From the NCBI RefSeq assembly GCF_000331735.1, contig NC_020126.1, positions 1,240,001 through 1,304,000 on the forward strand: DNA of 64,000 bases, read 5' to 3'. The notes under the pieces were generated by a model that saw only the letters and a program-made list of their open reading frames with translations, was not told the origin of the DNA and ran no database searches. Below are positions 1 through 64,000 of this stretch, piece after piece. Within the stretch, counting starts at the first letter, position 1. Each line of letters starts with the position of its first letter. The position numbers and the translations under genes are program-made. This DNA is from Myxococcus stipitatus DSM 14675. Lineage in GTDB: Bacteria; Myxococcota; Myxococcia; Myxococcales; Myxococcaceae.

Positions 1-345
1 CGTGTCCTGGAACCAGGAGTTGCCCGCGTCCATGACGACGTCCCCGGGCGAGAGCAGCGGGAACAGCCGCTCCAGCATCTGGTCCACCGCCGCGCCCGCC
101 GTCACCATCAGCAGGATGCGCCGAGGCCGCTCCAGGCTCGCGACGAAGGACTCCAGCGACGCGAGCGCCTGCAGCTCCGGGCGCCCGTGCTTCCGGTTCA
201 TCTCGTCGACGTGCTTCGCGTCCCGGTCCCACCCCACCACCTTGAAGCCGTGGTCCGAGATGTTGAGGGCCAGGGCCGCGCCCATGACTCCCAGTCCCGC
301 CACGCCGAACTGCGCGCCCGCCTGGGCGCTCGCTGCCGCACTCAT
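1..345 (-). CDS. gnd: 6-phosphogluconate dehydrogenase, N-terminal part (cut by window edge)
   Basis: Oxidative decarboxylation of 6-phosphogluconate to ribulose-5-phosphate with NADP+, the third step of the oxidative pentose-phosphate pathway (cytoplasmic). Only the first 115 residues are present. The N-terminal dinucleotide-binding motif is visible as GVAGLGVMGAALALNISDHG near residues 14-33, followed by a Rossmann-type strand (KVVGWDR) and the family-typical VVMDAGNSWFQDT stretch at the cut end. The start ATG at 345 begins MSAAASAQAGAQFGV. It lies 20 bp after the pgl stop, so it is the third gene of a zwf-pgl-gnd operon. The NAD/NADP preference cannot be judged from this fragment. Confidence 0.93.
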   Translation of the reverse strand, partial: MSAAASAQAGAQFGVAGLGVMGAALALNISDHGFKVVGWDRDAKHVDEMNRKHGRPELQALASLESFVASLERPRRILLMVTAGAAVDQMLERLFPLLSPGDVVMDAGNSWFQDT

Positions 346-365
346 GGTTCCTCCAAGAAGTTCGC

Positions 366-1033
366 TCACCGTCCCGCGGCGGCGGTGTCCATCATCCACT
401 GCGCATTCGAGACGCGAGCCGCCGGGAGCGCCAGGTCGCCCGCCAGCGCGCGCTTCGCCACGTCCCGCTTCCCCCCGCCCGCCACCAGCATCAGCACCGC
501 ACTTGCCGACAGCAGCACCGGCATCGTGAGCGTCATCCGCCACGGCGGGGGCTTGGGGCCCACCAGGGACAAGACCCGCCGGCCCTTCTCCTCCAGCGCC
601 GGGTGCCCGGGGAAGAGGCTGGCCGTGTGGCCGTCCTCGCCCATGCCGAGCAGCACCACGTCCAACGTCGCGGGCAGTCGTGACTCGTAGTCGCGCGCGG
701 CGGCGTCGCGGTCCTCGCGCTCGCCCTCCATGCGGAACACCTGCGACGGGGACAGCCGCAGCGGCCCCACGAGCGTCTCCTCCACCATGTGGTAGTTGCT
801 GTCCGGGTGGTCCGGCGGCACGAAGCGCTCATCCACGAAGTAGAGGTCCACGCGCTCCCACGGGAGCGTCAGCCGCGAGAGCTCCCGGTACGCGGGCCCC
901 GGCGTGCCGCCTCCCGACAACGCGAGGCTCGCGCGAGGCTTCGTCGCGAGCGCCGCCTGCAGCGACTTCGCCATCCACTCCGCGGCCTGATGGGCAAGGC
1001 CCTCGGTCGGGACGACCTGGGGAGGCTGCGCGC

Positions 1034-1037
<4 letters not shown>
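366..1037 (-). CDS. pgl: 6-phosphogluconolactonase
   Basis: Hydrolyses 6-phosphogluconolactone to 6-phosphogluconate, the second step of the oxidative pentose-phosphate pathway. The 223-residue product has the usual family length and motifs: LSGGGTPGPAYREL (sugar-phosphate loop), VDLYFVDERFVPPDHPDSNY in the middle, and VVLLGMGEDGHTASLFPGH in the second half. The ATG at 1037 was chosen because it overlaps the zwf stop as ATGA, which implies translational coupling. An in-frame extension further upstream would run through zwf and is rejected. It sits between zwf and gnd, the biochemical order of the pathway. Confidence 0.95.
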
Positions 1038-2575
<1,538 letters not shown>

Positions 2576-2847
2576 TCCGCTGCCTCCTCCGAGTGACTTC
2601 GTGGTCGGCCACCTTACGCCCCCCTCGTCTCCGGACGGCAAGACAGAGTGCGCGCAGTGACGTGCGCGTGACGTCTGGAGCGTTGGATAGCGCGCCCCCG
2701 ACGTGACGAGGGCCCTGCTCTAACAGCACGAAGCCACGCTCGCCATGCCCAGTCGGCGGTGCGCCACGCCAAAGGTCGCTGGAATGTGTCCTTCTCCGAG
2801 CAGCTCGGCGGGCCTCGGGGACGGGCCGTCCTGGTAGGGTCCCGCGG

Positions 2848-4962
2848 ATGAGAAGACTGCGTGGGATTCTGCTGTCCTGTGGGGGCGCGCTGTGGTTGGC
2901 CGCGTGTGGAAGCGGTGGTACGTCGCAGGAGCCCGACGGTGCGCTGGGAGCGCAGGCGCTGCCGATCATCGCTGAGCAGCCCGGCGGCATCGCCGAGGCG
3001 GTCTGGCGCTGGTACGACGACCCGGACATCGCGAAGTCCAGCTACGCGAGCCCCGTCTGGTTCGACTTGGGGGGAGGCTCCATCCGCTGCTCCGCGGCGA
3101 TGATCGGCCCCAACTTCATGCTGACCGCGGCCCACTGCGGCGCGCCGACCCAGCTGACGCTGAGCTTCCTGACGTACGCGGAGGACAGCAACACGGCCAA
3201 GCGCTTCGAGGACTTCAACTGCAAGATGCTCTACAACACCTGGCACAGCTCCGACCTGGCGCTGTACTTCTGTCCCCCGAATGCCTCGGGCGTCAGTCCA
3301 GGTGACAAGTACGGCTACCTCGACTTCGAGACCGGCGCGCTGAGCGTGGGGCAGCAGGTCTACAGCATCTGGGGAAACCCGCTGCAGACGCCGGCCCCCT
3401 CGCTCTATGACGTCCGCTTCCTGTCGAAGGGCACCATCACCTCGACGACGAGCTCGGGGACCTTCACGACGGACCCGGCGTTCGTCCAGGTCAATCCCTC
3501 GACGGGGCTGCCGGACTACACCACCAGCCACGAGCGCTCCATCGGCATCAGCACGAACCTGTGGAGCAACTACGGCGCCAGCGGCTCCGCGCAGCTCAGC
3601 GCGACCTCGCACAGAATCGCGGTGGGCCCGCTGTCCACCGCCACGCCCGATGGTCATGGTCGCAACGCGCTGTCCATCGCACAGTACCTGCTGGATGGCA
3701 CCGTGGATGGCCGCGACCCGATACGGCTCAACACCTCGTACGTCGCCTCGCTGGGCGTGACGCCGTCGAGCTACACCGGCCTCATGGACAAGGACGGGGA
3801 CAAGCTCATCGACCTCCAGGAGGACGTGGAGCGCCTGCGGGGAGAGAGTGCCCGCGATTGGTATGTGCTCGACTTCGACAGTGAGCGGCGCAACGCGCTG
3901 TGGACGCTGAACACGGCGGCCTTCGTCTCGGTGTCCTTCAACACCACGGACCGCACCGCCCAGCTCATCAGGACCCAGGCCTCCGTCGCCGAGCAGCCGA
4001 TGCTGTCCCACTCGCGCCTGAACCTCACGCCTGGCAAGTACAGGCTCTCACTCCAGTTGGACACGGTGACCTCCGACTCCTCGCTGCCCGTGTGGTTGGG
4101 GATGGCGTGGGTCAACCCCGTCACGGGGCTGGGCGAGATTCAGGGCCGGTGGCTCTCGAGCCCTCCGGGCTCGGGGTGGGGGATGCACGCGGTGGAGGTG
4201 ACGCTGCCGACGACTCAGGGCGCGCAGGTGATGGTGATGGGCGCGAGCAGCCGGTTCAACGTCCGGCTGGCCGCCATCAACGTCGTGAAGTCCGGCGCGG
4301 CGATGAACCTGGACACCGCGGACCTGCGCTTCCATTGGCGCAACGATGTCACCGGGGGACGGGGACGTGTCGTCCCGCGCGGCGTCAACTCCGCGACGCG
4401 GACGGACTGGGCGCTGCGGGTGAAGTTCGATGCGACGAACCCGACGGGCTGGCCCATCCGGAATCGGCAGTTCGCGCTGGTGGGCGCTGGCCGCTATCGC
4501 CTCTGCTTCGACCACAAGCAGGAGACGTCGGCCTCGAGTGGGGTCATGCGCGTGGTGTCCACGGGTGAGGAGCGCGTGCGGCAGGACATCGCCGCGGGCA
4601 GCGCGTGGAGTCGGACGTGTACGCCCAGCTTCCGGGCGAAGACCGACGACAACAACGTCCAGTTCGGCGTCACCTCGGGAGCGGGCTCCTACCTGGTGGA
4701 CAACATCGCCATCGTCGAGGAGCCGCGCTTCATCAGCGAGCCGGGCGTCGACCGGCCGGGCCAGGACATCCGAAGCCTCGACCTCCTCGTGGCGGACCCC
4801 GTGCTCTGTGAGGACGCCTGCGCGAACGAGAGCGGCTGCGTCGCCTATACCTACGTGGCGCCGGGCCACCAGGGCGTGAATGCGCGGTGCTGGCTCAAGA
4901 GCGCGCTGCCCGCGACGTCCTACTCGACCAGCTGGTGTCACACGGGCTATCGCCTGCCCTAG
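2848..4962 (+). CDS. Secreted trypsin-like serine peptidase lipoprotein with C-terminal PAN/Apple-like domain
   Basis: A 704-residue exported protein. The N-terminus is a lipoprotein signal with lipobox LAAC (Cys20). A chymotrypsin-fold domain follows, with His96 in LTAAHC, a likely Asp136 in SSDLALYF and a candidate nucleophile Ser246 in GASGSAQL. The last is unusual, because the family motif is GDSGGP, so activity is not certain. The middle (about 370-630) looks like beta-rich carbohydrate-binding or concanavalin-like modules. The last 70 residues carry spaced cysteines (VLCEDACANESGCVAYTY, RCWLKS, SWC) typical of PAN/Apple adhesion domains. It is probably surface-displayed and binds protein or glycan. 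It is transcribed alone, divergently from zwf, and is followed by a strong hairpin. Confidence 0.75.
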   Translation: MRRLRGILLSCGGALWLAACGSGGTSQEPDGALGAQALPIIAEQPGGIAEAVWRWYDDPDIAKSSYASPVWFDLGGGSIRCSAAMIGPNFMLTAAHCGAPTQLTLSFLTYAEDSNTAKRFEDFNCKMLYNTWHSSDLALYFCPPNASGVSPGDKYGYLDFETGALSVGQQVYSIWGNPLQTPAPSLYDVRFLSKGTITSTTSSGTFTTDPAFVQVNPSTGLPDYTTSHERSIGISTNLWSNYGASGSAQLSATSHRIAVGPLSTATPDGHGRNALSIAQYLLDGTVDGRDPIRLNTSYVASLGVTPSSYTGLMDKDGDKLIDLQEDVERLRGESARDWYVLDFDSERRNALWTLNTAAFVSVSFNTTDRTAQLIRTQASVAEQPMLSHSRLNLTPGKYRLSLQLDTVTSDSSLPVWLGMAWVNPVTGLGEIQGRWLSSPPGSGWGMHAVEVTLPTTQGAQVMVMGASSRFNVRLAAINVVKSGAAMNLDTADLRFHWRNDVTGGRGRVVPRGVNSATRTDWALRVKFDATNPTGWPIRNRQFALVGAGRYRLCFDHKQETSASSGVMRVVSTGEERVRQDIAAGSAWSRTCTPSFRAKTDDNNVQFGVTSGAGSYLVDNIAIVEEPRFISEPGVDRPGQDIRSLDLLVADPVLCEDACANESGCVAYTYVAPGHQGVNARCWLKSALPATSYSTSWCHTGYRLP

Positions 4963-4989
4963 CCGCCCGCCTCCCTGACAGGCGCCGGA

Positions 4990-5029
4990 AGCGTGCCCGG
5001 AGGCTGTCCTTGCCCCCTCCGGGCACGCT
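4990..5029 (+). terminator. Strong hairpin after the peptidase gene
   Basis: A perfect 14-bp inverted repeat with arms 4990-5003 (AGCGTGCCCGGAGG) and 5016-5029 (CCTCCGGGCACGCT) and a 12-nt loop, 27 bp after the stop codon at 4962. No T tract follows, so it may be a weak or Rho-assisted terminator. It abuts the ATG at 5030, which argues against that codon being the start of the next gene. Confidence 0.6.
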
Positions 5030-5083
5030 ATGTCCAGGACCGATGATGAGCCCCCGCCACGCGCCTCCGCCGTCCCCGCCACG

Positions 5084-5809
5084 ATGAAGTACCTCGTCAC
5101 CGTCTGGTTCTGGCTCGTCTTCCTGCTCACCGCGCCCCTGCTGTTCGCGCTGGGGGCGCTGCTGTTGCTCGTCACCTTCCCGGTCGACCGGGACCGCCGG
5201 ATGCTCCACTGGCTGGTGTGTCACTGGTGCCATGGGCTGTGGCTGCACCTGTCGCCCGGTTGGCGCACGCGGTTCGAGGGCCGGGAGCTGCTCCCGAAGG
5301 GGCCCTGCGTCATCGTGGTCAACCATCAGTCCGCCATGGATATCCTCGCGGTGATGGGGCTGTACCACCCGTACAAGTTCGTCGCGAAGGCGTCGCTGTT
5401 CTCCCTGCCGCTCGTGGGCTGGATGATGACGCTCCTGGCCTACGTGCCCATCGTCCGAGGCTCCACCACGGCCCTGCACCAGCTGCTGGACCCCTGCAGG
5501 CGATGGCTCCGCCGAGGCATGCCCATCCTCATCTTCCCCGAGGGCACCTATGCCCTTCCCGGGCAGCGGCTTCCCTTCAAGCGCGGCGCCTTCCAGCTCG
5601 CGGTGGAGGAGCACGTCCCGGTGGTGCCCATCGTCGTGGAGGGAACGACGGACCTGTTGTTGGGAGACGGCCCCTGGATGAATCCCAGGGCCTCCATGCG
5701 CGTGCGGGTGTTGCCGCCGCTGCCTCCGGAGTCGCTGGGGCAGGACTCGGTGGTGCTCGCGGAGCGCGTGCGCGCGCTGTACGAACAGACCTTGTCCGCC
5801 CACGGTTGA
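5084..5809 (+). CDS. plsC: 1-acyl-sn-glycerol-3-phosphate acyltransferase (PlsC family)
   Basis: Transfers an acyl chain to lysophosphatidic acid to form phosphatidic acid at the inner membrane. The HX4D catalytic motif is NHQSAMDIL, followed by the substrate-binding FPEGTY block and the VPIVVEGTT block, in the normal order. A hydrophobic N-terminal segment (MKYLVTVWFWLVFLLTAPLLF) is the expected membrane anchor. I prefer ATG 5084 (241 residues) over ATG 5030. The latter lies directly on the edge of a 14-bp hairpin and adds a non-conserved polar leader. Neither has a clear Shine-Dalgarno sequence. It ends 9 bp before the next gene, so the two are probably co-transcribed. Specificity among PlsC-like enzymes is not resolved. 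Confidence 0.85.
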   Translation: MKYLVTVWFWLVFLLTAPLLFALGALLLLVTFPVDRDRRMLHWLVCHWCHGLWLHLSPGWRTRFEGRELLPKGPCVIVVNHQSAMDILAVMGLYHPYKFVAKASLFSLPLVGWMMTLLAYVPIVRGSTTALHQLLDPCRRWLRRGMPILIFPEGTYALPGQRLPFKRGAFQLAVEEHVPVVPIVVEGTTDLLLGDGPWMNPRASMRVRVLPPLPPESLGQDSVVLAERVRALYEQTLSAHG

Positions 5810-5818
5810 GACGCGCGC

Positions 5819-7702
5819 ATGGGATGGACACTCTGGGCCCTGGAGTCGTTGCTGGCGGTGGCCGCCGCGTGGGCCCTGTCCACCGCCCTGCTGCGTGAGC
5901 GTCCGACGCTGGAGCGCTGGATGGGCGCGCTCCTCATCGGCTCCGCGAGCATCCTCACCTGTGTCCAAGGGCTGGGCCTCGTCGGGCAGTTGGGCCGGCC
6001 TCAGCTCGCGGTGGCTGGACTGCTGCTGCACGGAGGACTTCTCGCCTTCGCCCTGCGTCGGGTGGGCGGCGCGGAGCTGCTCTCGCGCCTGCGCGCGGAC
6101 GTGGGCGCTCCGCCGCGCTTGCTGCGAGACATCCATCAGCGTCAGGAGCTGGCCGCGTGGGCCCTGGTGCCGGCGGCCTGCGCGGTCATCGTCTCGTGCT
6201 CCATCATCTGGCACTTCCCCAACTGGGCCTGGGACGTCGTCTGGTACCACGTCCCCAAGACGAACTACGCGGTGCAGACGGGCAGCATCACCTGGGTGGA
6301 GACCTCCGTCTGGTACGTCAACGGCTACCCCGAGCTCACCGAGCTCCTGTCCGTCTGGAACGTGCTGCTGCCTCGGCACACGCGTCTGGATGACCTGTCC
6401 CAGGTTCCCTTTGGAGTCCTGGGCGCGCTCGCGGTGGCCGCGTGGTGCCGTCGAGCGAGCGCGAGCCCCGCGCTCTCCGCGTCCCTGGGCGCGATGTGGC
6501 TCGCGCTGCCCGCGGTGGCCCTCCAGCTCCACACCTCCCACGCCGACGTGGTCGCGGGCTCACTGTTCATCACCGCCTTCTACTTCCTCACCGAGCGCGA
6601 TTGGAGCCCCTCCGCGCGCACGCTGACGCTGCTGGCGATGGGGCTCTACGCGGGCACCAAGGTGTCGGGCCTGTTCCACCTCGCGCTGATGTCGCCGCTG
6701 CTGCTCGCTCGGGGCGCGGAGGTGTTGTCGCGCGCGAAGGGGCGTCGTGGCCGGGTGCTGGGACAGACGGCGCTCGCGCTGCTGCTGTTGCTCTGGCTGG
6801 GCGCGCCCACCTACGTGGAGAACGTGGCGCGCACGGGCAATCCCTTCTGGCCCGCGCGCATGCGCGTGCTGGGGCATGAGCTCGAGGGCCCCATCCGCGC
6901 GGAGGACATCACCGGGCCGCCGGCCTTCTTCGGCTCGCCTGGGGCCTTCCGGCGCATGGTGGACGCATGGACCGCGCCGGAGGGCATGTACTGGCCCGAC
7001 GTGCGCGAGCGCGCCTACGGCTGGCTCTTTCCGTATCTGCTGCTTCCCGCGCTGCTGTGGGTGAGCGCGTTCGCGGTCTTCAGTCGGGAGCGCTTCCTGC
7101 GCCTGTCGCTGCCCTTGCTCGCGGGCCTGTCCGTGCTGGTGCCCGCGGCGTGGTGGGGGCGCTTCACGTTGGGGCTCCCGGCCGCGGGGCTCGTCGCGCT
7201 GGCCGTGCTGCATCGCCAATTGCGCACGCGCTACCTCCAGGTGCCGCTGTCCGCCCTCGCGGCCTTCCTGTCCGTGGCGTCCTTCGCCAAGGCCGCCGTG
7301 GGCTATCAAGTCCTGCCCACGATGGGGCGCCGCGCCGTGCCGGGTCTGCGGGACACGGACCGCGTGCGCGAGCGGATGGGCTGGCTGTGGCCTCCCCACG
7401 CGGCGCGCCTGCGTGAGGAGGAACTCGAGCCTGGCGACGTGGTGGCCTACGACAACACCACCACGTTCCTGGGCGAGTACTGGACGCTGGACCTGCGCAA
7501 CCGCGTGGAGTTCGTCAACCACGACGGCGCCGACGACGTGTACCTGGACAGACTCCGCGCGCTGAAGCCGCGCTGGGTGAGCGTGGGCCGGGACAGTCCC
7601 GCGGAGCGCCTGTTGCTCGACCGCGCCCCTGTCTTCGAGCGGCTCTTCGACTGTCCTTCGAGCGGCGCTGTCATGTATCGGGTCACTCGCGACGACTGGT
7701 AG
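5819..7702 (+). CDS. Polytopic membrane protein, GT-C-like glycosyltransferase candidate
   Basis: A 627-residue protein with many hydrophobic segments (roughly ten or more). The first external loop contains WDVVWYHVPKTNYAVQTGSI. The Asp followed by YH resembles the loop-1 motif of polyprenol-phosphate-sugar-dependent GT-C transferases (ArnT/PMT-like). The C-terminal quarter is soluble, ending FDCPSSGAVMYRVTRDDW. No catalytic residue is proven. It begins 9 bp after plsC and probably shares its transcript, which suggests a lipid or envelope role. Could also be an uncharacterised transporter-like protein. Confidence 0.5.
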   Translation: MGWTLWALESLLAVAAAWALSTALLRERPTLERWMGALLIGSASILTCVQGLGLVGQLGRPQLAVAGLLLHGGLLAFALRRVGGAELLSRLRADVGAPPRLLRDIHQRQELAAWALVPAACAVIVSCSIIWHFPNWAWDVVWYHVPKTNYAVQTGSITWVETSVWYVNGYPELTELLSVWNVLLPRHTRLDDLSQVPFGVLGALAVAAWCRRASASPALSASLGAMWLALPAVALQLHTSHADVVAGSLFITAFYFLTERDWSPSARTLTLLAMGLYAGTKVSGLFHLALMSPLLLARGAEVLSRAKGRRGRVLGQTALALLLLLWLGAPTYVENVARTGNPFWPARMRVLGHELEGPIRAEDITGPPAFFGSPGAFRRMVDAWTAPEGMYWPDVRERAYGWLFPYLLLPALLWVSAFAVFSRERFLRLSLPLLAGLSVLVPAAWWGRFTLGLPAAGLVALAVLHRQLRTRYLQVPLSALAAFLSVASFAKAAVGYQVLPTMGRRAVPGLRDTDRVRERMGWLWPPHAARLREEELEPGDVVAYDNTTTFLGEYWTLDLRNRVEFVNHDGADDVYLDRLRALKPRWVSVGRDSPAERLLLDRAPVFERLFDCPSSGAVMYRVTRDDW

Positions 7703-7772
7703 GTGTCTTCGGGGAAAGCTCCGTGTCGTGGCGCCAGTCCGCCGTGAATGAAACAGCCGCGTTGAAAGAAAT

Positions 7773-7794
7773 CGGCGGGAGTGCGAGCCCGCCG
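7773..7794 (+). terminator. Hairpin downstream of the membrane protein gene
   Basis: Inverted repeat CGGCGGG (7773-7779) and CCCGCCG (7788-7794) with an 8-nt loop, 70 bp after the stop at 7702. No T tract is present, so this is a weak call for transcript end. Confidence 0.35.
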
Positions 7795-7852
7795 TGGAGA
7801 TGCGTGCGATTGACGCGCCGAGCCTGTCTCGCGCGTGCGGTATCCTGGGCAC

Positions 7853-10588
7853 ATGCGCCAATTGCTGACCTTGCTGCTCTTGCTCGCCGCGCCAGTCTGG
7901 GCCGCGGTCCCCTCGGGCTTCGCGGAGACGGTCTACACCTCGAATGACTTGATCCAGGCCACGGGCATGGCGTGGGCGCCGGATGGCTCCGGGCGCTTGT
8001 TCGTCACCATCAAGTCAGGGGATGTGCGGGTGGTGTCGATGAGCAACGGCTTGCCTCGGACGACAACGCCGGGCGGCACCACCTTGGTGACGAGTCTGTT
8101 CGCCCGGGAGCTCGTGGTCGAGACCAACAGCGAGTGTGGTGTCATCGGCATCGCGGTCGACCCGAACTACACCGTCAATCGCTACGTCTACATCTTCGTC
8201 ACGGTCTCCGAGACGGAGCAGCAGATTGTCCGCTACACGGACCTCGACGGCGTGGGCACGGCGCGCACGGTGATTGTCTCGGGACTCCCCACGAAGGGAC
8301 AGAACCACGACGGTGGCGCGCTGGGCTTCGGGCCGGACGGCAAGCTGTACTTCGCCATCGGCGACCTGGGCAACGGCACGGGCGTGGACGCGGACCTCAC
8401 GTCGCTGGCGGCCAAGGTGAGCCGGGTGAACCGGGATGGCTCGCCGGTGAATGACAACCCGTTCAACGACGGCGTGGGTCCCAACAACGAGCGCATCTGG
8501 GCGCGAGGCTTCCGCAACCCGTTCACGCTCACGTTCCAGCCGAGCACCGGCCTCTTGTGGCTCAACGTCGTGGGCACCAACTACGAGCAGACCTTCGTGG
8601 TGAAGAGCGCCGCGCACGGGGGCTACAACGACTACGAGAACAACCAGCCAGCGACGAACAACTACATCACTCCCGTCATCAAGTACCGCACCGGCGGCAT
8701 CGATGAGCGCACCCTCACCGCGAGCGGCGCGGTTCGCTCGGGCGGCGTCACCACCTTCACGACCACGGGCACCCACGGCTTCCGCAAGGGCGAGAAGCTC
8801 ACCCTCGCCGGTGTCACGGACACGTCCTTCAACGGAGACTTCTACGTCGCCAGCACCCCGAGCGGGACGACCTTCACCGTGGCGCAGGTGGGTCTGGCGG
8901 ATGCGAGCAGCGGCGGGGGTTCGGCGAAGACGCAGCGGTTGGGGGGCTGCATGAACGGCGGCGTCTTCTATGACGCCACGCTGTTCCCGCCGGAGTACCG
9001 CGGCAACTACTTCTTCGGGGACTACGTCGACGCCACCTTCATGCGTGCCACGCTGGCGGCGGACAACACCATGGCGACGGTGGACTCGTGGGGCACCAGC
9101 TTCACGTCGTACATCGACGCGGCGGTGGGCCCGGATGGCGCGCTGTACACGATCGGCTTCCAGGGCCGTCTGCGCCGCATCGTCCCCGCCAACCCAGGCC
9201 AGCGACTGGTCGTGTCGGGGCTGTATCCCCGCGTCGTCGAAGGCGGCCAGGCCACGTTCACCGTGCGCCTGGCGCAGGCGCCCACGAGCCCCATGGTGGT
9301 GGATGTCTACCGCGCTCCGGGCGGAAGCTCGGACCTGCGCATCTCTGGTCGCGCGACCTTCACCTTCACGCCCGACGACTGGAGTGTCCCTCGCGTCGTG
9401 ACGCTCGAGGCGCTGGAGGATGCGGACGCCGTGCAGGACACGGCCACCTTCACCGTGTCATCGAGCGGCCTCACGTCGGAGTCCGTGCTGGCGACGACCA
9501 TCGAGGACAACTCCGCGCAGCTCGTGCTCTCGTCGAGCAACGTCAACGTCCCCGAGGGCGGCACCGCGACGTTCACCGTGGCGCTCTCCCGCGCTCCGGC
9601 GAGCAACGTCACCGTGAACGTGGCGCGTGCCTCCGGGGACGCGGACCTGACGGTGCAGGCGGGCGCGACGCTGACGTTGACGCCGACCGACTGGAACACC
9701 CCGCAGACGGTGACGCTGGCAGCCGCGGCCGATGCCGACAACGCGGATGGGGTCGCCACCATCGCTGTCTCCGCCACGGGATTGGACTCGCGCACGGTGA
9801 CGGCGACGGAGGTGGACAAGGACGACCTGGCTCCGGACATCACCTCCACCGCGCTCACCCGGGCGGTGGTGGGCAACCCTTATCGCTATGACGTCGACGC
9901 GCGAGCCCGTCCCGCGGCCCAGTACTCGCTCACGACCTCACCTCCGGGGATGAGCATCGACGCGGCCACGGGCCTCATCACGTGGACGCCGACCACGGCG
10001 GTGACGGTGGACGTCGCGGTGCGCGTGACGAACGGCGTGGCTCCCGATGCCACCCAGACGTTCTCCGTCACGGTGACGCAGGATGAGCCTCCGGTCGCGA
10101 AGCTCACGCATCCCACGCAGGAGGAGCGCGTCTCGGGTGCGTCCGCGGAGTTCTATGGGGACTGCGAGGACGACGTGGGCTGCACGCATGCGGAGTTCTA
10201 CGTGGACGGGGAGCGGCGCTACGTCGACGAGCGCACGGACAACCACTTCCACTTCGGCGGTGAGCACAACCGCTGGGACACGACGGACCTGGCGCCGGGA
10301 GGTCACCTGGTGCGCTTCGTCGTGGTGGACACGCGAGGCAACCGCGCGGAGGCCGAGGTGAAGGTGTGCGTGGGCACCGGAGACTGCACGCTGGTGCCGC
10401 CCGACGCGGGGACTCCCGACGCGGGGACTCCCGACGCGGGCGGAGGGGTGCCGGATGCGGGAGAGGAGCCGCCGTTGCCCCTCCCCTCGGGCGGTGGCTG
10501 CGGGTGCGGCGCGGCTCCCATGGGCGCGCTGGCTTGGGGCGCCTTGGCGGTGCTGGCGCTGGTGCGGCGGCGACGTCAGCTTCGCTGA
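7853..10588 (+). CDS. Secreted PQQ-type sugar dehydrogenase-like protein with Calx-beta-like repeats and Myxo-CTERM tail
   Basis: A 911-residue exported protein. Residues 1-17 form a Sec signal (MRQLLTLLLLLAAPVWA); ATG 7853 is chosen because it starts the signal directly, 18 bp inside a longer frame. Residues about 20-450 resemble the glucose/sorbosone dehydrogenase beta-propeller (MAWAPDGSGRLFV, NHDGGALGFGPDGKLY, ARGFRNPF), with an inserted beta segment near 285-360. Two Calx-beta-like repeats follow, each ending in a TFT-DW...VTL pattern, then cadherin/Ig-like modules. The C-terminus has PDAGT repeats, a Cys-rich GGGCGCG, a hydrophobic helix and RRRR, the layout of a Myxo-CTERM sorting signal. 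The family normally uses PQQ and calcium; bound cofactor is not visible here. Its 3' end overlaps the convergent next gene by 13 bp. Confidence 0.78.
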   Translation: MRQLLTLLLLLAAPVWAAVPSGFAETVYTSNDLIQATGMAWAPDGSGRLFVTIKSGDVRVVSMSNGLPRTTTPGGTTLVTSLFARELVVETNSECGVIGIAVDPNYTVNRYVYIFVTVSETEQQIVRYTDLDGVGTARTVIVSGLPTKGQNHDGGALGFGPDGKLYFAIGDLGNGTGVDADLTSLAAKVSRVNRDGSPVNDNPFNDGVGPNNERIWARGFRNPFTLTFQPSTGLLWLNVVGTNYEQTFVVKSAAHGGYNDYENNQPATNNYITPVIKYRTGGIDERTLTASGAVRSGGVTTFTTTGTHGFRKGEKLTLAGVTDTSFNGDFYVASTPSGTTFTVAQVGLADASSGGGSAKTQRLGGCMNGGVFYDATLFPPEYRGNYFFGDYVDATFMRATLAADNTMATVDSWGTSFTSYIDAAVGPDGALYTIGFQGRLRRIVPANPGQRLVVSGLYPRVVEGGQATFTVRLAQAPTSPMVVDVYRAPGGSSDLRISGRATFTFTPDDWSVPRVVTLEALEDADAVQDTATFTVSSSGLTSESVLATTIEDNSAQLVLSSSNVNVPEGGTATFTVALSRAPASNVTVNVARASGDADLTVQAGATLTLTPTDWNTPQTVTLAAAADADNADGVATIAVSATGLDSRTVTATEVDKDDLAPDITSTALTRAVVGNPYRYDVDARARPAAQYSLTTSPPGMSIDAATGLITWTPTTAVTVDVAVRVTNGVAPDATQTFSVTVTQDEPPVAKLTHPTQEERVSGASAEFYGDCEDDVGCTHAEFYVDGERRYVDERTDNHFHFGGEHNRWDTTDLAPGGHLVRFVVVDTRGNRAEAEVKVCVGTGDCTLVPPDAGTPDAGTPDAGGGVPDAGEEPPLPLPSGGGCGCGAAPMGALAWGALAVLALVRRRRQLR
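10400..10440 (+). repeat. 15-bp tandem repeat encoding PDAGT linkers
   Basis: The unit cccgacgcggggact occurs twice fully and once partly (10400-10414, 10415-10429, 10430-10440). It encodes the flexible PDAGTPDAGTPDAG linker before the Myxo-CTERM tail. Likely slippage-prone in length between strains. Confidence 0.85.
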
Positions 10589-11217
10589 ACGGAGTGGGAT
10601 TCGGGGACGGCGGTGGAGAGGGCCGCCGTCCGGAGTGCCTCCACGAGGTCGAGCGTCGGGGTGACGAACTTCTCCAGGTCGACGGCGGTGAAGGGCACTC
10701 CTGGGTGCTCGGCCTCCAGCAGTCCCTCGATGATGACGAGGTGCTTGTAGTCCTTGCTGGCTCGCAGCAGGGGTTCTCGCACGTGGGGCGCGACGAGGAG
10801 CGCGCGACCCTGGGGATTGAGGTCCTTCAGGTCCAGCGCGGCGTCCAGCTCCGTGTCGCCCACCGCCCCGTCCCTCTTGCCGAGGCGCTCGAGGAACCTG
10901 TCCAGCAGGACCTTGCTCTCGAGGTGGAGGCCGGAGGGAAGGACGTCGCTCAGGTCCACGCGAAGGACGGCCAGGCGCCGGCTTGCTCTTCCCTGGTTGC
11001 GGGTCTCGGTCGCCAGGGAGACCTGCGCCCCGTGGTGGACCCCCAGGACCTCGATCTCCCGCGCGATTTCGTCGTAGCTCCATCCTCGGGCTGTCGCGAA
11101 GGTGCGCCACGCATGCTTCGTCTTCCGCGCGATGTGGAAGTTCTGCCAGGCGGAGGCGGCGATGAGGAGCACCGAGGCCAGGATGACGCCACCTTTCACG
11201 TACGCCTCTTCGGTCAT
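10576..11217 (-). CDS. Hypothetical protein with one N-terminal membrane helix
   Basis: A 213-residue protein that I do not recognise. Residues about 5-25 (AYVKGGVILASVLLIAASAW) form one hydrophobic helix. The rest is a soluble domain with no motif I can name, containing strand-like stretches (RRLAVLRVDLSDVLPSGLHLESK) and an acidic GDTELDAALDLKDLNPQG segment. ATG 11217 is preferred because an AGGGAGG box lies about 12 nt upstream; the earlier ATG at 11229 abuts that box. Convergent with the dehydrogenase gene, overlapping it by 13 bp, and divergent from sbcDC. Probably an inner-membrane-anchored protein of unknown role. Confidence 0.65.
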   Translation of the reverse strand: MTEEAYVKGGVILASVLLIAASAWQNFHIARKTKHAWRTFATARGWSYDEIAREIEVLGVHHGAQVSLATETRNQGRASRRLAVLRVDLSDVLPSGLHLESKVLLDRFLERLGKRDGAVGDTELDAALDLKDLNPQGRALLVAPHVREPLLRASKDYKHLVIIEGLLEAEHPGVPFTAVDLEKFVTPTLDLVEALRTAALSTAVPESHSVQRS

Positions 11218-11453
11218 GAAGGGAATCATCCTCCCTCTCCGCCCTGCACGGCCAGTCGCCCTCGTGGGTCCTCCAGCGGCTCACGACGTGCGAGGCCGAC
11301 CGCGCGGAAAAGCCGCCGGATTCCAGACACTTGCCCCTATGTCAGAGGGAGCGTGTAAGGGAGCAGGCGCCCGGCGCTTGGTGCGGACGGCATCCCCGGA
11401 GGAGGCTGCTGGCTGGCCTGGGTGCCGTGGGGTTGAGGGAGGGTGAACGCGGG

Positions 11454-12701
11454 ATGCGCTTGCTGCACACGTCGGACTGGCATCTGGGACACACGCTGTA
11501 CGACGTCTCGCGCGAGGCGGAGCACGGCGCGTTCCTGGAGTGGCTCCTGGACACGCTCGAGGCCCAGGCGGTGGATGCGCTGCTGGTGGCCGGCGACATC
11601 TTCGACACGTCCAATCCCAGCGCGGAGGCCCAGGCGGCCTGGTACCAGTTCATCGCGAAGGCGCGTCGGCGGCTGCCTCGGTTGGATGTGGTGGTGATTG
11701 GCGGCAACCATGACTCGGCGGCGCGGCTGGATGCGCCGGACCCGCTGTTCGCGGCGCTGGGCGTGAAGGTCGTGGGGGGACTGCCGCGGGGGGAGGGCGG
11801 GGTGGACCTGGCGCGGCTCCTGGTGCCGGTGCACGACGCGAAGGGGCATGTGGCGGCGTGGGTGGCGGCGGTGCCGTACCTGCGGCCGGCGGACCTGCCT
11901 CCGATGCGCGAGGACGTGGGGGACCGGTTGGTGGAAGGTGTTCGCGCGGTGTACGCGGAGGTGCTGGAGGCGGCCCGGCATCGCCGTCAGCCGGGGCAGG
12001 CGCTGGTGGCCATGGGCCATTGCTACATGACGGGCTCGGAGCTGTCGGAGCTCAGCGAACGCAAGATCCTGGGCGGCAACCAGCATGCGTTGCCCGTGGA
12101 CCTGTTCCCCGAGGACGTGGCGTACGCGGCGCTGGGGCACCTGCACAAGGCGCAGCGCGTGGGTGGGCGTGAAGGGGTCCGCTACAGCGGCTCTCCGCTG
12201 CCGCTGTCGCTGTCGGAGGCGGGCTATCGGCACCAGGTGTTGCTGGTGGACTTGAAGGGCGAGGTGCTGGAGCGCGTGGAGTCCGTGCCGGTGCCTCGCC
12301 GGGCGGAGATGGTGCGGGTGCCCGCGCGGGACGCGGCGGTGCTGGACGACGTGCTGGCGCTGCTGGAGGCGCTGCCGGCGCTGGATGAGGCGACGCCGGA
12401 GTGGCGGCGGCCCTACCTGGAGGTGTGCGTGTCGCTGCCTCGGCCGGAGCCTTCGCTGCGGCAGAAGGTGGAGAAGGCGCTGGAGGGACGCGCGGCGCGG
12501 CTGGTGAAGCTGACGCCCGCGTACACGGGCACGGGGGGCGCGCTGGCGGAGACGGGGCCCGCGATGTTGTCGCTGCGGGAGCGCACGCCGGAGGACGTCT
12601 TCCGCGCGCGCTACGCACGGGACTACGAGGAGCCTCCCTCCGAGGTGTTGCTGGAGTCGTTCCACACGCTGCTGACCCAGGTGCAGGAGGACGCGTCATG
12701 A
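11454..12701 (+). CDS. sbcD: Exonuclease SbcCD subunit D (Mre11-type nuclease)
   Basis: Nuclease subunit of SbcCD, which opens hairpins and trims DNA ends. The 415-residue product has the calcineurin-like metallophosphoesterase motifs in order: HTSDWHLGH (residues 5-13), VAGDIFDTSNP, VVVIGGNHDS, AMGHCYM and ALGHLHKAQR. These supply the metal-binding Asp, His and Asn residues. Start ATG 11454 (MRLLHTSDWHL) is preceded by GAGGGAGGG at suitable distance; the longer upstream frame has no homology-like content. The stop overlaps the sbcC start as ATGA, so the two subunits are translationally coupled. Confidence 0.96.
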   Translation: MRLLHTSDWHLGHTLYDVSREAEHGAFLEWLLDTLEAQAVDALLVAGDIFDTSNPSAEAQAAWYQFIAKARRRLPRLDVVVIGGNHDSAARLDAPDPLFAALGVKVVGGLPRGEGGVDLARLLVPVHDAKGHVAAWVAAVPYLRPADLPPMREDVGDRLVEGVRAVYAEVLEAARHRRQPGQALVAMGHCYMTGSELSELSERKILGGNQHALPVDLFPEDVAYAALGHLHKAQRVGGREGVRYSGSPLPLSLSEAGYRHQVLLVDLKGEVLERVESVPVPRRAEMVRVPARDAAVLDDVLALLEALPALDEATPEWRRPYLEVCVSLPRPEPSLRQKVEKALEGRAARLVKLTPAYTGTGGALAETGPAMLSLRERTPEDVFRARYARDYEEPPSEVLLESFHTLLTQVQEDAS

Positions 12702-15700
12702 GAATCCTCGGCATCCGGGGGAGCAACCTCACGAGCTTCGCGGGGAACTTCGCGCTGGAGCTGGACCGGCCGCCGCTGGACCGGCTGGGGCTGTTCGCGA
12801 TTACGGGAGCGACGGGGGCGGGGAAGAGCACGCTCCTGGATGCGCTGTGTCTGGCGTTGTTCGACCGGACGCCGAGGTTGGGCGGGCGTGGCGGCGTGCC
12901 GGTGGGTCGGGCGGACGAGGAGGACGAGGCGCGGCTGTCCGCATACGACGTGCGCGGCATGTTGCGCCGGGGCGCGGGCGAGGGCTTCGCGGAGGTGGAC
13001 TTCCAGGGGAAGGATGGTCGGCGCTACCGGGCTCGGTGGTCGGTGTGGCGGGCGCGAGGGCGCGCGGAGGGGCGCTTCCGGCCGCAGGAGATGAGCCTGA
13101 CGGAGGTGGCGTCGGGGCAGCAGTTCGGCCGCACCAAGGGCGAGGTGCTGACGGCCATCCAGGAGCGGCTGGGGTTGTCGTTCGACCAGTTCCGTCGCTC
13201 GGCGCTGTTGGCGCAGGGGGAGTTCGCCGCGTTCCTCAAGGCGGACGCGAATGAGCGCGCGGAGCTGCTGGAGCGGATGACGGGCACGGAGGTGTACAGC
13301 CGCCTGTCGATGGCCGCGCACGAGAAGAACAAGGCGGAGCAGGAGCAGCTGGCGCAGCGGGAGCGGGGGCTGGCGGCGATTGCGCTGATGGAGCCGGGGG
13401 AGCGGAGCGCGGCGGAGGGGCGGCTCGTCGAGGAGGCGCAGGCGTGCAAGGGCGTGGAGGCGCGGCTCTCGGAGGCGGAGAGCGCGGCGGCGTGGCACTC
13501 GGAGCGGGTGTCGTTGGTGAGTGCGCAGGGGGAGGCGGAGGGGCGGGAGGCGCGTGCGGCGGAGGCGGTGGAGGGGGCGGCGCCTCGGGCGCGGAGGTTG
13601 GAGGAGGTTCGGGCGGCGGAGTCCTTCCGAGGGGCGGTGACGTCGGCGGCGGAGGCGGAGCGTCGGTGGGAGGAAGCGGAGGCCGCGTGTCGCGCGCGGG
13701 CGGCGGAGCTGGAGGGGGCGAAGGCGCGGTGGGCGCAGCTCCAGTCGGCGTTGCAGGGGGCGGAGGAGGCGCGGAGGAGGGCGCGGGCGGCGCAGGAGGA
13801 GGCGGCGCCTCGGTTGGAGGAGGCGGCGGAGCTGGATGCCCGGTGTGCGGCGGCGGCGCGTGACGCGGAAGAGGCGCGGGGGCGTGCTCGGGCGGCGGAG
13901 GCCGAGGCGGTGAAGGCTCGGGGCGTGCTCGAGGAGGTGGTGGCTCGCGAGGAGGAGGCGCGGGCGAAGGGGGAGGGGGCTCGGGCGTGGCTGGTGGAGA
14001 AGGCGCATTGGGAGGCGTTGGCGAAGGAGTGGCCTCGCTGGCAGCGCGAGCTGGAGCGGTACGAGGTGGCGCTGGGCGAGGGGCAGACGGCGCGGACGGT
14101 GGTGGAGAAGCAGCGGGGCGAGGTGGACCGGCTGCGCGAGGCTTCTCGGCTGAGGCGCGAGGAGCGCGACGCGGAGGTGGAGTCGGAGTCGCGGGTGCAA
14201 GCCACGGCGACACATGCCGAGACGGCGCTGGGGGAGGGGACGGGGGTGGAGCGTCGCGTGCTGCGCGAGTCGCTGCTCGCGAGGCAGGAGACGCTGCGAG
14301 CGTTGGAGATGGCGCGGCAGGGGTTGTGTGCGGGTGAGGCCGAGGCGACGGAGGCGGAGCGGGAGGCCCAGGCCGCGAAGGGGGAGGTCGAGGCCGCGTC
14401 GTTGGCGGTGCGTGACGCGGAGGTCCGGAGGGTGGAGGGGGAGGCGGCGCTGAAGGAGGCCCGCAGGGCGCTGTCGGTCGCGGAGGCGACGCAGGGGCAC
14501 GCGGCGCAGCGGGCCTTGCTGCGCGAGGGCGAGGCGTGTCCGCTGTGTGGCGCGACGGAGCATCCCTATCGGCACGAGGTGCCCGCGCTGGCGGGACTGG
14601 TGGCGGAGTCAACCGCGCGCGTGGAGACGCTGGAGGCGCAGCGGGCGGAGTGCTCGAGAGCGGAGGTGTCCGCGAGCGCACGACAGGCGGCGGCACGAGC
14701 GCGCGTCACACAGGCCGAGGCCCGGCGCGAGAGTGCGGCGGTGCGGTGCGCGGAGCACCGTGTGGCCTGGGGACGTGGCCGCGAGAAGTGGCGACAGGTG
14801 AGCGACTCCACCGCGCCTGTCGAGGACGGTGCCTCGTCCGAGGCGGGCCTCTGGCTGGAGGCGCGGGCCACCGAGCTGAAGGCGCGGCTGTCCGCCTTGA
14901 AGTCGGAGGAAGAGGCCGCGGAGGGGCTGGCCCGGGCGGCACGTGAAGCCCGCGCGGCACTGGAGACTCAGCGCACCCGCCGTGAGCACGCCGCCGATGC
15001 GCTCCGGCGCGCGGAGGAGTCCTTCACTCGCGCGGAGGGAGCCCTCCGGGAAGCAGTCGCCCGGCTGGACGCGGCCGAGTCCACGGTGCGCCAGGTCCTC
15101 ACGGACATGGCCCCCATCTTCTCCTCGGACGCCGGATGGGAGGCGAAGCTGGAGGCCGCCCCCGCGGACTTCCGCCAGAAGTGCGGCAAGCGCGTGTCCA
15201 TGTGGAAGGAGCGCGAGGACATCGTCCAGAAGGCCAAGGAGCGCGCCGACGAAGAGCAGCGGCACCGCGCCCATGCACAGGGCTTGCTGGACGTGAGCGC
15301 TCGTCGAGCCCAGGAGGACTCGGGGACGGCGGCCCTCAAGGAACAGTCACGCGACGCAGCCACCCGAGCTCGCGCGACGCTCCTCGACGGTCGTCCCACG
15401 GACGAGGTCCGCGCTGAACTCCGTCACGCACTCGAATCCGCGGAAGCCACCTACGAGAAGTCCCGCCAGTCCGCCGAGTCCGCGAGGCAGGCCGAGGGCG
15501 TGGCGCTGGCCCGCGTGGAGGACGCGACGCGGGGACTGAAGGCCGCGCTGGAGTCACGCGACTCCGCTCGAATGGACCTGGAGCGGCGTCTGTCCGCGCA
15601 AGGTGTCTCGCTGGAAGCCGTGAAGGCCCTGCTCGCGCACGATGCCGCCTGGTGTGAAGCGGAGGCTCGGGCGCTGGCCGCGTTGAAGGAGGCCCTGGCC

Positions 15701-16486
15701 CATGCCCGCGCGGTGCTCGAGGAGCGGCGAGCCCGCCGTGCCGCCCACGAGGCGAGCGGGGCCCCAGCCCTGTCGGAGGCCGAGGCCGCCACCGCCCGTG
15801 AGCAGCTTCGTGCCGACGTGGAGGTCCGCCGCCGCGCCGAGGCCCTGCTGCGCGCGAAGCTGGACGCGGACGACGCGGCCCGCGCCCGCCACGGCAGCGA
15901 GGCCCAGGCCCTCGCGGAGCGCAGGCAGGCGGGCGAGGTCTGGAAGGCGCTGAGCGACCTGATCGGCTCGCACGACGGCAAGCGCTTCAAGGTGTTCGCC
16001 CAGAGCCTCACGCTGGACGCGCTGCTGCTCCACGCCAACGCGCACCTGCAGGAGCTGGCCAGGCGCTACCGCCTGATGCGCGTGCCCGGCCATGACCTGG
16101 ACCTCCAGGTCGTCGACGGGGACATGGGCGACGAGGTGCGCGGCGTGGCCAGCCTGTCCGGTGGCGAGAGCTTCCTCGTCTCGCTGGCGCTCGCGCTGGG
16201 GCTCGCGTCGCTGTCGTCCGAGACGACGCAGGTGGAGACCCTCTTCATCGACGAGGGCTTCGGCACGCTGGACCCGGAGACGCTGGAGGTGGCGCTGGCC
16301 ACGCTGGACGCGCTCCAGGCCACGGGCAGGCAGGTGGGCATCATCTCCCACGTCTCCGGACTGGCCGAGCGCATCGGCGTGCAGGTGCGCGTGGTGAAGC
16401 AGGGCGGGGGCCGCAGCCGTCTGGTGGTGGAGGGGGACCTGGGAATCCCCTCCGCGCCCGCCCCGGAGGTCCGACTGCTCGCTTGA
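12698..16486 (+). CDS. sbcC: Exonuclease SbcCD subunit C (Rad50-type SMC ATPase)
   Basis: ATPase subunit of the SbcCD nuclease. The 1,262-residue protein has Walker A GATGAGKS at 37-44 and a long Ala/Glu/Arg-rich coiled coil from about 200 to 1090. The coil is interrupted by the zinc-hook CPLC (Cys near 613 and 616, within GEACPLCGATEHPY). The C-terminal ATPase half has signature SLSGGESFLVSLALALGL, Walker B LFIDEGFGTLDPETL and the switch histidine in IISHVSGL. ATG 12698 overlaps the sbcD stop by 4 bp. The coiled coil is extremely GC-rich, so alternative frames stay open across it. Ends 12 bp from the convergent kinase gene. Confidence 0.96.
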   Translation: MRILGIRGSNLTSFAGNFALELDRPPLDRLGLFAITGATGAGKSTLLDALCLALFDRTPRLGGRGGVPVGRADEEDEARLSAYDVRGMLRRGAGEGFAEVDFQGKDGRRYRARWSVWRARGRAEGRFRPQEMSLTEVASGQQFGRTKGEVLTAIQERLGLSFDQFRRSALLAQGEFAAFLKADANERAELLERMTGTEVYSRLSMAAHEKNKAEQEQLAQRERGLAAIALMEPGERSAAEGRLVEEAQACKGVEARLSEAESAAAWHSERVSLVSAQGEAEGREARAAEAVEGAAPRARRLEEVRAAESFRGAVTSAAEAERRWEEAEAACRARAAELEGAKARWAQLQSALQGAEEARRRARAAQEEAAPRLEEAAELDARCAAAARDAEEARGRARAAEAEAVKARGVLEEVVAREEEARAKGEGARAWLVEKAHWEALAKEWPRWQRELERYEVALGEGQTARTVVEKQRGEVDRLREASRLRREERDAEVESESRVQATATHAETALGEGTGVERRVLRESLLARQETLRALEMARQGLCAGEAEATEAEREAQAAKGEVEAASLAVRDAEVRRVEGEAALKEARRALSVAEATQGHAAQRALLREGEACPLCGATEHPYRHEVPALAGLVAESTARVETLEAQRAECSRAEVSASARQAAARARVTQAEARRESAAVRCAEHRVAWGRGREKWRQVSDSTAPVEDGASSEAGLWLEARATELKARLSALKSEEEAAEGLARAAREARAALETQRTRREHAADALRRAEESFTRAEGALREAVARLDAAESTVRQVLTDMAPIFSSDAGWEAKLEAAPADFRQKCGKRVSMWKEREDIVQKAKERADEEQRHRAHAQGLLDVSARRAQEDSGTAALKEQSRDAATRARATLLDGRPTDEVRAELRHALESAEATYEKSRQSAESARQAEGVALARVEDATRGLKAALESRDSARMDLERRLSAQGVSLEAVKALLAHDAAWCEAEARALAALKEALAHARAVLEERRARRAAHEASGAPALSEAEAATAREQLRADVEVRRRAEALLRAKLDADDAARARHGSEAQALAERRQAGEVWKALSDLIGSHDGKRFKVFAQSLTLDALLLHANAHLQELARRYRLMRVPGHDLDLQVVDGDMGDEVRGVASLSGGESFLVSLALALGLASLSSETTQVETLFIDEGFGTLDPETLEVALATLDALQATGRQVGIISHVSGLAERIGVQVRVVKQGGGRSRLVVEGDLGIPSAPAPEVRLLA

Positions 16487-16498
16487 GCGTGCCGGACC

Positions 16499-17428
16499 TT
16501 ATGCCGTGGTGCCCATCAACCCCCGCACCACGGCGGCCACCGCCAGGGGCGTGGCCACCCGGTCATCCGCGAGTGACGCGAGCGCCCGAGCGAACTGCGC
16601 CGCGGAGCTGAAGCGCTGCGCCGGATTCGGAGCCAGCGCGCGGTCCAGCACCAGCGCGAGTGCGTCCGACACCTCCGGGACATGCAGCCGCACGGGACGC
16701 ACGCGGCCTCCTCGGATGGCGGACTCGACCTCGTCCCCGGGGCCCGAGGGGAAGGGGGACTCCATCGACAGCAGCTCGTACAGCAGCACCGCGGTGGCCC
16801 ACAGGTCCACCGCCACGGAGACCTCACCCGCGAGCAGCTCCGGGGAGCGGTAGTGCTGCTTGCCCAGCCGCCGGGCATCCAGCGCCAGCCCCGCCCTGGA
16901 GCGCGCCACGCCGAAGTCCGCCAGCTTCACCTCGCCGGTGCGCGACAGCAGCACATTGTGCGGGGACACGTCGCAGTGGACGACGCCCAGCGGCCGCCCC
17001 GTGGGACTGGTCGCCTGGTGCGCGTGGGCGAGCGCCTCCAGCACCTGCCGGACGATGAGGACGGAGATGTCGATGGGCAGCTCGATGCGCCGCCGGCGGC
17101 ACTGGGCCAGCACCCGTCCCAGATCCGGCCCCTCCACCAGCTCCAGCGCCAGGTACCCGCCGTCGGGCAGCTCCCCATACTCGACGAAGCCGACGATGTG
17201 AGGGTGGCTCAGGCACCGAGCGAGCTCCGCTTCATGCAGGAGCTGCTCGTGGGCCTCGTCATCGTGCGTGCGCTCGGGGCGCACCCGCTTGATGGCCACG
17301 TGCTCCCCCTCTCGCGGGCCGTCCTTCACCCGGGCGAGGAACACCTCCGCCATGCCGCCCCGGCCCAGCCGGGAGAGCAGCTCGAAGCGGCCACAGTCCC
17401 GAGGCCAGTGCTCCAACCCCTCGACCAT
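16499..17428 (-). CDS. Serine/threonine protein kinase, soluble, HCD-type catalytic loop
   Basis: A 309-residue Hanks-type kinase without a transmembrane segment. The glycine loop is LGRGGMAEVF (21-30) and the catalytic Lys is about 47 in VAIKRVRP. The catalytic loop is HCDVSPHN (151-158), where Cys replaces the Arg of HRD, and DFGVA is at 171. The HCD loop means it lacks the usual Arg contact to a phosphorylated activation loop (non-RD kinase). About 60 residues after the catalytic core are alpha-helical with no sensor domain. It starts 3 bp after the PilZ gene stop, so the two form an operon, suggesting a link between c-di-GMP sensing and phosphorylation. The target is unknown. Confidence 0.88.
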   Translation of the reverse strand: MVEGLEHWPRDCGRFELLSRLGRGGMAEVFLARVKDGPREGEHVAIKRVRPERTHDDEAHEQLLHEAELARCLSHPHIVGFVEYGELPDGGYLALELVEGPDLGRVLAQCRRRRIELPIDISVLIVRQVLEALAHAHQATSPTGRPLGVVHCDVSPHNVLLSRTGEVKLADFGVARSRAGLALDARRLGKQHYRSPELLAGEVSVAVDLWATAVLLYELLSMESPFPSGPGDEVESAIRGGRVRPVRLHVPEVSDALALVLDRALAPNPAQRFSSAAQFARALASLADDRVATPLAVAAVVRGLMGTTA

Positions 17429-17431
17429 GAC

Positions 17432-18253
17432 CTACCCCGCTCCGCCCACCAGGCTCGCCAGGTAGCGGTCCAGTGTCTGGGAGAAGGTCGCGTCGTCGCT
17501 GAGGAACGCGAGTCCCACCCCGCCGCTGTAAGGGTCATCCACCACGTGCACCACCACCGCGTCGCCCTGGAGCCGCTCGCCATTGGGCAGCTTCACATCG
17601 ACGGTGACGATGCTATCCGGCGGCGGTCGGTGCGCGGTGCGGATGAAGAGCCCGCCGTTGGAGATGTTCAGCGCGTGCTCCCGCACGAAGTCCAGCTCGG
17701 TGCGGAACTCCAGCTCCAGCCTCACCGCGAAGCGGCGGCCCCGGCGCTGGGGGCTCCCGGGCGGCGCGGGAGGCACGCGGCGAGGATCCAACTCCGGCGT
17801 CGGCGCGGGGGGCGGCGGCGGAGGCGCCGAGGGAGGAGGCGGCCGGGACGTCAGCGCACCCACATGCTGCGCCAGCAGGCGAGAGGCCTCCGCGCGCTCA
17901 TGGCCCCCGAAGGCCCGCCCTCCCGCGAAGGTGAGGTGGCGGAACGCGTCGCGCTCCGCCTTGGGCAGGCGCCACAGCTCCACGAACGTCCCCCCGCTGC
18001 GCTTCACCTCGTCCGCGAGCCGCTCCACGGCCGCGCGCGGATAGCCGGGCGCTTCCACCTTGAGCTCGATGCCCGCCTGCTCTGCCTGCATCGCCACGAC
18101 GAGTTGCAGCGTCTGCGCCGAGGGCAGCAGGGCCTCGAGCCCCTCCACGACCGCCGCGGCGCGCTCGGGTGTTGCCCTTCCATTCCACAAGGCCGCGAGA
18201 CCGAAGACAGGCACGAAAGAGACGATAGCTGAGGGAATGGGGGGGGCGAACAC
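17432..18253 (-). CDS. PilZ-domain protein with N-terminal helical domain and proline-rich linker
   Basis: A 273-residue protein in three parts: an N-terminal helical domain of unknown function (about 1-130), a proline-rich linker (about 135-170), and a C-terminal PilZ domain. The c-di-GMP-binding residues are present: RFAVR with Arg174 and Arg178 (RxxxR), and NISNGG at 196-201 (D/NxSxxG). Binding of c-di-GMP is therefore plausible. The GTG at 18253 is the likely start but has no clear Shine-Dalgarno; a second GTG 13 codons inside is an alternative. First gene of an operon with the kinase; divergent from the CglD-like gene. Confidence 0.82.
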   Translation of the reverse strand: MFAPPIPSAIVSFVPVFGLAALWNGRATPERAAAVVEGLEALLPSAQTLQLVVAMQAEQAGIELKVEAPGYPRAAVERLADEVKRSGGTFVELWRLPKAERDAFRHLTFAGGRAFGGHERAEASRLLAQHVGALTSRPPPPSAPPPPPPAPTPELDPRRVPPAPPGSPQRRGRRFAVRLELEFRTELDFVREHALNISNGGLFIRTAHRPPPDSIVTVDVKLPNGERLQGDAVVVHVVDDPYSGGVGLAFLSDDATFSQTLDRYLASLVGGAG

Positions 18254-18267
18254 TGTTTGCTAACAGT
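18252..18267. promoter_or_regulatory. Inverted repeat at the PilZ start codon
   Basis: ACTGTT (18252-18257) and AACAGT (18262-18267) form a perfect 6-bp inverted repeat with a 4-nt spacer. It lies on the start of the PilZ gene in the region shared with the divergent CglD-like gene. It could be an operator or an RNA hairpin that masks initiation; no binding protein is implied by the sequence alone. Confidence 0.35.
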
Positions 18268-18383
18268 CATGCCGCAATCGCTTCATGGGACTGAACAGAG
18301 TCCATACAAAGAGCGACTTCCGGCCCGTACCCACGGGAATAGTGCCTGACGAACACCCTCCGGTCTTCATAGACTTCGGGTTC

Positions 18384-18421
18384 CCCCTGACTCACCCCCC
18401 ATTTCCCCCCGGAGTCAGGGG
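18384..18421 (+). promoter_or_regulatory. 5' leader stem-loop before the CglD-like gene
   Basis: Perfect 10-bp arms CCCCTGACTC (18384-18393) and GAGTCAGGGG (18412-18421) with an 18-nt C-rich loop, ending 11 nt before the ATG at 18433. The 3' arm runs into the GGGGAAGGGAG ribosome-binding region, so folding could limit initiation. A regulatory role is inference. Confidence 0.45.
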
Positions 18422-18432
18422 AAGGGAGTCGA

Positions 18433-21400
18433 ATGATGCGTACGCCCCTCTCACGGCTCATCGCCTGCGTGCTCATGTCAGCGTCATTGCTGGTGGGCTG
18501 CGGTGGGTCGGACCCCGATGATCCCAAACCCCAGGTGACCGAAGATGGTGGTTCGGACGCGGGGTCGGATGCAGGCCACGATGAGGAAGATGCGGGAATT
18601 GATCCGGATCCCGACCCCGACCCGGGCAAGGTGCCCACGGACATCGAGGACCCCGACAACCGCAACAAGGACTCCGACTGTGATGGCCTGACGGACGCGG
18701 AGGAGTTCGCGAATGTCTATCCCAACGGGCTGAAGACGGACCCGGGCCTGCGCGACACGGACGGCGATGGAATCCGTGACGGCGTGGAAGTGGGCCGCAC
18801 CAGCAGCGTCGACCCGAAGTGCTCGTTCCGCGCGGACATGGACCCGCACTCGCGCACCTCGCCGGTGAAGGCAGACACGGACGGGGATGGAATCTCAGAC
18901 GGTCTGGAGGACACCAACCGCAACGGCGCGCGGGAGATTACGGAGACGGACCCGAACGCCATCGACTCGGATGGTGACGGCATCTCGGACGGCGAGGAGG
19001 ACACCAACAAGAGCGGTACGGTGAGCCCCGGTGAGACGGACCCGCGCAAGCGCGACACGGACGGCGACGGCCTGTCGGACAGCATGGAGCGCAAGCTGGG
19101 CACGGACCCGCTCAAGCCGGACACGGACAACGACGGCTGCAGCGACGGCGACGAGGACCGCAACCGCAACGGCGTGCGCGACAGCGGCGAGACGGACCCG
19201 AAGGTCGCGGACTGCGCGGCCTCCATTCCGGACGCGGACTTCGACGGCATCCCCGACTCGGTGGAAGCCGCCACGGGCACCGACAAGAACAAGGCGGACA
19301 CGGACGGGGACGGCCTGCCCGACGGTGTCGAGGACGAGAACAAGAACGGGCGCGTGGACCCCGGCGAGACGGACCCCCGCCTGACGGACACCGACTGTGA
19401 CGGCCTGCAGGACGGCCCGGGCCGCAACGGCTTCCTGGGTGAGGACGCCAACAGCAACGGCAAGGTGGACGGCGCCGAGACGGACCCGACCAACCCGGAC
19501 ACCGACGGTGACGGCCTGCGCGACGGCCTGGAGCGCGGCGTGACGACGGCGCTGGCGCCGCGCAAGGACTGTGGCTACTCGGGCGATGCGGACCCGGGCA
19601 CCACGACGAGCCCGACGAACCCGGACTCGGACGGCGACACCATTCCGGACGGCGCGGAGGACGCGAACCAGAACGGCCGCGTGGACCCGAACGAGCTGGA
19701 CCCGAAGAACCCGGCGGACGGCGCCTCGGGGACGCCCGCGGGCCAGGCGTGCCGCGTGAGCAACCTGCGGCCGGTCACCTTCAAGGAGGAGAACGGCGCG
19801 GACATCCGGCTCGCGCTGCCGGCGACCTTCAAGGACGCCAACATCACCTACCTGACGGCGGGTGGCTCCACGGTGGGCGTCATCGGCTGGGATGACACCA
19901 AGCAGGTGACGATGATTGCGTACAAGCGTGGTGTGGTGGGCAACTCCACCACGCCCACGGGCGACGAGGCGGGCATCCGCGCCGCGTCGTTCAGCAACGT
20001 GACGCGCGACGTCTCCCAGACGTTCACGACGTGGGACGGCTACGCGGCGCTCGCGGCGCGCTACTCGATGCCGGGCTCGGGCGACCTGAAGACGGTGACG
20101 AACACGCTGGCCCGCTCGCTGGTGCCCAACAGCACGGGTGCGCTCACGGGAACGGCGGGTGTCGCGGGTCCGTTCACGCTCCAGGCGCAGTACGTCCACC
20201 GCACCAACGACAGCGTGCTGGTGGTCCTGGCCCTCACGCCGACGGTCAGCTACACGGAGGCGGGCAGCCTCTTCACGCTGTCCGACGCGGCGGGTGGCTC
20301 CTCGCTGGCGCAGTTCGGCGACGCGGACGCGGTGCAGTGCGAGCTGTTCACCTCGCCGACGGCGGTGGTGGACTTCCTCTTCGTGGTGGACGACAGCGGC
20401 TCCATGGCGGACTCGCAGGCGGCGCTGGCGAACGCGGCCACGGCGGTGGCCAACAAGCTGGCCAACTCGACGTTGGACTGGCGCCTGGCGATGGTGACGT
20501 CCAGCTACACCTCCGGCAACTCCAGCCACGTCAACCGGGGCGTGGTGCGAGGCTTCACCCGCAACATCAACCAGTTCAAGGCGTGGCTGACCACCGACAG
20601 CGCCTGCGGTGCCAATGGACAGTGCTCCGGCGTCACCATTCCCGCGGGGACGGACCCCACCACGTGCTCGGCGTCGACCCCGTCCTGCTGGGTGGGGACG
20701 GGCGGCTCGGGTTCGGAGTGGTCGATGGACGCGGCTCGCGCGGCCATCAATGACAAGCTCGTGCCGAATGGCACGACGGTGGCTGACCGCATCCGTCCCG
20801 GCGCGAAGGTGGTGGTCGTCATCCTGACGGACACGCACGACTACTCGACGGACAGCATCGCGACGTTCGAGCAGTACTTCAAGGGCACGGGCACCACGGC
20901 GACGACCAAGAACCCGCTGAACCAGGTCATCCAGGTCCACGGCATCATCTGCCCGCCGGAAGGTGCGACGGGTGACACGTCGACCTGGTGTCACAACCAG
21001 GAGGACCCCCGCAACCCGAAGCACCTGGACATCATCCAGGCGACGGGCGGCGTGGTGGGCAGCATCCGGAACTCCGCGTCCATCACCACGACCATCAACG
21101 GCATCGTGGACAGCACCATCGCCGCGGTGGGCCACAAGACGCAGCAGCCGCCCATCGGCGCCTCGGTGAAGGTGTCCGTGGCGGCGGTGGCGAACCCGAC
21201 GTCGTGCCCCACGCCGTCGGACCTGCCGCGCAGCCGCGTCAACGGCTTCGACGTGGACGGCATCAACCGCACGCTGTCGTTCTTCGGCGGCTGCCGCCCG
21301 CAGGCGAACAACACGCAGGCGGCGGTGTCCTACCGCTACTGGAGCGACCGCACGACGAGCCCCAACGGCGTGCCGCCCCCGTGCAAGTCGGACCCGAACT

Positions 21401-21822
21401 ACGACCCGACGCAGGCGGACTACTGCAAGCGCCAGCTCGTCTGCAACCGCGTGACGGACAAGTGCGAGTGCCCCGCGGACTGCGGTGGTGGCGGAGCGCC
21501 CGGCCAGGTCTGTGACACGGACGTGAACGTGTGCGCCTTCAAGTGCGCGCCGGACTGCGGTGGCGAGTGCGGCACCTACGAGTCGTGCAACTCGGCGACG
21601 TGCGCCTGCACGTGCGTCCAGTCGGCGACGTGCGCGCCGGGCTACAAGTTCGACCCGAGCGTGTGCGCCTGCGCGTGTGACACGTCGGTGCTGAGCTGCG
21701 GCTCCACGTCGCAGCCGGATGCGGCCTCGTGCTCGTGCGCGTGCAAGACCGACTGCGGTGGTTGCCCGGCGAACACGCGGTGCAACGTGAACACCTGCGC
21801 GTGTGAAGGCGTCATCGGCTGA
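18433..21822 (+). CDS. cglD: CglD-like surface lipoprotein: thrombospondin-3 calcium repeats, VWA domain, Cys-rich tail
   Basis: A 1,129-residue lipoprotein (LLVGC, Cys23). After an Asp/Pro-rich linker, about ten thrombospondin type-3-like calcium repeats (pattern DTDGDGxxDGxE, residues about 75-430) are followed by a beta-rich region. A von Willebrand A domain comes next, with MIDAS motif VVDDSGSMAD near residue 652. The C-terminal ~140 residues are cysteine-rich and EGF-like (CAPDCGGECGTYESC, CKTDCGGCPANTRC). This architecture matches what I recall of the myxobacterial gliding-motility lipoprotein CglD. The assignment rests on architecture and genome type, not on a search. Likely a calcium-dependent surface adhesin. 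It has its own promoter region and ends in a bidirectional terminator. Confidence 0.68.
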   Translation: MMRTPLSRLIACVLMSASLLVGCGGSDPDDPKPQVTEDGGSDAGSDAGHDEEDAGIDPDPDPDPGKVPTDIEDPDNRNKDSDCDGLTDAEEFANVYPNGLKTDPGLRDTDGDGIRDGVEVGRTSSVDPKCSFRADMDPHSRTSPVKADTDGDGISDGLEDTNRNGAREITETDPNAIDSDGDGISDGEEDTNKSGTVSPGETDPRKRDTDGDGLSDSMERKLGTDPLKPDTDNDGCSDGDEDRNRNGVRDSGETDPKVADCAASIPDADFDGIPDSVEAATGTDKNKADTDGDGLPDGVEDENKNGRVDPGETDPRLTDTDCDGLQDGPGRNGFLGEDANSNGKVDGAETDPTNPDTDGDGLRDGLERGVTTALAPRKDCGYSGDADPGTTTSPTNPDSDGDTIPDGAEDANQNGRVDPNELDPKNPADGASGTPAGQACRVSNLRPVTFKEENGADIRLALPATFKDANITYLTAGGSTVGVIGWDDTKQVTMIAYKRGVVGNSTTPTGDEAGIRAASFSNVTRDVSQTFTTWDGYAALAARYSMPGSGDLKTVTNTLARSLVPNSTGALTGTAGVAGPFTLQAQYVHRTNDSVLVVLALTPTVSYTEAGSLFTLSDAAGGSSLAQFGDADAVQCELFTSPTAVVDFLFVVDDSGSMADSQAALANAATAVANKLANSTLDWRLAMVTSSYTSGNSSHVNRGVVRGFTRNINQFKAWLTTDSACGANGQCSGVTIPAGTDPTTCSASTPSCWVGTGGSGSEWSMDAARAAINDKLVPNGTTVADRIRPGAKVVVVILTDTHDYSTDSIATFEQYFKGTGTTATTKNPLNQVIQVHGIICPPEGATGDTSTWCHNQEDPRNPKHLDIIQATGGVVGSIRNSASITTTINGIVDSTIAAVGHKTQQPPIGASVKVSVAAVANPTSCPTPSDLPRSRVNGFDVDGINRTLSFFGGCRPQANNTQAAVSYRYWSDRTTSPNGVPPPCKSDPNYDPTQADYCKRQLVCNRVTDKCECPADCGGGGAPGQVCDTDVNVCAFKCAPDCGGECGTYESCNSATCACTCVQSATCAPGYKFDPSVCACACDTSVLSCGSTSQPDAASCSCACKTDCGGCPANTRCNVNTCACEGVIG

Positions 21823-21892
21823 GGCCCTGACGTCCGCGCCGGTCCTCGCTGAAGCACGCGAGGGCCGGCGGCTCGCGACGAAGAGATGAAAG

Positions 21893-21925
21893 AAGGCCCC
21901 GGTGGCATCGCGCCGCCGGGGCCTT
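21893..21925. terminator. Bidirectional terminator between cglD-like and M14 peptidase genes
   Basis: Arms AAGGCCCCGG (21893-21902) and CCGGGGCCTT (21916-21925) are perfect complements, and the inner bases pair further with one wobble. It stands between two convergent stops (21822 and 21960) with A/T at both ends of the stem, as expected for a shared terminator. Confidence 0.75.
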
Positions 21926-21959
21926 CGTGTTCCAGGCTCTGTCCGCGTACGTTCGGAGG

Positions 21960-23723
21960 CTAGCGGCCCGTGCCGAGTCCCGCCGGCGCGGCGGCCGTGC
22001 GCAGGACGGGGTAGACGCGCAGCTGGGTGTCGCGGGCGGGGTGGCGCTCATAGAAGAAGCGCAGGCGCGCGCGCGCGTCCTGGGCGAAGGCGGGGTCCTT
22101 GAGCTTCGCGTCCCACGCGGCCTTCACGGCGGCGTCCTTGGCGAGCAGCTCCCGCGCGAAGGGCTCCAGCACGTAGTCCTCGATGTATTCCTTCTGCTCG
22201 AAGTGGGCGTTGAAGAAGCCCCAGGAGAGCAGCGAGTCGGGGCCGGAGGGCTCGAACAGGTGCGCCACCAGCTCCACGCCGGGCTGGGCCACGGGCACGT
22301 ACAGCGTCCCCGCGGGGAGCGCCTGGGACTGCTTCTCCCACGCGCCCTTGACGGAGAGCGTCTGGTGGCCCTCGTTGGAGGAGGGGCTCCACTTCGACTC
22401 GGTGGCGCGGAAGACCTCCACGTCGCTCGCGGGCGTGGGGCGGGAGAGGCGCTGGAAGCTCAGGCCGTGGGTGGTGAGCTTCTGGGAGACCCAGGCGGCG
22501 TGCGCGGGAGGCACCAGGTAGCCGCCCGAGGGCAGCGTGACGGTGAGGGCGGGCTCCACCGTGTCGAAGTAGGGCACGGTCCAGACCTGGGGCTTGGAGT
22601 CGTCGTAGCGAATCCACGTCTGGCCGGAGACCTCGGAGGTGCCGCGCTCGTAGGCGTAGCCTCGGAAGGCGATGGGGCGGCTGTGGGCGGTGTTCTTCCA
22701 CGCGAGCACCACGTCGCGCACCTGGCCGGCCTGGGCCTCCGCGTCGGCGGCCTTCACGGCGGCGAGCATCCCGGCGCCGTCGCGAGCGGCCATCCGCAAG
22801 AGGCTCGCGACGACGTTGCGCGTGGCCTTCACGCGCTGGGCATAGGGCTTCCAGGAGTGGGTCTCCACGAGGACGCCGAAGCGGCGGTGGCGGGCGGCGT
22901 AGGCGTGGCTGAAGCGCGGGGACGGCACGCCGTAGGCGAAGCCGGACATGGGGTCATCGTCCTCGCGGAAGGACGGGTAGAAGTCGAGCGGCTGGTGGCC
23001 CTGGGTCTCCAGCTCCTGGAGGAGCTCCTTCATCAGCTTCACGCCGACGGTGCGCAGGGGCGCGGGGCCGGACTGCAGGGGCTCGATGGCGATGGCGACA
23101 TCGGGCTCGAACTTGGCGCCGTCGGTGACGTGCAGGTCCGCGTAGATGAGCGCGTCCCAGGTGTTGAGGTAGCGCAGCAGGGCCACCATCTCCGGGGCGT
23201 CGGCTTTGACGTAGTCGCGGTTGAGGTTGAAGTTCTGGCCCGTGGTGCGCCAGCCCATCTCCTCGGGGCCGACCTGGTTGGGGCGGTTGTTGGGGGCGAA
23301 GCGCTCGTGGCCGTCGACGTTGAAGACGGGGACGAAGACGGCGGTGACGTCCTTGAGGACGCCGGGGAGCGTCTTGCCGGCGAGCAGGTCTCTCAGGAGC
23401 GCGAAGCCCGCGTCCTTGCCGTCGATTTCACCCGCGTGGATGCCGCCCTGGAAGAAGACGACGGGGCGCTTCTTCTTCGTATTGGCGGCGGGGGTGAGGG
23501 TGCCGTCGGCGCTCGCGATGAGGGCGAGCATGGGGCGGCCCTCGGGGGTGGTGCCGAACGTGTCGCAGCGCACCTTGCCGGGGAAGGCCTTGGGGAAGGC
23601 GCGGCAGAGGGACTCGACCTCGGAGTAGCGGCCGGTGCGTGTCCAGCCGCTCTGCTCGGAGACGGTGGTGAGGGGGAGCGGCGCCTGGGTGAGCGCCAGG
23701 GAGAGGGCGGTGGCGAGGAGCAT
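21960..23723 (-). CDS. Secreted M14-family zinc carboxypeptidase
   Basis: A 587-residue exported metallopeptidase. It has an N-terminal signal sequence (MLLATALSLALTQAPL), then the carboxypeptidase fold. The zinc ligands His96 and Glu99 are in GGIHAGEIDGKD, and a third likely ligand, His198, is in YADLHVTD. NFNLNRDYVK supplies the substrate-binding Asn/Arg motif of M14. The catalytic Glu is probably in LVETHSWKPY near residue 290. ATG 23723 is preferred, with GAGGG six bases upstream; a TTG two codons earlier is an alternative. The C-terminal ~200 residues look like an added beta domain. It probably degrades peptides or prey protein outside the cell. Followed upstream on the same strand by an MBL-fold gene. 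Confidence 0.85.
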   Translation of the reverse strand: MLLATALSLALTQAPLPLTTVSEQSGWTRTGRYSEVESLCRAFPKAFPGKVRCDTFGTTPEGRPMLALIASADGTLTPAANTKKKRPVVFFQGGIHAGEIDGKDAGFALLRDLLAGKTLPGVLKDVTAVFVPVFNVDGHERFAPNNRPNQVGPEEMGWRTTGQNFNLNRDYVKADAPEMVALLRYLNTWDALIYADLHVTDGAKFEPDVAIAIEPLQSGPAPLRTVGVKLMKELLQELETQGHQPLDFYPSFREDDDPMSGFAYGVPSPRFSHAYAARHRRFGVLVETHSWKPYAQRVKATRNVVASLLRMAARDGAGMLAAVKAADAEAQAGQVRDVVLAWKNTAHSRPIAFRGYAYERGTSEVSGQTWIRYDDSKPQVWTVPYFDTVEPALTVTLPSGGYLVPPAHAAWVSQKLTTHGLSFQRLSRPTPASDVEVFRATESKWSPSSNEGHQTLSVKGAWEKQSQALPAGTLYVPVAQPGVELVAHLFEPSGPDSLLSWGFFNAHFEQKEYIEDYVLEPFARELLAKDAAVKAAWDAKLKDPAFAQDARARLRFFYERHPARDTQLRVYPVLRTAAAPAGLGTGR

Positions 23724-23754
23724 CCTCAACCCTCAGCACAGGCTCTGGTGTGAT

Positions 23755-24690
23755 TCAACCGCTGTGCACGGTGAGAGTTCCTCCCACGGGTAGGACGTGC
23801 AGGTGTTGTCGCGGCAAGTCACGGCGCGTCCACTCGGCGTCCAGGCGCCGGGGCGGCTCGTCGAGCGGCTCGTCGGTGAGCTTGAAGGTGCCCCAGTGCA
23901 TGGCGAGGAAGTCCCGGGCGCGGAGGGCTTCAAAGGCTCGCACGGCTTCCTCGGGATTCATGTGCTGGCGGCTCATGAACCATTCCGGGTCATACGCGCC
24001 GATGGGGAGCATGGCGGCGTCGAGGTGGGGGAAGCGCTGGCCGATGTCGTGGAAGCCCTCGAACCAGGCGGTGTCGCCGGAGTGGTAGAGGCGGGCGCTG
24101 GAGCCTTCGATGACGAAGCCGCCCCAGAGCATGTCATTGGCGTCGTTGAGGCCGCGCCGGCTCCAGTGTTGGGAGGGGACGAAGTGGACGGTGACGGGGC
24201 CGACGCGGGTGGAGTGCCACCAGTCGAGCTCGGTGACGGCGAGGCCGCTGCCGCGGAACACGGGGGCGTGGCCGAGGCCGGTGACGATGGGGGCTCGGAC
24301 GTCGACGAGGGTGGGGAGGTCCAGGTGGTCGTAGTGGTTGTGGGAGACGAGGCTGGCGGTGATGGGGGGAAGCAGGTGGGTGGGGAGGCCGGGAGGGACG
24401 TTGCGGCGGATGACGACGTTGATGGCGTCGCGCAGGACGGGGTCGATGACGAGGGAGATGCCATCGAGTTGCACGAGCCAGCTCGCATGGCCGAGCCAGG
24501 TGAGGCGGGCGCCTTCACCGGGGGCGGGGGGCGTGGCGAGGAGGGCGAGGTCTGGGGAGACGTGGGGGACGGGGGCGTGGTCGGGGGACTTGCGGCGGCG
24601 GCCCGAGAGTTTGTCGGCGACGGCCCATTTGAAGACGGTGCTGAAGGGCTGGGGGCCGGTGCCGTCGAGGTTCTTGAAGCGCAGGGGCAT
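23755..24690 (-). CDS. MBL-fold metal-dependent hydrolase (NAPE-PLD/UlaG-like)
   Basis: A 311-residue cytoplasmic hydrolase of the metallo-beta-lactamase fold. The metal motif HxHxDH is at His117, His119, Asp121 and His122 (SHNHYDHLD). Further ligands are probable in PSQHWSRRGL, YHSGDTAWF and LAMHWGTFKL. The N-terminal LTWLGHASWLVQLDG and the SGDT block are typical of the N-acyl-phosphatidylethanolamine phospholipase D/UlaG branch. The exact substrate cannot be read from the sequence. The ATG at 24690 is the natural start. It lies 31 bp before the M14 peptidase gene and may share a transcript with it. Confidence 0.82.
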   Translation of the reverse strand: MPLRFKNLDGTGPQPFSTVFKWAVADKLSGRRRKSPDHAPVPHVSPDLALLATPPAPGEGARLTWLGHASWLVQLDGISLVIDPVLRDAINVVIRRNVPPGLPTHLLPPITASLVSHNHYDHLDLPTLVDVRAPIVTGLGHAPVFRGSGLAVTELDWWHSTRVGPVTVHFVPSQHWSRRGLNDANDMLWGGFVIEGSSARLYHSGDTAWFEGFHDIGQRFPHLDAAMLPIGAYDPEWFMSRQHMNPEEAVRAFEALRARDFLAMHWGTFKLTDEPLDEPPRRLDAEWTRRDLPRQHLHVLPVGGTLTVHSG

Positions 24691-24775
24691 GAGGGCGGAG
24701 TCCTAGGGGCGCGTGGGGCCCGAGCGCCAGTCATGCGCGCGAGGTGTGTGGGTTCGCAAGGGAATGCGGAGGGGG

Positions 24776-25654
24776 TCACCAGTGGGGGTGGCAGACCCAG
24801 GGGGAGGAAGGGCGACGTTGGAAGCAGCGGAAGCCGTCGGCGCAGGTGTCGGGGCCGTCGGGCTGACAGGGCTGCTTGCAGGACCAGCCGTCGCAGACGA
24901 GGTTGGAGGGGCACGGCGGGAGGTTCTGGCCGCAGCGTTGCTCGCACTCGGACCAGATGCGGTCGGGGAACTGGGGGGAGTGGATGACCTCGCAGGTCTG
25001 TCCTGGGGGACAGGGGGATTGCTGGCAGGAAGGGCCGAGGACTCGAGCGCAGGTGGACGCGCCTTCGTCATGACGGATGCACTGCTGGCCTTCGGGACAG
25101 TCACGTTGTTCGCAGGTCGGGAGGCAGAGAGGCTCGGGACGGGTGTCCGCGCAGAAGAAGTGAGATGCGCATGTTGGGGGGGAGGAGAGGGCGCAGGGAC
25201 GGGCGCAGAATCCTCCTCGGCCGCCGCAGACGAGGCCAGGAGCACAGGCTTCGTCGTGAGTGGCTGGAACCTTGATGCATCGTTCTCCTTCCGTGCGGAC
25301 TCCGCGAGGGATGCAGTAGCGAACCAGGGGGCCCGAGCCCTCCGTGGAGAGGAGCTGGCAGTGCTGGCCGTCGGAGCATTGCGCGTCGGTGAGGCACTGG
25401 CTGTCAGCGCAGTATTGCGCATGGGCGCGGGCATCCATGAGGCAGCCCAAGGGAGCCTCGCAGGCGGCGCTGTTGGAGCAGTTTCGGCGGTAGGTGCGGA
25501 GCCGGCTTCGTTCTTCCATGGAGAGGACGGGGCTGATGGTCCGGCCATGGCTGTACTCGGGTGTCTGGGGCTGGAGCGCTCCGCCGAGAATGAGAACGAG
25601 TGGGAGGGGGAGGAGCAGCGCGGTGATGACCGTGGTGGGCGTCCGCCAGTTCAT
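24776..25654 (-). CDS. Cysteine-rich exported protein
   Basis: A 292-residue protein with an N-terminal hydrophobic helix (TPTTVITALLLPLPLVLILGGAL) that serves as signal or anchor, then about 30 cysteines spread over the rest. The Cys pattern (CSDGQHC, CAPGLVC, CPEGQQC, CPPGQTC, CADGFRC) resembles the disulfide-rich modules common in myxobacterial secreted proteins. No catalytic motif is visible, so I assign no function. Its ATG overlaps the stop of the small lipoprotein gene as ATGA. The pair is therefore an operon, and the two products may act together in the envelope. Confidence 0.75.
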   Translation of the reverse strand: MNWRTPTTVITALLLPLPLVLILGGALQPQTPEYSHGRTISPVLSMEERSRLRTYRRNCSNSAACEAPLGCLMDARAHAQYCADSQCLTDAQCSDGQHCQLLSTEGSGPLVRYCIPRGVRTEGERCIKVPATHDEACAPGLVCGGRGGFCARPCALSSPPTCASHFFCADTRPEPLCLPTCEQRDCPEGQQCIRHDEGASTCARVLGPSCQQSPCPPGQTCEVIHSPQFPDRIWSECEQRCGQNLPPCPSNLVCDGWSCKQPCQPDGPDTCADGFRCFQRRPSSPWVCHPHW

Positions 25655-25866
25655 TCCGGGTCACCACAGTGTTCGATGCATTCAGGGTCGTTCGCGGGTT
25701 TGCCCTCGCAATAGCGTTCGCGTTCCTGGCTGGTGCACCGTGTGGGGAGGGTCTCCAGCGCATCTCGATGCGCGGCGCGGTCCGCCCAGCCGTCTCGCCG
25801 ATGAACCTCGGGGCAGCCCAGCAGGGCCAAGGACAGCGCACAGACCCAGATGACTGGCCATGGCAT
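25651..25866 (-). CDS. Small Cys-rich lipoprotein
   Basis: A 71-residue lipoprotein precursor. ATG 25866 starts a signal MPWPVIWVCALSLALLGC with lipobox Cys18. The mature part is short and has three further cysteines (TRCTSQERERYC, PECIEHC). A longer in-frame start at 25908 would add a non-signal leader and is rejected. Its stop overlaps the next gene by 4 bp. Function unknown; likely the partner of the Cys-rich protein it precedes. Confidence 0.7.
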   Translation of the reverse strand: MPWPVIWVCALSLALLGCPEVHRRDGWADRAAHRDALETLPTRCTSQERERYCEGKPANDPECIEHCGDPE

Positions 25867-26036
25867 CGCGTGTCCCCCGGGAGAGGAAGCTCTCACGAGT
25901 TCTACCATGGAGGCGCCTGGCTCTCCGGAGACATCGCCGTGCCTCTCGGCCCCCAGTTCAGTGGCTCACGCTGCGGCCAGGCTCGGCGCTTCGGGGAAGC
26001 CCCCATCTGGCTCCGCTCTCACTTATATAGAGCGAG

Positions 26037-27493
26037 ATGCTGCCCACCTCCGGCTCCACGACCCGCAAGCTCCTGCTCGCATTCGGCGCGCTCGTGGCCC
26101 TCTTCACCGCCGCTTCGGGCTTCGCGCTCGCCCGCCTGGCTGACATTCACGACGGCTCCCACCAGCTGCGTGAAGCCGGCAACCGCGTCCGTGATGCGCT
26201 CGAACTCGCCACCGCCGTGAGAGACCAGTACGCCCACGTGGCGCACACCATCATCCTCGGCAACGCCAGCCACGTTCACTTCCACGAGGAGTCCCGAGCA
26301 CGCGTCGAAGCGCTCACCCGCAGCCTCCGCGAGCAGGCGCAAGACGAGGAGGAGCGCGCCTGGGTGGCCGACATCCAGGAGAACGGCGACGCCCTCGAGC
26401 GCCTGTACCGCGACTCCCTCCTCCCCGCCGTGCTCGCGAAGGACCACGCCACCGTCACCGCCGTCCACAGTCAGGTGCTCGAACGCGTGTCGCTCGTCCA
26501 GGCCCGCGCCGAATCCCTGGCGCATCGCTTCGACAACTCCATCGGCTCCTTCGAGGCCCACGTCGGCGCCGTCGAACACAACAGCTTCCGCTGGGCGCTG
26601 CTCCTGCTCGGCGGCGCCACGCTGTTCGCCATCGGCGTGGGCATCTACATCGGCAACTCCGTCGCCCGCCCCGTCGCCCGTCTGTCCGAGGGCGCCGCGC
26701 GACTCGCCCAAGGAGACCTCGACACGCGCATCCCGGAGAACGACCCCGGAGAGCTCGGCCAGCTCGCCGCGCAGTTCAACCGCATGACCGAGGCCCTGCG
26801 CACCCATCAAGCCCAGCTCGTTCAACACGAGAAGCTCGCGAGCGTCGGCCGCCTCGCCGCCGGTGTGGCGCACGAAATCAACAACCCCCTGGGCGTCATC
26901 CTCGGCTATGTGCGCATCCTCCAGCGAAAGGCGGAGGGCCCCCTGGCCGAAGACCTCAAGGTGGTCGAGGACGAGGCCGTGCGCTGCCAGCAGATTGTCG
27001 AAGGGCTGCTCGACCTCTCCCGTCCGGGCCATGGGCCCATGGAGAAAGTCTCCGTGCGAGAGACCTGTGAGGACGTCGTGGCGAGACTGCGAGAAGCCGA
27101 GCGGCTCGGTCAGGTGGAGGTGCGCGTGGAGGGCACCGCGAGCGCGTGGGCCCAGCCCCTGCGTCTGCGTCAGGTCCTGCTCAACCTCGTGAGGAACGCC
27201 GCGGAGGCCGCGGGCACGGGCGGCACCGTCGAGGTGCGAATCGAACCCGACAAGGACGGAGGCGCCAGCGTGGCCATCTCCGACTCCGGGCCCGGCGTGA
27301 AGCCCGAGGACCGTCGTCGCCTCTTCGAGCCCTTCTTCACCACCAAGTCCACGGGCACCGGCCTGGGGCTCGCCGTGAGCCAGGCCATCGCGGAGGCGCA
27401 CGGAGGACGTATCGAAGCGGACACAGGTCCACTCGGAGGCGCGCGCTTCACCCTGCGACTCCCGCCCGCCTCCGCCGAGAGAGAGGCCATGGC

Positions 27494-27497
<4 letters not shown>
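26037..27497 (+). CDS. Membrane sensor histidine kinase
   Basis: A 486-residue two-component sensor. It has TM1 at about 11-33, a periplasmic helical sensor domain (about 35-180), TM2 at about 186-206 and a HAMP domain (ARPVARLSEGAARLAQGDLDTRI). The HisKA domain has phospho-acceptor His279 in AAGVAHEINNPLG. The HATPase has the N box (LLNLVRNAAEAA), G1 (ISDSGPGV), F box (FEPFFTTKS) and G2 (GTGLGLAV). The HEINNPLG H-box is typical of NtrB-like kinases that pair with NtrC-family regulators, which fits the next gene. The stop overlaps that gene's ATG as ATGA. The signal sensed is unknown. Confidence 0.93.
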
Positions 27498-28918
<1,421 letters not shown>

Positions 28919-28945
28919 CACCGCGCTCCAACCGAGCGAGCTCGC

Positions 28946-29070
28946 TGATGCGAGGCTTCGGAAGCAACGTCACGGGCGGGCATGAAACACGAGCGCCTTC
29001 ACCCTCGGCTCAATCCCTACGGTGTTCGCTCGGAGGACTTCAAACGCTCCGAGTCGCACCGCGTTCCAAG
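28946..29070 (+). pseudogene. Decayed tandem copy of the response-regulator 3' end
   Basis: This stretch aligns with 28793-28930, the end of the upstream regulator gene. Shared runs include CTGATGC, the GGGCATG...CGAG run, CTCGGAGGACTTCAA and CGCTCCGAGT-GCACCGCG-TCCAA. One frame still reads PYGVRSEDFKRSE, identical to the real C-terminus, but the copy has a roughly 13-bp internal deletion and a lost stop codon (GAGTAG to GAGTCG). No start or full domain remains. It is best read as the relic of a tandem duplication. The rest of 28919-29194 shows no gene. Confidence 0.8.
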
Positions 29071-29194
29071 CCAGCCGGGTGGCTCCACCCCGCGCGAAGG
29101 AATGGAGCGTAGCACCTGCTCCCCTCCGGAGAGGGCGACCCGGAGCGAAGCGTCCCACCGGACTCGGACATGGCGCGCGAAAGCGCCCCCCGCG

Positions 29195-30043
29195 TCAGAA
29201 CGCGGGAACCACCGCACCACCGTAGTTCGCCTCGATGAACTTGCGCACCTCGGCGGACTGGAGCGCCTTGAGCAGCACGCGGACCTCGGGGCGGGCATCG
29301 TCGCCCTTCCGGACCACGATCACGTTGGCGTACGGGTTGCGCGCGGAGGACTCGCTGGCCAGCACCTTGGCGTCGAGCTTCAGGTGCTTCTGCGCCTCCA
29401 GGAAGTAGTTTCCGTTGATGACTGCGGCGGCCACGTCCTCCAGCGTGCGAGGCTGTTGCTCGGCATCAATCTCCCGCAGCTCCAGCTTGCGCGGGTTGCC
29501 CACCACGTCCTGCACGGTGGCGGCGGCCCCCACGTTCTCACGCAGGCGCAGCAGCCCATGGTCCTCCAGCAGGTGCAGCGCACGCGACGCATTGCTGGGG
29601 TCCGACGGAATGGTGACCTGCGAGCCCTCGGGCAATTCCGCGAGCTGTCGATACTTCGTCGAGTACAGCGCCAGCGGCTCCAGATGCACGGCTCCGGCGC
29701 TGCTCAGCGACAGCTTCCGGTCCGCGGCGAAGCGCTCCAGATACGGCACATGCTGGAAGTAGTTCGCATCGAGCTGCCCATCGGACAGCGCGATGTTGGG
29801 CTGCACATAGTCGGTGAACTCGACCACCTCGATGCGCACGCCGTCGCGCAGTGCCACGGGCACCGCCGCGCGAAGAATCTCCCCATGGGGCACGGGATTG
29901 ACGCCGACCTTGAGGGTGGGAACGCCCGGGGCCTCGCCCGTGGCGGGAGCTTCGGACTTCTTGCAGCCCGTCCCCACCAACAACACGGCGGAGATGGCGG
30001 CGAAAGCCAGGGGAATCAGCAGGAACGATGAGGGTGGCTTCAT
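29195..30043 (-). CDS. metQ: Methionine ABC transporter substrate-binding lipoprotein
   Basis: A 282-residue NlpA/MetQ-family lipoprotein (lipobox VGTGC, Cys27) that captures methionine for MetNI. Family blocks are clear: LKVGVNPVPHGEIL, FTDYVQPNIALSDGQLDANYFQH, LALYSTKYR, IPSDPSNASRALHLLEDHGLL and NPYANVIVVRKGD. It is the last gene of cysK-metN-metI-metQ, 58 bp after metI. The ATG at 30043 begins the signal peptide. Control is likely from the leader upstream of cysK. Confidence 0.94.
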   Translation of the reverse strand: MKPPSSFLLIPLAFAAISAVLLVGTGCKKSEAPATGEAPGVPTLKVGVNPVPHGEILRAAVPVALRDGVRIEVVEFTDYVQPNIALSDGQLDANYFQHVPYLERFAADRKLSLSSAGAVHLEPLALYSTKYRQLAELPEGSQVTIPSDPSNASRALHLLEDHGLLRLRENVGAAATVQDVVGNPRKLELREIDAEQQPRTLEDVAAAVINGNYFLEAQKHLKLDAKVLASESSARNPYANVIVVRKGDDARPEVRVLLKALQSAEVRKFIEANYGGAVVPAF

Positions 30044-30101
30044 GGGGTGTGGAATCCAGACAGGGGGGGCGCGGCGCGAACATCACCGCCGCGCGGATAT
30101 T

Positions 30102-30782
30102 TCAGTCGTGCGCGCGATGAGGCGCGGAGCTCGTGTGGTCGAACCGGGAGGCCAGGCCATCCCCCAACCACTGCACGAGCTGCACCAGCGCCAACAGCAC
30201 GGCGAGGCAGCCCAGCATGACGTCGGTGCGGAAGCGCATGTAGCCGTACTTCACCGCGAGGTCTCCCAGCCCACCTCCACCCACGGCTCCCGCCATGGCG
30301 CTGTAGCCGAGCAGGCTGATAACCATGAGCGCCGTCCCGCGCACGAGAGAAGGCAGGGCCTCCGGCAGCAACACACGGAAGATGACGCGTGAGTGAGTCG
30401 AGCCCATCGCGATGGCCGCCTCCACGAGTCCCGCATCCACCTCCCGCAGCGCCTGCTCCACCACGCGGCCCATGAACGGAATCGCCGCGACCACCAGTGG
30501 AACGATGGCCGCCGTGGTGCCGATGGTCGTCCCCACCAGCCACCGCGTCAGCGGAACAATGGCCACCATCAGGATGATGAAGGGCACCGAGCGCCCCACG
30601 TTGACCAGCGTGCCCAGCACGCGATTCAGCGCCGGTCGCTCCCACAGGCCGCCCCGGTCCGTCAGCACCAGCAGCACGCCCAGGGGCAACCCCACGAGCA
30701 CCACGACCAGTGTGGCCACGGACGTCATGTAGAGCGTCTCCAGCGTGGCCGTCCACAACCATCGAGCAAGTTCAGGCGGCAC
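30102..30782 (-). CDS. metI: Methionine ABC transporter permease
   Basis: A 226-residue inner-membrane permease with about five hydrophobic helices. The permease EAA-type loop is VDAGLVEAAIAMGSTHSRVIFRVLLPEALPSL-like, as in MetI. Strong family features are GRSVPFIILMVAIVPLTRW and SAMAGAVGGGGLGDLAVKYGY. The start is GTG at 30782, overlapping the 3' end of metN by 11 bp, so translation is coupled. It forms the MetNIQ importer with the flanking genes. Confidence 0.94.
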   Translation of the reverse strand: MPPELARWLWTATLETLYMTSVATLVVVLVGLPLGVLLVLTDRGGLWERPALNRVLGTLVNVGRSVPFIILMVAIVPLTRWLVGTTIGTTAAIVPLVVAAIPFMGRVVEQALREVDAGLVEAAIAMGSTHSRVIFRVLLPEALPSLVRGTALMVISLLGYSAMAGAVGGGGLGDLAVKYGYMRFRTDVMLGCLAVLLALVQLVQWLGDGLASRFDHTSSAPHRAHD

Positions 30783-31769
30783 GAGCAGCCTCCTCGGTCG
30801 TCAAGCCCTGCTCGCGCAGGAACACCAGCGCCTGGCGCACCGCCTCCGGTGCCCCCGTGAGCTCGAACAGCAGTCGTCCCACGCGCGCCTCACCCACGCG
30901 CTCCAGCGAGCCCTCCAGCAGATGTGCATCCACGTCGAAGCGGCGCGCCAGCGTCGAGAGGATGGGGCGCGTGGAGTGCTCACCCGACAAGGTCAGCGCC
31001 ACGCGATATCCACCGCGGAGGACAGGCCCCTCGCCGGTGGAGAACGGCGGGTAGCACAGCTCATGCAGCCGGGTTCCCGGTCGGGACAGGAGGTCCAGCA
31101 CCTTGCCCTGTTCCACCAGTCGGCCCTGCTCCAGCACGGCGGCGGAGTCGCAGAGGGCCTTCACCACCTCCATCTGGTGGGTGATGAGCAGGACGGTGAG
31201 CCCCAGCTGCCGGTTGAGGTCCTTGAGCAGCGCCAGCACGGAGCGGGTCGTCTCCGGGTCCAGCGACGACGTCGCCTCGTCCGACAGCAGGATGCGAGGC
31301 CGAGGCGCCAGCGCGCGAGCGATGCCCACGCGCTGCTTCTGCCCACCCGACAGCCGCGCCGGGTAGACCTCCGCCTTGTCGCTCAAGCCCACCAACGCGA
31401 GCAGCTCCGCGACACGCGTGCGAATCTGCTCGCGAGGAAGGCCCGCCACCTCCAGCGGGTAGGCGACGTTCTGCGCCACCGTCTGCGAGGAGAAGAGGTT
31501 GAAGTGCTGGAAGATCATCCCGATGCCCTGCCGCGCCTTGCGCAGCGCCTCGGGACTCAAGCCCAGCAGCTCCTGCCCGTTCACTCGCACCCGACCCTCG
31601 GTGGGGCGCTCCAGCAGGTTGACGCAGCGGATGAGCGTGGACTTGCCGGCGCCACTCTGGCCCAGCACGCCGAACACCTCGCCCGGCTCCACCCGCAGCG
31701 ACACGTCCTGGAGCGCCGGCACCTCACGCCCGCCCTGCTTGTAGACCTTGCTGATACCGCGCAGCTCAA

Positions 31770-31773
<4 letters not shown>
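30772..31773 (-). CDS. metN: Methionine ABC transporter ATP-binding protein
   Basis: A 333-residue ATPase of the MetNIQ importer. It has Walker A GQSGAGKST (about 38-46), Q-loop FQHFNLF, signature LSGGQKQRVGIARAL, Walker B ILLSDEATSSLD and switch His in LITHQMEVV. The C-terminal ~75 residues (YRVALTLSGEHSTRPILSTL onward) are the NIL domain, which in MetN binds methionine and shuts transport. ATG 31773 overlaps the cysK stop as ATGA. The longer in-frame N-terminus inside cysK is rejected. Confidence 0.95.
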
Positions 31774-32738
<965 letters not shown>

Positions 32739-32803
32739 TCGCGTTTCTCGGTGGGAAAGGCCGGGACCGCGATGCTGCGCCCCGGCGTGTGGGGAAAAAG
32801 GAA

Positions 32804-32834
32804 CGGCCCGTCTCCAGGTGCTGGGGACGGGCCG
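32804..32834 (-). terminator. Intrinsic terminator (attenuator) in the cysK leader
   Basis: On the minus strand CGGCCCGTC (32834-32826) pairs perfectly with GACGGGCCG (32812-32804). An inner CCAG/CTGG pairing closes the loop around CAC after one mismatch. The hairpin is followed directly by TTCCTTTTT (32803-32795), a classic Rho-independent terminator, 57 nt before the cysK ATG. It can only act on transcripts entering cysK. Confidence 0.85.
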
Positions 32835-32862
32835 GACACGCCTGAGCGCGAAAGTGCGTGGC

Positions 32863-32949
32863 TCAGTACGCTCGTACGGACGGACCCGTCGCAGCACGAC
32901 AACACGTGCCGCGACAACAGGTCCTGAACGGAGCGACGGAGACGAACAT
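32863..32949 (-). CDS. Cysteine-rich leader peptide of the cysK-metNIQ operon
   Basis: A 28-codon reading frame with ATG at 32949 and TGA at 32865-32863. It encodes MFVSVAPFRTCC, then RG, T and a second CC pair (Cys11, 12, 16 and 17, all TGT codons). Four cysteine codons within seven residues, directly before a gene for cysteine synthase and a 9-bp intrinsic terminator, is the hallmark of a leader peptide whose translation rate reports Cys-tRNA supply. No Shine-Dalgarno is visible, and the candidate promoter predicts a transcript start within about 5 nt of the ATG. It may therefore be translated as a leaderless or near-leaderless mRNA. Too short for most gene finders. Peptide production is inferred. 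Confidence 0.75.
   Translation of the reverse strand: MFVSVAPFRTCCRGTCCRAATGPSVRAY
32881..32890 (-). promoter_or_regulatory. Candidate antiterminator arm in the cysK leader
   Basis: GACGGGTCCG, read on the minus strand at 32890-32881, can pair with the 5' arm of the terminator (CGGCCCGTC, 32834-32826): nine pairs with one bulged T. It starts 8 nt after the last leader Cys codon. That is the position expected for the competing segment in ribosome-controlled attenuation. Base pairing is directly visible; the switch is inference. Confidence 0.6.
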
Positions 32950-32959
32950 TGGCGTCAAG

Positions 32960-32988
32960 ACGTAACCAATCCGCCCAAGACTTGTCAA
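32960..32988 (-). promoter_or_regulatory. Candidate promoter for leader-cysK-metNIQ
   Basis: TTGACA (32988-32983) is a perfect -35. With a 17-nt spacer it is followed by TTACGT (32965-32960), a weak -10; an 18-nt spacer gives TACGTC. It lies 14-42 bp after the metC stop and predicts initiation near 32953, a few bases before the leader ATG. Confidence 0.6.
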
Positions 32989-33001
32989 CCCGACCTCGCC
33001 T

Positions 33002-34159
33002 TCATGCGGCCTCGCGGAAGGAGCGCCCGAGGGCATTCGCCAGGTCCGCCTGGAGGTCCTCCACATCCTCCAACCCCACGGAGAAGCGAATCAGGCTGTC
33101 GGTGATTCCCCGGCGCTCGCGCTCGGCGGCGGGCACGGAGGCATGCGAGTGCCTCGCCGGCACCGTGATGATGCTCTCCACCGCGCCCAGCGACACGCCG
33201 AGCAAGGGCAGCCGCAGCGACTCCACGAACGTCGCCGCCATGGCGTCATGGGCCAGGCGGAAGGACACCACCGCCCCGGTGCCCGGGTAGAAGACCTCTC
33301 GAATCTCCGGCCTGGTCCCAAGCCACCGGACAAGGGCTCCCGCCGTGCGCACCTGCCGCTCCATGCGGACCTGGAGCGTCTTGATGCCCCGCTGGAGCAG
33401 GAAGCAGTCCTGTGGCCCCAGCACCGCGCCCACCGCGTTCTGGAGGAAGTAGACCTCCTTGGCGAGCTCCGGCGTGCGCACCACCACCGCCCCGGCGACG
33501 ACGTCGCTGTGTCCCCCCAGGTACTTGGTGGCGGAGTGGATGACGATGTCGGCGCCTTCGGTGAGCGGACGCGAGAGGTAGGGCGACAGGAACGTGTTGT
33601 CGACGATGAGCAGCGCGCCGTACGTCCGCGCGAGGATGGACATCGCGGTGACGTCGGTGCGCCGCAGGAACGGGTTGCTCACCGTCTCCACGAGCAGCCC
33701 CTTGGTGTTGGGGCGGAACGCGGCCTTCACCGCGTCCGGGTCGCTGGTGTCGACGAAGGTGGCCTTCAGGCCGAAGCGGCTGAACACCTTCGTGAGCACG
33801 CGGTAGGTGCCGCCGTAGCAGTCGTCGGTGACGACCAGGTGGTCGCCCGCGCTGAACAGCATCAGCACGGTGGACAGCGCGGCCATGCCGGAGCCGAACG
33901 CGAACGCGCCCGCGCCTTCGTCCAGCTTGGCGAGCACGCCCTCGAGCGACTTGCGCGTGGGGTTCCCCGAGCGCGCGTAGTCGAACTCACCGGGCTGGTC
34001 GAGGCCCGGCTGGTCGAACATGGACACCTGGTAGATGGGCACCGCCGCGGCGCCCGTCACCGGGTCGACTTCATGGCCGGTGTGCAGCAGCCGGGTCGCG
34101 AAGTTCGACAGGGCGGGAGCGCCCGTCGAGCGCTTGGGCCAGATCGGAGATGATGTCAT
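33002..34159 (-). CDS. metC: Cystathionine beta-lyase-type PLP enzyme
   Basis: A 385-residue Cys/Met-metabolism PLP enzyme. It has PLP Lys212 in VIHSATKYLGGHSDV, the AFGSGMAAL cofactor loop, TDDCYGGTYRVL and DNTFLSPYLSRPL. The C-terminal half (QDCFLLQRGIKTLQVRMERQ, GAGAV-type tail, SLGAVESI) resembles Bacillus MetC more than MetI, so cleavage of cystathionine to homocysteine is favoured. A gamma-lyase role is possible. ATG 34159 lies inside the previous gene, giving an 89-nt out-of-frame overlap. No internal ATG gives a shorter complete protein. Third gene of the aspartokinase-MetB-MetC group. Confidence 0.85.
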   Translation of the reverse strand: MTSSPIWPKRSTGAPALSNFATRLLHTGHEVDPVTGAAAVPIYQVSMFDQPGLDQPGEFDYARSGNPTRKSLEGVLAKLDEGAGAFAFGSGMAALSTVLMLFSAGDHLVVTDDCYGGTYRVLTKVFSRFGLKATFVDTSDPDAVKAAFRPNTKGLLVETVSNPFLRRTDVTAMSILARTYGALLIVDNTFLSPYLSRPLTEGADIVIHSATKYLGGHSDVVAGAVVVRTPELAKEVYFLQNAVGAVLGPQDCFLLQRGIKTLQVRMERQVRTAGALVRWLGTRPEIREVFYPGTGAVVSFRLAHDAMAATFVESLRLPLLGVSLGAVESIITVPARHSHASVPAAERERRGITDSLIRFSVGLEDVEDLQADLANALGRSFREAA

Positions 34160-35198
34160 CGGAGTCCTCGATACCCACGGAGAGGCGAAGCAGTCGGTCA
34201 GTGATGCCAAGCTGTTCCCGGCGCGCGACGGGGATGTCCGCGTGGGTCTGCGTGGCGGGGAAGGTGATGAGGGTCTCGACGCCGCCCAGCGACTCGGCGA
34301 AGAGACACAGGCGCACGCCGGCGAGCACCTGGGGCACCAGGGCCGCTTCCGTGACGCTGAAGGAGAGCATGCCGCCCGTGCCCGGGTAGTAGACGCGCTC
34401 CACCTGGGGGTGGCCGGACAGGAACGCGGCCACCGCGCGCGCGTTGGACTGGTGACGCTCCATGCGCAGCGCCAGCGTCTTGAGGCCGCGAATCACCAGG
34501 TACGCGTCCTGGGGACCCAGGATGGCGCCGATGCCGTTCTGCGCGAAGAGCAGCTTGTCGCCCAGCGCCGCGTCCCGTGCGACGAGCGCGCCCGCGACGA
34601 CGTCGTTGTGTCCGGCCAGGTACTTGGTCGCGCTGTGGACGACCAGGTCCGCGCCGAGCTCCAGCGGGCGCTGGAGGTAGGGCGTGTAGAACGTGTTGTC
34701 GACGATGAGCAGCACGCCCGCCTTCTTCGCGATGTCCGCGAGCGCGGGCAGGTCCGCCGTCTTCATCAGCGGGTTGGTGGGTGTCTCCACCAGCAGCGCC
34801 TTGGTGTTGGGGCGCAGCGCGGCCTTCACCGCGTCCGGCTTCGTGGTGTCCACGAAGGTGTAGGGGACGTGGAGCAGCCGGTCCACCAGCCGGTAGGTGC
34901 CGCCGTAGAGGTCCTCGGTGAGGATGATGTGGTCCTCGGGGCCGAAGAGCTGGAGGGCGCAGTGCAGCGCGGCCATGCCGGACGCGAAGGCCAGGCCCTT
35001 GCTGCCGCCCTCCAGTTGCGCGAGCGCGTCCTCGAGCGCCGCGCGGGTGGGGTTCTTCGTGCGCGAGTAGTCGTAGCCGGTGGACTGGCCCAGCGCGGGG
35101 TGCTGGTAGGTGGCGGAGTGGTAGACGGGGACGGCGATGGCGCCGGTGCTCGGGTCTCTGCGGGTTCCGGCGTGGACGAGGGCGGTGGCGATTTTCAT
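34071..35198 (-). CDS. metB: Cystathionine gamma-synthase / O-acyl-homoserine sulfhydrylase-type PLP enzyme
   Basis: A 375-residue paralogue of the next gene. The PLP lysine is Lys192 in VVHSATKYLAGHNDV. Family blocks DYSRTKNPTRAALED, EDLYGGTYRL, VETPTNPLM, DNTFYTPYLQRPLELGAD and SLGGVETLITFPATQTH match Bacillus MetI, a cystathionine gamma-synthase with sulfhydrylase side activity. It would convert acyl-homoserine to cystathionine. The last ~17 residues (GRSRPVELRDPAAAHRP) look like a non-conserved extension that overlaps the start of metC. ATG 35198 is 33 bp after the aspartokinase-homoserine dehydrogenase stop. Confidence 0.85.
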   Translation of the reverse strand: MKIATALVHAGTRRDPSTGAIAVPVYHSATYQHPALGQSTGYDYSRTKNPTRAALEDALAQLEGGSKGLAFASGMAALHCALQLFGPEDHIILTEDLYGGTYRLVDRLLHVPYTFVDTTKPDAVKAALRPNTKALLVETPTNPLMKTADLPALADIAKKAGVLLIVDNTFYTPYLQRPLELGADLVVHSATKYLAGHNDVVAGALVARDAALGDKLLFAQNGIGAILGPQDAYLVIRGLKTLALRMERHQSNARAVAAFLSGHPQVERVYYPGTGGMLSFSVTEAALVPQVLAGVRLCLFAESLGGVETLITFPATQTHADIPVARREQLGITDRLLRLSVGIEDSDDIISDLAQALDGRSRPVELRDPAAAHRP

Positions 35199-35231
35199 GG
35201 GAGAGGGCTCCGGGTGAGCTGGGGGCTGGGT

Positions 35232-37733
35232 TCAGCGGCCCCGCAGCGTCTGGGAGATTCGAAGGATGTCGGCCAACACGCCGGACGCGGTGACGGCGCC
35301 CCCCGCGCCCGCGCCTCGGACGGTGAGGGGGAACTCGCTGTGCCGCGTGGTGGTGAACGAGACGAAGGACTCGGTGCCGCGCAGGTCCGCGCCGGGCTGG
35401 CCCGGCTCCACGGCGGCGATTCCCACGCGGATGACGGGGGAGTCCGTTCCCAGTCGCGTCGGGTCGATGCGCGCCAGGTAGCGCAGCACCGTGCCGGACT
35501 GGCGGCAGCGCTCCACCTTCTGCGCGTACTCGGCATCCAGCGAGCGCAGGCTGCGCAGGAACGAGTCGGGGGACTCGTTGGAGTCCTCCAGCGCGGGGAC
35601 GAAGGGCTCCAGTGCGACGTCGGAGAGCGACAGCGACAGGCCCAGCTCCCGCGCGAGGATGAGCGCCTTGCGCGCGACGTCCGCGCCGGACAGGTCCTCG
35701 CGAGGGTCGGGCTCGGTGAAGCCCTTGTCCCGCGCGGATCGCACGGCGGTGGACAGCGGCACGCCCGCCAGGAGCTCGTTGCAGATGAAGCCCACGCTGC
35801 CGGAGAGCGACGCGGTGATGAGGCGCACGGTGTCGCCGGTGCGCACCAGGTTGGCGAGCGTGTCGATGACCGGGAGGCTGGAGGCCACCGTCGTCTCGTA
35901 GTGGTAGCCCACGTGGTGACGGCGGGCCTCGGCGATGAGCGCCTCGCGCTCGTTCCACGGCAGCGCCAGGGGCTTCTTGTTGGCGGCGACGACGTGGATG
36001 CCTCGGCGGAACGCCTCCGTGTACAGCGAGGCCACGCCGCCATCGGCGGTGCAGTCGACGAGGATGGGCACGGGGAGCCGGCGCAGCTCGTCCAGCAGCG
36101 GAGGCAGCGCCCGGGTGCCGGGCTCACCGCGGACGACGCGAGCGAGCTGCTCTTCCAGTCCCTCCAGCGCGAGCCCGGAGACATCGAAGAGGGTGTGCCG
36201 GCTGTCGGCGATGCCCACCACGCGCAGCGCGATGCCGTGGCGCTCGCGCAGCTGCTCCTGCTGGGCGCGCAGCTGCGTCAGGAGCTGGCCGCCCACGGTG
36301 CCCTTGCCCAGGAGGAAGAGGTTCACCTGCTGGTGCGCCAGGTTGAAGGCGGCGTGGGTGGTGCGCACCGCGATGGAGGTGTCCGCCGCGTCCACGACGC
36401 AGGAGATGGAGCGGGAGCTGGCGCCCTGGGCGCTGGCTCGCACGTTGACGCCCACCGCGCCCAGCGCGCTGAAGAAGCGGCCGGCCACGTTGACGCCGTG
36501 ACCCATGGCCTCGGCGACGAGCGTGAGCAGCGTGACGGGCTGGCGGACTCCGAGCGGCTCCACCTCGCGGCGGGAGAGCTCCTGCGCCAGCTCCGTCTCC
36601 AGCGCGGTCCGAGCGCGCTGCACATCCGGCAGGGGAACGACGAGGGCGATGGACTGCCCGTTGGCGGACTGGGCCGTCATCCACACGGTGACGCGGGCGG
36701 CGCGCAGCGCGGACAGGACTCGCTCGCCCAGCTGGAACTGGTCGGAGAGCTTGCGGACCTCGATGCCGAGCAGGGCCAGGTCCTCGCGCGTGGCGATACA
36801 GGTGGGACGGTTGTCGTCGCGCGAGCCGATGGCGTCGATGAGCGTGCCCGGGTGGTCCGGGTGCATGGTGTTGCGGATGCGCAGGGAGATGCCGGACTCG
36901 ATGAGCGGAATCATCGTGCGCGGGTGCAGCATGCGGACGCCCACGGCGGCCAGCTCCAGGCCCTCGGCGTGGGTGAGGTGGGGGACGGGGTACGCGTCGC
37001 TCACCAGGTCCGGGTCGGCGGTGTGCAGGCCGAGCACGTCGGTCCACACGGTGACTTCGGTTGCACCCAGGCCCTGGGCGACGAGCGCGGCGGTGTAGTC
37101 GGAGCCGTTGCGGCCCAGCGTGGTGGTGCGGCCGTCCACGGTGGAGGCGATGAAGCCGGGGATGATGGGCACGGAGGTGCCCCAGCCGGCGGCGCTCGCC
37201 TGGAGCTGGGTGCGTGTGCGGGCCACGTCCACGCGGGCGGTGCCGAAGGTGTCATCCGTGACGAGCAGCAGGCGCGCGTCGCGGAAGCAGGACTCGGTGC
37301 CCGCGGCGTTGAGCAGCTCGGCGAGGAGCGTGGCGGAGACCAGCTCTCCGAAGGCGAGGACCTTGTCCTTGGAGGCGGGGGAACACTCGCGGGTGAGGGA
37401 GATGCCCTGGAGAAGTTGCTGAAGCGGGGCGAGGAGTTGGTCCACGCGGACGGCGAGCGTGGTGGCCTGCGCGGGGTGGAGGGCGGCGGCGTTCGTCTTC
37501 GCGAGGTGGGCGATGCGTGCGACCACGGTGAGCGAGCCCTCCAGGTCTCCCTTCGTGGCGAGCTCGGCGGCTTCCAGGAGCCAGTCGGTGGTGTCTCCTT
37601 GCGCGGAGACCACCACCGCGAGCGGGCCGGTGCGGGCATGTTTGCCAATCAGCTCGATGACCTGGCGCAGGCGTCGGGGCGAGCCGACGGAGGAGCCACC
37701 AAACTTCATCACTCGAAAGGAATTGCTGCTCAT
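35232..37733 (-). CDS. thrA: Bifunctional aspartokinase / homoserine dehydrogenase
   Basis: An 833-residue ThrA/MetL-type fusion. The N-terminal aspartokinase (VMKFGGSSVGSP at about 8-19; GRNGSDYTAAL) is followed by ACT-type regulatory segments (about 300-460). The C-terminal homoserine dehydrogenase has the NAD(P) loop LFLLGKGTVGGQLL and the catalytic region PVPILVDCTADGG, HVVAANKKPLALP, SLSGSVGFICNEL and GFTEPDPREDLSG. It channels aspartate towards homoserine. ATG 37733 starts at the conserved MSSNSFRVMKFGGSS. It is followed by MetB- and MetC-type genes, so the flux here is probably for methionine. Whether Thr or Met inhibits it cannot be read. It has an unusually long leader. Confidence 0.93.
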   Translation of the reverse strand: MSSNSFRVMKFGGSSVGSPRRLRQVIELIGKHARTGPLAVVVSAQGDTTDWLLEAAELATKGDLEGSLTVVARIAHLAKTNAAALHPAQATTLAVRVDQLLAPLQQLLQGISLTRECSPASKDKVLAFGELVSATLLAELLNAAGTESCFRDARLLLVTDDTFGTARVDVARTRTQLQASAAGWGTSVPIIPGFIASTVDGRTTTLGRNGSDYTAALVAQGLGATEVTVWTDVLGLHTADPDLVSDAYPVPHLTHAEGLELAAVGVRMLHPRTMIPLIESGISLRIRNTMHPDHPGTLIDAIGSRDDNRPTCIATREDLALLGIEVRKLSDQFQLGERVLSALRAARVTVWMTAQSANGQSIALVVPLPDVQRARTALETELAQELSRREVEPLGVRQPVTLLTLVAEAMGHGVNVAGRFFSALGAVGVNVRASAQGASSRSISCVVDAADTSIAVRTTHAAFNLAHQQVNLFLLGKGTVGGQLLTQLRAQQEQLRERHGIALRVVGIADSRHTLFDVSGLALEGLEEQLARVVRGEPGTRALPPLLDELRRLPVPILVDCTADGGVASLYTEAFRRGIHVVAANKKPLALPWNEREALIAEARRHHVGYHYETTVASSLPVIDTLANLVRTGDTVRLITASLSGSVGFICNELLAGVPLSTAVRSARDKGFTEPDPREDLSGADVARKALILARELGLSLSLSDVALEPFVPALEDSNESPDSFLRSLRSLDAEYAQKVERCRQSGTVLRYLARIDPTRLGTDSPVIRVGIAAVEPGQPGADLRGTESFVSFTTTRHSEFPLTVRGAGAGGAVTASGVLADILRISQTLRGR

Positions 37734-38171
37734 CTGCGACCTCGAGCCTCGGGGCCGTGGCCCTGAAGGCATGAGAAGGCTCGCGGCCGTGGCGTCGACG
37801 CAGACACGTCGAGCGGCACGGCACCCGCGGTGCCATGAAGGAAAGGAATGGAGAGGGAAGGTGAGGAGAAGGCCTAGCCGGCGCGCACCGGCCCGCGCAT
37901 TCGCGCGAGGGGCGCCGGGAGGGTGCGGCGCATTCGAGCGGGCTCTCGGAGCGCGCGGAACGCGTCACGGACCTTCGCGGTGGGGCGGGAGTCGATGCGG
38001 GTGGATGGAACCACGGGGGCCCTCTCTCACCGAAGCGGAGGGGCAGCCTCGCCTCGGACACTTGGTTTGTCCGTGGAGCACCTGCTCCCTGGACCGCATC
38101 GTTTGGACACCTTGGAGGTCCGTCTCCAGGTTGTCGGGCCCCCGTCGAAACGAGGGCCGCTCTTGATGCTG
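37734..38171 (-). promoter_or_regulatory. Long structured 5' leader of the aspartokinase-metB-metC transcript
   Basis: About 438 nt separate the predicted transcript start from the ATG at 37733. Near its 5' end is a 9-bp stem with a UUCG tetraloop (minus strand GGCCCTCGT-TTCG-ACGGGGGCC, 38158-38137). Near the 3' end is a GCCGG/CCGGC hairpin followed by a pyrimidine-rich tract. I find no SAM-I or SAM-II consensus and no Met- or Thr-rich short ORF. It may hold an unrecognised riboswitch or a Rho-dependent site. No protein gene is supported here. Confidence 0.45.
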
Positions 38172-38177
38172 AACGGC

Positions 38178-38206
38178 GAAATAGACGGGTTGCGGGGCGT
38201 TGTCAA
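38178..38206 (-). promoter_or_regulatory. Promoter of the aspartokinase-metB-metC operon
   Basis: A perfect -35 TTGACA (38206-38201), 17-nt spacer and -10 TATTTC (38183-38178) on the minus strand. This is the best sigma-70-type promoter I see in the window and predicts a start near 38171. Confidence 0.7.
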
Positions 38207-38214
38207 GACCCCGG

Positions 38215-38246
38215 CCCTGCTTGCCCATTCATCAGGGCAGGCAGGG
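38215..38246 (-). terminator. Hairpin after the left copy of cluster gene E
   Basis: CCCTGCTTGCCC (38215-38226) pairs with GGGCAGGCAGGG (38235-38246) with one wobble and an 8-nt loop. It is placed 44 bp after the stop of gene E and just before the next promoter. No strong T tract is present. Confidence 0.55.
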
Positions 38247-38289
38247 GAGCGAGTGTTTCGTTGGAGACGCTATGGATGCGTGCGTGCTC

Positions 38290-39117
38290 TCAGGGGAGGC
38301 ATTGGCCAGGGTTGGTCATGTCCGGGATGCACTTCTCGGTGAAGAGGCGCAGGTCGTGGATGACGACCTCGGTGGCTGCCGCGGGGGTGTTCCTCACGTA
38401 GACCTCGAAGTCGACCTGCATTTCGTGCTCGATCACCTCCGTGACTTCGAACGCGCCGACAGAGGCCCAGCGGGTGATGGGCAGTTCTCGTCGCACGACT
38501 TCCGTCCAGGACGACGAGACGGTAGGGTCCCTCTTGCTGAGAACCAGAATCAGGGACGCGGCATCAGAACAGGCACCTGCGGCAAGGCAGTAGTACTCGT
38601 CGTAGGTTGCGAGCACGGTTCCACGCACGAGGCCTCCGTGGGGGCGGTCGACGACGGACGTCAGGCCGGCCACGCGTTGCGGCTGTTCCCCTCCAATGTT
38701 CGTGTGCCGGGCCCAGGTGGAGGCCTGGTAGGTGTTGGTTGAACGGTCGCAATACACGGCTTCTGTCTTGACGAGGCCGTCTTCGAAGCCCCAGGACATC
38801 GACCCTGTCTTGACTGCCCGAACGCCGCGGAGTGAGTCCGCATGGACGTAGGTTGAGGCATACCTGGGCCGGAGCCAGTAAGTCGAAGGAGCGGGTCCTT
38901 CCGGGCATCGCGTCTGTTTGTTGTAGTCCAGCCAGCAATACCAATCTGCTGGATAGGTGTTGGGGTCACAGATGGGCAGCGTCACCTCCGTGCCGTTGAT
39001 CTCCTGCTCGGTTGAGCCCGTCTCGCTGGAGAGGTCTCCATTCAAATCATGAGGGGCGCCACAGGCGGTGGCCCCCAGAAGAGACACGAGTGCCAGCTTT
39101 TGAATGAGGGATTGCAT
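38290..39117 (-). CDS. Cluster protein E, lipoprotein (left copy)
   Basis: A 275-residue lipoprotein precursor (LLGATAC, Cys19) with no family I recognise. The N-terminal ~45 residues (up to EQEINGTEVTLP) and the last ~15 (LFTEKCIPDMTNPGQCLP) nearly match the right copy, while the middle differs at roughly half of positions. Conserved features are paired cysteines (CDP...WYCW, YYC...GACSD, KC...QC), WLRP, TYQASTW, LTSVVD and SLILVL. It looks like a compact beta-rich, disulfide-stabilised periplasmic or surface protein. Last gene of the cluster, 48 bp after D, followed by a hairpin. Confidence 0.75.
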   Translation of the reverse strand: MQSLIQKLALVSLLGATACGAPHDLNGDLSSETGSTEQEINGTEVTLPICDPNTYPADWYCWLDYNKQTRCPEGPAPSTYWLRPRYASTYVHADSLRGVRAVKTGSMSWGFEDGLVKTEAVYCDRSTNTYQASTWARHTNIGGEQPQRVAGLTSVVDRPHGGLVRGTVLATYDEYYCLAAGACSDAASLILVLSKRDPTVSSSWTEVVRRELPITRWASVGAFEVTEVIEHEMQVDFEVYVRNTPAAATEVVIHDLRLFTEKCIPDMTNPGQCLP

Positions 39118-39165
39118 GGTGTTTCCTTGAGGTGGAGAGAGTGAAACGTGTTTCGTGGGGACTTG

Positions 39166-40140
39166 CTACGGAGGGGTGGAGCGCTCCGGGGGGAGACCCC
39201 AGACACCCACGGTTCCATCGCCTTGTCCCCACACGAGGGTGCGGCCGTCCGGTGAAAACAGCGCGGAGCTGGCCTGCATGTCATTGGTGTCCGAGTGGCT
39301 GAAGAGCTGCTGTCCATCCTCCGTGCGCAGGATGATGAAGCAGGCCATGCTGCAGGCGACCGCGAGGAGCGAACCATCCGGACTGAAGCTCAAGCCGTGA
39401 GTGCCGACCGGAGGGGCCGCGAGAGACCGCACCCGCCTCAAGTTGGCGACCTCGATGAGGTGAATCTGGTTCTCGGAGGTCGCCACCGCGAGTCGCTCCC
39501 CGGAGGGCTCGAAGGCCATCGCCTTGACGGAGTGGGCGTCGAGGTCGATGGAGGAGAGCGCCTTGCCCGTCGCTGTCTCCCAGAAGCGGAGTGTTCCTGG
39601 GGGATGGCCTTGTTCATACGTTCCAGACACCGCGAGTCGCCCATCGGGAGACAGCGCACAGCACTTCAAGGGTGTCGAGGCGTTCTCGAGCTCCCGTACC
39701 TGTTCGCCCCGTCGCGCATCCCAGAGAAAGGCGTGGCCCTGGGGGCTCGTCACGAGCACGGAGTTACCTTGGAGGGCCATGCCGAGCTCGGGCTGGATTG
39801 CGTCCAGTTGCAGTTCATGTCGTAGCGCGCCGTCCGCGACCGACCAGGACTGAAGCAAGCCTTTCAGCGTCAGGGAGACGAGGAGGTCGCCTCCCGCGAG
39901 GATGCCCACGTCCGTGCCTCGGGTCACGGAGTGGTTCGCGCATACCCGGAGACTGTCACCCCGAAGCTCCCACCACTGAAGTGACCCCACCGCCCCGCGA
40001 CCCATGGAGGCGAGGTGCCGCCCCTGGGCGTCGAATGCCAGGGATTGTCCTCGGAAGCCTGGCTCCGTGAGCCGGGTCCGGGACTGACGCAGGCGCATCA
40101 GGTGTGAGGCATTGGTGGAGGTGATGGTGTGAAGAGACAT
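39166..40140 (-). CDS. Cluster protein D, WD40-type beta-propeller (left copy)
   Basis: A 324-residue protein with repeated propeller blades: LAFDAQGRHLASMG, CALSPDGRLAVSGT, MAFEPSGERLAVATSE, LSFSPDGSLLAVACS and ALFSPDGRTLVWGQGDGTVGVWG. No signal peptide or catalytic site is visible, so it is probably cytoplasmic and protein-binding, unlike its exported neighbours. ATG 40140 (MSLHTITSTNASHLMRLRQ) is preferred over an in-frame start 18 bp upstream. It lies 61 bp after C. About three quarters of residues match the right copy by eye. Confidence 0.82.
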   Translation of the reverse strand: MSLHTITSTNASHLMRLRQSRTRLTEPGFRGQSLAFDAQGRHLASMGRGAVGSLQWWELRGDSLRVCANHSVTRGTDVGILAGGDLLVSLTLKGLLQSWSVADGALRHELQLDAIQPELGMALQGNSVLVTSPQGHAFLWDARRGEQVRELENASTPLKCCALSPDGRLAVSGTYEQGHPPGTLRFWETATGKALSSIDLDAHSVKAMAFEPSGERLAVATSENQIHLIEVANLRRVRSLAAPPVGTHGLSFSPDGSLLAVACSMACFIILRTEDGQQLFSHSDTNDMQASSALFSPDGRTLVWGQGDGTVGVWGLPPERSTPP

Positions 40141-40201
40141 GAAGGCGGTCCGATTCAAGGCGCTGGGACGAAGAATCCCAGCGCCTCGGAGTGGGGCGTG
40201 T

Positions 40202-42616
40202 CTACAACTTCAAGTGGGTGTTGATCGCCCAGATACGCTCCATCACGTCATGGAGCCCATACTCATTCTTGATGATGTAATCCTTGGACACCGTCGTCAC
40301 CTCGCAGTACCAGTCCACGAGGACGTCCTTGACGTCAGTGCCCGGGGTGGAGGGGACAATCTTGTTGTTGTCGGTGACCTTCACCAGGACGTTGCTGATG
40401 TCGTAGGTGCCCGGGAGGTTGGTGATCTCCTTCTTGAGGTGGGGGTACGGAACGTCGAGGGTGCGCTCCGTGATTCGCACGAGCGAGTGGTCTGGATGCA
40501 TCCAGAATTCCTGACCGTCTCTCGTGAAGGGTTGGTTGAGCCAGCCGGTGATGTTGCCGGAGGAATCCCGGACGGGGCGGCCAAAGCCCTTCCCCACGAG
40601 CTCCGCGCGCACTTCGTCGGCGGTGCGCTTGTACACGCTCTGGAGGCTCTTGACGGCCGTGCCCTGCTGCTTGACGAGCTGCTGTGTGGCCGCGGGCATC
40701 CGAGCCAGGAACTTCGCCTCCATGGTGAACTCGGAGAGTGCCACCAGCTGCTTCCCATTGAGGCGCTTGGCGAGCGTGTTGAGGTCGGCATCCTTCACGG
40801 ACCAGTTCAGCAGCTTCAGGATCTGATCGCTCGTCAGCCCATCCATCCGTGAGATGGCCTTTTCACCCAGCCGCCGGACGATGTCCTCCTTGTCGACCTT
40901 GGAGAGGCCCTTGATGTTGTCGAGGAAGTCGCCCAGCTTGACCATGGCGACGATGCCGCCCGCGGACACCGCGATGCTCACGTTGCGCCAGAATGTCCCG
41001 CTGCCGACGACCAGGCCCGCGCCGGAGAGCATGCGCTCACCGACGGTGAGGTCCTCGCCCCACGGGTTGCACAGCTCCTTGCCGGAGACGACTTCACAGA
41101 GGTCGATGAAGTCACCGGCGGGGGTGAGTCCCAGGCCAATGCCCACCACCGCCTTGGTGGCCACCAAGGCGCCGTCGAGGATGCGGCCGAGCGTCGCGAA
41201 GATGGAGGGGTCTTCGCTCGCCACACCCTCGTCCAGCGCCTTGTAGCCGCCGAAGAGCGCGTCGAGGGTGTCGAGCACCAGCTTCTGCTCGAACGTGCGA
41301 GGCGGGTCGTCGTACCAGAGGTTGAGGTTGTTCTTGAGCGCCTGCGCCTGCGCGGCGTTCTCCGGCCGCTGCTCCAGGTAGGCGACGAGGGCCTTGGTGT
41401 TCTCGCGCACGGGAGAGTCGAGGAACCAGTCCCCCTCGCCCATGTAGCCTCGGACGAAGGTGAGGACGTCGAGCTGCGCCGAGTGGAAGGCGCCCCACTC
41501 CTCGAGTGACACACCGACGCGGGACTTCAGGCCACGCTCGAAGACGTCCTGGTTGAAGCGCCACAGTCGCACCATGGACTGGAAGCCCTGGCGGTCCGTG
41601 ACGACGCCGTTGGTCAGCGTCTTGTTCAGCTCGGTGAGCGTCTGCTGGGCGAAGGCGGCGTACGGGTCCTGCGTCTCGTCGAAGTCGTCCCCCTGGCTGA
41701 CGTCGGGGACCTCGACTTCGTCCACCTCGTCGTCGCTGAGGTCCGGCTCGAAGGTGTCGGGGTCGTGGACGTCCATGTTGCCCGGCTGGGGCATGACGTA
41801 GCCGTCCAGGTCCTGCATGTGCTGACGGAAGATGGCGTTGATGCGGTCAATCTCGGCGCGCAGCTCGTCGATGCTGGCCTGGAGGTCCGTCAGCATCTGC
41901 ACCAGCCGTGAGCGCACGGAGGAGGGAACCGCGTTGTAGCGGGCGAGCAACGCCTCCAACTCGGCGGAAGTGATGGAGTCGAGCGGACGGTTCAAGAGCT
42001 GCTTGAGCTCGGCCTGGAGTGCTTCCAGCTGCGTCGCCTGCTGCCGGGCCCAGTCGAGCTTGTCGCTCAGCTGGCGCAGTCGATAGAGCTCCGCCTTCAC
42101 CGCGTCCTCGAGCTCGGCGATGCTGCGCGAGAGCACGGGGTTGATTTCGGACAGGTCCATCGTCAGCGGGGCGACGCCATGGAAGGGCTGCCCGTTGCGG
42201 AAGATATAGAAGAGCCGTCGCGAGAGGTCTCCGGAGACCAGGTCGACCGTGTCCTCGCTGTGGGTGCAGTGGTCGCCGTTGCCTGACGTGGAGACGTGGA
42301 AGAAGAAGTTGTTCTGTCCCCAGTTCAGCAGGCTGCCGTTGAAGGGCGCCTTGACGCGGCCTTCCTGGTCTCCGTTGGGGAGGGTGCGAAGCGGCGTGTC
42401 CGTGAAGGTCGGGAGGAGGGTGGTGTTGACGGTGAAGAGCGGGATGCCTTCGTACAGAAGCGTGGGCTCGAGGCAGCTGTTGCGCGTGCCTCGGAAGGAG
42501 ACGGTCTTCAGCTTGAGGGTGTAGTCCCGGGCGAGGCCCGCTGCGGAGGCGTCCTCCGGGAGGCCGGCCATCGTGACGCACACGAGGGCCGTGAGGCAGG
42601 TCCTGAGAAGGTTCAT
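40202..42616 (-). CDS. Cluster protein C, large exported protein with pre-toxin-TG-like segment (left copy)
   Basis: An 804-residue protein with signal MNLLRTCLTALVCVTMAGLPEDASA. The beta-rich N-terminal region (about 26-160) is followed by a coiled coil (about 165-275) and an acidic stretch (DLSDDEVDEVEVPDV, about 290-320). A helical region comes next, then hydrophobic segments around GDFIDLCEVVSGKELCNPWG (about 497-516) and LTVGERMLSGAGLVVGSG. That pattern resembles the pre-toxin TG module found before toxin tips in polymorphic toxins. The C-terminal ~150 residues (ADEVRAELVGKGFGRPV, EFWMHPDHSLVRI) are unassigned and could be an effector domain. Resemblance only; toxicity is not shown. Confidence 0.7.
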   Translation of the reverse strand: MNLLRTCLTALVCVTMAGLPEDASAAGLARDYTLKLKTVSFRGTRNSCLEPTLLYEGIPLFTVNTTLLPTFTDTPLRTLPNGDQEGRVKAPFNGSLLNWGQNNFFFHVSTSGNGDHCTHSEDTVDLVSGDLSRRLFYIFRNGQPFHGVAPLTMDLSEINPVLSRSIAELEDAVKAELYRLRQLSDKLDWARQQATQLEALQAELKQLLNRPLDSITSAELEALLARYNAVPSSVRSRLVQMLTDLQASIDELRAEIDRINAIFRQHMQDLDGYVMPQPGNMDVHDPDTFEPDLSDDEVDEVEVPDVSQGDDFDETQDPYAAFAQQTLTELNKTLTNGVVTDRQGFQSMVRLWRFNQDVFERGLKSRVGVSLEEWGAFHSAQLDVLTFVRGYMGEGDWFLDSPVRENTKALVAYLEQRPENAAQAQALKNNLNLWYDDPPRTFEQKLVLDTLDALFGGYKALDEGVASEDPSIFATLGRILDGALVATKAVVGIGLGLTPAGDFIDLCEVVSGKELCNPWGEDLTVGERMLSGAGLVVGSGTFWRNVSIAVSAGGIVAMVKLGDFLDNIKGLSKVDKEDIVRRLGEKAISRMDGLTSDQILKLLNWSVKDADLNTLAKRLNGKQLVALSEFTMEAKFLARMPAATQQLVKQQGTAVKSLQSVYKRTADEVRAELVGKGFGRPVRDSSGNITGWLNQPFTRDGQEFWMHPDHSLVRITERTLDVPYPHLKKEITNLPGTYDISNVLVKVTDNNKIVPSTPGTDVKDVLVDWYCEVTTVSKDYIIKNEYGLHDVMERIWAINTHLKL

Positions 42617-42646
42617 GGAATCACCAGAAGAGGAAGGGCACCGCGC

Positions 42647-44230
42647 TCACAGGTCCTCGGAGGACCGGAGCGCCACGTCGTGGGAGATGGCGGCGGCGCG
42701 CACGCGGCCTGCGGCCAGGTGCTGCTCGATTTCCTGAAGCAGCGTCGCGTTCACGCCCGCGGTGCGCATGGAGGCGATGTTCAGCCGCATGGTGCCGGGG
42801 AGGGTGAGGTTGACGTAGTTGCGGGACTTGGAGAACTGGAGCGCCAGGGTGTTGCAGCCGGTGCCCATCCACGGCGTGGCGGCGGCCTTGGCGCAGACGG
42901 ACTCGAGCTGGAGGATGCTCTCGTGCTCCTGGAGCTTGCCGGCGAGGAAGTAGAGGCGGAGCTTCGTGCTGCGCGGAGGCAGCTTGCCGACCTCGGTGAC
43001 GCGGGCGGTGGTCTCGGCGAGGAACTGGGTGGAGGCGGCGAGGTTGGTGTTCTGGACGATGGTCTGACGCGTGGCCTGGTCGGCCTGGAGCGTCATGAGG
43101 GCCGTCTGGCGGCGGCGGATGCCATCGAGCGTCTTGCTCACGACGTCGCCGGTGCGCACGTAGCGCGAGTCGGCGTAGGCCTGGATGTTGGCGAGCACCT
43201 CCATGGGCTCGTCGGCGAGCTTGGGGCGCGCGACGTTGTGCGTGCGGATGAAGTCGAAGTGGGGCTCCAGTTCCGCCTCGAACTCGTCATGCACGCGAGA
43301 CAGCTGGCGGGAGAGGCGGAAGGCCTCGAGCTGCAGCTGCTGAGGAGCGAGGCTCTCCGCGCGGCTGAGCTGGACGAGCTCCAGTTGGACGTTGGGGAGC
43401 GTCGCGAGCGTGGCGGTGGAGGCCTGCAGGACCAACGACTTGAGGCGGTTGACGAGGATGGGCTCGTTGGTGCGGTAGGTCTCGAACTGGGCCACGAGCG
43501 CCGCATAGGCGGGCTGGTACGTCTGGAGCTTCGCCTGGTGGCGTGCCAGCAGGAACTGGATTTCCGACATCGTCTCGCGCTGCTGAGCGAGTTCCGCCTG
43601 GATAGGCTTCCCCTCCGCCTCCGCCTTGGCCTTGAGCAGGTCTGGGAGGGTGGTGTCGAGGATGCGCCGGTTGCTGTTCTCCACTTGCCGGATGGGCGCG
43701 TGGTAGTTGTTGACCATCTCTTCGGCGACTTCGCGAATCTTCCGGAGGCTCTGCTCGAAGGAGGTCGCGGTGACGTCCGGTGCGTTGGAGGTCCGATAGA
43801 ACACGGCGATGCGTTCCACTTGGGCGTTCCAGGCGTCGAACTGGTCCGGGCTGGAAGCAGCCTCGACCCAGAGCACGGGGGGGTACTTGATGCAGGATTC
43901 CCAGGCGCGCTTCTTCTCGGCCTCCGTGGGGCTGGCGGGATTCTCGGCGAGGACGATGCAGTTGGCCTTGATGAGGTTGAGGACGCCTTGGTACAGGTCC
44001 GCCGGCTCCCGGGTGCTGGAGCAGGTGGTGGGGATGGCACTGTAGTCAGGCCGGTGCGCGCAGATGCTTGGAGCGGAGGATGCCCGCGTCACCATCGCGG
44101 TGGGACTTGGCTCCTTGGCGGCGGCGGGCGGGGATTCCGGTGAGGTCGGGTGGCCGCAGCCGGCGGCGAGCAGGAGCGCGGCGAAGGGCACGAAGCCGTG
44201 GCCGCGGATGAAGCGCAAGGGCGAAGTCAT
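42647..44230 (-). CDS. Cluster protein B, helical lipoprotein (left copy)
   Basis: A 527-residue lipoprotein precursor (LLLAAGC, Cys25). The mature protein is mostly alpha-helical with long Gln/Glu/Arg/Leu-rich stretches (about 160-400) that should form coiled coils. Six or so cysteines sit near the two ends (CAHRPDYSAIPTTC, ANC, ESC, ESVC, GC). I recognise no family. It starts 78 bp after gene A and ends 30 bp before C, so co-expression is likely. The right copy is the same length; differences cluster in the N-terminal linker and in a patch around residues 220-330. Confidence 0.78.
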   Translation of the reverse strand: MTSPLRFIRGHGFVPFAALLLAAGCGHPTSPESPPAAAKEPSPTAMVTRASSAPSICAHRPDYSAIPTTCSSTREPADLYQGVLNLIKANCIVLAENPASPTEAEKKRAWESCIKYPPVLWVEAASSPDQFDAWNAQVERIAVFYRTSNAPDVTATSFEQSLRKIREVAEEMVNNYHAPIRQVENSNRRILDTTLPDLLKAKAEAEGKPIQAELAQQRETMSEIQFLLARHQAKLQTYQPAYAALVAQFETYRTNEPILVNRLKSLVLQASTATLATLPNVQLELVQLSRAESLAPQQLQLEAFRLSRQLSRVHDEFEAELEPHFDFIRTHNVARPKLADEPMEVLANIQAYADSRYVRTGDVVSKTLDGIRRRQTALMTLQADQATRQTIVQNTNLAASTQFLAETTARVTEVGKLPPRSTKLRLYFLAGKLQEHESILQLESVCAKAAATPWMGTGCNTLALQFSKSRNYVNLTLPGTMRLNIASMRTAGVNATLLQEIEQHLAAGRVRAAAISHDVALRSSEDL

Positions 44231-44308
44231 GGCAATGAGAGTCCTTTCGGGTCGGCCAGAGGCCGCCCGTCAGAGATGTCTGGGATTGAGGCTCGGAGAC
44301 TGGCGCGG

Positions 44309-45295
44309 TTACGGCGTGAGCCAGGGCGCGAGCTGCACCCGGGCCAGGTCGAGCTTCTGCTGGGCGGCGACGACGGCGAGCGCGGCGGCCTGGTACTGCG
44401 CCTGGTATTGGGCGCGCACGGCGGGAGTGGAGCGGCCGGCGAGCTTGTCGATGACGACCTTCGCCTCGTCGCCGAGGAAGTCGCGCACCGTCTTCAGTGA
44501 GCCGTCGGGCTTGGTGTAGTCACCGGGGCCACCGAGGGTGCCGAGGTTGAAGAAGAGCTGGTTGAGCAGCTCGCGGTCCGCGTCGGTGAGGAGGAGCTCG
44601 GGAGGCGTGCCCGCGGGCTGCTCACAGGTGATGGCCACCTTGAGGAGGACATTGGAGGTGTCCATGGACTTGGCGCGCAGGTCCATCATGGTCTCGGTGG
44701 TGAGCTCCGCGTAGAAGCGGTTGGAGAGCTCGCCCATGAAGTTGTAGGCGGTGCTGAAGTCGAGGAGCGCCTCCAGATTGTCGCGCTGGAGCGTCTTCGT
44801 GGTGACGTCCGCCTGGAGGTCCTGGATGAGCGTCTGGGCCTGGGGAGCGGAGTCGACGTCGACCTGGTTCCAGTCGATGTTCAGGGAGATGCGGCAGGTG
44901 TCCACGAAGGACGCGGTGGGCGTCCAGGCGGAGGAGTCCTTGAGCTCGATGCTGGTGAGGAGCTGACGGTCGAGGCCACGCAGGACGACGGAAGGCGAGG
45001 AGAGGAAGGTGTAGCGGGTGGCGCTCCCGCCCGTGGGGGTGAGCGTCACCTCCAGCGGGTACTGGGTGGAGCAATTGCCAGACAGGGAGCGCTGGACGAC
45101 GGTGCGCATGGGCACGGCGGTCATGAAGTCCGTGCCAGTCAATGTCTGGGTGGGGATGGAACAGCGGGTCAGTCGTCCCGCGGTGGGCGTACAGCGGGCC
45201 GGGGAGATGACGTCGATGACCGTGGTCTGCGCCAGTGCGGCACCACCGCACAGCGAAGATACGAGGAGTGCCCCGAATAGCGTCTGTTTGGACAT
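44309..45295 (-). CDS. Cluster protein A, secreted protein (left copy)
   Basis: A 328-residue protein with Sec signal MSKQTLFGALLVSSLCGGAALAQ. The mature N-terminal half is beta-rich with four spaced cysteines (ARCTPTAGRLTRCSIP, GNCSTQ, DTCRISLN). The C-terminal half is helical (DLQADVTTKTLQRDNLEALL, RAQYQAQYQAAALAVVAAQQ). No known domain is recognised. First gene of the cluster. It differs from the right copy at only five residues, four of them within the signal peptide, which is striking given the divergence of later genes. Confidence 0.78.
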   Translation of the reverse strand: MSKQTLFGALLVSSLCGGAALAQTTVIDVISPARCTPTAGRLTRCSIPTQTLTGTDFMTAVPMRTVVQRSLSGNCSTQYPLEVTLTPTGGSATRYTFLSSPSVVLRGLDRQLLTSIELKDSSAWTPTASFVDTCRISLNIDWNQVDVDSAPQAQTLIQDLQADVTTKTLQRDNLEALLDFSTAYNFMGELSNRFYAELTTETMMDLRAKSMDTSNVLLKVAITCEQPAGTPPELLLTDADRELLNQLFFNLGTLGGPGDYTKPDGSLKTVRDFLGDEAKVVIDKLAGRSTPAVRAQYQAQYQAAALAVVAAQQKLDLARVQLAPWLTP

Positions 45296-45470
45296 GTGGT
45301 TTACGGACCAAGGAGCGCGGGTGCGTTTGACGGCCCCTGGAATGAGGCCCTGTCGTCACACCGACGCGTGTCGCGCTGACGCTTCTATGGAAGAAATCTC
45401 TGACAAAGAAAAGATGCTATTCGCCCCTGCTTCGAGGTTTCCGGTTATCCGAGACTCCGACCCCGGGGAA

Positions 45471-45659
45471 TCACCTCAAGGAAATGAAAGAGCACTTGGG
45501 GTGAGAAGAGCGTCTCTTCGTCTGTCCATCCTGCGGAGCAATCTGTCCTGACGAATCAAATGCCAGGAACTGCCTCCGATACCACTCGAAGTCAGGCTTG
45601 GCCCCGAACTGGCGCAGCCGCACCCGTCGCAGCGCGTTATCGGCGGTGGCGAAGGGCAC
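45471..45659 (-). pseudogene. Decayed third copy of the cluster D (WD40) gene start
   Basis: A 62-residue frame from GTG 45659 that starts VPFATADNALRRVRLRQFG and continues FLAFDSSGQ. This aligns with the start of the intact D proteins (TSDNASRLMRLRQFG and LAFDAQGR). Nucleotides agree in runs such as GCCCCGAACTG-CGCAG. After the first blade the sequence is unrelated and ends at a TGA. It is a truncated relic between the two cluster copies. The surrounding 45296-45780 interval otherwise holds the A-left upstream region and the E-right terminator, with no other gene. Confidence 0.78.
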
Positions 45660-45721
45660 CCTGACCCAGGGAGTGAGCGAGGTATACTTCGGGGGGGGAG
45701 CGAGCATGTGCGGCTCTCCCC

Positions 45722-45747
45722 GGCCTGTCCATCGATTGGAACAGGCC
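45722..45747 (-). terminator. Hairpin after the right copy of cluster gene E
   Basis: GGCCTGT (45722-45728) and ACAGGCC (45741-45747) pair, and the inner TCCA/TGGA extends the stem. It lies 34 bp after the gene E stop. Same relative place as the hairpin after the left copy but different sequence. Confidence 0.5.
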
Positions 45748-45780
45748 AGGGGATTCGTCGAAGACGCTATGGCTGTGCGC

Positions 45781-46611
45781 TCACGGCAGGCATTGGCCCG
45801 GGTTAACCATGTCCGGGATGCACTTCTCGGTGAAGAGGCGGAGGTCATGGAAGACGACCTCGGAGATCGAGTTGAAGGAGTTCTTCACGTAGACCTCGAA
45901 GTTGACCTGCGCGTCCTTGGGGGCAGAGGCCTCGATTTCGAACGCGCCCACGAGTGCCCCGCGAACCAACGGCAGCTCTTTCCGGCCGATCTCCGTCCAG
46001 GTCGCGCTGTCGATTTCCTTCTTGTTGAGGACCAGAATCAACGACGTGGCATCAGAGCAGCCCCCCGTGGTGGCGCAGTAGAACTCGTCATAGACCGCGA
46101 ACGCCGTGCCCCGTACGAGGGCGTCGCGGATGTGGTCGACGACGGAGGTCAGCTTGGCCTGGAGTTGGGGGGTCCCCGTACCTCCAGGACCCGTGCCCGT
46201 ATACCGGCTCCAAGTGGAGGCTCGATAGGTGTTGGTGCCATTGCAGAACACGGATTGTCCGCGACTGAAGAAGGCGCTGAGACCCCATGAGAGGGACCAT
46301 ACCTTCACCTGGGGCCTTCCGAAGTTGGCGTCCGCTCGGACGTACTCGGAGCCGGAGTTGGGGCGCAGCCAGTATACGGCGGGCGCCGCCCCGGTAGGGC
46401 ACGCAAGCGTCTTGTCGTAGTCCTGCCAGCAAGACCAACCGGAAGGGATGGCCGAAAGGTCACACAGAGGCAGCGTCACCTCCGTGCCGTTGATCTCCTG
46501 CTCGGTCGTGTCCGTCTCGCTGGAGAAGTCTCCATCCGAATCATGAGGAGCGCCACAGGCCGTGACGCCCAGGAGAGACACGAGTGCCAGCTTTTGAATG
46601 AGGGATTGCAT
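45781..46611 (-). CDS. Cluster protein E, lipoprotein (right copy)
   Basis: A 276-residue lipoprotein precursor (LLGVTAC, Cys19), paralogue of the product at 38290. The signal, the EQEINGTEVTLP segment and the C-terminal FHDLRLFTEKCIPDM are shared. The centre has diverged, with several short indels (GTGPGGTGTPQLQ has no left-copy counterpart). ATG 46611 starts the signal; upstream in-frame extension runs into D and is rejected. The contrast between constant ends and a variable middle suggests selection on an exposed or partner-binding surface. Function unknown. Confidence 0.75.
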   Translation of the reverse strand: MQSLIQKLALVSLLGVTACGAPHDSDGDFSSETDTTEQEINGTEVTLPLCDLSAIPSGWSCWQDYDKTLACPTGAAPAVYWLRPNSGSEYVRADANFGRPQVKVWSLSWGLSAFFSRGQSVFCNGTNTYRASTWSRYTGTGPGGTGTPQLQAKLTSVVDHIRDALVRGTAFAVYDEFYCATTGGCSDATSLILVLNKKEIDSATWTEIGRKELPLVRGALVGAFEIEASAPKDAQVNFEVYVKNSFNSISEVVFHDLRLFTEKCIPDMVNPGQCLP

Positions 46612-46660
46612 GGTGTTTCCTTGATGTGAAGTGATTGAAAGGGTGTCGCGCGGGGACGCG

Positions 46661-47635
46661 CTACGGAGTGACGGAGTGCGCCGGGGCCATGCCCCAGACA
46701 CCCACGGTCCCATCGCCTTGTCCCCACACGAGGGTGCGGCCGTCCGGTGAGAACAGCGCGGAGCTGGCCTGCATGTCATTGTTGTCCCAGTGGCTGAAGA
46801 GCTTCTTGCCATCCTCGGTGCGCAGGACGACGAAGGCCGCCATGGCGCACGCGACCGCGAGGAGCGAGCCGTCCGGACTGAAGCTCAGTTCATGGGTTCC
46901 TACCGAGGGGCCCTCGAGTGTCCGCAGCCGCTTCCGGGTGGCGACTTCGATGAGATGAATCTGGTTCTCGGAAGTCGCCACCGCGAGTCGTTGCCCGGAG
47001 GGCTCGAACGCCATCGCCTTGACGGAGTGGGCGTCGAAGTCGAGGGTCGGGAGCGCCGCGCCCGTCGTGGTCTCCCAGAAGCGAAGCACTCCCGGGAGGC
47101 TGCCGGGCTCCCGAGTCCCGGCCACCGCGAGCCGCCCATCGGGCGACAGCGCACAGCACTGCAAGGGCTTGGAGGTGTTCTCGAGCTCCCGCACCCGCGC
47201 TCCCCTGCGTGCATTCCAGAGAAAGGCATGGCCCTGAGGGCTCGTCACGAGCACGAGGTCCCCCTGGAGGGCCATGCCGAGCTCCAGCCCTATCGCGTTC
47301 AGCCGCAGCTCGTGTCGGAGTGTCCCGTCCACGGTGGACCACGACTGAAGCGCACCTTGCAGCGTCAGCGAGACGAGCAGGTCGCCTCCCGCGAGGAATC
47401 CCGCGTGCGTGCCTCGCTGCATGACCTGATGCGCGAGGACCCGGGGGCTGTCATCCCGAAGCTCCCACCACTGAAGTGTCCCCTCCGCCCCACGCCCCAT
47501 GGAGGCGAGGTGCCGTCCCTGGGCATCGAATGCGAGGGATTGGCCTCGGAAGCCCGGCACCGTGAGGCGGGGCCCGAACTGACGCAGGCGCATCAGTCGT
47601 GAGGCGTTGTCGGAAGTCAGCGTGAAAGAAGGCAT
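46661..47635 (-). CDS. Cluster protein D, WD40-type beta-propeller (right copy)
   Basis: A 324-residue beta-propeller, same length as the left copy, with blades LAFDAQGRHLASMG, CALSPDGRLAVAGT, MAFEPSGQRLAVATSE, LSFSPDGSLLAVACA and ALFSPDGRTLVWGQ. No signal peptide. ATG 47635 is 61 bp after C, identical spacing to the left copy. Likely an intracellular scaffold or regulator for the exported members; this is inference from context. Confidence 0.82.
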   Translation of the reverse strand: MPSFTLTSDNASRLMRLRQFGPRLTVPGFRGQSLAFDAQGRHLASMGRGAEGTLQWWELRDDSPRVLAHQVMQRGTHAGFLAGGDLLVSLTLQGALQSWSTVDGTLRHELRLNAIGLELGMALQGDLVLVTSPQGHAFLWNARRGARVRELENTSKPLQCCALSPDGRLAVAGTREPGSLPGVLRFWETTTGAALPTLDFDAHSVKAMAFEPSGQRLAVATSENQIHLIEVATRKRLRTLEGPSVGTHELSFSPDGSLLAVACAMAAFVVLRTEDGKKLFSHWDNNDMQASSALFSPDGRTLVWGQGDGTVGVWGMAPAHSVTP

Positions 47636-47696
47636 GAAGGCGGTCAGGTTCAAGGCGCCAGGCCAGAACGACCCGGCGCCTTGGGGCGATGCGGGT

Positions 47697-50111
47697 CTAC
47701 AGCTTCAGATGGGTGTTGATGGCCCAGATACGCTCCATCACGTCATGGAGCTCGTACTCTTTGTCGATGATGTGCTGCTTGGAGACGCTCGTCACCTCGC
47801 AGTACCAGTCCACGAGGACGTCCTTGACGTCAGTGCCCGGGGTGGAGGGGACAATCTTGTTGTTGTCGGTGACCTTCACCAGGACGTTGCTGATGTCGTA
47901 GGTGCCCGGGAGGTTGGTGATCTCCTTCTTGAGGTGGGGGTACGGAACGTCGAGGGTGCGCTCCGTGATTCGCACGAGCGAGTGGTCTGGATGCATCCAG
48001 AATTCCTGACCATCTCTCGTGAAGGGTTGGTTGAGCCAGCCGGTGATGTTGCCGGAGGAATCCCGGACGGGGCGGCCAAAGCCCTTCCCCACGAGCTCCG
48101 CGCGCACTTCGTCGGCGGTGCGCTTGTACACACTCTGGAGGCTCTTGACGGCGGTGCCCTTCTGCTTGACGAGGTCCCGTGTGGTCTCGGACATCCTGGC
48201 CAGGAACTTCGCCTCCATCGTAAACTGGGAGAGCGCAATCAGCTGCGGCCCGGTGAGCCGCTTGGCGAGCGTATTGAGGTCGGCATCCTTCAGCGACCAG
48301 TTCAGCAGCTTCAGGATCTGGTCGCTCGTCATGCCATCCACCCGCGTCACGGCCTTTTCACTCAGCCGAACGAGGAGGTCTTCCTTCTCCCCCTTGGTGA
48401 GGCCCTTGATGTTGTCGAGCAGGGCGCTCAGCTTCCCGATGGGGAGGACCGCACCCGCGCTCACCGCCGTGCCGACGGTGCGCCAGAACGTCCCGCTGCC
48501 GACCACGAGGCCCGCGCCGGAGAGCATGCGCTCGCCGACGGTGAGGTCATCACCCCACGGGTTGCACAGCTCCTTACCGGTGACGACCTCGCACAGGTCG
48601 ATGAAGTCGCCCGCAGGGGTGAAGCCCAGGCCAATGCCCACCACGGCCTTGGTGGCCACGACGGCGCCCTCGAGGATGTTGCCGAGCGTCGCGAAGATGG
48701 AGGGGTCTTCGCTCGCCGCGCCCTCCTCCAGTGACCTGTAGCCACCGAAGAGCGCGTCCAACGTGTCGAGCACCAGCTTCTGCTCGAACGTGCGAGGTGG
48801 GTCGTCGTACCAGAGGTTGAGGTTGTTCTTGAGCGCCTGCGCCTGCGCGGCGCTCTCCGGCCGCTGCTCCAGGTACGCGACCAGGGCCTTGGTGTTCTCG
48901 CGCACGGGCGAGTCGTGGAACCAGTCCCCCTCGCCCATGAAGACGCGGATGAAGGTGAGGACGTCGAGCTGCGCCGAGTGGAACGCGCCCCACTCTTCCA
49001 GCGACACGCCCACGCGGGACTTCAAGCCGCGCTCGAAGACGTCCTGGTTGAAGCGCCACAGTCGCACCATGGACTGGAAGCCCTGGCGGTCCGTGACGAC
49101 GCCGTTGGTCAGCGTCTTGTTCAGCTCGGTGAGCGTCTGCTGGGCAAAGGCGGCGTAGGGGTCCTGCGTCTCGTCGAAGTCGTCCCCCTGGCTGACGTCG
49201 GGAACCTCGACCTCGTCCACCGCGTCGTCGCCGAGGTCCGGCTCGAAGGTGTCGGGGTCGTGGACATCCAGCCCACCCGGCTGCGGCATGACGTAGCCGT
49301 CCAGGTCCTGCATGTGCTGACGGAAGATGGCGTTGATGCGGTCAATCTCCGCGCGCAGCTCGTCCATGCTGGCCTGGAGGTCCGCGAGCATCTGCACCAG
49401 CCGCGAGCGGACGGAGGACGGAACCGCGCTGTAGCGGGCGAGCAGCGCCTCCAGCTCCGCGGACGTGATGGAGTCGAGCGGACGGTTCAGGAGCTGCTTG
49501 AGCTCGGCCTGGAGTGCTTCCAGCTGCGTCGCCTGCTGCCGGGCCCAGTCGAGCTGGTCGCTCAGCTGGCGCAGTCGATAGAGCTCCGCCTTCACCGCGT
49601 CCTCGAGCTCGGCGATGCTGCGCGAGAGCACGGGGTTGATTTCGGACAGGTCCATCGTCAGCGGGGCCACGCCGTGGAAGGGCTGTCCGTTGCGGGTGAT
49701 GTAGAACAGCCGCCGCGAGAGGTCCCCGGAGACGAGGTCGACCGTGTCCTCGCTGTGCGTGCAGTAGTCGCCGTTGCCCGTCGTGGAGACGTGGAAGAAG
49801 AAGTTGTTCTGTCCCCAGTTCAGCAGGCTGCCGTTGAAGGGCGCCTTGACGCGGCCTTCCTGGTCTCCGTTGGGGAGGTTGCGAAGCGGCGCGTCCGTGA
49901 AGGTCGGGAGGAGGGTGGTGTTGACGGTGAAGAGCGGGATGCCTTCGTAGAGAAGCGTGGGCTCGAGGCAGCTGTTGCGCGTGCCTCGGAAGGAGACGGT
50001 CTTCAGCTTGAGGGTGTAGTCCCGGGCGAGGCCCGCCGCGGAGGCGTCCTCCGGGAGGCCGGCCATCGTGACGCACACGAGGGCCGTGAGGCAGGTCCTG
50101 AGAAGGTTCAT
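47697..50111 (-). CDS. Cluster protein C, large exported protein with pre-toxin-TG-like segment (right copy)
   Basis: An 804-residue exported protein, about nine tenths identical to the left copy. Here the segment reads EVVTGKELCNPWGDDLTVGER, which keeps the TG pair of the pre-toxin TG module. Differences concentrate between about residues 400 and 660 (hydrophobic/helical part). Another short patch is near the C-terminus (TSVSKQHIIDKEYEL against TTVSKDYIIKNEYGL). The ~100 residues before that patch are unchanged. The N-terminal signal and coiled coil are conserved. As with the left copy, an effector role is only a hypothesis. Confidence 0.7.
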   Translation of the reverse strand: MNLLRTCLTALVCVTMAGLPEDASAAGLARDYTLKLKTVSFRGTRNSCLEPTLLYEGIPLFTVNTTLLPTFTDAPLRNLPNGDQEGRVKAPFNGSLLNWGQNNFFFHVSTTGNGDYCTHSEDTVDLVSGDLSRRLFYITRNGQPFHGVAPLTMDLSEINPVLSRSIAELEDAVKAELYRLRQLSDQLDWARQQATQLEALQAELKQLLNRPLDSITSAELEALLARYSAVPSSVRSRLVQMLADLQASMDELRAEIDRINAIFRQHMQDLDGYVMPQPGGLDVHDPDTFEPDLGDDAVDEVEVPDVSQGDDFDETQDPYAAFAQQTLTELNKTLTNGVVTDRQGFQSMVRLWRFNQDVFERGLKSRVGVSLEEWGAFHSAQLDVLTFIRVFMGEGDWFHDSPVRENTKALVAYLEQRPESAAQAQALKNNLNLWYDDPPRTFEQKLVLDTLDALFGGYRSLEEGAASEDPSIFATLGNILEGAVVATKAVVGIGLGFTPAGDFIDLCEVVTGKELCNPWGDDLTVGERMLSGAGLVVGSGTFWRTVGTAVSAGAVLPIGKLSALLDNIKGLTKGEKEDLLVRLSEKAVTRVDGMTSDQILKLLNWSLKDADLNTLAKRLTGPQLIALSQFTMEAKFLARMSETTRDLVKQKGTAVKSLQSVYKRTADEVRAELVGKGFGRPVRDSSGNITGWLNQPFTRDGQEFWMHPDHSLVRITERTLDVPYPHLKKEITNLPGTYDISNVLVKVTDNNKIVPSTPGTDVKDVLVDWYCEVTSVSKQHIIDKEYELHDVMERIWAINTHLKL

Positions 50112-50141
50112 GGAATCACCAGAAGAGGAAGGGCACCGCGC

Positions 50142-51725
50142 TCACAGGTCCTCGGAGGACCGGAGCGCCACGTCGTGGGAGATGGCTGCGGCGCGCACGC
50201 GGCCTGCGGCCAGGTGCTGCTCGATTTCCTGAAGCAGCGTCGCGTTCACGCCCGCGGTGCGCATGGAGGCGATGTTCAGCCGCATGGTGCCGGGGAGGGT
50301 GAGGTTGACGTAGTTGCGGGACTTGGAGAACTGGAGCGCCAGGGTGTTGCAACCCGTGCCCATCCACGGCGTGGCGGCGGCCTTCGCGCAGACGGACTCG
50401 AGCTGGAGGATGCTCTCGTGCTCCTGGAGCTTGCCGGCGAGGAAGTAGAGGCGGAGTTTCGTGCTGCGCGGAGGCAGCTTGCCGACCTCGGTGACGCGGG
50501 CGGTGGTCTCGGCGAGGAACTGGGTGGAGGCGGCGAGGTTGGTGTTCTGGACGATGGTCTGACGCGTGGCCTGGTCGGCCTGGAGCGTCATGAGGGCCGT
50601 CTGGCGGCGGCGGATGCCGTCGAGCGTCTTGGTGACGATGTCGGTGGTGCGCACATAGCGCGAGTCCGCGTAAGCCTGGATGTTGGCGAGCACCTGCATG
50701 GGCTCGTCGGCGAGCTTGGGGCGCGCGACGTTGTGCGTGCGGATGAAGTCGAAGTGGGGCTCCAGCTCCTCCTCGTACTCGTCATGGACGCGAGACAGCT
50801 GGCGGGAGAGGCGGAAGGCCTCGAGCTGGAGCGTCTGAGGGGCGATGCTCTCGGCGCGGCTGAGCTGGACGAGCTCCAACTGGACGTTGGGGAGCGTCGC
50901 GAGCGTGGCGGTGGAGGCCTGCTGGACGAGCACCTGGAGGCGATCGAGGAGGATGGGCTCGTTGGTGCGGTAGGTCTCGAACTGGGCCACGAGCGCCGCA
51001 TAGGCGGGCTGGTACGTCTGGAGCTTCGCCTGGTGGCGGTCGAACACGGACCGGATCTCCGACATCGTCTCCCGCTGGTGGGCGAGCTCCGCCTGGACGG
51101 GCTTGCCCTCTGCCTCGGCCTTCGCCTTGAGCAGCTCGGGCAGGGTGCTGTCGAGAATGCGCCGGTTGCTGTTCTCCACTTGCCGGATGGGCGCGTGGTA
51201 GCTGTTGACCATCTCGTTCGCGACTTCGCGAATCTTCCGGAGGCTCTGCTCGAAGGAGGTCGCGGTGACGTCCGGTGCGTTGGACGTCCGGTAGAACACG
51301 GCGACGCGCTCGACCTGTGCGTTCCAGGCGTCGAACTGGTCCGGGCTGGTGGCTGCCTTGACCCAAAGCACGGGGGGATACTTCATGCAGGCTTCCCAGG
51401 CCCGCTTCTTCTCGGCCTCCGTGGGGTTGCCGGGATTCTCGGCGAGGGTGATGCAGTTGGCCCTGATGAGGTTGAGGACGCCCTGGTACAGGTCCGCCGG
51501 CTCCCGGGTGCTGGAGCAGGTGGTGGGGATGGCATTGTAGTCAGGCCGGTACGCGCAGATGTCTGGCGTGGAGGAGGCCTGGGTCACCGTCGCGGTGGCG
51601 CCTGATTCCTTGGCGGTGGTGGGTGGGGAGTCGGTGGACGTCTGCTGGCCGCAGCCGGCGGCGAGCAGGAGCGCGGCGAAGGGCACGAAGCCGTGGCCGC
51701 GGATGAAGCGCAAGGGCGAAGTCAT
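50142..51725 (-). CDS. Cluster protein B, helical lipoprotein (right copy)
   Basis: A 527-residue lipoprotein precursor (LLLAAGC, Cys25). The last ~180 residues are nearly identical to the left copy. The linker after the lipidated cysteine (QQTSTDSPPTTAKESGATATV) and parts of the coiled-coil region differ. Cysteine positions are kept. Gene spacing to A (78 bp) and C (30 bp) equals that of the left copy. No recognised family. Confidence 0.78.
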   Translation of the reverse strand: MTSPLRFIRGHGFVPFAALLLAAGCGQQTSTDSPPTTAKESGATATVTQASSTPDICAYRPDYNAIPTTCSSTREPADLYQGVLNLIRANCITLAENPGNPTEAEKKRAWEACMKYPPVLWVKAATSPDQFDAWNAQVERVAVFYRTSNAPDVTATSFEQSLRKIREVANEMVNSYHAPIRQVENSNRRILDSTLPELLKAKAEAEGKPVQAELAHQRETMSEIRSVFDRHQAKLQTYQPAYAALVAQFETYRTNEPILLDRLQVLVQQASTATLATLPNVQLELVQLSRAESIAPQTLQLEAFRLSRQLSRVHDEYEEELEPHFDFIRTHNVARPKLADEPMQVLANIQAYADSRYVRTTDIVTKTLDGIRRRQTALMTLQADQATRQTIVQNTNLAASTQFLAETTARVTEVGKLPPRSTKLRLYFLAGKLQEHESILQLESVCAKAAATPWMGTGCNTLALQFSKSRNYVNLTLPGTMRLNIASMRTAGVNATLLQEIEQHLAAGRVRAAAISHDVALRSSEDL

Positions 51726-51803
51726 GGCAATGAGAGTCCTTTCGGGTCGGCCAGGGGCCGCCCGTCGGAGATGTCTGGGATTGAGGCTCGGAGACTGGCG
51801 CGG

Positions 51804-52790
51804 TTACGGCGTGAGCCAGGGCGCGAGCTGCACCCGGGCCAGGTCGAGCTTCTGCTGGGCGGCGACGACGGCGAGCGCGGCGGCCTGGTACTGCGCCTGG
51901 TATTGGGCGCGCACGGCGGGAGTGGAGCGGCCGGCGAGCTTGTCGATGACGACCTTCGCCTCGTCGCCGAGGAAGTCGCGCACCGTCTTCAGTGAGCCGT
52001 CGGGCTTGGTGTAGTCACCGGGGCCACCGAGGGTGCCGAGGTTGAAGAAGAGCTGGTTGAGCAGCTCGCGGTCGGCGTCGGTGAGGAGGAGCTCGGGAGG
52101 CGTGCCCGCGGGCTGCTCACAGGTGATGGCCACCTTGAGGAGGACATTGGAGGTGTCCATGGACTTGGCGCGCAGGTCCATCATCGTCTCGGTGGTGAGC
52201 TCCGCGTAGAAGCGGTTGGAGAGTTCGCCCATGAAGTTGTAGGCGGTGCTGAAGTCGAGGAGCGCCTCCAGATTGTCGCGCTGGAGCGTCTTCGTGGTGA
52301 CGTCCGCCTGGAGGTCCTGGATGAGCGTCTGGGCCTGAGGGGTGGAGTCGACGTCGACCTGGTTCCAGTCGATGTTCAGGGAGATGCGGCAGGTGTCCAC
52401 GAAGGACGCGGTGGGCGTCCAGGCGGAGGAGTCCTTGAGCTCGATGCTGGTGAGGAGCTGACGGTCGAGGCCACGCAGGACGACGGAAGGCGAGGAGAGG
52501 AAGGTGTAGCGGGTGGCGCTCCCGCCCGTGGGGGTGAGCGTCACCTCCAGCGGGTACTGGGTGGAGCAATTGCCAGACAGGGAGCGCTGGACGACGGTGC
52601 GCATGGGCACGGCCGTCATGAAGTCCGTGCCAGTCAATGTCTGGGTGGGGATGGAACAGCGGGTCAGTCGTCCCGCGGTGGGCGTACAGCGGGCCGGGGA
52701 GATGACGTCGATGACCGTGGTCTGCGCCAGCGCGGCACTGCCGCACAGCGAAGACACGAGGAGTGCTCCGAACAGCATCTGTCTAGGCAT
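51804..52790 (-). CDS. Cluster protein A, secreted protein (right copy)
   Basis: A 328-residue secreted protein with signal MPRQMLFGALLVSSLCGSAALAQ. The mature sequence matches the left copy except for one Ala/Thr change (VDSTPQ against VDSAPQ). ATG 52790 gives the signal peptide; a longer in-frame upstream extension is rejected. It is the first gene of the cluster. The upstream 391 bp to the divergent sigma-factor gene hold a TATAGT box (52913-52908, minus strand) that could be a -10, without a clear -35. Confidence 0.78.
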   Translation of the reverse strand: MPRQMLFGALLVSSLCGSAALAQTTVIDVISPARCTPTAGRLTRCSIPTQTLTGTDFMTAVPMRTVVQRSLSGNCSTQYPLEVTLTPTGGSATRYTFLSSPSVVLRGLDRQLLTSIELKDSSAWTPTASFVDTCRISLNIDWNQVDVDSTPQAQTLIQDLQADVTTKTLQRDNLEALLDFSTAYNFMGELSNRFYAELTTETMMDLRAKSMDTSNVLLKVAITCEQPAGTPPELLLTDADRELLNQLFFNLGTLGGPGDYTKPDGSLKTVRDFLGDEAKVVIDKLAGRSTPAVRAQYQAQYQAAALAVVAAQQKLDLARVQLAPWLTP

Positions 52791-53010
52791 GAGGCTTGCG
52801 TTCCAAAGAAGCGCGAGCGCGTGCGAGCTGTCCTGGAACGAGGCACTGTCACCGCACCGGCTCACGAAGAGTCGAGGATTTTGGAGAAACAGGCCCCTGC
52901 GAGCGGCACTATACATTGTCGTGCCGGAATCGGCGAGAAAGTTGTGATGTTGTCTTATTGCCGTCCCGCGTGTGAGTCATTCCACGCGAAGTGCGCAGGG
53001 TGCCCGGCTG

Positions 53011-53037
53011 CATCACACTGTGATGAGCGGGGTTACA
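53011..53037 (+). promoter_or_regulatory. Palindrome plus GTTACA upstream of the ECF sigma gene
   Basis: CATCACACTGTGATG (53011-53025) is a perfect palindrome around one base. It is followed after six bases by GTTACA (53032-53037), 145 bp before the sigma start codon. The same arrangement precedes the metal lipoprotein-TolC-oxidase operon, and the 20-mer CATCACACTGTGATGAGCGG is identical at both places. Likely operator for a dimeric regulator. Confidence 0.65.
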
Positions 53038-53181
53038 CCCGAGGGCGGCTCGCCGCGGGCCAACTCATGAGAATCGTTGGCGCGCGCCTTGGGTACGCGA
53101 CTTGCCTTGTGCAGGGGCTCGGCCCGGCGCATTCATGGGGATGCGCGGCACGGGACTGCGGAAGGTCAGAGGAGGGAAGGG

Positions 53182-53763
53182 ATGAACGCAGTGGAGCAGG
53201 GTGGCGTGGAGGCGATGCGGGAAGAGGGCGACGGGGTGACGCGGGCCCTGGTGGAGAATCACCGGCAGTTCCTCGCCTTCGTGGAGCGACGCGTGGGCAA
53301 CCGCGCGACGGCGGAGGAGATCCTCCAGTCCGCCTTCGTGAAGTCGCTGGAGAAGAGCGGCACGCTGTCCGACGCGGAAGGCGCGGTGACGTGGTTCTAC
53401 CGGCTGCTGCGCAACGCGATGGTGGACCACTACCGTCGCCAGCAGGTGGAGGGGCGCGCGCTGGAGCGTGAGGCTCGCGAGGCGGAGGAGCCGTCCGAGG
53501 ACCCGGAGCTGAAGCAGGCCGTCTGCGCGTGCGTGGGCAAGCTCCTGCCCACCCTCAAGCCCGAGTACGCGGAGATGGTGCGCCAGGTGGACCTGGAGGA
53601 GCGCGCCGTGCCCGACGTGGCTCGCGAGGCGGGCATCACGCCCAACAACGCGGGGGTTCGGCTGCATCGCGCCCGGCAGGCCCTGAAGAAGCAACTGGAG
53701 CGAAGCTGTGGCTCCTGTGCGTCCCACGGCTGCTTGAACTGCTCCTGCAAGTCACACGCTTGA
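53182..53763 (+). CDS. corE: ECF sigma factor with C-terminal Cys-rich domain, CorE-like
   Basis: A 193-residue ECF sigma factor. Region 2 includes NHRQFLAFVERRVGNRATAEEILQSAF and WFYRLLRNAMVDHYRR; region 4 includes VAREAGITPNNAGVRLHRARQAL. The C-terminus ends in a Cys-rich tail (CGSCASHGCLNCSCKSHA) with six cysteines and two histidines. Such a tail is the metal-sensing domain of CorE-type sigma factors, which in Myxococcus respond to copper redox state (CorE) or to cadmium and zinc (CorE2) without an anti-sigma factor. None is encoded next to it here. The copper ATPase and oxidase genes nearby are the expected targets. ATG 53182 follows GGAGGGAAGGG. Confidence 0.82.
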   Translation: MNAVEQGGVEAMREEGDGVTRALVENHRQFLAFVERRVGNRATAEEILQSAFVKSLEKSGTLSDAEGAVTWFYRLLRNAMVDHYRRQQVEGRALEREAREAEEPSEDPELKQAVCACVGKLLPTLKPEYAEMVRQVDLEERAVPDVAREAGITPNNAGVRLHRARQALKKQLERSCGSCASHGCLNCSCKSHA

Positions 53764-53831
53764 GCGGGCGGCGGTCAGGACGCCTGGCGGTGAGAAAGCC
53801 CTTGCCGAAGCACGGGGCCCGCCATTAATTC

Positions 53832-53861
53832 TCGGGGAGGCGCTGAGGGGCGCCTTCCCGA
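53832..53861 (+). terminator. Terminator hairpin after the sigma gene
   Basis: TCGGGGAGGCGC (53832-53843) pairs with GCGCCTTCCCGA (53850-53861), 12 bp with one wobble and a 6-nt loop, 68 bp after the stop. AAAAG follows on the plus strand rather than T, so it is a weak intrinsic terminator in this direction. Confidence 0.5.
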
Positions 53862-53963
53862 AAAGACGACGTCACCCTCGCTTCACCCCGCTGGACCGAC
53901 AGTTTCCGAACAGTTCCTTCCACGGCCCATGACACGGGTGGGGCCGCCGATGAGGGACCTCGC

Positions 53964-54947
53964 ATGGAAACCGTCTCACCCTCCCCAGAACCGCTCTCCC
54001 TCGACGAGTGCAAGGTCCGCGCTTCGCTCCTGCTGAAGGGGCTGAACTCGGCCGACTCGGCGCGCGCCACGCAGGCGGCGGAGCGCTTCCGCTCACTGCC
54101 CGCCCTCTCCCGACTGTCCCTGGGCGAGGTGCTCGCGCGACGGGACTCCCTCCAGCGCAAGCACGCGCTCGCCGTCATCGCGCACGAGCAGGGGCACACC
54201 TCGTGGAGCGAGCTGAAGCACGCGTGCGACGCGCGAGCGGTGCCGCGCGTCGACTTCGAGCTGCTCCTCTCCCGCGTGGGCGGCCTCTTCCTCAACCGCT
54301 GGTTCACCTCGTACGACGAGGCCGTCGCCTCGCTGCGCCAGGATGGCGGCCACCTGTTCCCCTTCCGGGAGCAGTTCTTCATCTGCGAGTCCCCGCTCCT
54401 GAAGGTGCTGGGCGCGGAGCCGTCCGACGCGGACTGGGAGCGGATGGGGCCGAACTGGCTGGAGCCGCGGGATGCGCAGGCCCATGCCCGACTCGAGCAG
54501 CGCCTCTTGCGACTGTGCCGCGAGACCCCTCTTCACCCCACAAGGAAGCCCGCCATGTCCTCCGCCGAGTCCTCTTCACCCACTGGAAGTCGAGCGCGCC
54601 GCGCGGACCTGAAGCGCGAGTACAAGGAGAATCCCCCGGCCATGGGCGTGTACGCCGTGCGCAACCTCGCCAACGGCAAGGTGCTGGTGGGCGCGAGCCT
54701 CAACGTCCCGGGCATGCTCAACCGCATCCGCTTCGAGCTGACCAGCGGCATGCCTCGCGTCCCCGCGCTGCTGGCGGACTGGAACCGCTACGGCGAGAGC
54801 CAGTTCTCCTTCGACGTGCTGGATGTGCTGGAGCCGCCCGAGGAGCCGGGCGCGGACCTGAAGGAGGAACTTTTGGTGCTGGAGAAGCTGTGGCTGGAGC
54901 GCCTCAAGCCGTACGGTGACGCGGGCTACAACGAGCCCCCCAAGTAA
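53964..54947 (+). CDS. GIY-YIG-like protein with N-terminal helical domain
   Basis: A 327-residue protein. The N-terminal helical region (KVRASLLLKGLNSADSARAT, then IAHEQGHTSWSELKHA at about 70-85) resembles the lead-in of ankyrin-type repeat proteins. The C-terminal part (about 215-327) reads MGVYAVRNLANGKVLVGASLN, then LNRIRFELTSG, resembling a diverged GIY-YIG nuclease core in which GVY and VGAS replace GIY and YIG. Some catalytic residues may be missing, so nuclease activity is doubtful. An internal Met at 54555 could be a second start that yields the C-terminal domain alone. Transcribed between the sigma factor and the copper ATPase, with no obvious link to metal. Confidence 0.6.
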   Translation: METVSPSPEPLSLDECKVRASLLLKGLNSADSARATQAAERFRSLPALSRLSLGEVLARRDSLQRKHALAVIAHEQGHTSWSELKHACDARAVPRVDFELLLSRVGGLFLNRWFTSYDEAVASLRQDGGHLFPFREQFFICESPLLKVLGAEPSDADWERMGPNWLEPRDAQAHARLEQRLLRLCRETPLHPTRKPAMSSAESSSPTGSRARRADLKREYKENPPAMGVYAVRNLANGKVLVGASLNVPGMLNRIRFELTSGMPRVPALLADWNRYGESQFSFDVLDVLEPPEEPGADLKEELLVLEKLWLERLKPYGDAGYNEPPK

Positions 54948-55090
54948 CCCGGCGAGCGTCGGCCGGCTCCTCCGTCGTGGCGCGGAGGGCCGGAGACTCC
55001 TCGGCGGGGGCGGGTGCGCACCCTTCCTGAAAATCACCTGTAAGAGTCGGCGGGCCTTTTCGTTGGCCGGGGTGAAAGGAGAGCCGCACC

Positions 55091-57583
55091 ATGAACCGCC
55101 ACACCCATTCGGGCTCCCACCCCACCCACTCTCACCAAGGGCATCCCCCCACCCCGAGTGAGGGAGCGCAGGCCCTCGACCCCGTCTGCGGGATGAAGGT
55201 GGACCCGCTCGCTCCCAAGGGCGGCAGCTTGGAGCACGGCGGGCGGACCTACTTCTTCTGCAGCCCCAAGTGCCGCGAGCGCTTCGGCGCGGACCCGGAG
55301 CGATACCTCGCGCCTCCCTCGGAGAAGAAGGAGGAGCCCGCCGCTCCCGCCGGGACGATGTACGTGTGCCCGATGGACCCGGAGGTGCGTCAGGACCATC
55401 CGGGCGCGTGTCCCAAGTGCGGCATGGCACTGGAGCCGGAGACGCTCGCCGTCCCCGAGACGCGCGTCGAATACGTGTGCCCCATGCACCCGGAGGTGGT
55501 GCAGGACCATCCGGGCGCGTGCCCCAAGTGCGGCATGGCGCTGGAGCCTCGCACGGTGCTTCCGGAGGACGTGCCGGACCCGGAGCTGAAGTCCATGTGG
55601 CTGCGCTTCCGCGTGGGCATGGCGCTCACGGTGCCGCTGCTGGTGCTGGCCATGTCGGACATGATTCCGGGGCAGCCGGTGCAGCACGCGGTGCCCGCGT
55701 CCGTGCTGGCCTGGGCGCAGCTGGTGCTCGCCACGCCCGTGGTGCTGTGGGGCGGCTGGCCCTTCTTCCAGCGCGGCTGGACGTCGCTGGTCAACCGGCA
55801 CCTCAACATGTTCACGCTCATCGCCCTGGGGACGGGCGCGGCGTATGTCTTCAGCGTCTTCGCGACGCTCTTCCCGCATGTGTTGCCGGAGGCGTTGCGG
55901 ACGGGGCATGGAGGCTCGGCGCCGCTGTACTTCGAGGCCGCCGCCGTCATTGTCACGCTGGTGGCGTTGGGGCAGGTGCTGGAGCTGCGGGCTCGGCACG
56001 CGACGTCGGGGGCGCTGCGGGCGCTGTTGAGCCTGGCGCCGCCGGTGGCTCGGCGGATTCGCGAGGACGGGCACGAGGAGGACATCCCGCTGGCGCATGT
56101 GCATCCAGGGGACAAGCTGCGCGTGCGGCCCGGCGAGAAGGTGCCGGTGGATGGCGAGGTGTTGGAGGGCGCGAGCGCCGTGGACGAGTCCATGGTGACG
56201 GGCGAGTCGCTGCCGGTGGAGAAGACTCGGGGCGAGAAGGTGACGGGCGGCACGGTGAACGGGACGGGCTCGCTGGTGATGCGGGCCGAGCGCGTGGGCA
56301 AGGACACGCTGCTGTCGCGCATCGTGCAGCGGGTGAGTGAAGCGCAGCGGACGCGTGCGCCGATTCAGCGGCTGGCCGACCAGGTGGCGAGTGTCTTCGT
56401 GCCGGTGGTCATCGTGGTGGCGGTGCTGACGGCGGTGGTGTGGGGCGTGTGGGGGCCGGAGCCCAAGGGCATCCATGCGCTGGTGAACGCGGTGGCGGTG
56501 CTCATCATCGCCTGCCCGTGTGCGCTGGGATTGGCCACGCCCATGTCCATCATGGTGGCGACGGGGCGAGGGGCGCAGGCGGGTGTGCTCATCCGGGATG
56601 CGGCGGCGCTGGAGCGGCTGGAGAAGGTGGACACGCTGGTGGTGGACAAGACGGGCACGCTCACCGAGGGCAAGCCGCGTCTGGTGGCGGTGGAGGCCGC
56701 GGAGGGCTTCGACGAGGCGACGCTGCTGCGGTTGACGGCGAGCCTGGAGCGCGGAAGCGAGCACCCGCTGGCGGAGGCGATCGTCTCCGGCGCACAGGCG
56801 CGGGGCGCGGTGCTGACGGCGGTGGAGGACTTCCGCTCGGAGACGGGCAAGGGCGTGGTGGGGCGGGTGGATGGCGTGGAGGTGGCGCTGGGCAACGCGG
56901 CGCTGATGACGTCGCGGGGCGTGGACGCGGGGGCGCTGACGGCTCGGGCCGAGTCGCTCCGGGGTGAAGGTCAGACGGTGGTGTTGGTGGCGGTGTCGGG
57001 GAAGGCGGCGGGCCTGTTGGGTGTCGCGGATCCGGTGAAGGACTCGACGCCGGAGGCGCTGGCGCTGTTGCGGGCGGAGGGCCTGCGGGTGGTGATGCTG
57101 ACGGGTGACAGCCGCACCACGGCGGAGGCGGTGGCGCGCAAGCTGGGCATCACGGAGGTCATCGCGGGGGTGTTGCCGGACGCGAAGGGCGACGCGGTGA
57201 AGCGGTTGCAGAAGGAAGGCCGCGTGGTGGCGATGGCGGGGGACGGTGTCAATGACGCGCCAGCGCTGGCCCAGGCGGATGTGGGCATCGCGATGGGGAC
57301 GGGCACGGACATCGCGATGGAGAGCGCGGGAGTGACGCTGGTGAAGGGCGACCTGCGCGGCATCGCTCGGGCGCGGAGGCTGAGTCAGGGGGCGCTGAGC
57401 AACATCCGGCAGAACCTGTTCTTCGCCTTCATCTACAACATGCTGGGCGTCCCACTGGCGGCCGGTGTGCTGTACCCGGTGTTCGGCCTGCTGCTGAGCC
57501 CCATCTTCGCCAGCGCCGCGATGAGCCTGTCGTCGGTGTCCGTCATCGTCAACGCGCTCCGGCTGAAGCGGCTGAAGCTGTAG
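55091..57583 (+). CDS. copA: Copper-exporting P1B-type ATPase with YHS and two metal-binding domains
   Basis: An 830-residue heavy-metal pump (CopA/CopB class). Domains in order are a His-rich start ([17 protein letters not shown]), a YHS domain (about 30-74, [10 protein letters not shown]) and two heavy-metal-binding domains (91-116 and 129-153, each YVCPM-PEV...CPKCGM). The ATPase core has CPC at 475-477, phosphorylated Asp519 in DKTGT, TGES in the actuator and [12 protein letters not shown]. It expels cytoplasmic copper(I). The family in Myxococcus includes the CorE-controlled copB, which fits the sigma gene 1.3 kb upstream. AAAGGAG lies 9 nt before ATG 55091. Silver transport is possible too. 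Confidence 0.93.
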
Positions 57584-57677
57584 TTCTTCGGGGCCGGGCG
57601 GCGAGCCCCCTGGGGAGGATGGAATCTCTGGGGGGCTTGGGCTGCCGGACTCGCGGTGAGGGGATTAGAGTGGGGGC

Positions 57678-58769
57678 ATGAGCTCCCGCGAGGAGGCGCG
57701 CACCCCTGGTGCGGCCGCTGGCCATGTCTCCGTCGTCCACCTGCCGAATGCCTGGTTCATCCTGTGTACGTCGCGAGAATTGGGCGACAAACCGCTCTCC
57801 CGCACGCTCCAGGGCACGCCGCTCGTCCTCTTCCGCGGCGAGGGCGGCAAGCCCGGAGCCTTGATGGACCGCTGTCCTCATCGCAACGTTCCCCTGTCCC
57901 TGGGGCGCGTGATGCAAGGACAGCTTCAGTGCGGCTATCACGGCTGGCGCTTCGACACCGGCGGCCAGTGCCGCGCCATCCCCGGCTTCCTCGGCGAGCC
58001 CGAGGCCCGCTCCCGTTGCGTGACGTCCTACGCGACGCGCGAACAGGACGGCTTCATCTGGGTCTACTCCACTCCCGGCGTGGAGCCGGCGACCGAGCCC
58101 TACCGCTTCCCTCTCCTGGATGCTCGCGAGTACACCACCGTGCGGCGCATCCTGCGCGCGCCGGGCTCGCTGCACGCCACGCTCGAGAACACGCTCGATG
58201 TGCCGCACACCGCCTACCTCCACGGCGGCCTCTTCCGCACCGAGGAGAAGCGCAACGAGATTGAAGTCGTCGTGCGCCGGAGCGCGGACCGCGTGGAGGC
58301 CGAGTACATCGGCGAGCCTCGGCCCAGTGGTGTCGTGGGCCGACTGCTGGCTCCGGGCGGTGGCGTGGTGCAGCACTTCGACCGCTTCCTCATGCCGTCC
58401 ATCGCGCAGGTCGAGTACCGCATCGGTGATGCCAGCCACATCATGGTGACCTCGGCGATGACGCCCGTGTCCGACTGGGACACCCTGGTCTACGCCGTGG
58501 TGACGTTCCGCCTCCCGCTGCCTCGGTGGCTGCTGCGCGCCGTGCTGCCCATCGCCATGCCCGTCGCCCTCCACATCTTCGGCCAGGACGCACGCATCCT
58601 GAAGACGCAGACGGAGGCCATCCGCCGCTTCGGGACGGAGACCTATGCCTCCACCGAGATTGATGTCCTCGGCCCCGGCATCCTCCGCCTGCTGCGTGCC
58701 GCCGAGCGCGAGAAGCCCGGCGCGGTCGGCGACGCCGTGCATGAGACCCGGCTGAAGATGCGGACCTGA
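57678..58769 (+). CDS. Rieske non-heme iron oxygenase, alpha subunit
   Basis: A 363-residue oxygenase. The Rieske [2Fe-2S] motif is CPHRNVPLSLG...CGYHGW (about 73-96). The mononuclear iron site is recognisable in ENTLDVPHTAYLH, with two His and a bridging Asp. It resembles small sterol or aromatic-ring oxygenases (cholesterol 7-desaturase or vanillate demethylase type), but the substrate cannot be assigned. No ferredoxin reductase lies nearby, so electrons must come from elsewhere. Ends 255 bp before the convergent multicopper oxidase. A decayed copy of its 3' end lies downstream. Confidence 0.88.
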   Translation: MSSREEARTPGAAAGHVSVVHLPNAWFILCTSRELGDKPLSRTLQGTPLVLFRGEGGKPGALMDRCPHRNVPLSLGRVMQGQLQCGYHGWRFDTGGQCRAIPGFLGEPEARSRCVTSYATREQDGFIWVYSTPGVEPATEPYRFPLLDAREYTTVRRILRAPGSLHATLENTLDVPHTAYLHGGLFRTEEKRNEIEVVVRRSADRVEAEYIGEPRPSGVVGRLLAPGGGVVQHFDRFLMPSIAQVEYRIGDASHIMVTSAMTPVSDWDTLVYAVVTFRLPLPRWLLRAVLPIAMPVALHIFGQDARILKTQTEAIRRFGTETYASTEIDVLGPGILRLLRAAEREKPGAVGDAVHETRLKMRT

Positions 58770-58804
58770 GTACGACCGGACGAGGAGCCCGGCTCGAGTG
58801 CCTT

Positions 58805-58855
58805 GGGCGCGCTGCCGAGCGCGAGAAGCCCGGCGCGGTCGGCGGAGGATGTGGA
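58805..58855 (+). pseudogene. Decayed tandem copy of the Rieske gene 3' end
   Basis: The run GAGCGCGAGAAGCCCGGCGC, followed by GGTCGGCG, recurs here and near 58706-58735 inside the oxygenase gene. The flanks agree less well (GCTGCCGAGCG against GCCGCCGAGCG; GGATGTGGACTTG against AGATGCGGACCTG). The reading frame is broken and no stop in the original place survives. It is a relic of a short tandem duplication. The rest of 58770-59024 shows no gene. Confidence 0.72.
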
Positions 58856-59024
58856 CTTGCGCCAGGTCGAGCGCGGTGTTGCTTCGAGCCCCTTCCGCCC
58901 GCCGCGAAGTCCGAAACCCGCGACGCCTCGGGCTGGATGCTCGCGTCGCTGACATCGGTGGCTGCGCGCTGTCTCCTCGGGTTGTCCAGGTGTCACCGAA
59001 GCTGGACGGCCCGGTCGCGGCGCA

Positions 59025-60497
59025 TCAGCCGTGTCTGTCTCCTCCGGGCGAGGCGGGCTCCGCTCGGGGCACCGTGTTCACGTCGATGCCATCCCGACTC
59101 AGCTCCTCCGACGTCGCCGCCACGGACAACGTCCCGGGTGGGTTGTCATACCAGCCCGGGTCTCCATCCCCCGTGAGCCGCTCTCTCACCTTCAGCACCG
59201 TGAACATGCCCCCCATCGTGATGTAGTCGTACTTGCCCTTCGCGCCCACCATCGGGATGGAGTTCTTCGGCACCGGCATGCCCATCTCCGCCATGTCGCC
59301 CATGCCCGTCTGACCCATCGTCATGTAGCCCGGCAGCAGCGTCCGCACCTTCGCGTCCAGCCCTCCCGGATTCACGCCGATGACCACCGGCAGGTCATGC
59401 CCCATCTGGTTCATCAGGTGGTGCGTCATGTGGCAGTGCATCGCCCAGTCCCCAGGCGCATCCGCGACGAACTCGATGGACCGTGTACTTCCCACCGGCA
59501 CCAGCACCGTCGTCTCCGGCCACTGCGCGGACGCGGGAATCGGGCCCGCATCCGTCTCCGTGATTCGGAAGTGATAGCCGTGCAGGTGGATGGGGTGATG
59601 GTCCATCGCGCTCAGGTTGCCCATCCGGATGCGCACCCGCTCCCCCTGCCGCACCACCAGCGGCTCCGTCCCCGGGAACGCCTTGGCGTTGAACGTCAGC
59701 AGGTTGAAGTCCGTCATCTCGTTCGGGTCCGGCCGCCGAGCCCCGGGCTCCACCTTCCACTCATGCATCAACAGCGCGAAGTCCCGGTCCACACGCGGAC
59801 CCACCGGCCGACGCGGATGCATGATGAACAACCCCACCATGCCGAGCGCCATCTGCGTCATCTCGTCATGGTGCGAGTGATACATGCCCGTGCCGTGCTG
59901 GCGGATGGTGAACTCGTACCGGTACGTCTCCCCCGGCGCGATGGACTTCTGGTTGAGCCCCCCCACGCCATCCATCCCGTTGGGGAGAATCAACCCGTGC
60001 CAGTGCACCGTGGTCGGCGCCGGCAGCCGGTTGGTGACGTAGAAGCGCACCCGGTCTCCCTCCACCACCTCGATGGTGGGGCCGTGCACCTGGCCGTTGT
60101 AGCCCCAGCAGTTCGCCTGGATGCCCGGCGCGAACTCGTGCTCGACCTCCTCGGCCACCATGTGGAAGACCTTCACGCCGTCGACAATCTTCCACGGCAG
60201 CTTCGTCCCGTTCGGCACGATGACTGGCCGGTAGTCGCGGCCCGGCATCCCAGGCGACAGCCAGTCCTTGCGCACGGGCGCGGAGGCTCGGCGCACGGGC
60301 GTGCCTGGTGCGGCCTGCTGCGCCTGTGCCGCGTTCCCACGCAGGAGCAATGCTCCGCCCGCGAGCGTGGCCCCCGCGCTCGCCAACATGCTCCGCCGGG
60401 TCATCCCCGCCGGTGGCGTCTGCTCGGGCGACGTCGTCTCCCGCGTGTCGTCGGTCTCCCTCGGAGCGAGGGAGGAGTCAGGAGGAAGTCGGTTCAT
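59025..60497 (-). CDS. Multicopper oxidase, Tat-exported
   Basis: A 490-residue copper oxidase (CuoB/CumA-like). The N-terminal Tat signal has TRRSMLASAGATLAGGALLL. The four copper-binding motifs are in order: VHWHGL, YHSHHDEM, HHPIHLHGYHF and MHCHMTHHLMNQM. The last supplies T1, T2 and T3 ligands, with Met as likely T1 axial ligand. A Met-rich stretch (MTMGQTGMGDMAEMGMPVP) near residue 400 is typical of cuprous oxidases. It would oxidise Cu(I) outside the cytoplasm. ATG 60497 overlaps the upstream TolC-type gene as ATGA. A Myxococcus CorE regulon includes such an oxidase. Confidence 0.92.
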   Translation of the reverse strand: MNRLPPDSSLAPRETDDTRETTSPEQTPPAGMTRRSMLASAGATLAGGALLLRGNAAQAQQAAPGTPVRRASAPVRKDWLSPGMPGRDYRPVIVPNGTKLPWKIVDGVKVFHMVAEEVEHEFAPGIQANCWGYNGQVHGPTIEVVEGDRVRFYVTNRLPAPTTVHWHGLILPNGMDGVGGLNQKSIAPGETYRYEFTIRQHGTGMYHSHHDEMTQMALGMVGLFIMHPRRPVGPRVDRDFALLMHEWKVEPGARRPDPNEMTDFNLLTFNAKAFPGTEPLVVRQGERVRIRMGNLSAMDHHPIHLHGYHFRITETDAGPIPASAQWPETTVLVPVGSTRSIEFVADAPGDWAMHCHMTHHLMNQMGHDLPVVIGVNPGGLDAKVRTLLPGYMTMGQTGMGDMAEMGMPVPKNSIPMVGAKGKYDYITMGGMFTVLKVRERLTGDGDPGWYDNPPGTLSVAATSEELSRDGIDVNTVPRAEPASPGGDRHG

Positions 60498-61954
60498 GGT
60501 GTCGCTCCGTGGCCGCCATGCGAGGGCGGGTGGCCATTCGCGGGAGGGGGGTGGTCGGAAGGGGCTGGCTCTCGCGAGGGCGCTGGTTCCTCCGGAGCGC
60601 CCTCCGCGCCGGGGAGCCGCCCGCCCACGAGTTGCTCCAGGTCCGCGCGCGCCATCCAGTAGTCGCGGATGGTCTCGATGTACGTGCGGTACGCGCCAAT
60701 CTGCTCGCGCTTCGCCTCGAGCAGCACGTACAGGCCAATCTGCATCGCGTTGTATTGAAGCTGGGACTGCTCGACGACCTGCTCCCGCAGCGGGAGGATG
60801 CCGCGCTGGTAGCGCTCGGCGACACCTCGCAGCGTCATCACCCGAGCCCTCGCCGTGCGCACCTCCGAGCGGGCGTTGATGGACAGCTCCGCCAGCCGGC
60901 GCTCGCCTTGCCGATGCTGTGCCTCCAGCCTCGCGATGAGCGCCTGTCGCTGGTCGAAGATGGGCAGGTCCACGCTCAAGGAAGGCCCCAGGAGCTTGGG
61001 GCCGTCCGGGTCTCCATGAAGGCTGGCGCCCACGTCCACGCGGCCGATGTAGCGCGTGCTCCGCGCCAGCTCGAGCGCGTTCCACAGCGCGCTGACCTGC
61101 TTGCGAGCCGCGTCGATGTCCAGCCGCTGCTTCACGGCGCGCGACTCCAGCCTCTCCAGCGACACCTCCTCGGACGGAGGCGCGGGCAGCTTCTCCTCGA
61201 TGCGCCAGCCCGTCCGCGCACCCCACAACCCCATGAGCTGGTTGAGGTGCTCCCGCTCCTCCACGAGCGCGAGCTCCTCCCTCGCGAGGTCGAGCCGCGT
61301 CTCCTCGGCGAACGCCTTCTCGGTGACGAGCGCCAGGTCGTTGATGTTGCCCTGCCCGTACTGGAGCGTCGCCAGCTCCGCCGCGGCGTCGGCGGCCACG
61401 AGCACCATGCCGCGCAGCTCCACGAGCTGCTGCCGTGCCTGCACCTCGCGGTACGCCTTGCGCACGTCCGCGGCGACGAAGAGCGCCTGGTGCGCGACGC
61501 GCAACGTCTCCGCGTCGAACTGCTCCCGGGCGACCTTCTTGCGCAGCGGCATCGTGAACAGCTCGAGGAAGCCCTGCACCAGCGAGAACTCCGTCTCCAG
61601 CTCTCCATCCTGGGTGAGCGGAACGCCCAGGCCGATGCCCAGCGACGGATTGGTCAACAGCCCCGCCTGCACCAGGTCCGCCTGGGAGACCCCCAGGTCC
61701 TCGTAGGTCGCCTGGAGCGCGGGGTTGTTGAGCAGGGCGACCTCCACCGCGCTGTCGGACGTGAGCGGCCCCTTCAGCAGCTCGTCGAGACCGCGCTCGA
61801 CCTGCGCGTCCTCGGGAGTGCCTTGGTTCCAGCGCGTCTTGCGACCGATGCGCTCCTCGACGAGCGCCGCCACCTCCGTGTGCCCGCGCTCCTTCTGGAC
61901 CGTGGCGCAGCCGCTGGCGAACAGCAGCGCGCCCGCGGTGATGACGAGCCTCAC
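60494..61954 (-). CDS. TolC-type outer-membrane efflux lipoprotein (CusC/CzcC-like)
   Basis: A 486-residue outer-membrane factor with lipobox FASGC (Cys16). It has two related helical repeats (LTSDSAVEVALLNNPALQATYEDLG and RLDIDAARKQVSALWNALELAR) and Pro-rich beta-barrel blocks (AGLLTNPSLGIGLGVPL and LLGPSLSVDLPIFDQ), as in OEP/CusC proteins. The C-terminus is His/Pro-rich (HPPPANGHPPSHGGHG). The start is GTG at 61954, overlapping the preceding gene as GTGA, with GGAGGG five bases upstream. Partner RND pump is probably the CusA/CzcA-like gene at the right edge. Confidence 0.88.
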   Translation of the reverse strand: MRLVITAGALLFASGCATVQKERGHTEVAALVEERIGRKTRWNQGTPEDAQVERGLDELLKGPLTSDSAVEVALLNNPALQATYEDLGVSQADLVQAGLLTNPSLGIGLGVPLTQDGELETEFSLVQGFLELFTMPLRKKVAREQFDAETLRVAHQALFVAADVRKAYREVQARQQLVELRGMVLVAADAAAELATLQYGQGNINDLALVTEKAFAEETRLDLAREELALVEEREHLNQLMGLWGARTGWRIEEKLPAPPSEEVSLERLESRAVKQRLDIDAARKQVSALWNALELARSTRYIGRVDVGASLHGDPDGPKLLGPSLSVDLPIFDQRQALIARLEAQHRQGERRLAELSINARSEVRTARARVMTLRGVAERYQRGILPLREQVVEQSQLQYNAMQIGLYVLLEAKREQIGAYRTYIETIRDYWMARADLEQLVGGRLPGAEGAPEEPAPSREPAPSDHPPPANGHPPSHGGHGATP

Positions 61955-62328
61955 GGATGCCCTCCGTGCCCGCCGTGTCCCCCGTCCGTGCCCGCGTCCT
62001 TCGTCGGCGTCAGCTTCATGCCGCACTTGGGGCACGTCTCACCGGGCTTGTTGGACTGGACCTCGGGGTGCATCGGGCAGGCGTAGGCGGCCGTGCCCGC
62101 GTCCTGGCCGGAGGAAGTGTTGCCTTCCGGATGATGCGCGTGTGGCTGTGACGGCGCCGCGGGCGGCGGCGTGGACGGCGGGGCCGCGAGCGCGCTCGGG
62201 AGGGAGGCGGGCGGGGCCTCGGGCGCGTCGGGGCTCGAGGGGTCCACCGATGGGGCGAGGCGCCTGGGCTCGGAAGCACAGGCGGCGAGCGTGAAAACGC
62301 TCGCGAGTACACACAAGAAGGGACGCAT
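61951..62328 (-). CDS. Heavy-metal-binding lipoprotein
   Basis: A 125-residue lipoprotein precursor (LAAC, Cys17). The mature protein has a Pro/Ala-rich linker, a His patch (PHAHHPEG) and one heavy-metal-binding domain (about 82-106): YACPMHPEV, then CPKCGMKL. It ends in a His-Gly tail (HGGHGGH). This is the same domain that is doubled in the copper ATPase. It may buffer or hand over copper in the periplasm. ATG 62328 begins the signal. First gene of the lipoprotein-TolC-oxidase operon. Confidence 0.85.
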   Translation of the reverse strand: MRPFLCVLASVFTLAACASEPRRLAPSVDPSSPDAPEAPPASLPSALAAPPSTPPPAAPSQPHAHHPEGNTSSGQDAGTAAYACPMHPEVQSNKPGETCPKCGMKLTPTKDAGTDGGHGGHGGHP

Positions 62329-62469
62329 GTTGGACCTCGGCGTGGCGCGATGAGGGCCGCCACGAATCGAAGTCCCGTTCAGCAAGCCCCAGGCCACATC
62401 GCTGAACGCACAACTCCCTGAACTGACGGCGGACCCACGTCAGGGGAGCTGTGTCGGGCCCCGCATCCC

Positions 62470-62496
62470 TGTAACTGGGGTCATCACACTGTGATG
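62470..62496 (-). promoter_or_regulatory. Palindrome plus GTTACA upstream of the metal-lipoprotein operon
   Basis: The palindrome CATCACACTGTGATG occupies 62482-62496. Reading in the direction of the operon (minus strand), GTTACA follows after six bases (62475-62470), 142 bp before the ATG at 62328. This matches the layout before the ECF sigma gene at 53011-53037. The rest of 62329-62691 shows no gene. Confidence 0.65.
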
Positions 62497-62691
62497 AGCG
62501 GAGTGATGCCCGGCTGTTCACCGACGCACGAGCCGGCCGGTGTTGTGTCCACCAGCAGGTGCTGTCCCTGTCCGCGCGTCACCCCGCCAAGATGCCCGGG
62601 CACAGGCCCCGGAAAGACGACGCGCGGGAGAGGACTCCTTGGAAAGTCCTCGACCCGCGCGAGTCCCGGCGGAGGCTTCAGCCGCCTGAGT

Positions 62692-63507
62692 TCAGGAGAT
62701 GCCCTTGCGCAGCCGGGCCCAGTCGAAGTTGGGGGCCGGGTCGTTCTTGCGGCCCTTGGGCACCGCCACGTCGGCGTGGCCCACGATGTTCTTCATGGGC
62801 ACGTCGTACTTCTGCTTCAGGTGGCTGGTGAGCTGCGTGAGGGCCTTGTACTGCGCTTCGGTGAAGGGCGTCTTGCCGCTGCCATCGTTGACGATTTCGA
62901 TGCCGATGGAGCGGGCGTTCATGTCGGTGGGGACGCCGTGGAGCTGGCTCTTGCCGGCATGCCACGCGCGCTTCTCGTCACCGACGAGCTGATAGATCTT
63001 CCCGTCGCGGTCCACCATGTAGTGCGCCGACACGCCGCTCTTCGGGTTGCGCATCCACGACAGGTCCGCCTTGCCGTCGTTGGAGGCGGTGTGGTGCATC
63101 ACGATGGAGTCGATGTCCGTCCCGTTGCGCGAGTCGGAGTTCGGCGAGGGCGCGCTGATGACGGCGGGCTTGCTGCCCGGCGTGGTGGGCGTCGTCGGCG
63201 TGGTGGGCTTCGTCAGCGCCTTCTTCAGCGCCGCCTGGCTCTGCTCACCGTAGTAGCCGGTGGTGGGCAGGTTTTTGTCACCCTGGAACTTTTTCAACGC
63301 AGCTTCAGTCTGCGAACCAAAGATGCCGGGGCCCGAGGCCACCTGGGCCTTCGTCATGTAGCCCAACTGAACGAAGGCATCTTGAAGTTGCTTCACCTTC
63401 GGGCCGCTGTCGCCCTTGCGCAGGCCCGCCGGAGGAGCGGAGACAGTGCTGCTGGTGGCCGTGGCCGTCGTGCGCGCCGTAGTGGCAGTGGAAAGACGGA
63501 TGCTCAT
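62692..63507 (-). CDS. N-acetylmuramoyl-L-alanine amidase with peptidoglycan-binding domain
   Basis: A 271-residue cell-wall enzyme. The N-terminal segment is Ser/Thr-rich. A peptidoglycan-binding domain (about 30-95) has the usual G-x-x-V-K-Q-L-Q-x-x-L-x-x-L-G-Y and FG-x-x-T-E-x-A-L-K-x-F-Q pattern. A TPTTP linker leads to an Amidase_2 domain (about 130-271) with zinc-ligand candidates in IVMHHTAS, RAWHAGKS and VGHADV. There is no signal peptide, so it may act in murein recycling, or leave by lysis or another secretion route. ATG 63507 is preferred, as the N-terminal extension is not conserved-looking. Confidence 0.88.
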   Translation of the reverse strand: MSIRLSTATTARTTATATSSTVSAPPAGLRKGDSGPKVKQLQDAFVQLGYMTKAQVASGPGIFGSQTEAALKKFQGDKNLPTTGYYGEQSQAALKKALTKPTTPTTPTTPGSKPAVISAPSPNSDSRNGTDIDSIVMHHTASNDGKADLSWMRNPKSGVSAHYMVDRDGKIYQLVGDEKRAWHAGKSQLHGVPTDMNARSIGIEIVNDGSGKTPFTEAQYKALTQLTSHLKQKYDVPMKNIVGHADVAVPKGRKNDPAPNFDWARLRKGIS

Positions 63508-63606
63508 GTCGGGGCCCCGGTGGGTAGAGGATGTGAAGACACGAAATTGTCGAACCTTTGGGGTGAAAGTTGCCGAAGGCACGCTTTGAAGTGTTGTGCC
63601 TACCTC

Positions 63607-64000
63607 TCAAGACACCCCATTCCGTTCATCGGCCACATTTCTCGTGAGCCTGTCTTTGACGCCATGCACAAATGCGTAAAAAGTGGGCAACACCAGCAGC
63701 GTGAAGAGCGTGGAGGTGACGAGTCCACCGACCATGACCACCGCGAGGGGCCGCTCAATCTCCGTCCCGTGCAAAGGCAACACAAGCAGGGGCAGCAGGC
63801 CCAGGATGGCGGTGGCCGCGGTCATCAGCTTGGGGCGCACGCGGCCCAGGCTGGCTTCACGGATGGCCTGCTCAAAGGGTTTGCCACGCGCGAGCAGGTC
63901 CTTGGTCTGTGACACGAGCACCAGGCCGTTCTGCACCGCGATGCCAAACAACCCGATGAGGCCCACGAGGCTGGAGACGTTCCACGTCTCGCCTGCGATG
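63607..64000 (-). CDS. RND efflux pump, CusA/CzcA type, C-terminal end (cut by window edge)
   Basis: The last ~131 residues of a heavy-metal RND transporter. The motifs GLFGIAVQNGLVLVSQ, EASLGRVRPKLMTAATAILGLLPLL and TSTLFTLLVLPTFYAF are typical of the TM10-TM12 region of CusA/CzcA. The N-terminus lies beyond the right edge. Frame is open to 64000, and the stop at 63607 fits the family. It is 99 bp upstream of the amidase gene on the same strand. Metal specificity (copper or other divalent cation) cannot be read from this part. Confidence 0.9.
   Translation of the reverse strand, partial: IAGETWNVSSLVGLIGLFGIAVQNGLVLVSQTKDLLARGKPFEQAIREASLGRVRPKLMTAATAILGLLPLLVLPLHGTEIERPLAVVMVGGLVTSTLFTLLVLPTFYAFVHGVKDRLTRNVADERNGVS

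Follow-up and report, generated by a model that had tools for sequence, protein, structure and literature searches.

A conserved cysteine-codon leader as a probable ribosome-mediated attenuator upstream of metNIQ and cysK in Myxococcus stipitatus

In Myxococcus stipitatus DSM 14675, a short reading frame carrying four cysteine codons precedes the genes for a cysteine synthase and for an importer annotated for methionine. Does this leader work as a cysteine-sensing switch, and if so, which of the genes behind it would it control? Enterobacterial trp- and his-type attenuators combine a leader peptide carrying regulatory codons with mutually exclusive 1:2, 2:3 and 3:4 hairpins. We addressed the locus within a stretch of 64,000 nucleotides (hereafter the window; NC_020126.1, positions 1,240,001 to 1,304,000) and compared it with its relatives. 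The elements, their conservation and their pairing potential are read directly from the sequence and from this comparison. On these grounds the leader appears to be a ribosome-mediated (trp-type) transcription attenuator that would sense charged tRNA-Cys and control metNIQ and, in this locus, cysK, a reading to which we assign a probability of about 0.85.

Layout of the leader and its gene run

All the elements from which a first-pass annotation had proposed a cysteine attenuator are present on the minus strand between 32988 and 32795. The -35 element of the TTGACA promoter lies at 32988-32983, 13 nt past the stop of an upstream cystathionine synthase/lyase-type gene, and is followed after a spacer of 18 by a predicted -10 element, TACGTC (32964-32959; TACSTS in relatives), placed 9 nt before the ATG. 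The leader ORF, MFVSVAPFRTCCRGTCCRAATGPSVRAY (32949-32863), has 28 codons plus TGA, and its four TGT codons, announced as a CCRGTCC pattern, are indeed codons 11-12 (32919-32914) and 16-17 (32904-32899), the second pair sitting in the loop of the 1:2 hairpin. The window has 251 ORFs of 20-40 codons that start with ATG; eight of them contain at least four Cys codons, and the leader ORF is the only one with two Cys-Cys pairs.

Arm 1 (32924-32905) pairs with arm 2, CGTGCTGCGACGGGTCCG (32898-32881), which provides both the 3' half of 1:2 and the 5' half of the antiterminator 2:3. The core of the latter, GACGGGTCCG (32890-32881), is the segment that had been noticed as able to pair with the 5' arm of a 9-bp terminator. 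Arm 3, CGGCCCGTC (32834-32826), is likewise shared, being the 3' half of the antiterminator and the 5' half of the terminator, while arm 4, GACGGGCCG (32812-32804), closes the terminator. The resulting hairpin (CGGCCCGUC CCCAGCACCUGGA GACGGGCCG, 32834-32804) has 9 outer and 4 inner pairs (-24.5 kcal/mol) and is immediately followed by the reported T-rich tract, TTCCTTTTT (32803-32795). The tract ends 56 nt, and the 3:4 hairpin 65 nt, before the cysK start. Folded as a whole (252 nt), the leader has a z of -3.2, with 2 of 200 shuffles equally good. A generic promoter and terminator scan of the window flagged neither the leader promoter nor its terminator, because the -10 is poor relative to TATAAT and the T-tract is interrupted.

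The leader stands within a minus-strand run of sulfur-amino-acid genes: an aspartokinase/homoserine dehydrogenase, two cystathionine synthase/lyase-type genes, the leader itself, cysK, metN, metI and metQ. The gene cysK encodes cysteine synthase A (32738-31770; TIGR01139, 432 bits, cut-off 351) and overlaps by 4 nt with metN (31773-30772), an importer ATPase with a C-terminal NIL domain (PF00005 and PF09383) whose best NCBIfam match, TIGR02314, is below cut-off (376.9 vs 499.7). The permease gene metI (30782-30102; PF00528; NF008049 with 211.6 bits, just under the cut-off of 212) and metQ, for an NlpA-type substrate-binding lipoprotein (30043-29195; PF03180; several PDB relatives named MetQ), come next. 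We counted the nature of these genes, a cysteine synthase and a sulfur-amino-acid-type importer, in favour of a cysteine attenuator. At the head of the run, before the aspartokinase/homoserine dehydrogenase gene and about 5 kb upstream of the leader, the window carries a SAM-I-IV riboswitch (38174-38053, minus strand, 57.1 bits); a single sulfur-gene run would thus begin with a SAM sensor and carry the putative cysteine attenuator in its middle.

As a structured leader in front of sulfur genes, with that SAM riboswitch upstream, the element could itself be a T-box or a riboswitch that binds a metabolite. A T-box binds its tRNA directly and involves no translation. In the available portions of PMC6004538 and PMC2940859, Cys-specific T-box leaders of Firmicutes control cysK and transporters, a cysteine-specific control of the kind predicted here; unlike those leaders, the Myxococcus leader gives no T-box match. 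Against either identity, Rfam scans of the window, of 20 loci and, with E up to 1, of the leader itself gave no match on the leader, and arms 1 and 2 lie within a conserved reading frame. We regard this explanation as extremely unlikely.

Conservation of the peptide, its Cys codons and its start

The comparison centred on the window's genus (g1, 27 genomes) and a second genus (g6, 16 genomes). A blastn search with the leader against 96 family genomes gave matches in 30, of which 29 are real; the other, a match of 29 nt (L030), was discarded as chance. Counting the window's own, the leader is thus found in 25 of the 27 g1 and 4 of the 16 g6 genomes. A peptide profile run on 145 order and 195 phylum genomes recovered only the same 29 at full or nearly full length, with a single copy in each genome; that of G057 is the nearly complete one (27 of 28 positions). 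The profile also gave weaker partial matches (E from 1e-4 to 0.1) in 33 other genomes and in part of the 29; these were treated as noise, with L060 as the exception. This match (G074, near 1501-1551; E 9.8e-4) reads CRSGECCHAHTGP and belongs to a g1 genome without metN; TTGACA is absent within 150 nt upstream, and L060 is possibly a decayed leader remaining after loss of metNIQ.

An exact-pattern scan of 84,980 species genomes matched 11 records (counted from the listing), nine of them titled Myxococcus or Pyxidicoccus (M. xanthus AM003 included), one Corallococcus and one Comamonas. The last (L083, BNCN01000002.1, titled Comamonas sp. KCTC 72670) fits the Myxococcus leader pattern, and the record is probably mislabelled.

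All 29 leaders share the same architecture: an ORF of exactly 28 codons whose ATG lies 37-39 nt from the first base of TTGACA, with three to five Cys codons and never fewer than three. TTGACA is identical in the 29, but the search pattern required it; no leader was lost through that requirement. The alignment and codon table comprise 27 distinct sequences, L027 and L028 being omitted as identical to other rows over 160 nt. In this set, codons 11, 16 and 17 are Cys throughout, with synonymous change at codon 17 (TGT in 15, TGC in 12), and codon 12 is Cys in 18; among the other nine, a Cys is found at codon 5 in five and at codon 25 in one. The total is four Cys in 21 leaders, five in three and three in three. 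The clustering, within a short leader ORF, of codons for the amino acid of the pathway, as in trp-type systems, is therefore seen in 29 of 29, and this conservation supports the trp/his-like layout for cysteine that the first-pass annotation had suggested.

The position of the promoter is equally regular. A TA-containing -10 follows with a spacer of 17 in 27 leaders and of 18 in two, ending 8-9 nt before the ATG in all 29, and a Shine-Dalgarno-like 4-mer occurs within about 20 nt before the ATG in only five. Transcription starting at the usual distance from such a -10 would leave a predicted 5' UTR of about 0-3 nt. Since the ORF begins 8-9 nt past the -10, it is probably leaderless; judged by title, none of the papers brought up by a literature search on M. 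xanthus dealt with mapped leaderless starts.

Outside g1 and g6 we read eight further close metN relatives. Five of them (both g5 genomes and the three of four g7 genomes that have metN) carry, before metN, a differently worded Cys ORF and a strong hairpin with a T-rich tail. These ORFs have a GTG start 36 nt after the start of TTGACA, and the -10 ends about 7 nt before the GTG in all five. The g5 peptide is MLLACARCCPHVVATWCGHEGARVRT, and that of g7 is MHASLLRCCRCPITRRPGEEGACERAFLV plus two variants. In the remaining three (g2, g3), no Cys-Cys ORF was present within 900 nt.

This variation bears on whether the 28-residue peptide itself acts, be it as an arrest peptide, through its C-terminal GPSVR, or as a small protein that binds metals or thiols. 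Within the Myxococcus set the C-terminal GPSVR and the CxxGxCC motif are nearly invariant, and codons 25 and 26 vary synonymously, both counting in favour of this. However, codons 22-24 (GGT, CCG, TCC) barely vary in DNA, which at 22-23 is what the RNA arm overlapping them would demand, and the g5 and g7 leader peptides are dissimilar. We consider an acting peptide improbable.

RNA arms and modelled ribosome states

In the 27-sequence alignment, 84.7% of the 1:2 cells are paired, vs 30-48% when the arms are slid by 1-3 columns, and 86.7% of the 3:4 cells, vs 31-48%. Two-sided changes also exceed those of shuffled alignments (counts inflated by relatedness) for both stems: 22 cells vs 9.6 for 1:2, with none of 500 shuffles as high, and 13 vs 6.2 for 3:4, with one of 500. 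The pair-count and pair-type measures were not beyond the shuffles (195 and 344 of 500 as high for 1:2; 48 and 115 of 500 for 3:4). The antiterminator 2:3 has 90.0% of its cells paired (19-51% slid), but its covariation does not exceed that of the shuffles, of which 123 of 500 reach its count of paired cells and 425 of 500 its score. Shifted by +1, it shows seven two-sided changes, more than the two of the true register. We ascribe the lack of excess covariation to a pairing that is maintained but mostly invariant. Arm 3 does vary with pairing kept in the L012 group (GGCCGGUCCG/CGGUCUGGCC), L013 (CAUGGG/CCCGUG) and L029. A duplex calculation, run with no shuffle control, pairs ORF nt 55-75 with nt 88-140 in 29 of 29 leaders (-15.7 to -25.6 kcal/mol); the L012 group has a shifted register, and for some leaders (e.g. 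L003) the best duplex differs from the expected one.

The mutually exclusive 1:2, 2:3 and 3:4 pairings of trp-type leaders are hence maintained in the relatives. As to the comparison of orthologous leaders that had been proposed as a check, the Cys codons and stems 1:2 and 3:4 came through it in 29 genomes, while 2:3 was upheld as a pairing and showed no excess covariation.

The third trp-type feature, an intrinsic terminator before the first structural gene, is found in the window and, judged by eye, in 21 of the 29 leaders overall. Requiring at least five T in 12 nt gives 20 of 29, the one lost being L004, whose fold extended into the T-tract. The eight hairpins that have no T-tract (L021 and L023-L029) belong to an M. 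xanthus-like group plus one other, and arms 3 and 4 are rebuilt in L021, L023 and L029. Despite the missing T-tract, the Cys ORF and a 2:3 pairing are kept in these leaders, where termination may be Rho-dependent or otherwise different.

These eight hairpins would also suit a translational attenuation of the mycobacterial style, in which a leaderless Cys ORF governs how accessible the start site of the following gene is and no termination takes place. The probably leaderless layout and the Cys codons resemble the mycobacterial cases, as far as these are described in the accessible part of PMC13236596, citing Canestrari 2020. Three observations argue against it: the 3:4 hairpin holds no start site and ends well short of cysK; in the 18 leaders without cysK, the metN start lies 133-500 nt beyond the leader stop; and a T-tract does follow 21 of the 29 hairpins. 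We judge this mode of control decidedly improbable.

To model the switch, the ribosome was represented as a masked stretch of assumed size. Equilibrium folding of the full transcript proved uninformative as a switching test: the terminator core had a probability above 0.5 in 23-24 of the 27 leaders in every ribosome state. Since the terminator dominates the full transcript in all states, the switch must be kinetic, i.e. decided before arm 4 is made, and we replaced that test by transcripts truncated after arm 3. In these models, arm 3 is paired with arm 2 (P >0.5) in 27 of 27 leaders when the ribosome stalls at codon 11 or 12, in 22 of 27 with a stall at codon 16, in none with the ribosome at the stop codon, and in four with no ribosome (L014, L016, L017 and L020). 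Shuffling arm 2 in the codon-16 state lowers the mean pairing from 0.84 to 0.52 (158 of 270 above 0.5), so part of the effect is due to G+C content. Of the divergent leaders, those of g7 switch in the model (0.68-0.72 stalled vs 0.00-0.13 at stop), while the two g5 loci hardly do (0.57 stalled vs 0.50 at the stop codon).

The state with no ribosome favours termination in 23 of 27 leaders. This would also be expected if the hairpin served merely to terminate the upstream operon, with the ORF incidental, and the hairpin does lie 168-198 nt past the stop of the upstream gene. On the other hand, the four g6 loci have the leader and metN but not this upstream gene in the DNA retrieved, the length of the ORF and its Cys codons are invariant, and arms 1 and 2 are maintained inside the ORF. 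An incidental ORF is thus very unlikely.

Following the trp-type reading, we infer the start site, translation, stalling, termination and cysteine response as one course of events from the sequence. RNA polymerase would start at or within a few nucleotides of the ATG, and a ribosome would load on the essentially leaderless 28-codon ORF. With plentiful cysteine, the ribosome would pass the Cys codons to the stop and 1:2 would re-form behind it, leaving arm 3 free to form 3:4, so that transcription would stop before cysK-metNIQ. If Cys-tRNA runs short, the ribosome would instead stall at codons 11/12 or 16/17 and mask arm 1; the free arm 2 would capture arm 3 before arm 4 exists, no terminator would form and cysK-metNIQ would be transcribed. 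An untranslated transcript would terminate by default, and read-through from the upstream operon would for that reason stop here too.

Target genes and relation to known systems

The first-pass annotation had placed the attenuator before cysK-metNIQ, which is correct for the window; across the family, the leader goes with metNIQ, and cysK intervenes in one subclade only. The full-length leader and metN are either both present or both absent in 43 of 43 g1 and g6 genomes: a metN search of 145 genomes (E up to 1e-70) found the gene, within these two genera, in exactly the 29 leader genomes and in none of the 14 others. Only 11 of the 29 loci have cysK as the next recognised gene, with metN behind it. 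The other 18 lack cysK, with the metN distances given above; in four of them (L013, L015, L019 and L022) the leader-metN gap, 320-500 nt long, may contain genes other than cysK. The upstream gene missing from the DNA retrieved for the four g6 loci (L012, L014, L016 and L018) is the cystathionine-type one. Given this co-distribution and the limited occurrence of cysK, the leader seems to associate with metNIQ rather than with cysK; in one subclade, an insertion probably brought cysK in behind the leader.

Elsewhere in the genome of the window, the 420 nt upstream of L090-L093, its cysS and cysK-like genes, hold no ORF of 8-60 codons that has Cys-Cys or at least three Cys; three of the four other cysK-like matches were checked in this way, and for cysS a Cys-Cys ORF is absent from the preceding 420 nt.

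Nine more distant metN loci (L069-L077) yielded a suggestive Cys ORF in L069 only. In this single example (reverse complement), a possible leaderless Cys ORF, MKAPSREWLKALCCRCGC, lies about 518 nt before metN and 8 nt past TATAAC, and no T-tract hairpin was found downstream of it. Operator-like palindromes (TCCGTTATAACGGA or shorter relatives, by eye) occur near metN in L069-L075, where a protein regulator may stand in for the attenuator. In L062 and L063, a TTGACATCATG..CATGACGGCAA repeat about 150 nt before metN overlaps a -35, with no Cys-Cys ORF.

How does the Myxococcus leader compare with cysteine leaders known elsewhere? With respect to the enterobacterial trp and his attenuators, its signal would be cysteine, arm 2 lies in the ORF, upstream of the stop, and there is probably no 5' UTR. 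The general kind is not new, since the uORFC-8-2 motif, a Cys uORF plus terminator, has been predicted before cysS in Rhodobacterales (PMC8632094). As presented in the available part of that article, uORFC-8-2 shares with our leader a tandem-Cys uORF whose Cys codons fall within a stem, a terminator that includes a U-run and a predicted ribosome-mediated attenuation. It differs in its phylum and in its target, cysS, whereas the Myxococcus leader stands before metNIQ or, as in the window, cysK-metN of a myxobacterium; and it has one tandem, usually at codons 14-15, instead of codons 11-12 plus 16-17. Neither a three-way arm set nor a near-leaderless start is noted for uORFC-8-2 in that part of the article.

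For the actinobacteria, the accessible text of PMC1262725 predicts Cys leader peptides in Mycobacterium, P. acnes and B. longum, with no conserved terminator hairpins. PMC13236596, in its available part and citing Canestrari 2020, describes leaderless, cysteine-responsive polycysteine sORFs of mycobacteria under the term translation attenuation. Their leaderless start, their runs of Cys codons before cysteine genes and their response to cysteine would be shared by our leader, in which leaderless start and response are predicted. Unlike the mycobacterial leaders of PMC1262725, the Myxococcus one has a terminator and an antiterminator, with a T-tract behind the hairpin in the window.

A further reading combines two proposals: that a leaderless leader peptide drives a terminator-type attenuator, and that MetNIQ importers are deployed for cysteine, through import of cyst(e)ine or of methionine for conversion. 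With loading on a bare 5' end, ribosome and polymerase would be synchronised without a Shine-Dalgarno step. The second proposal derives from the element following metNIQ in the family, with cysK between in one subclade; against it, metNIQ-type importers elsewhere are under methionine control in the available portions of, for example, PMC6004538 and PMC4239095. We put the combination forward tentatively, with the odds slightly against it.

A search of open-licence papers found no described myxobacterial cysteine attenuator. If the trp-type reading holds, a classical ribosome-mediated, cysteine-responsive attenuator is now placed in the myxobacteria. Its layout, a probably leaderless leader peptide plus an intrinsic terminator, would be intermediate between the mycobacterial and the enterobacterial types, and the prediction that follows for these organisms is that an importer annotated for methionine may serve the supply of cysteine.
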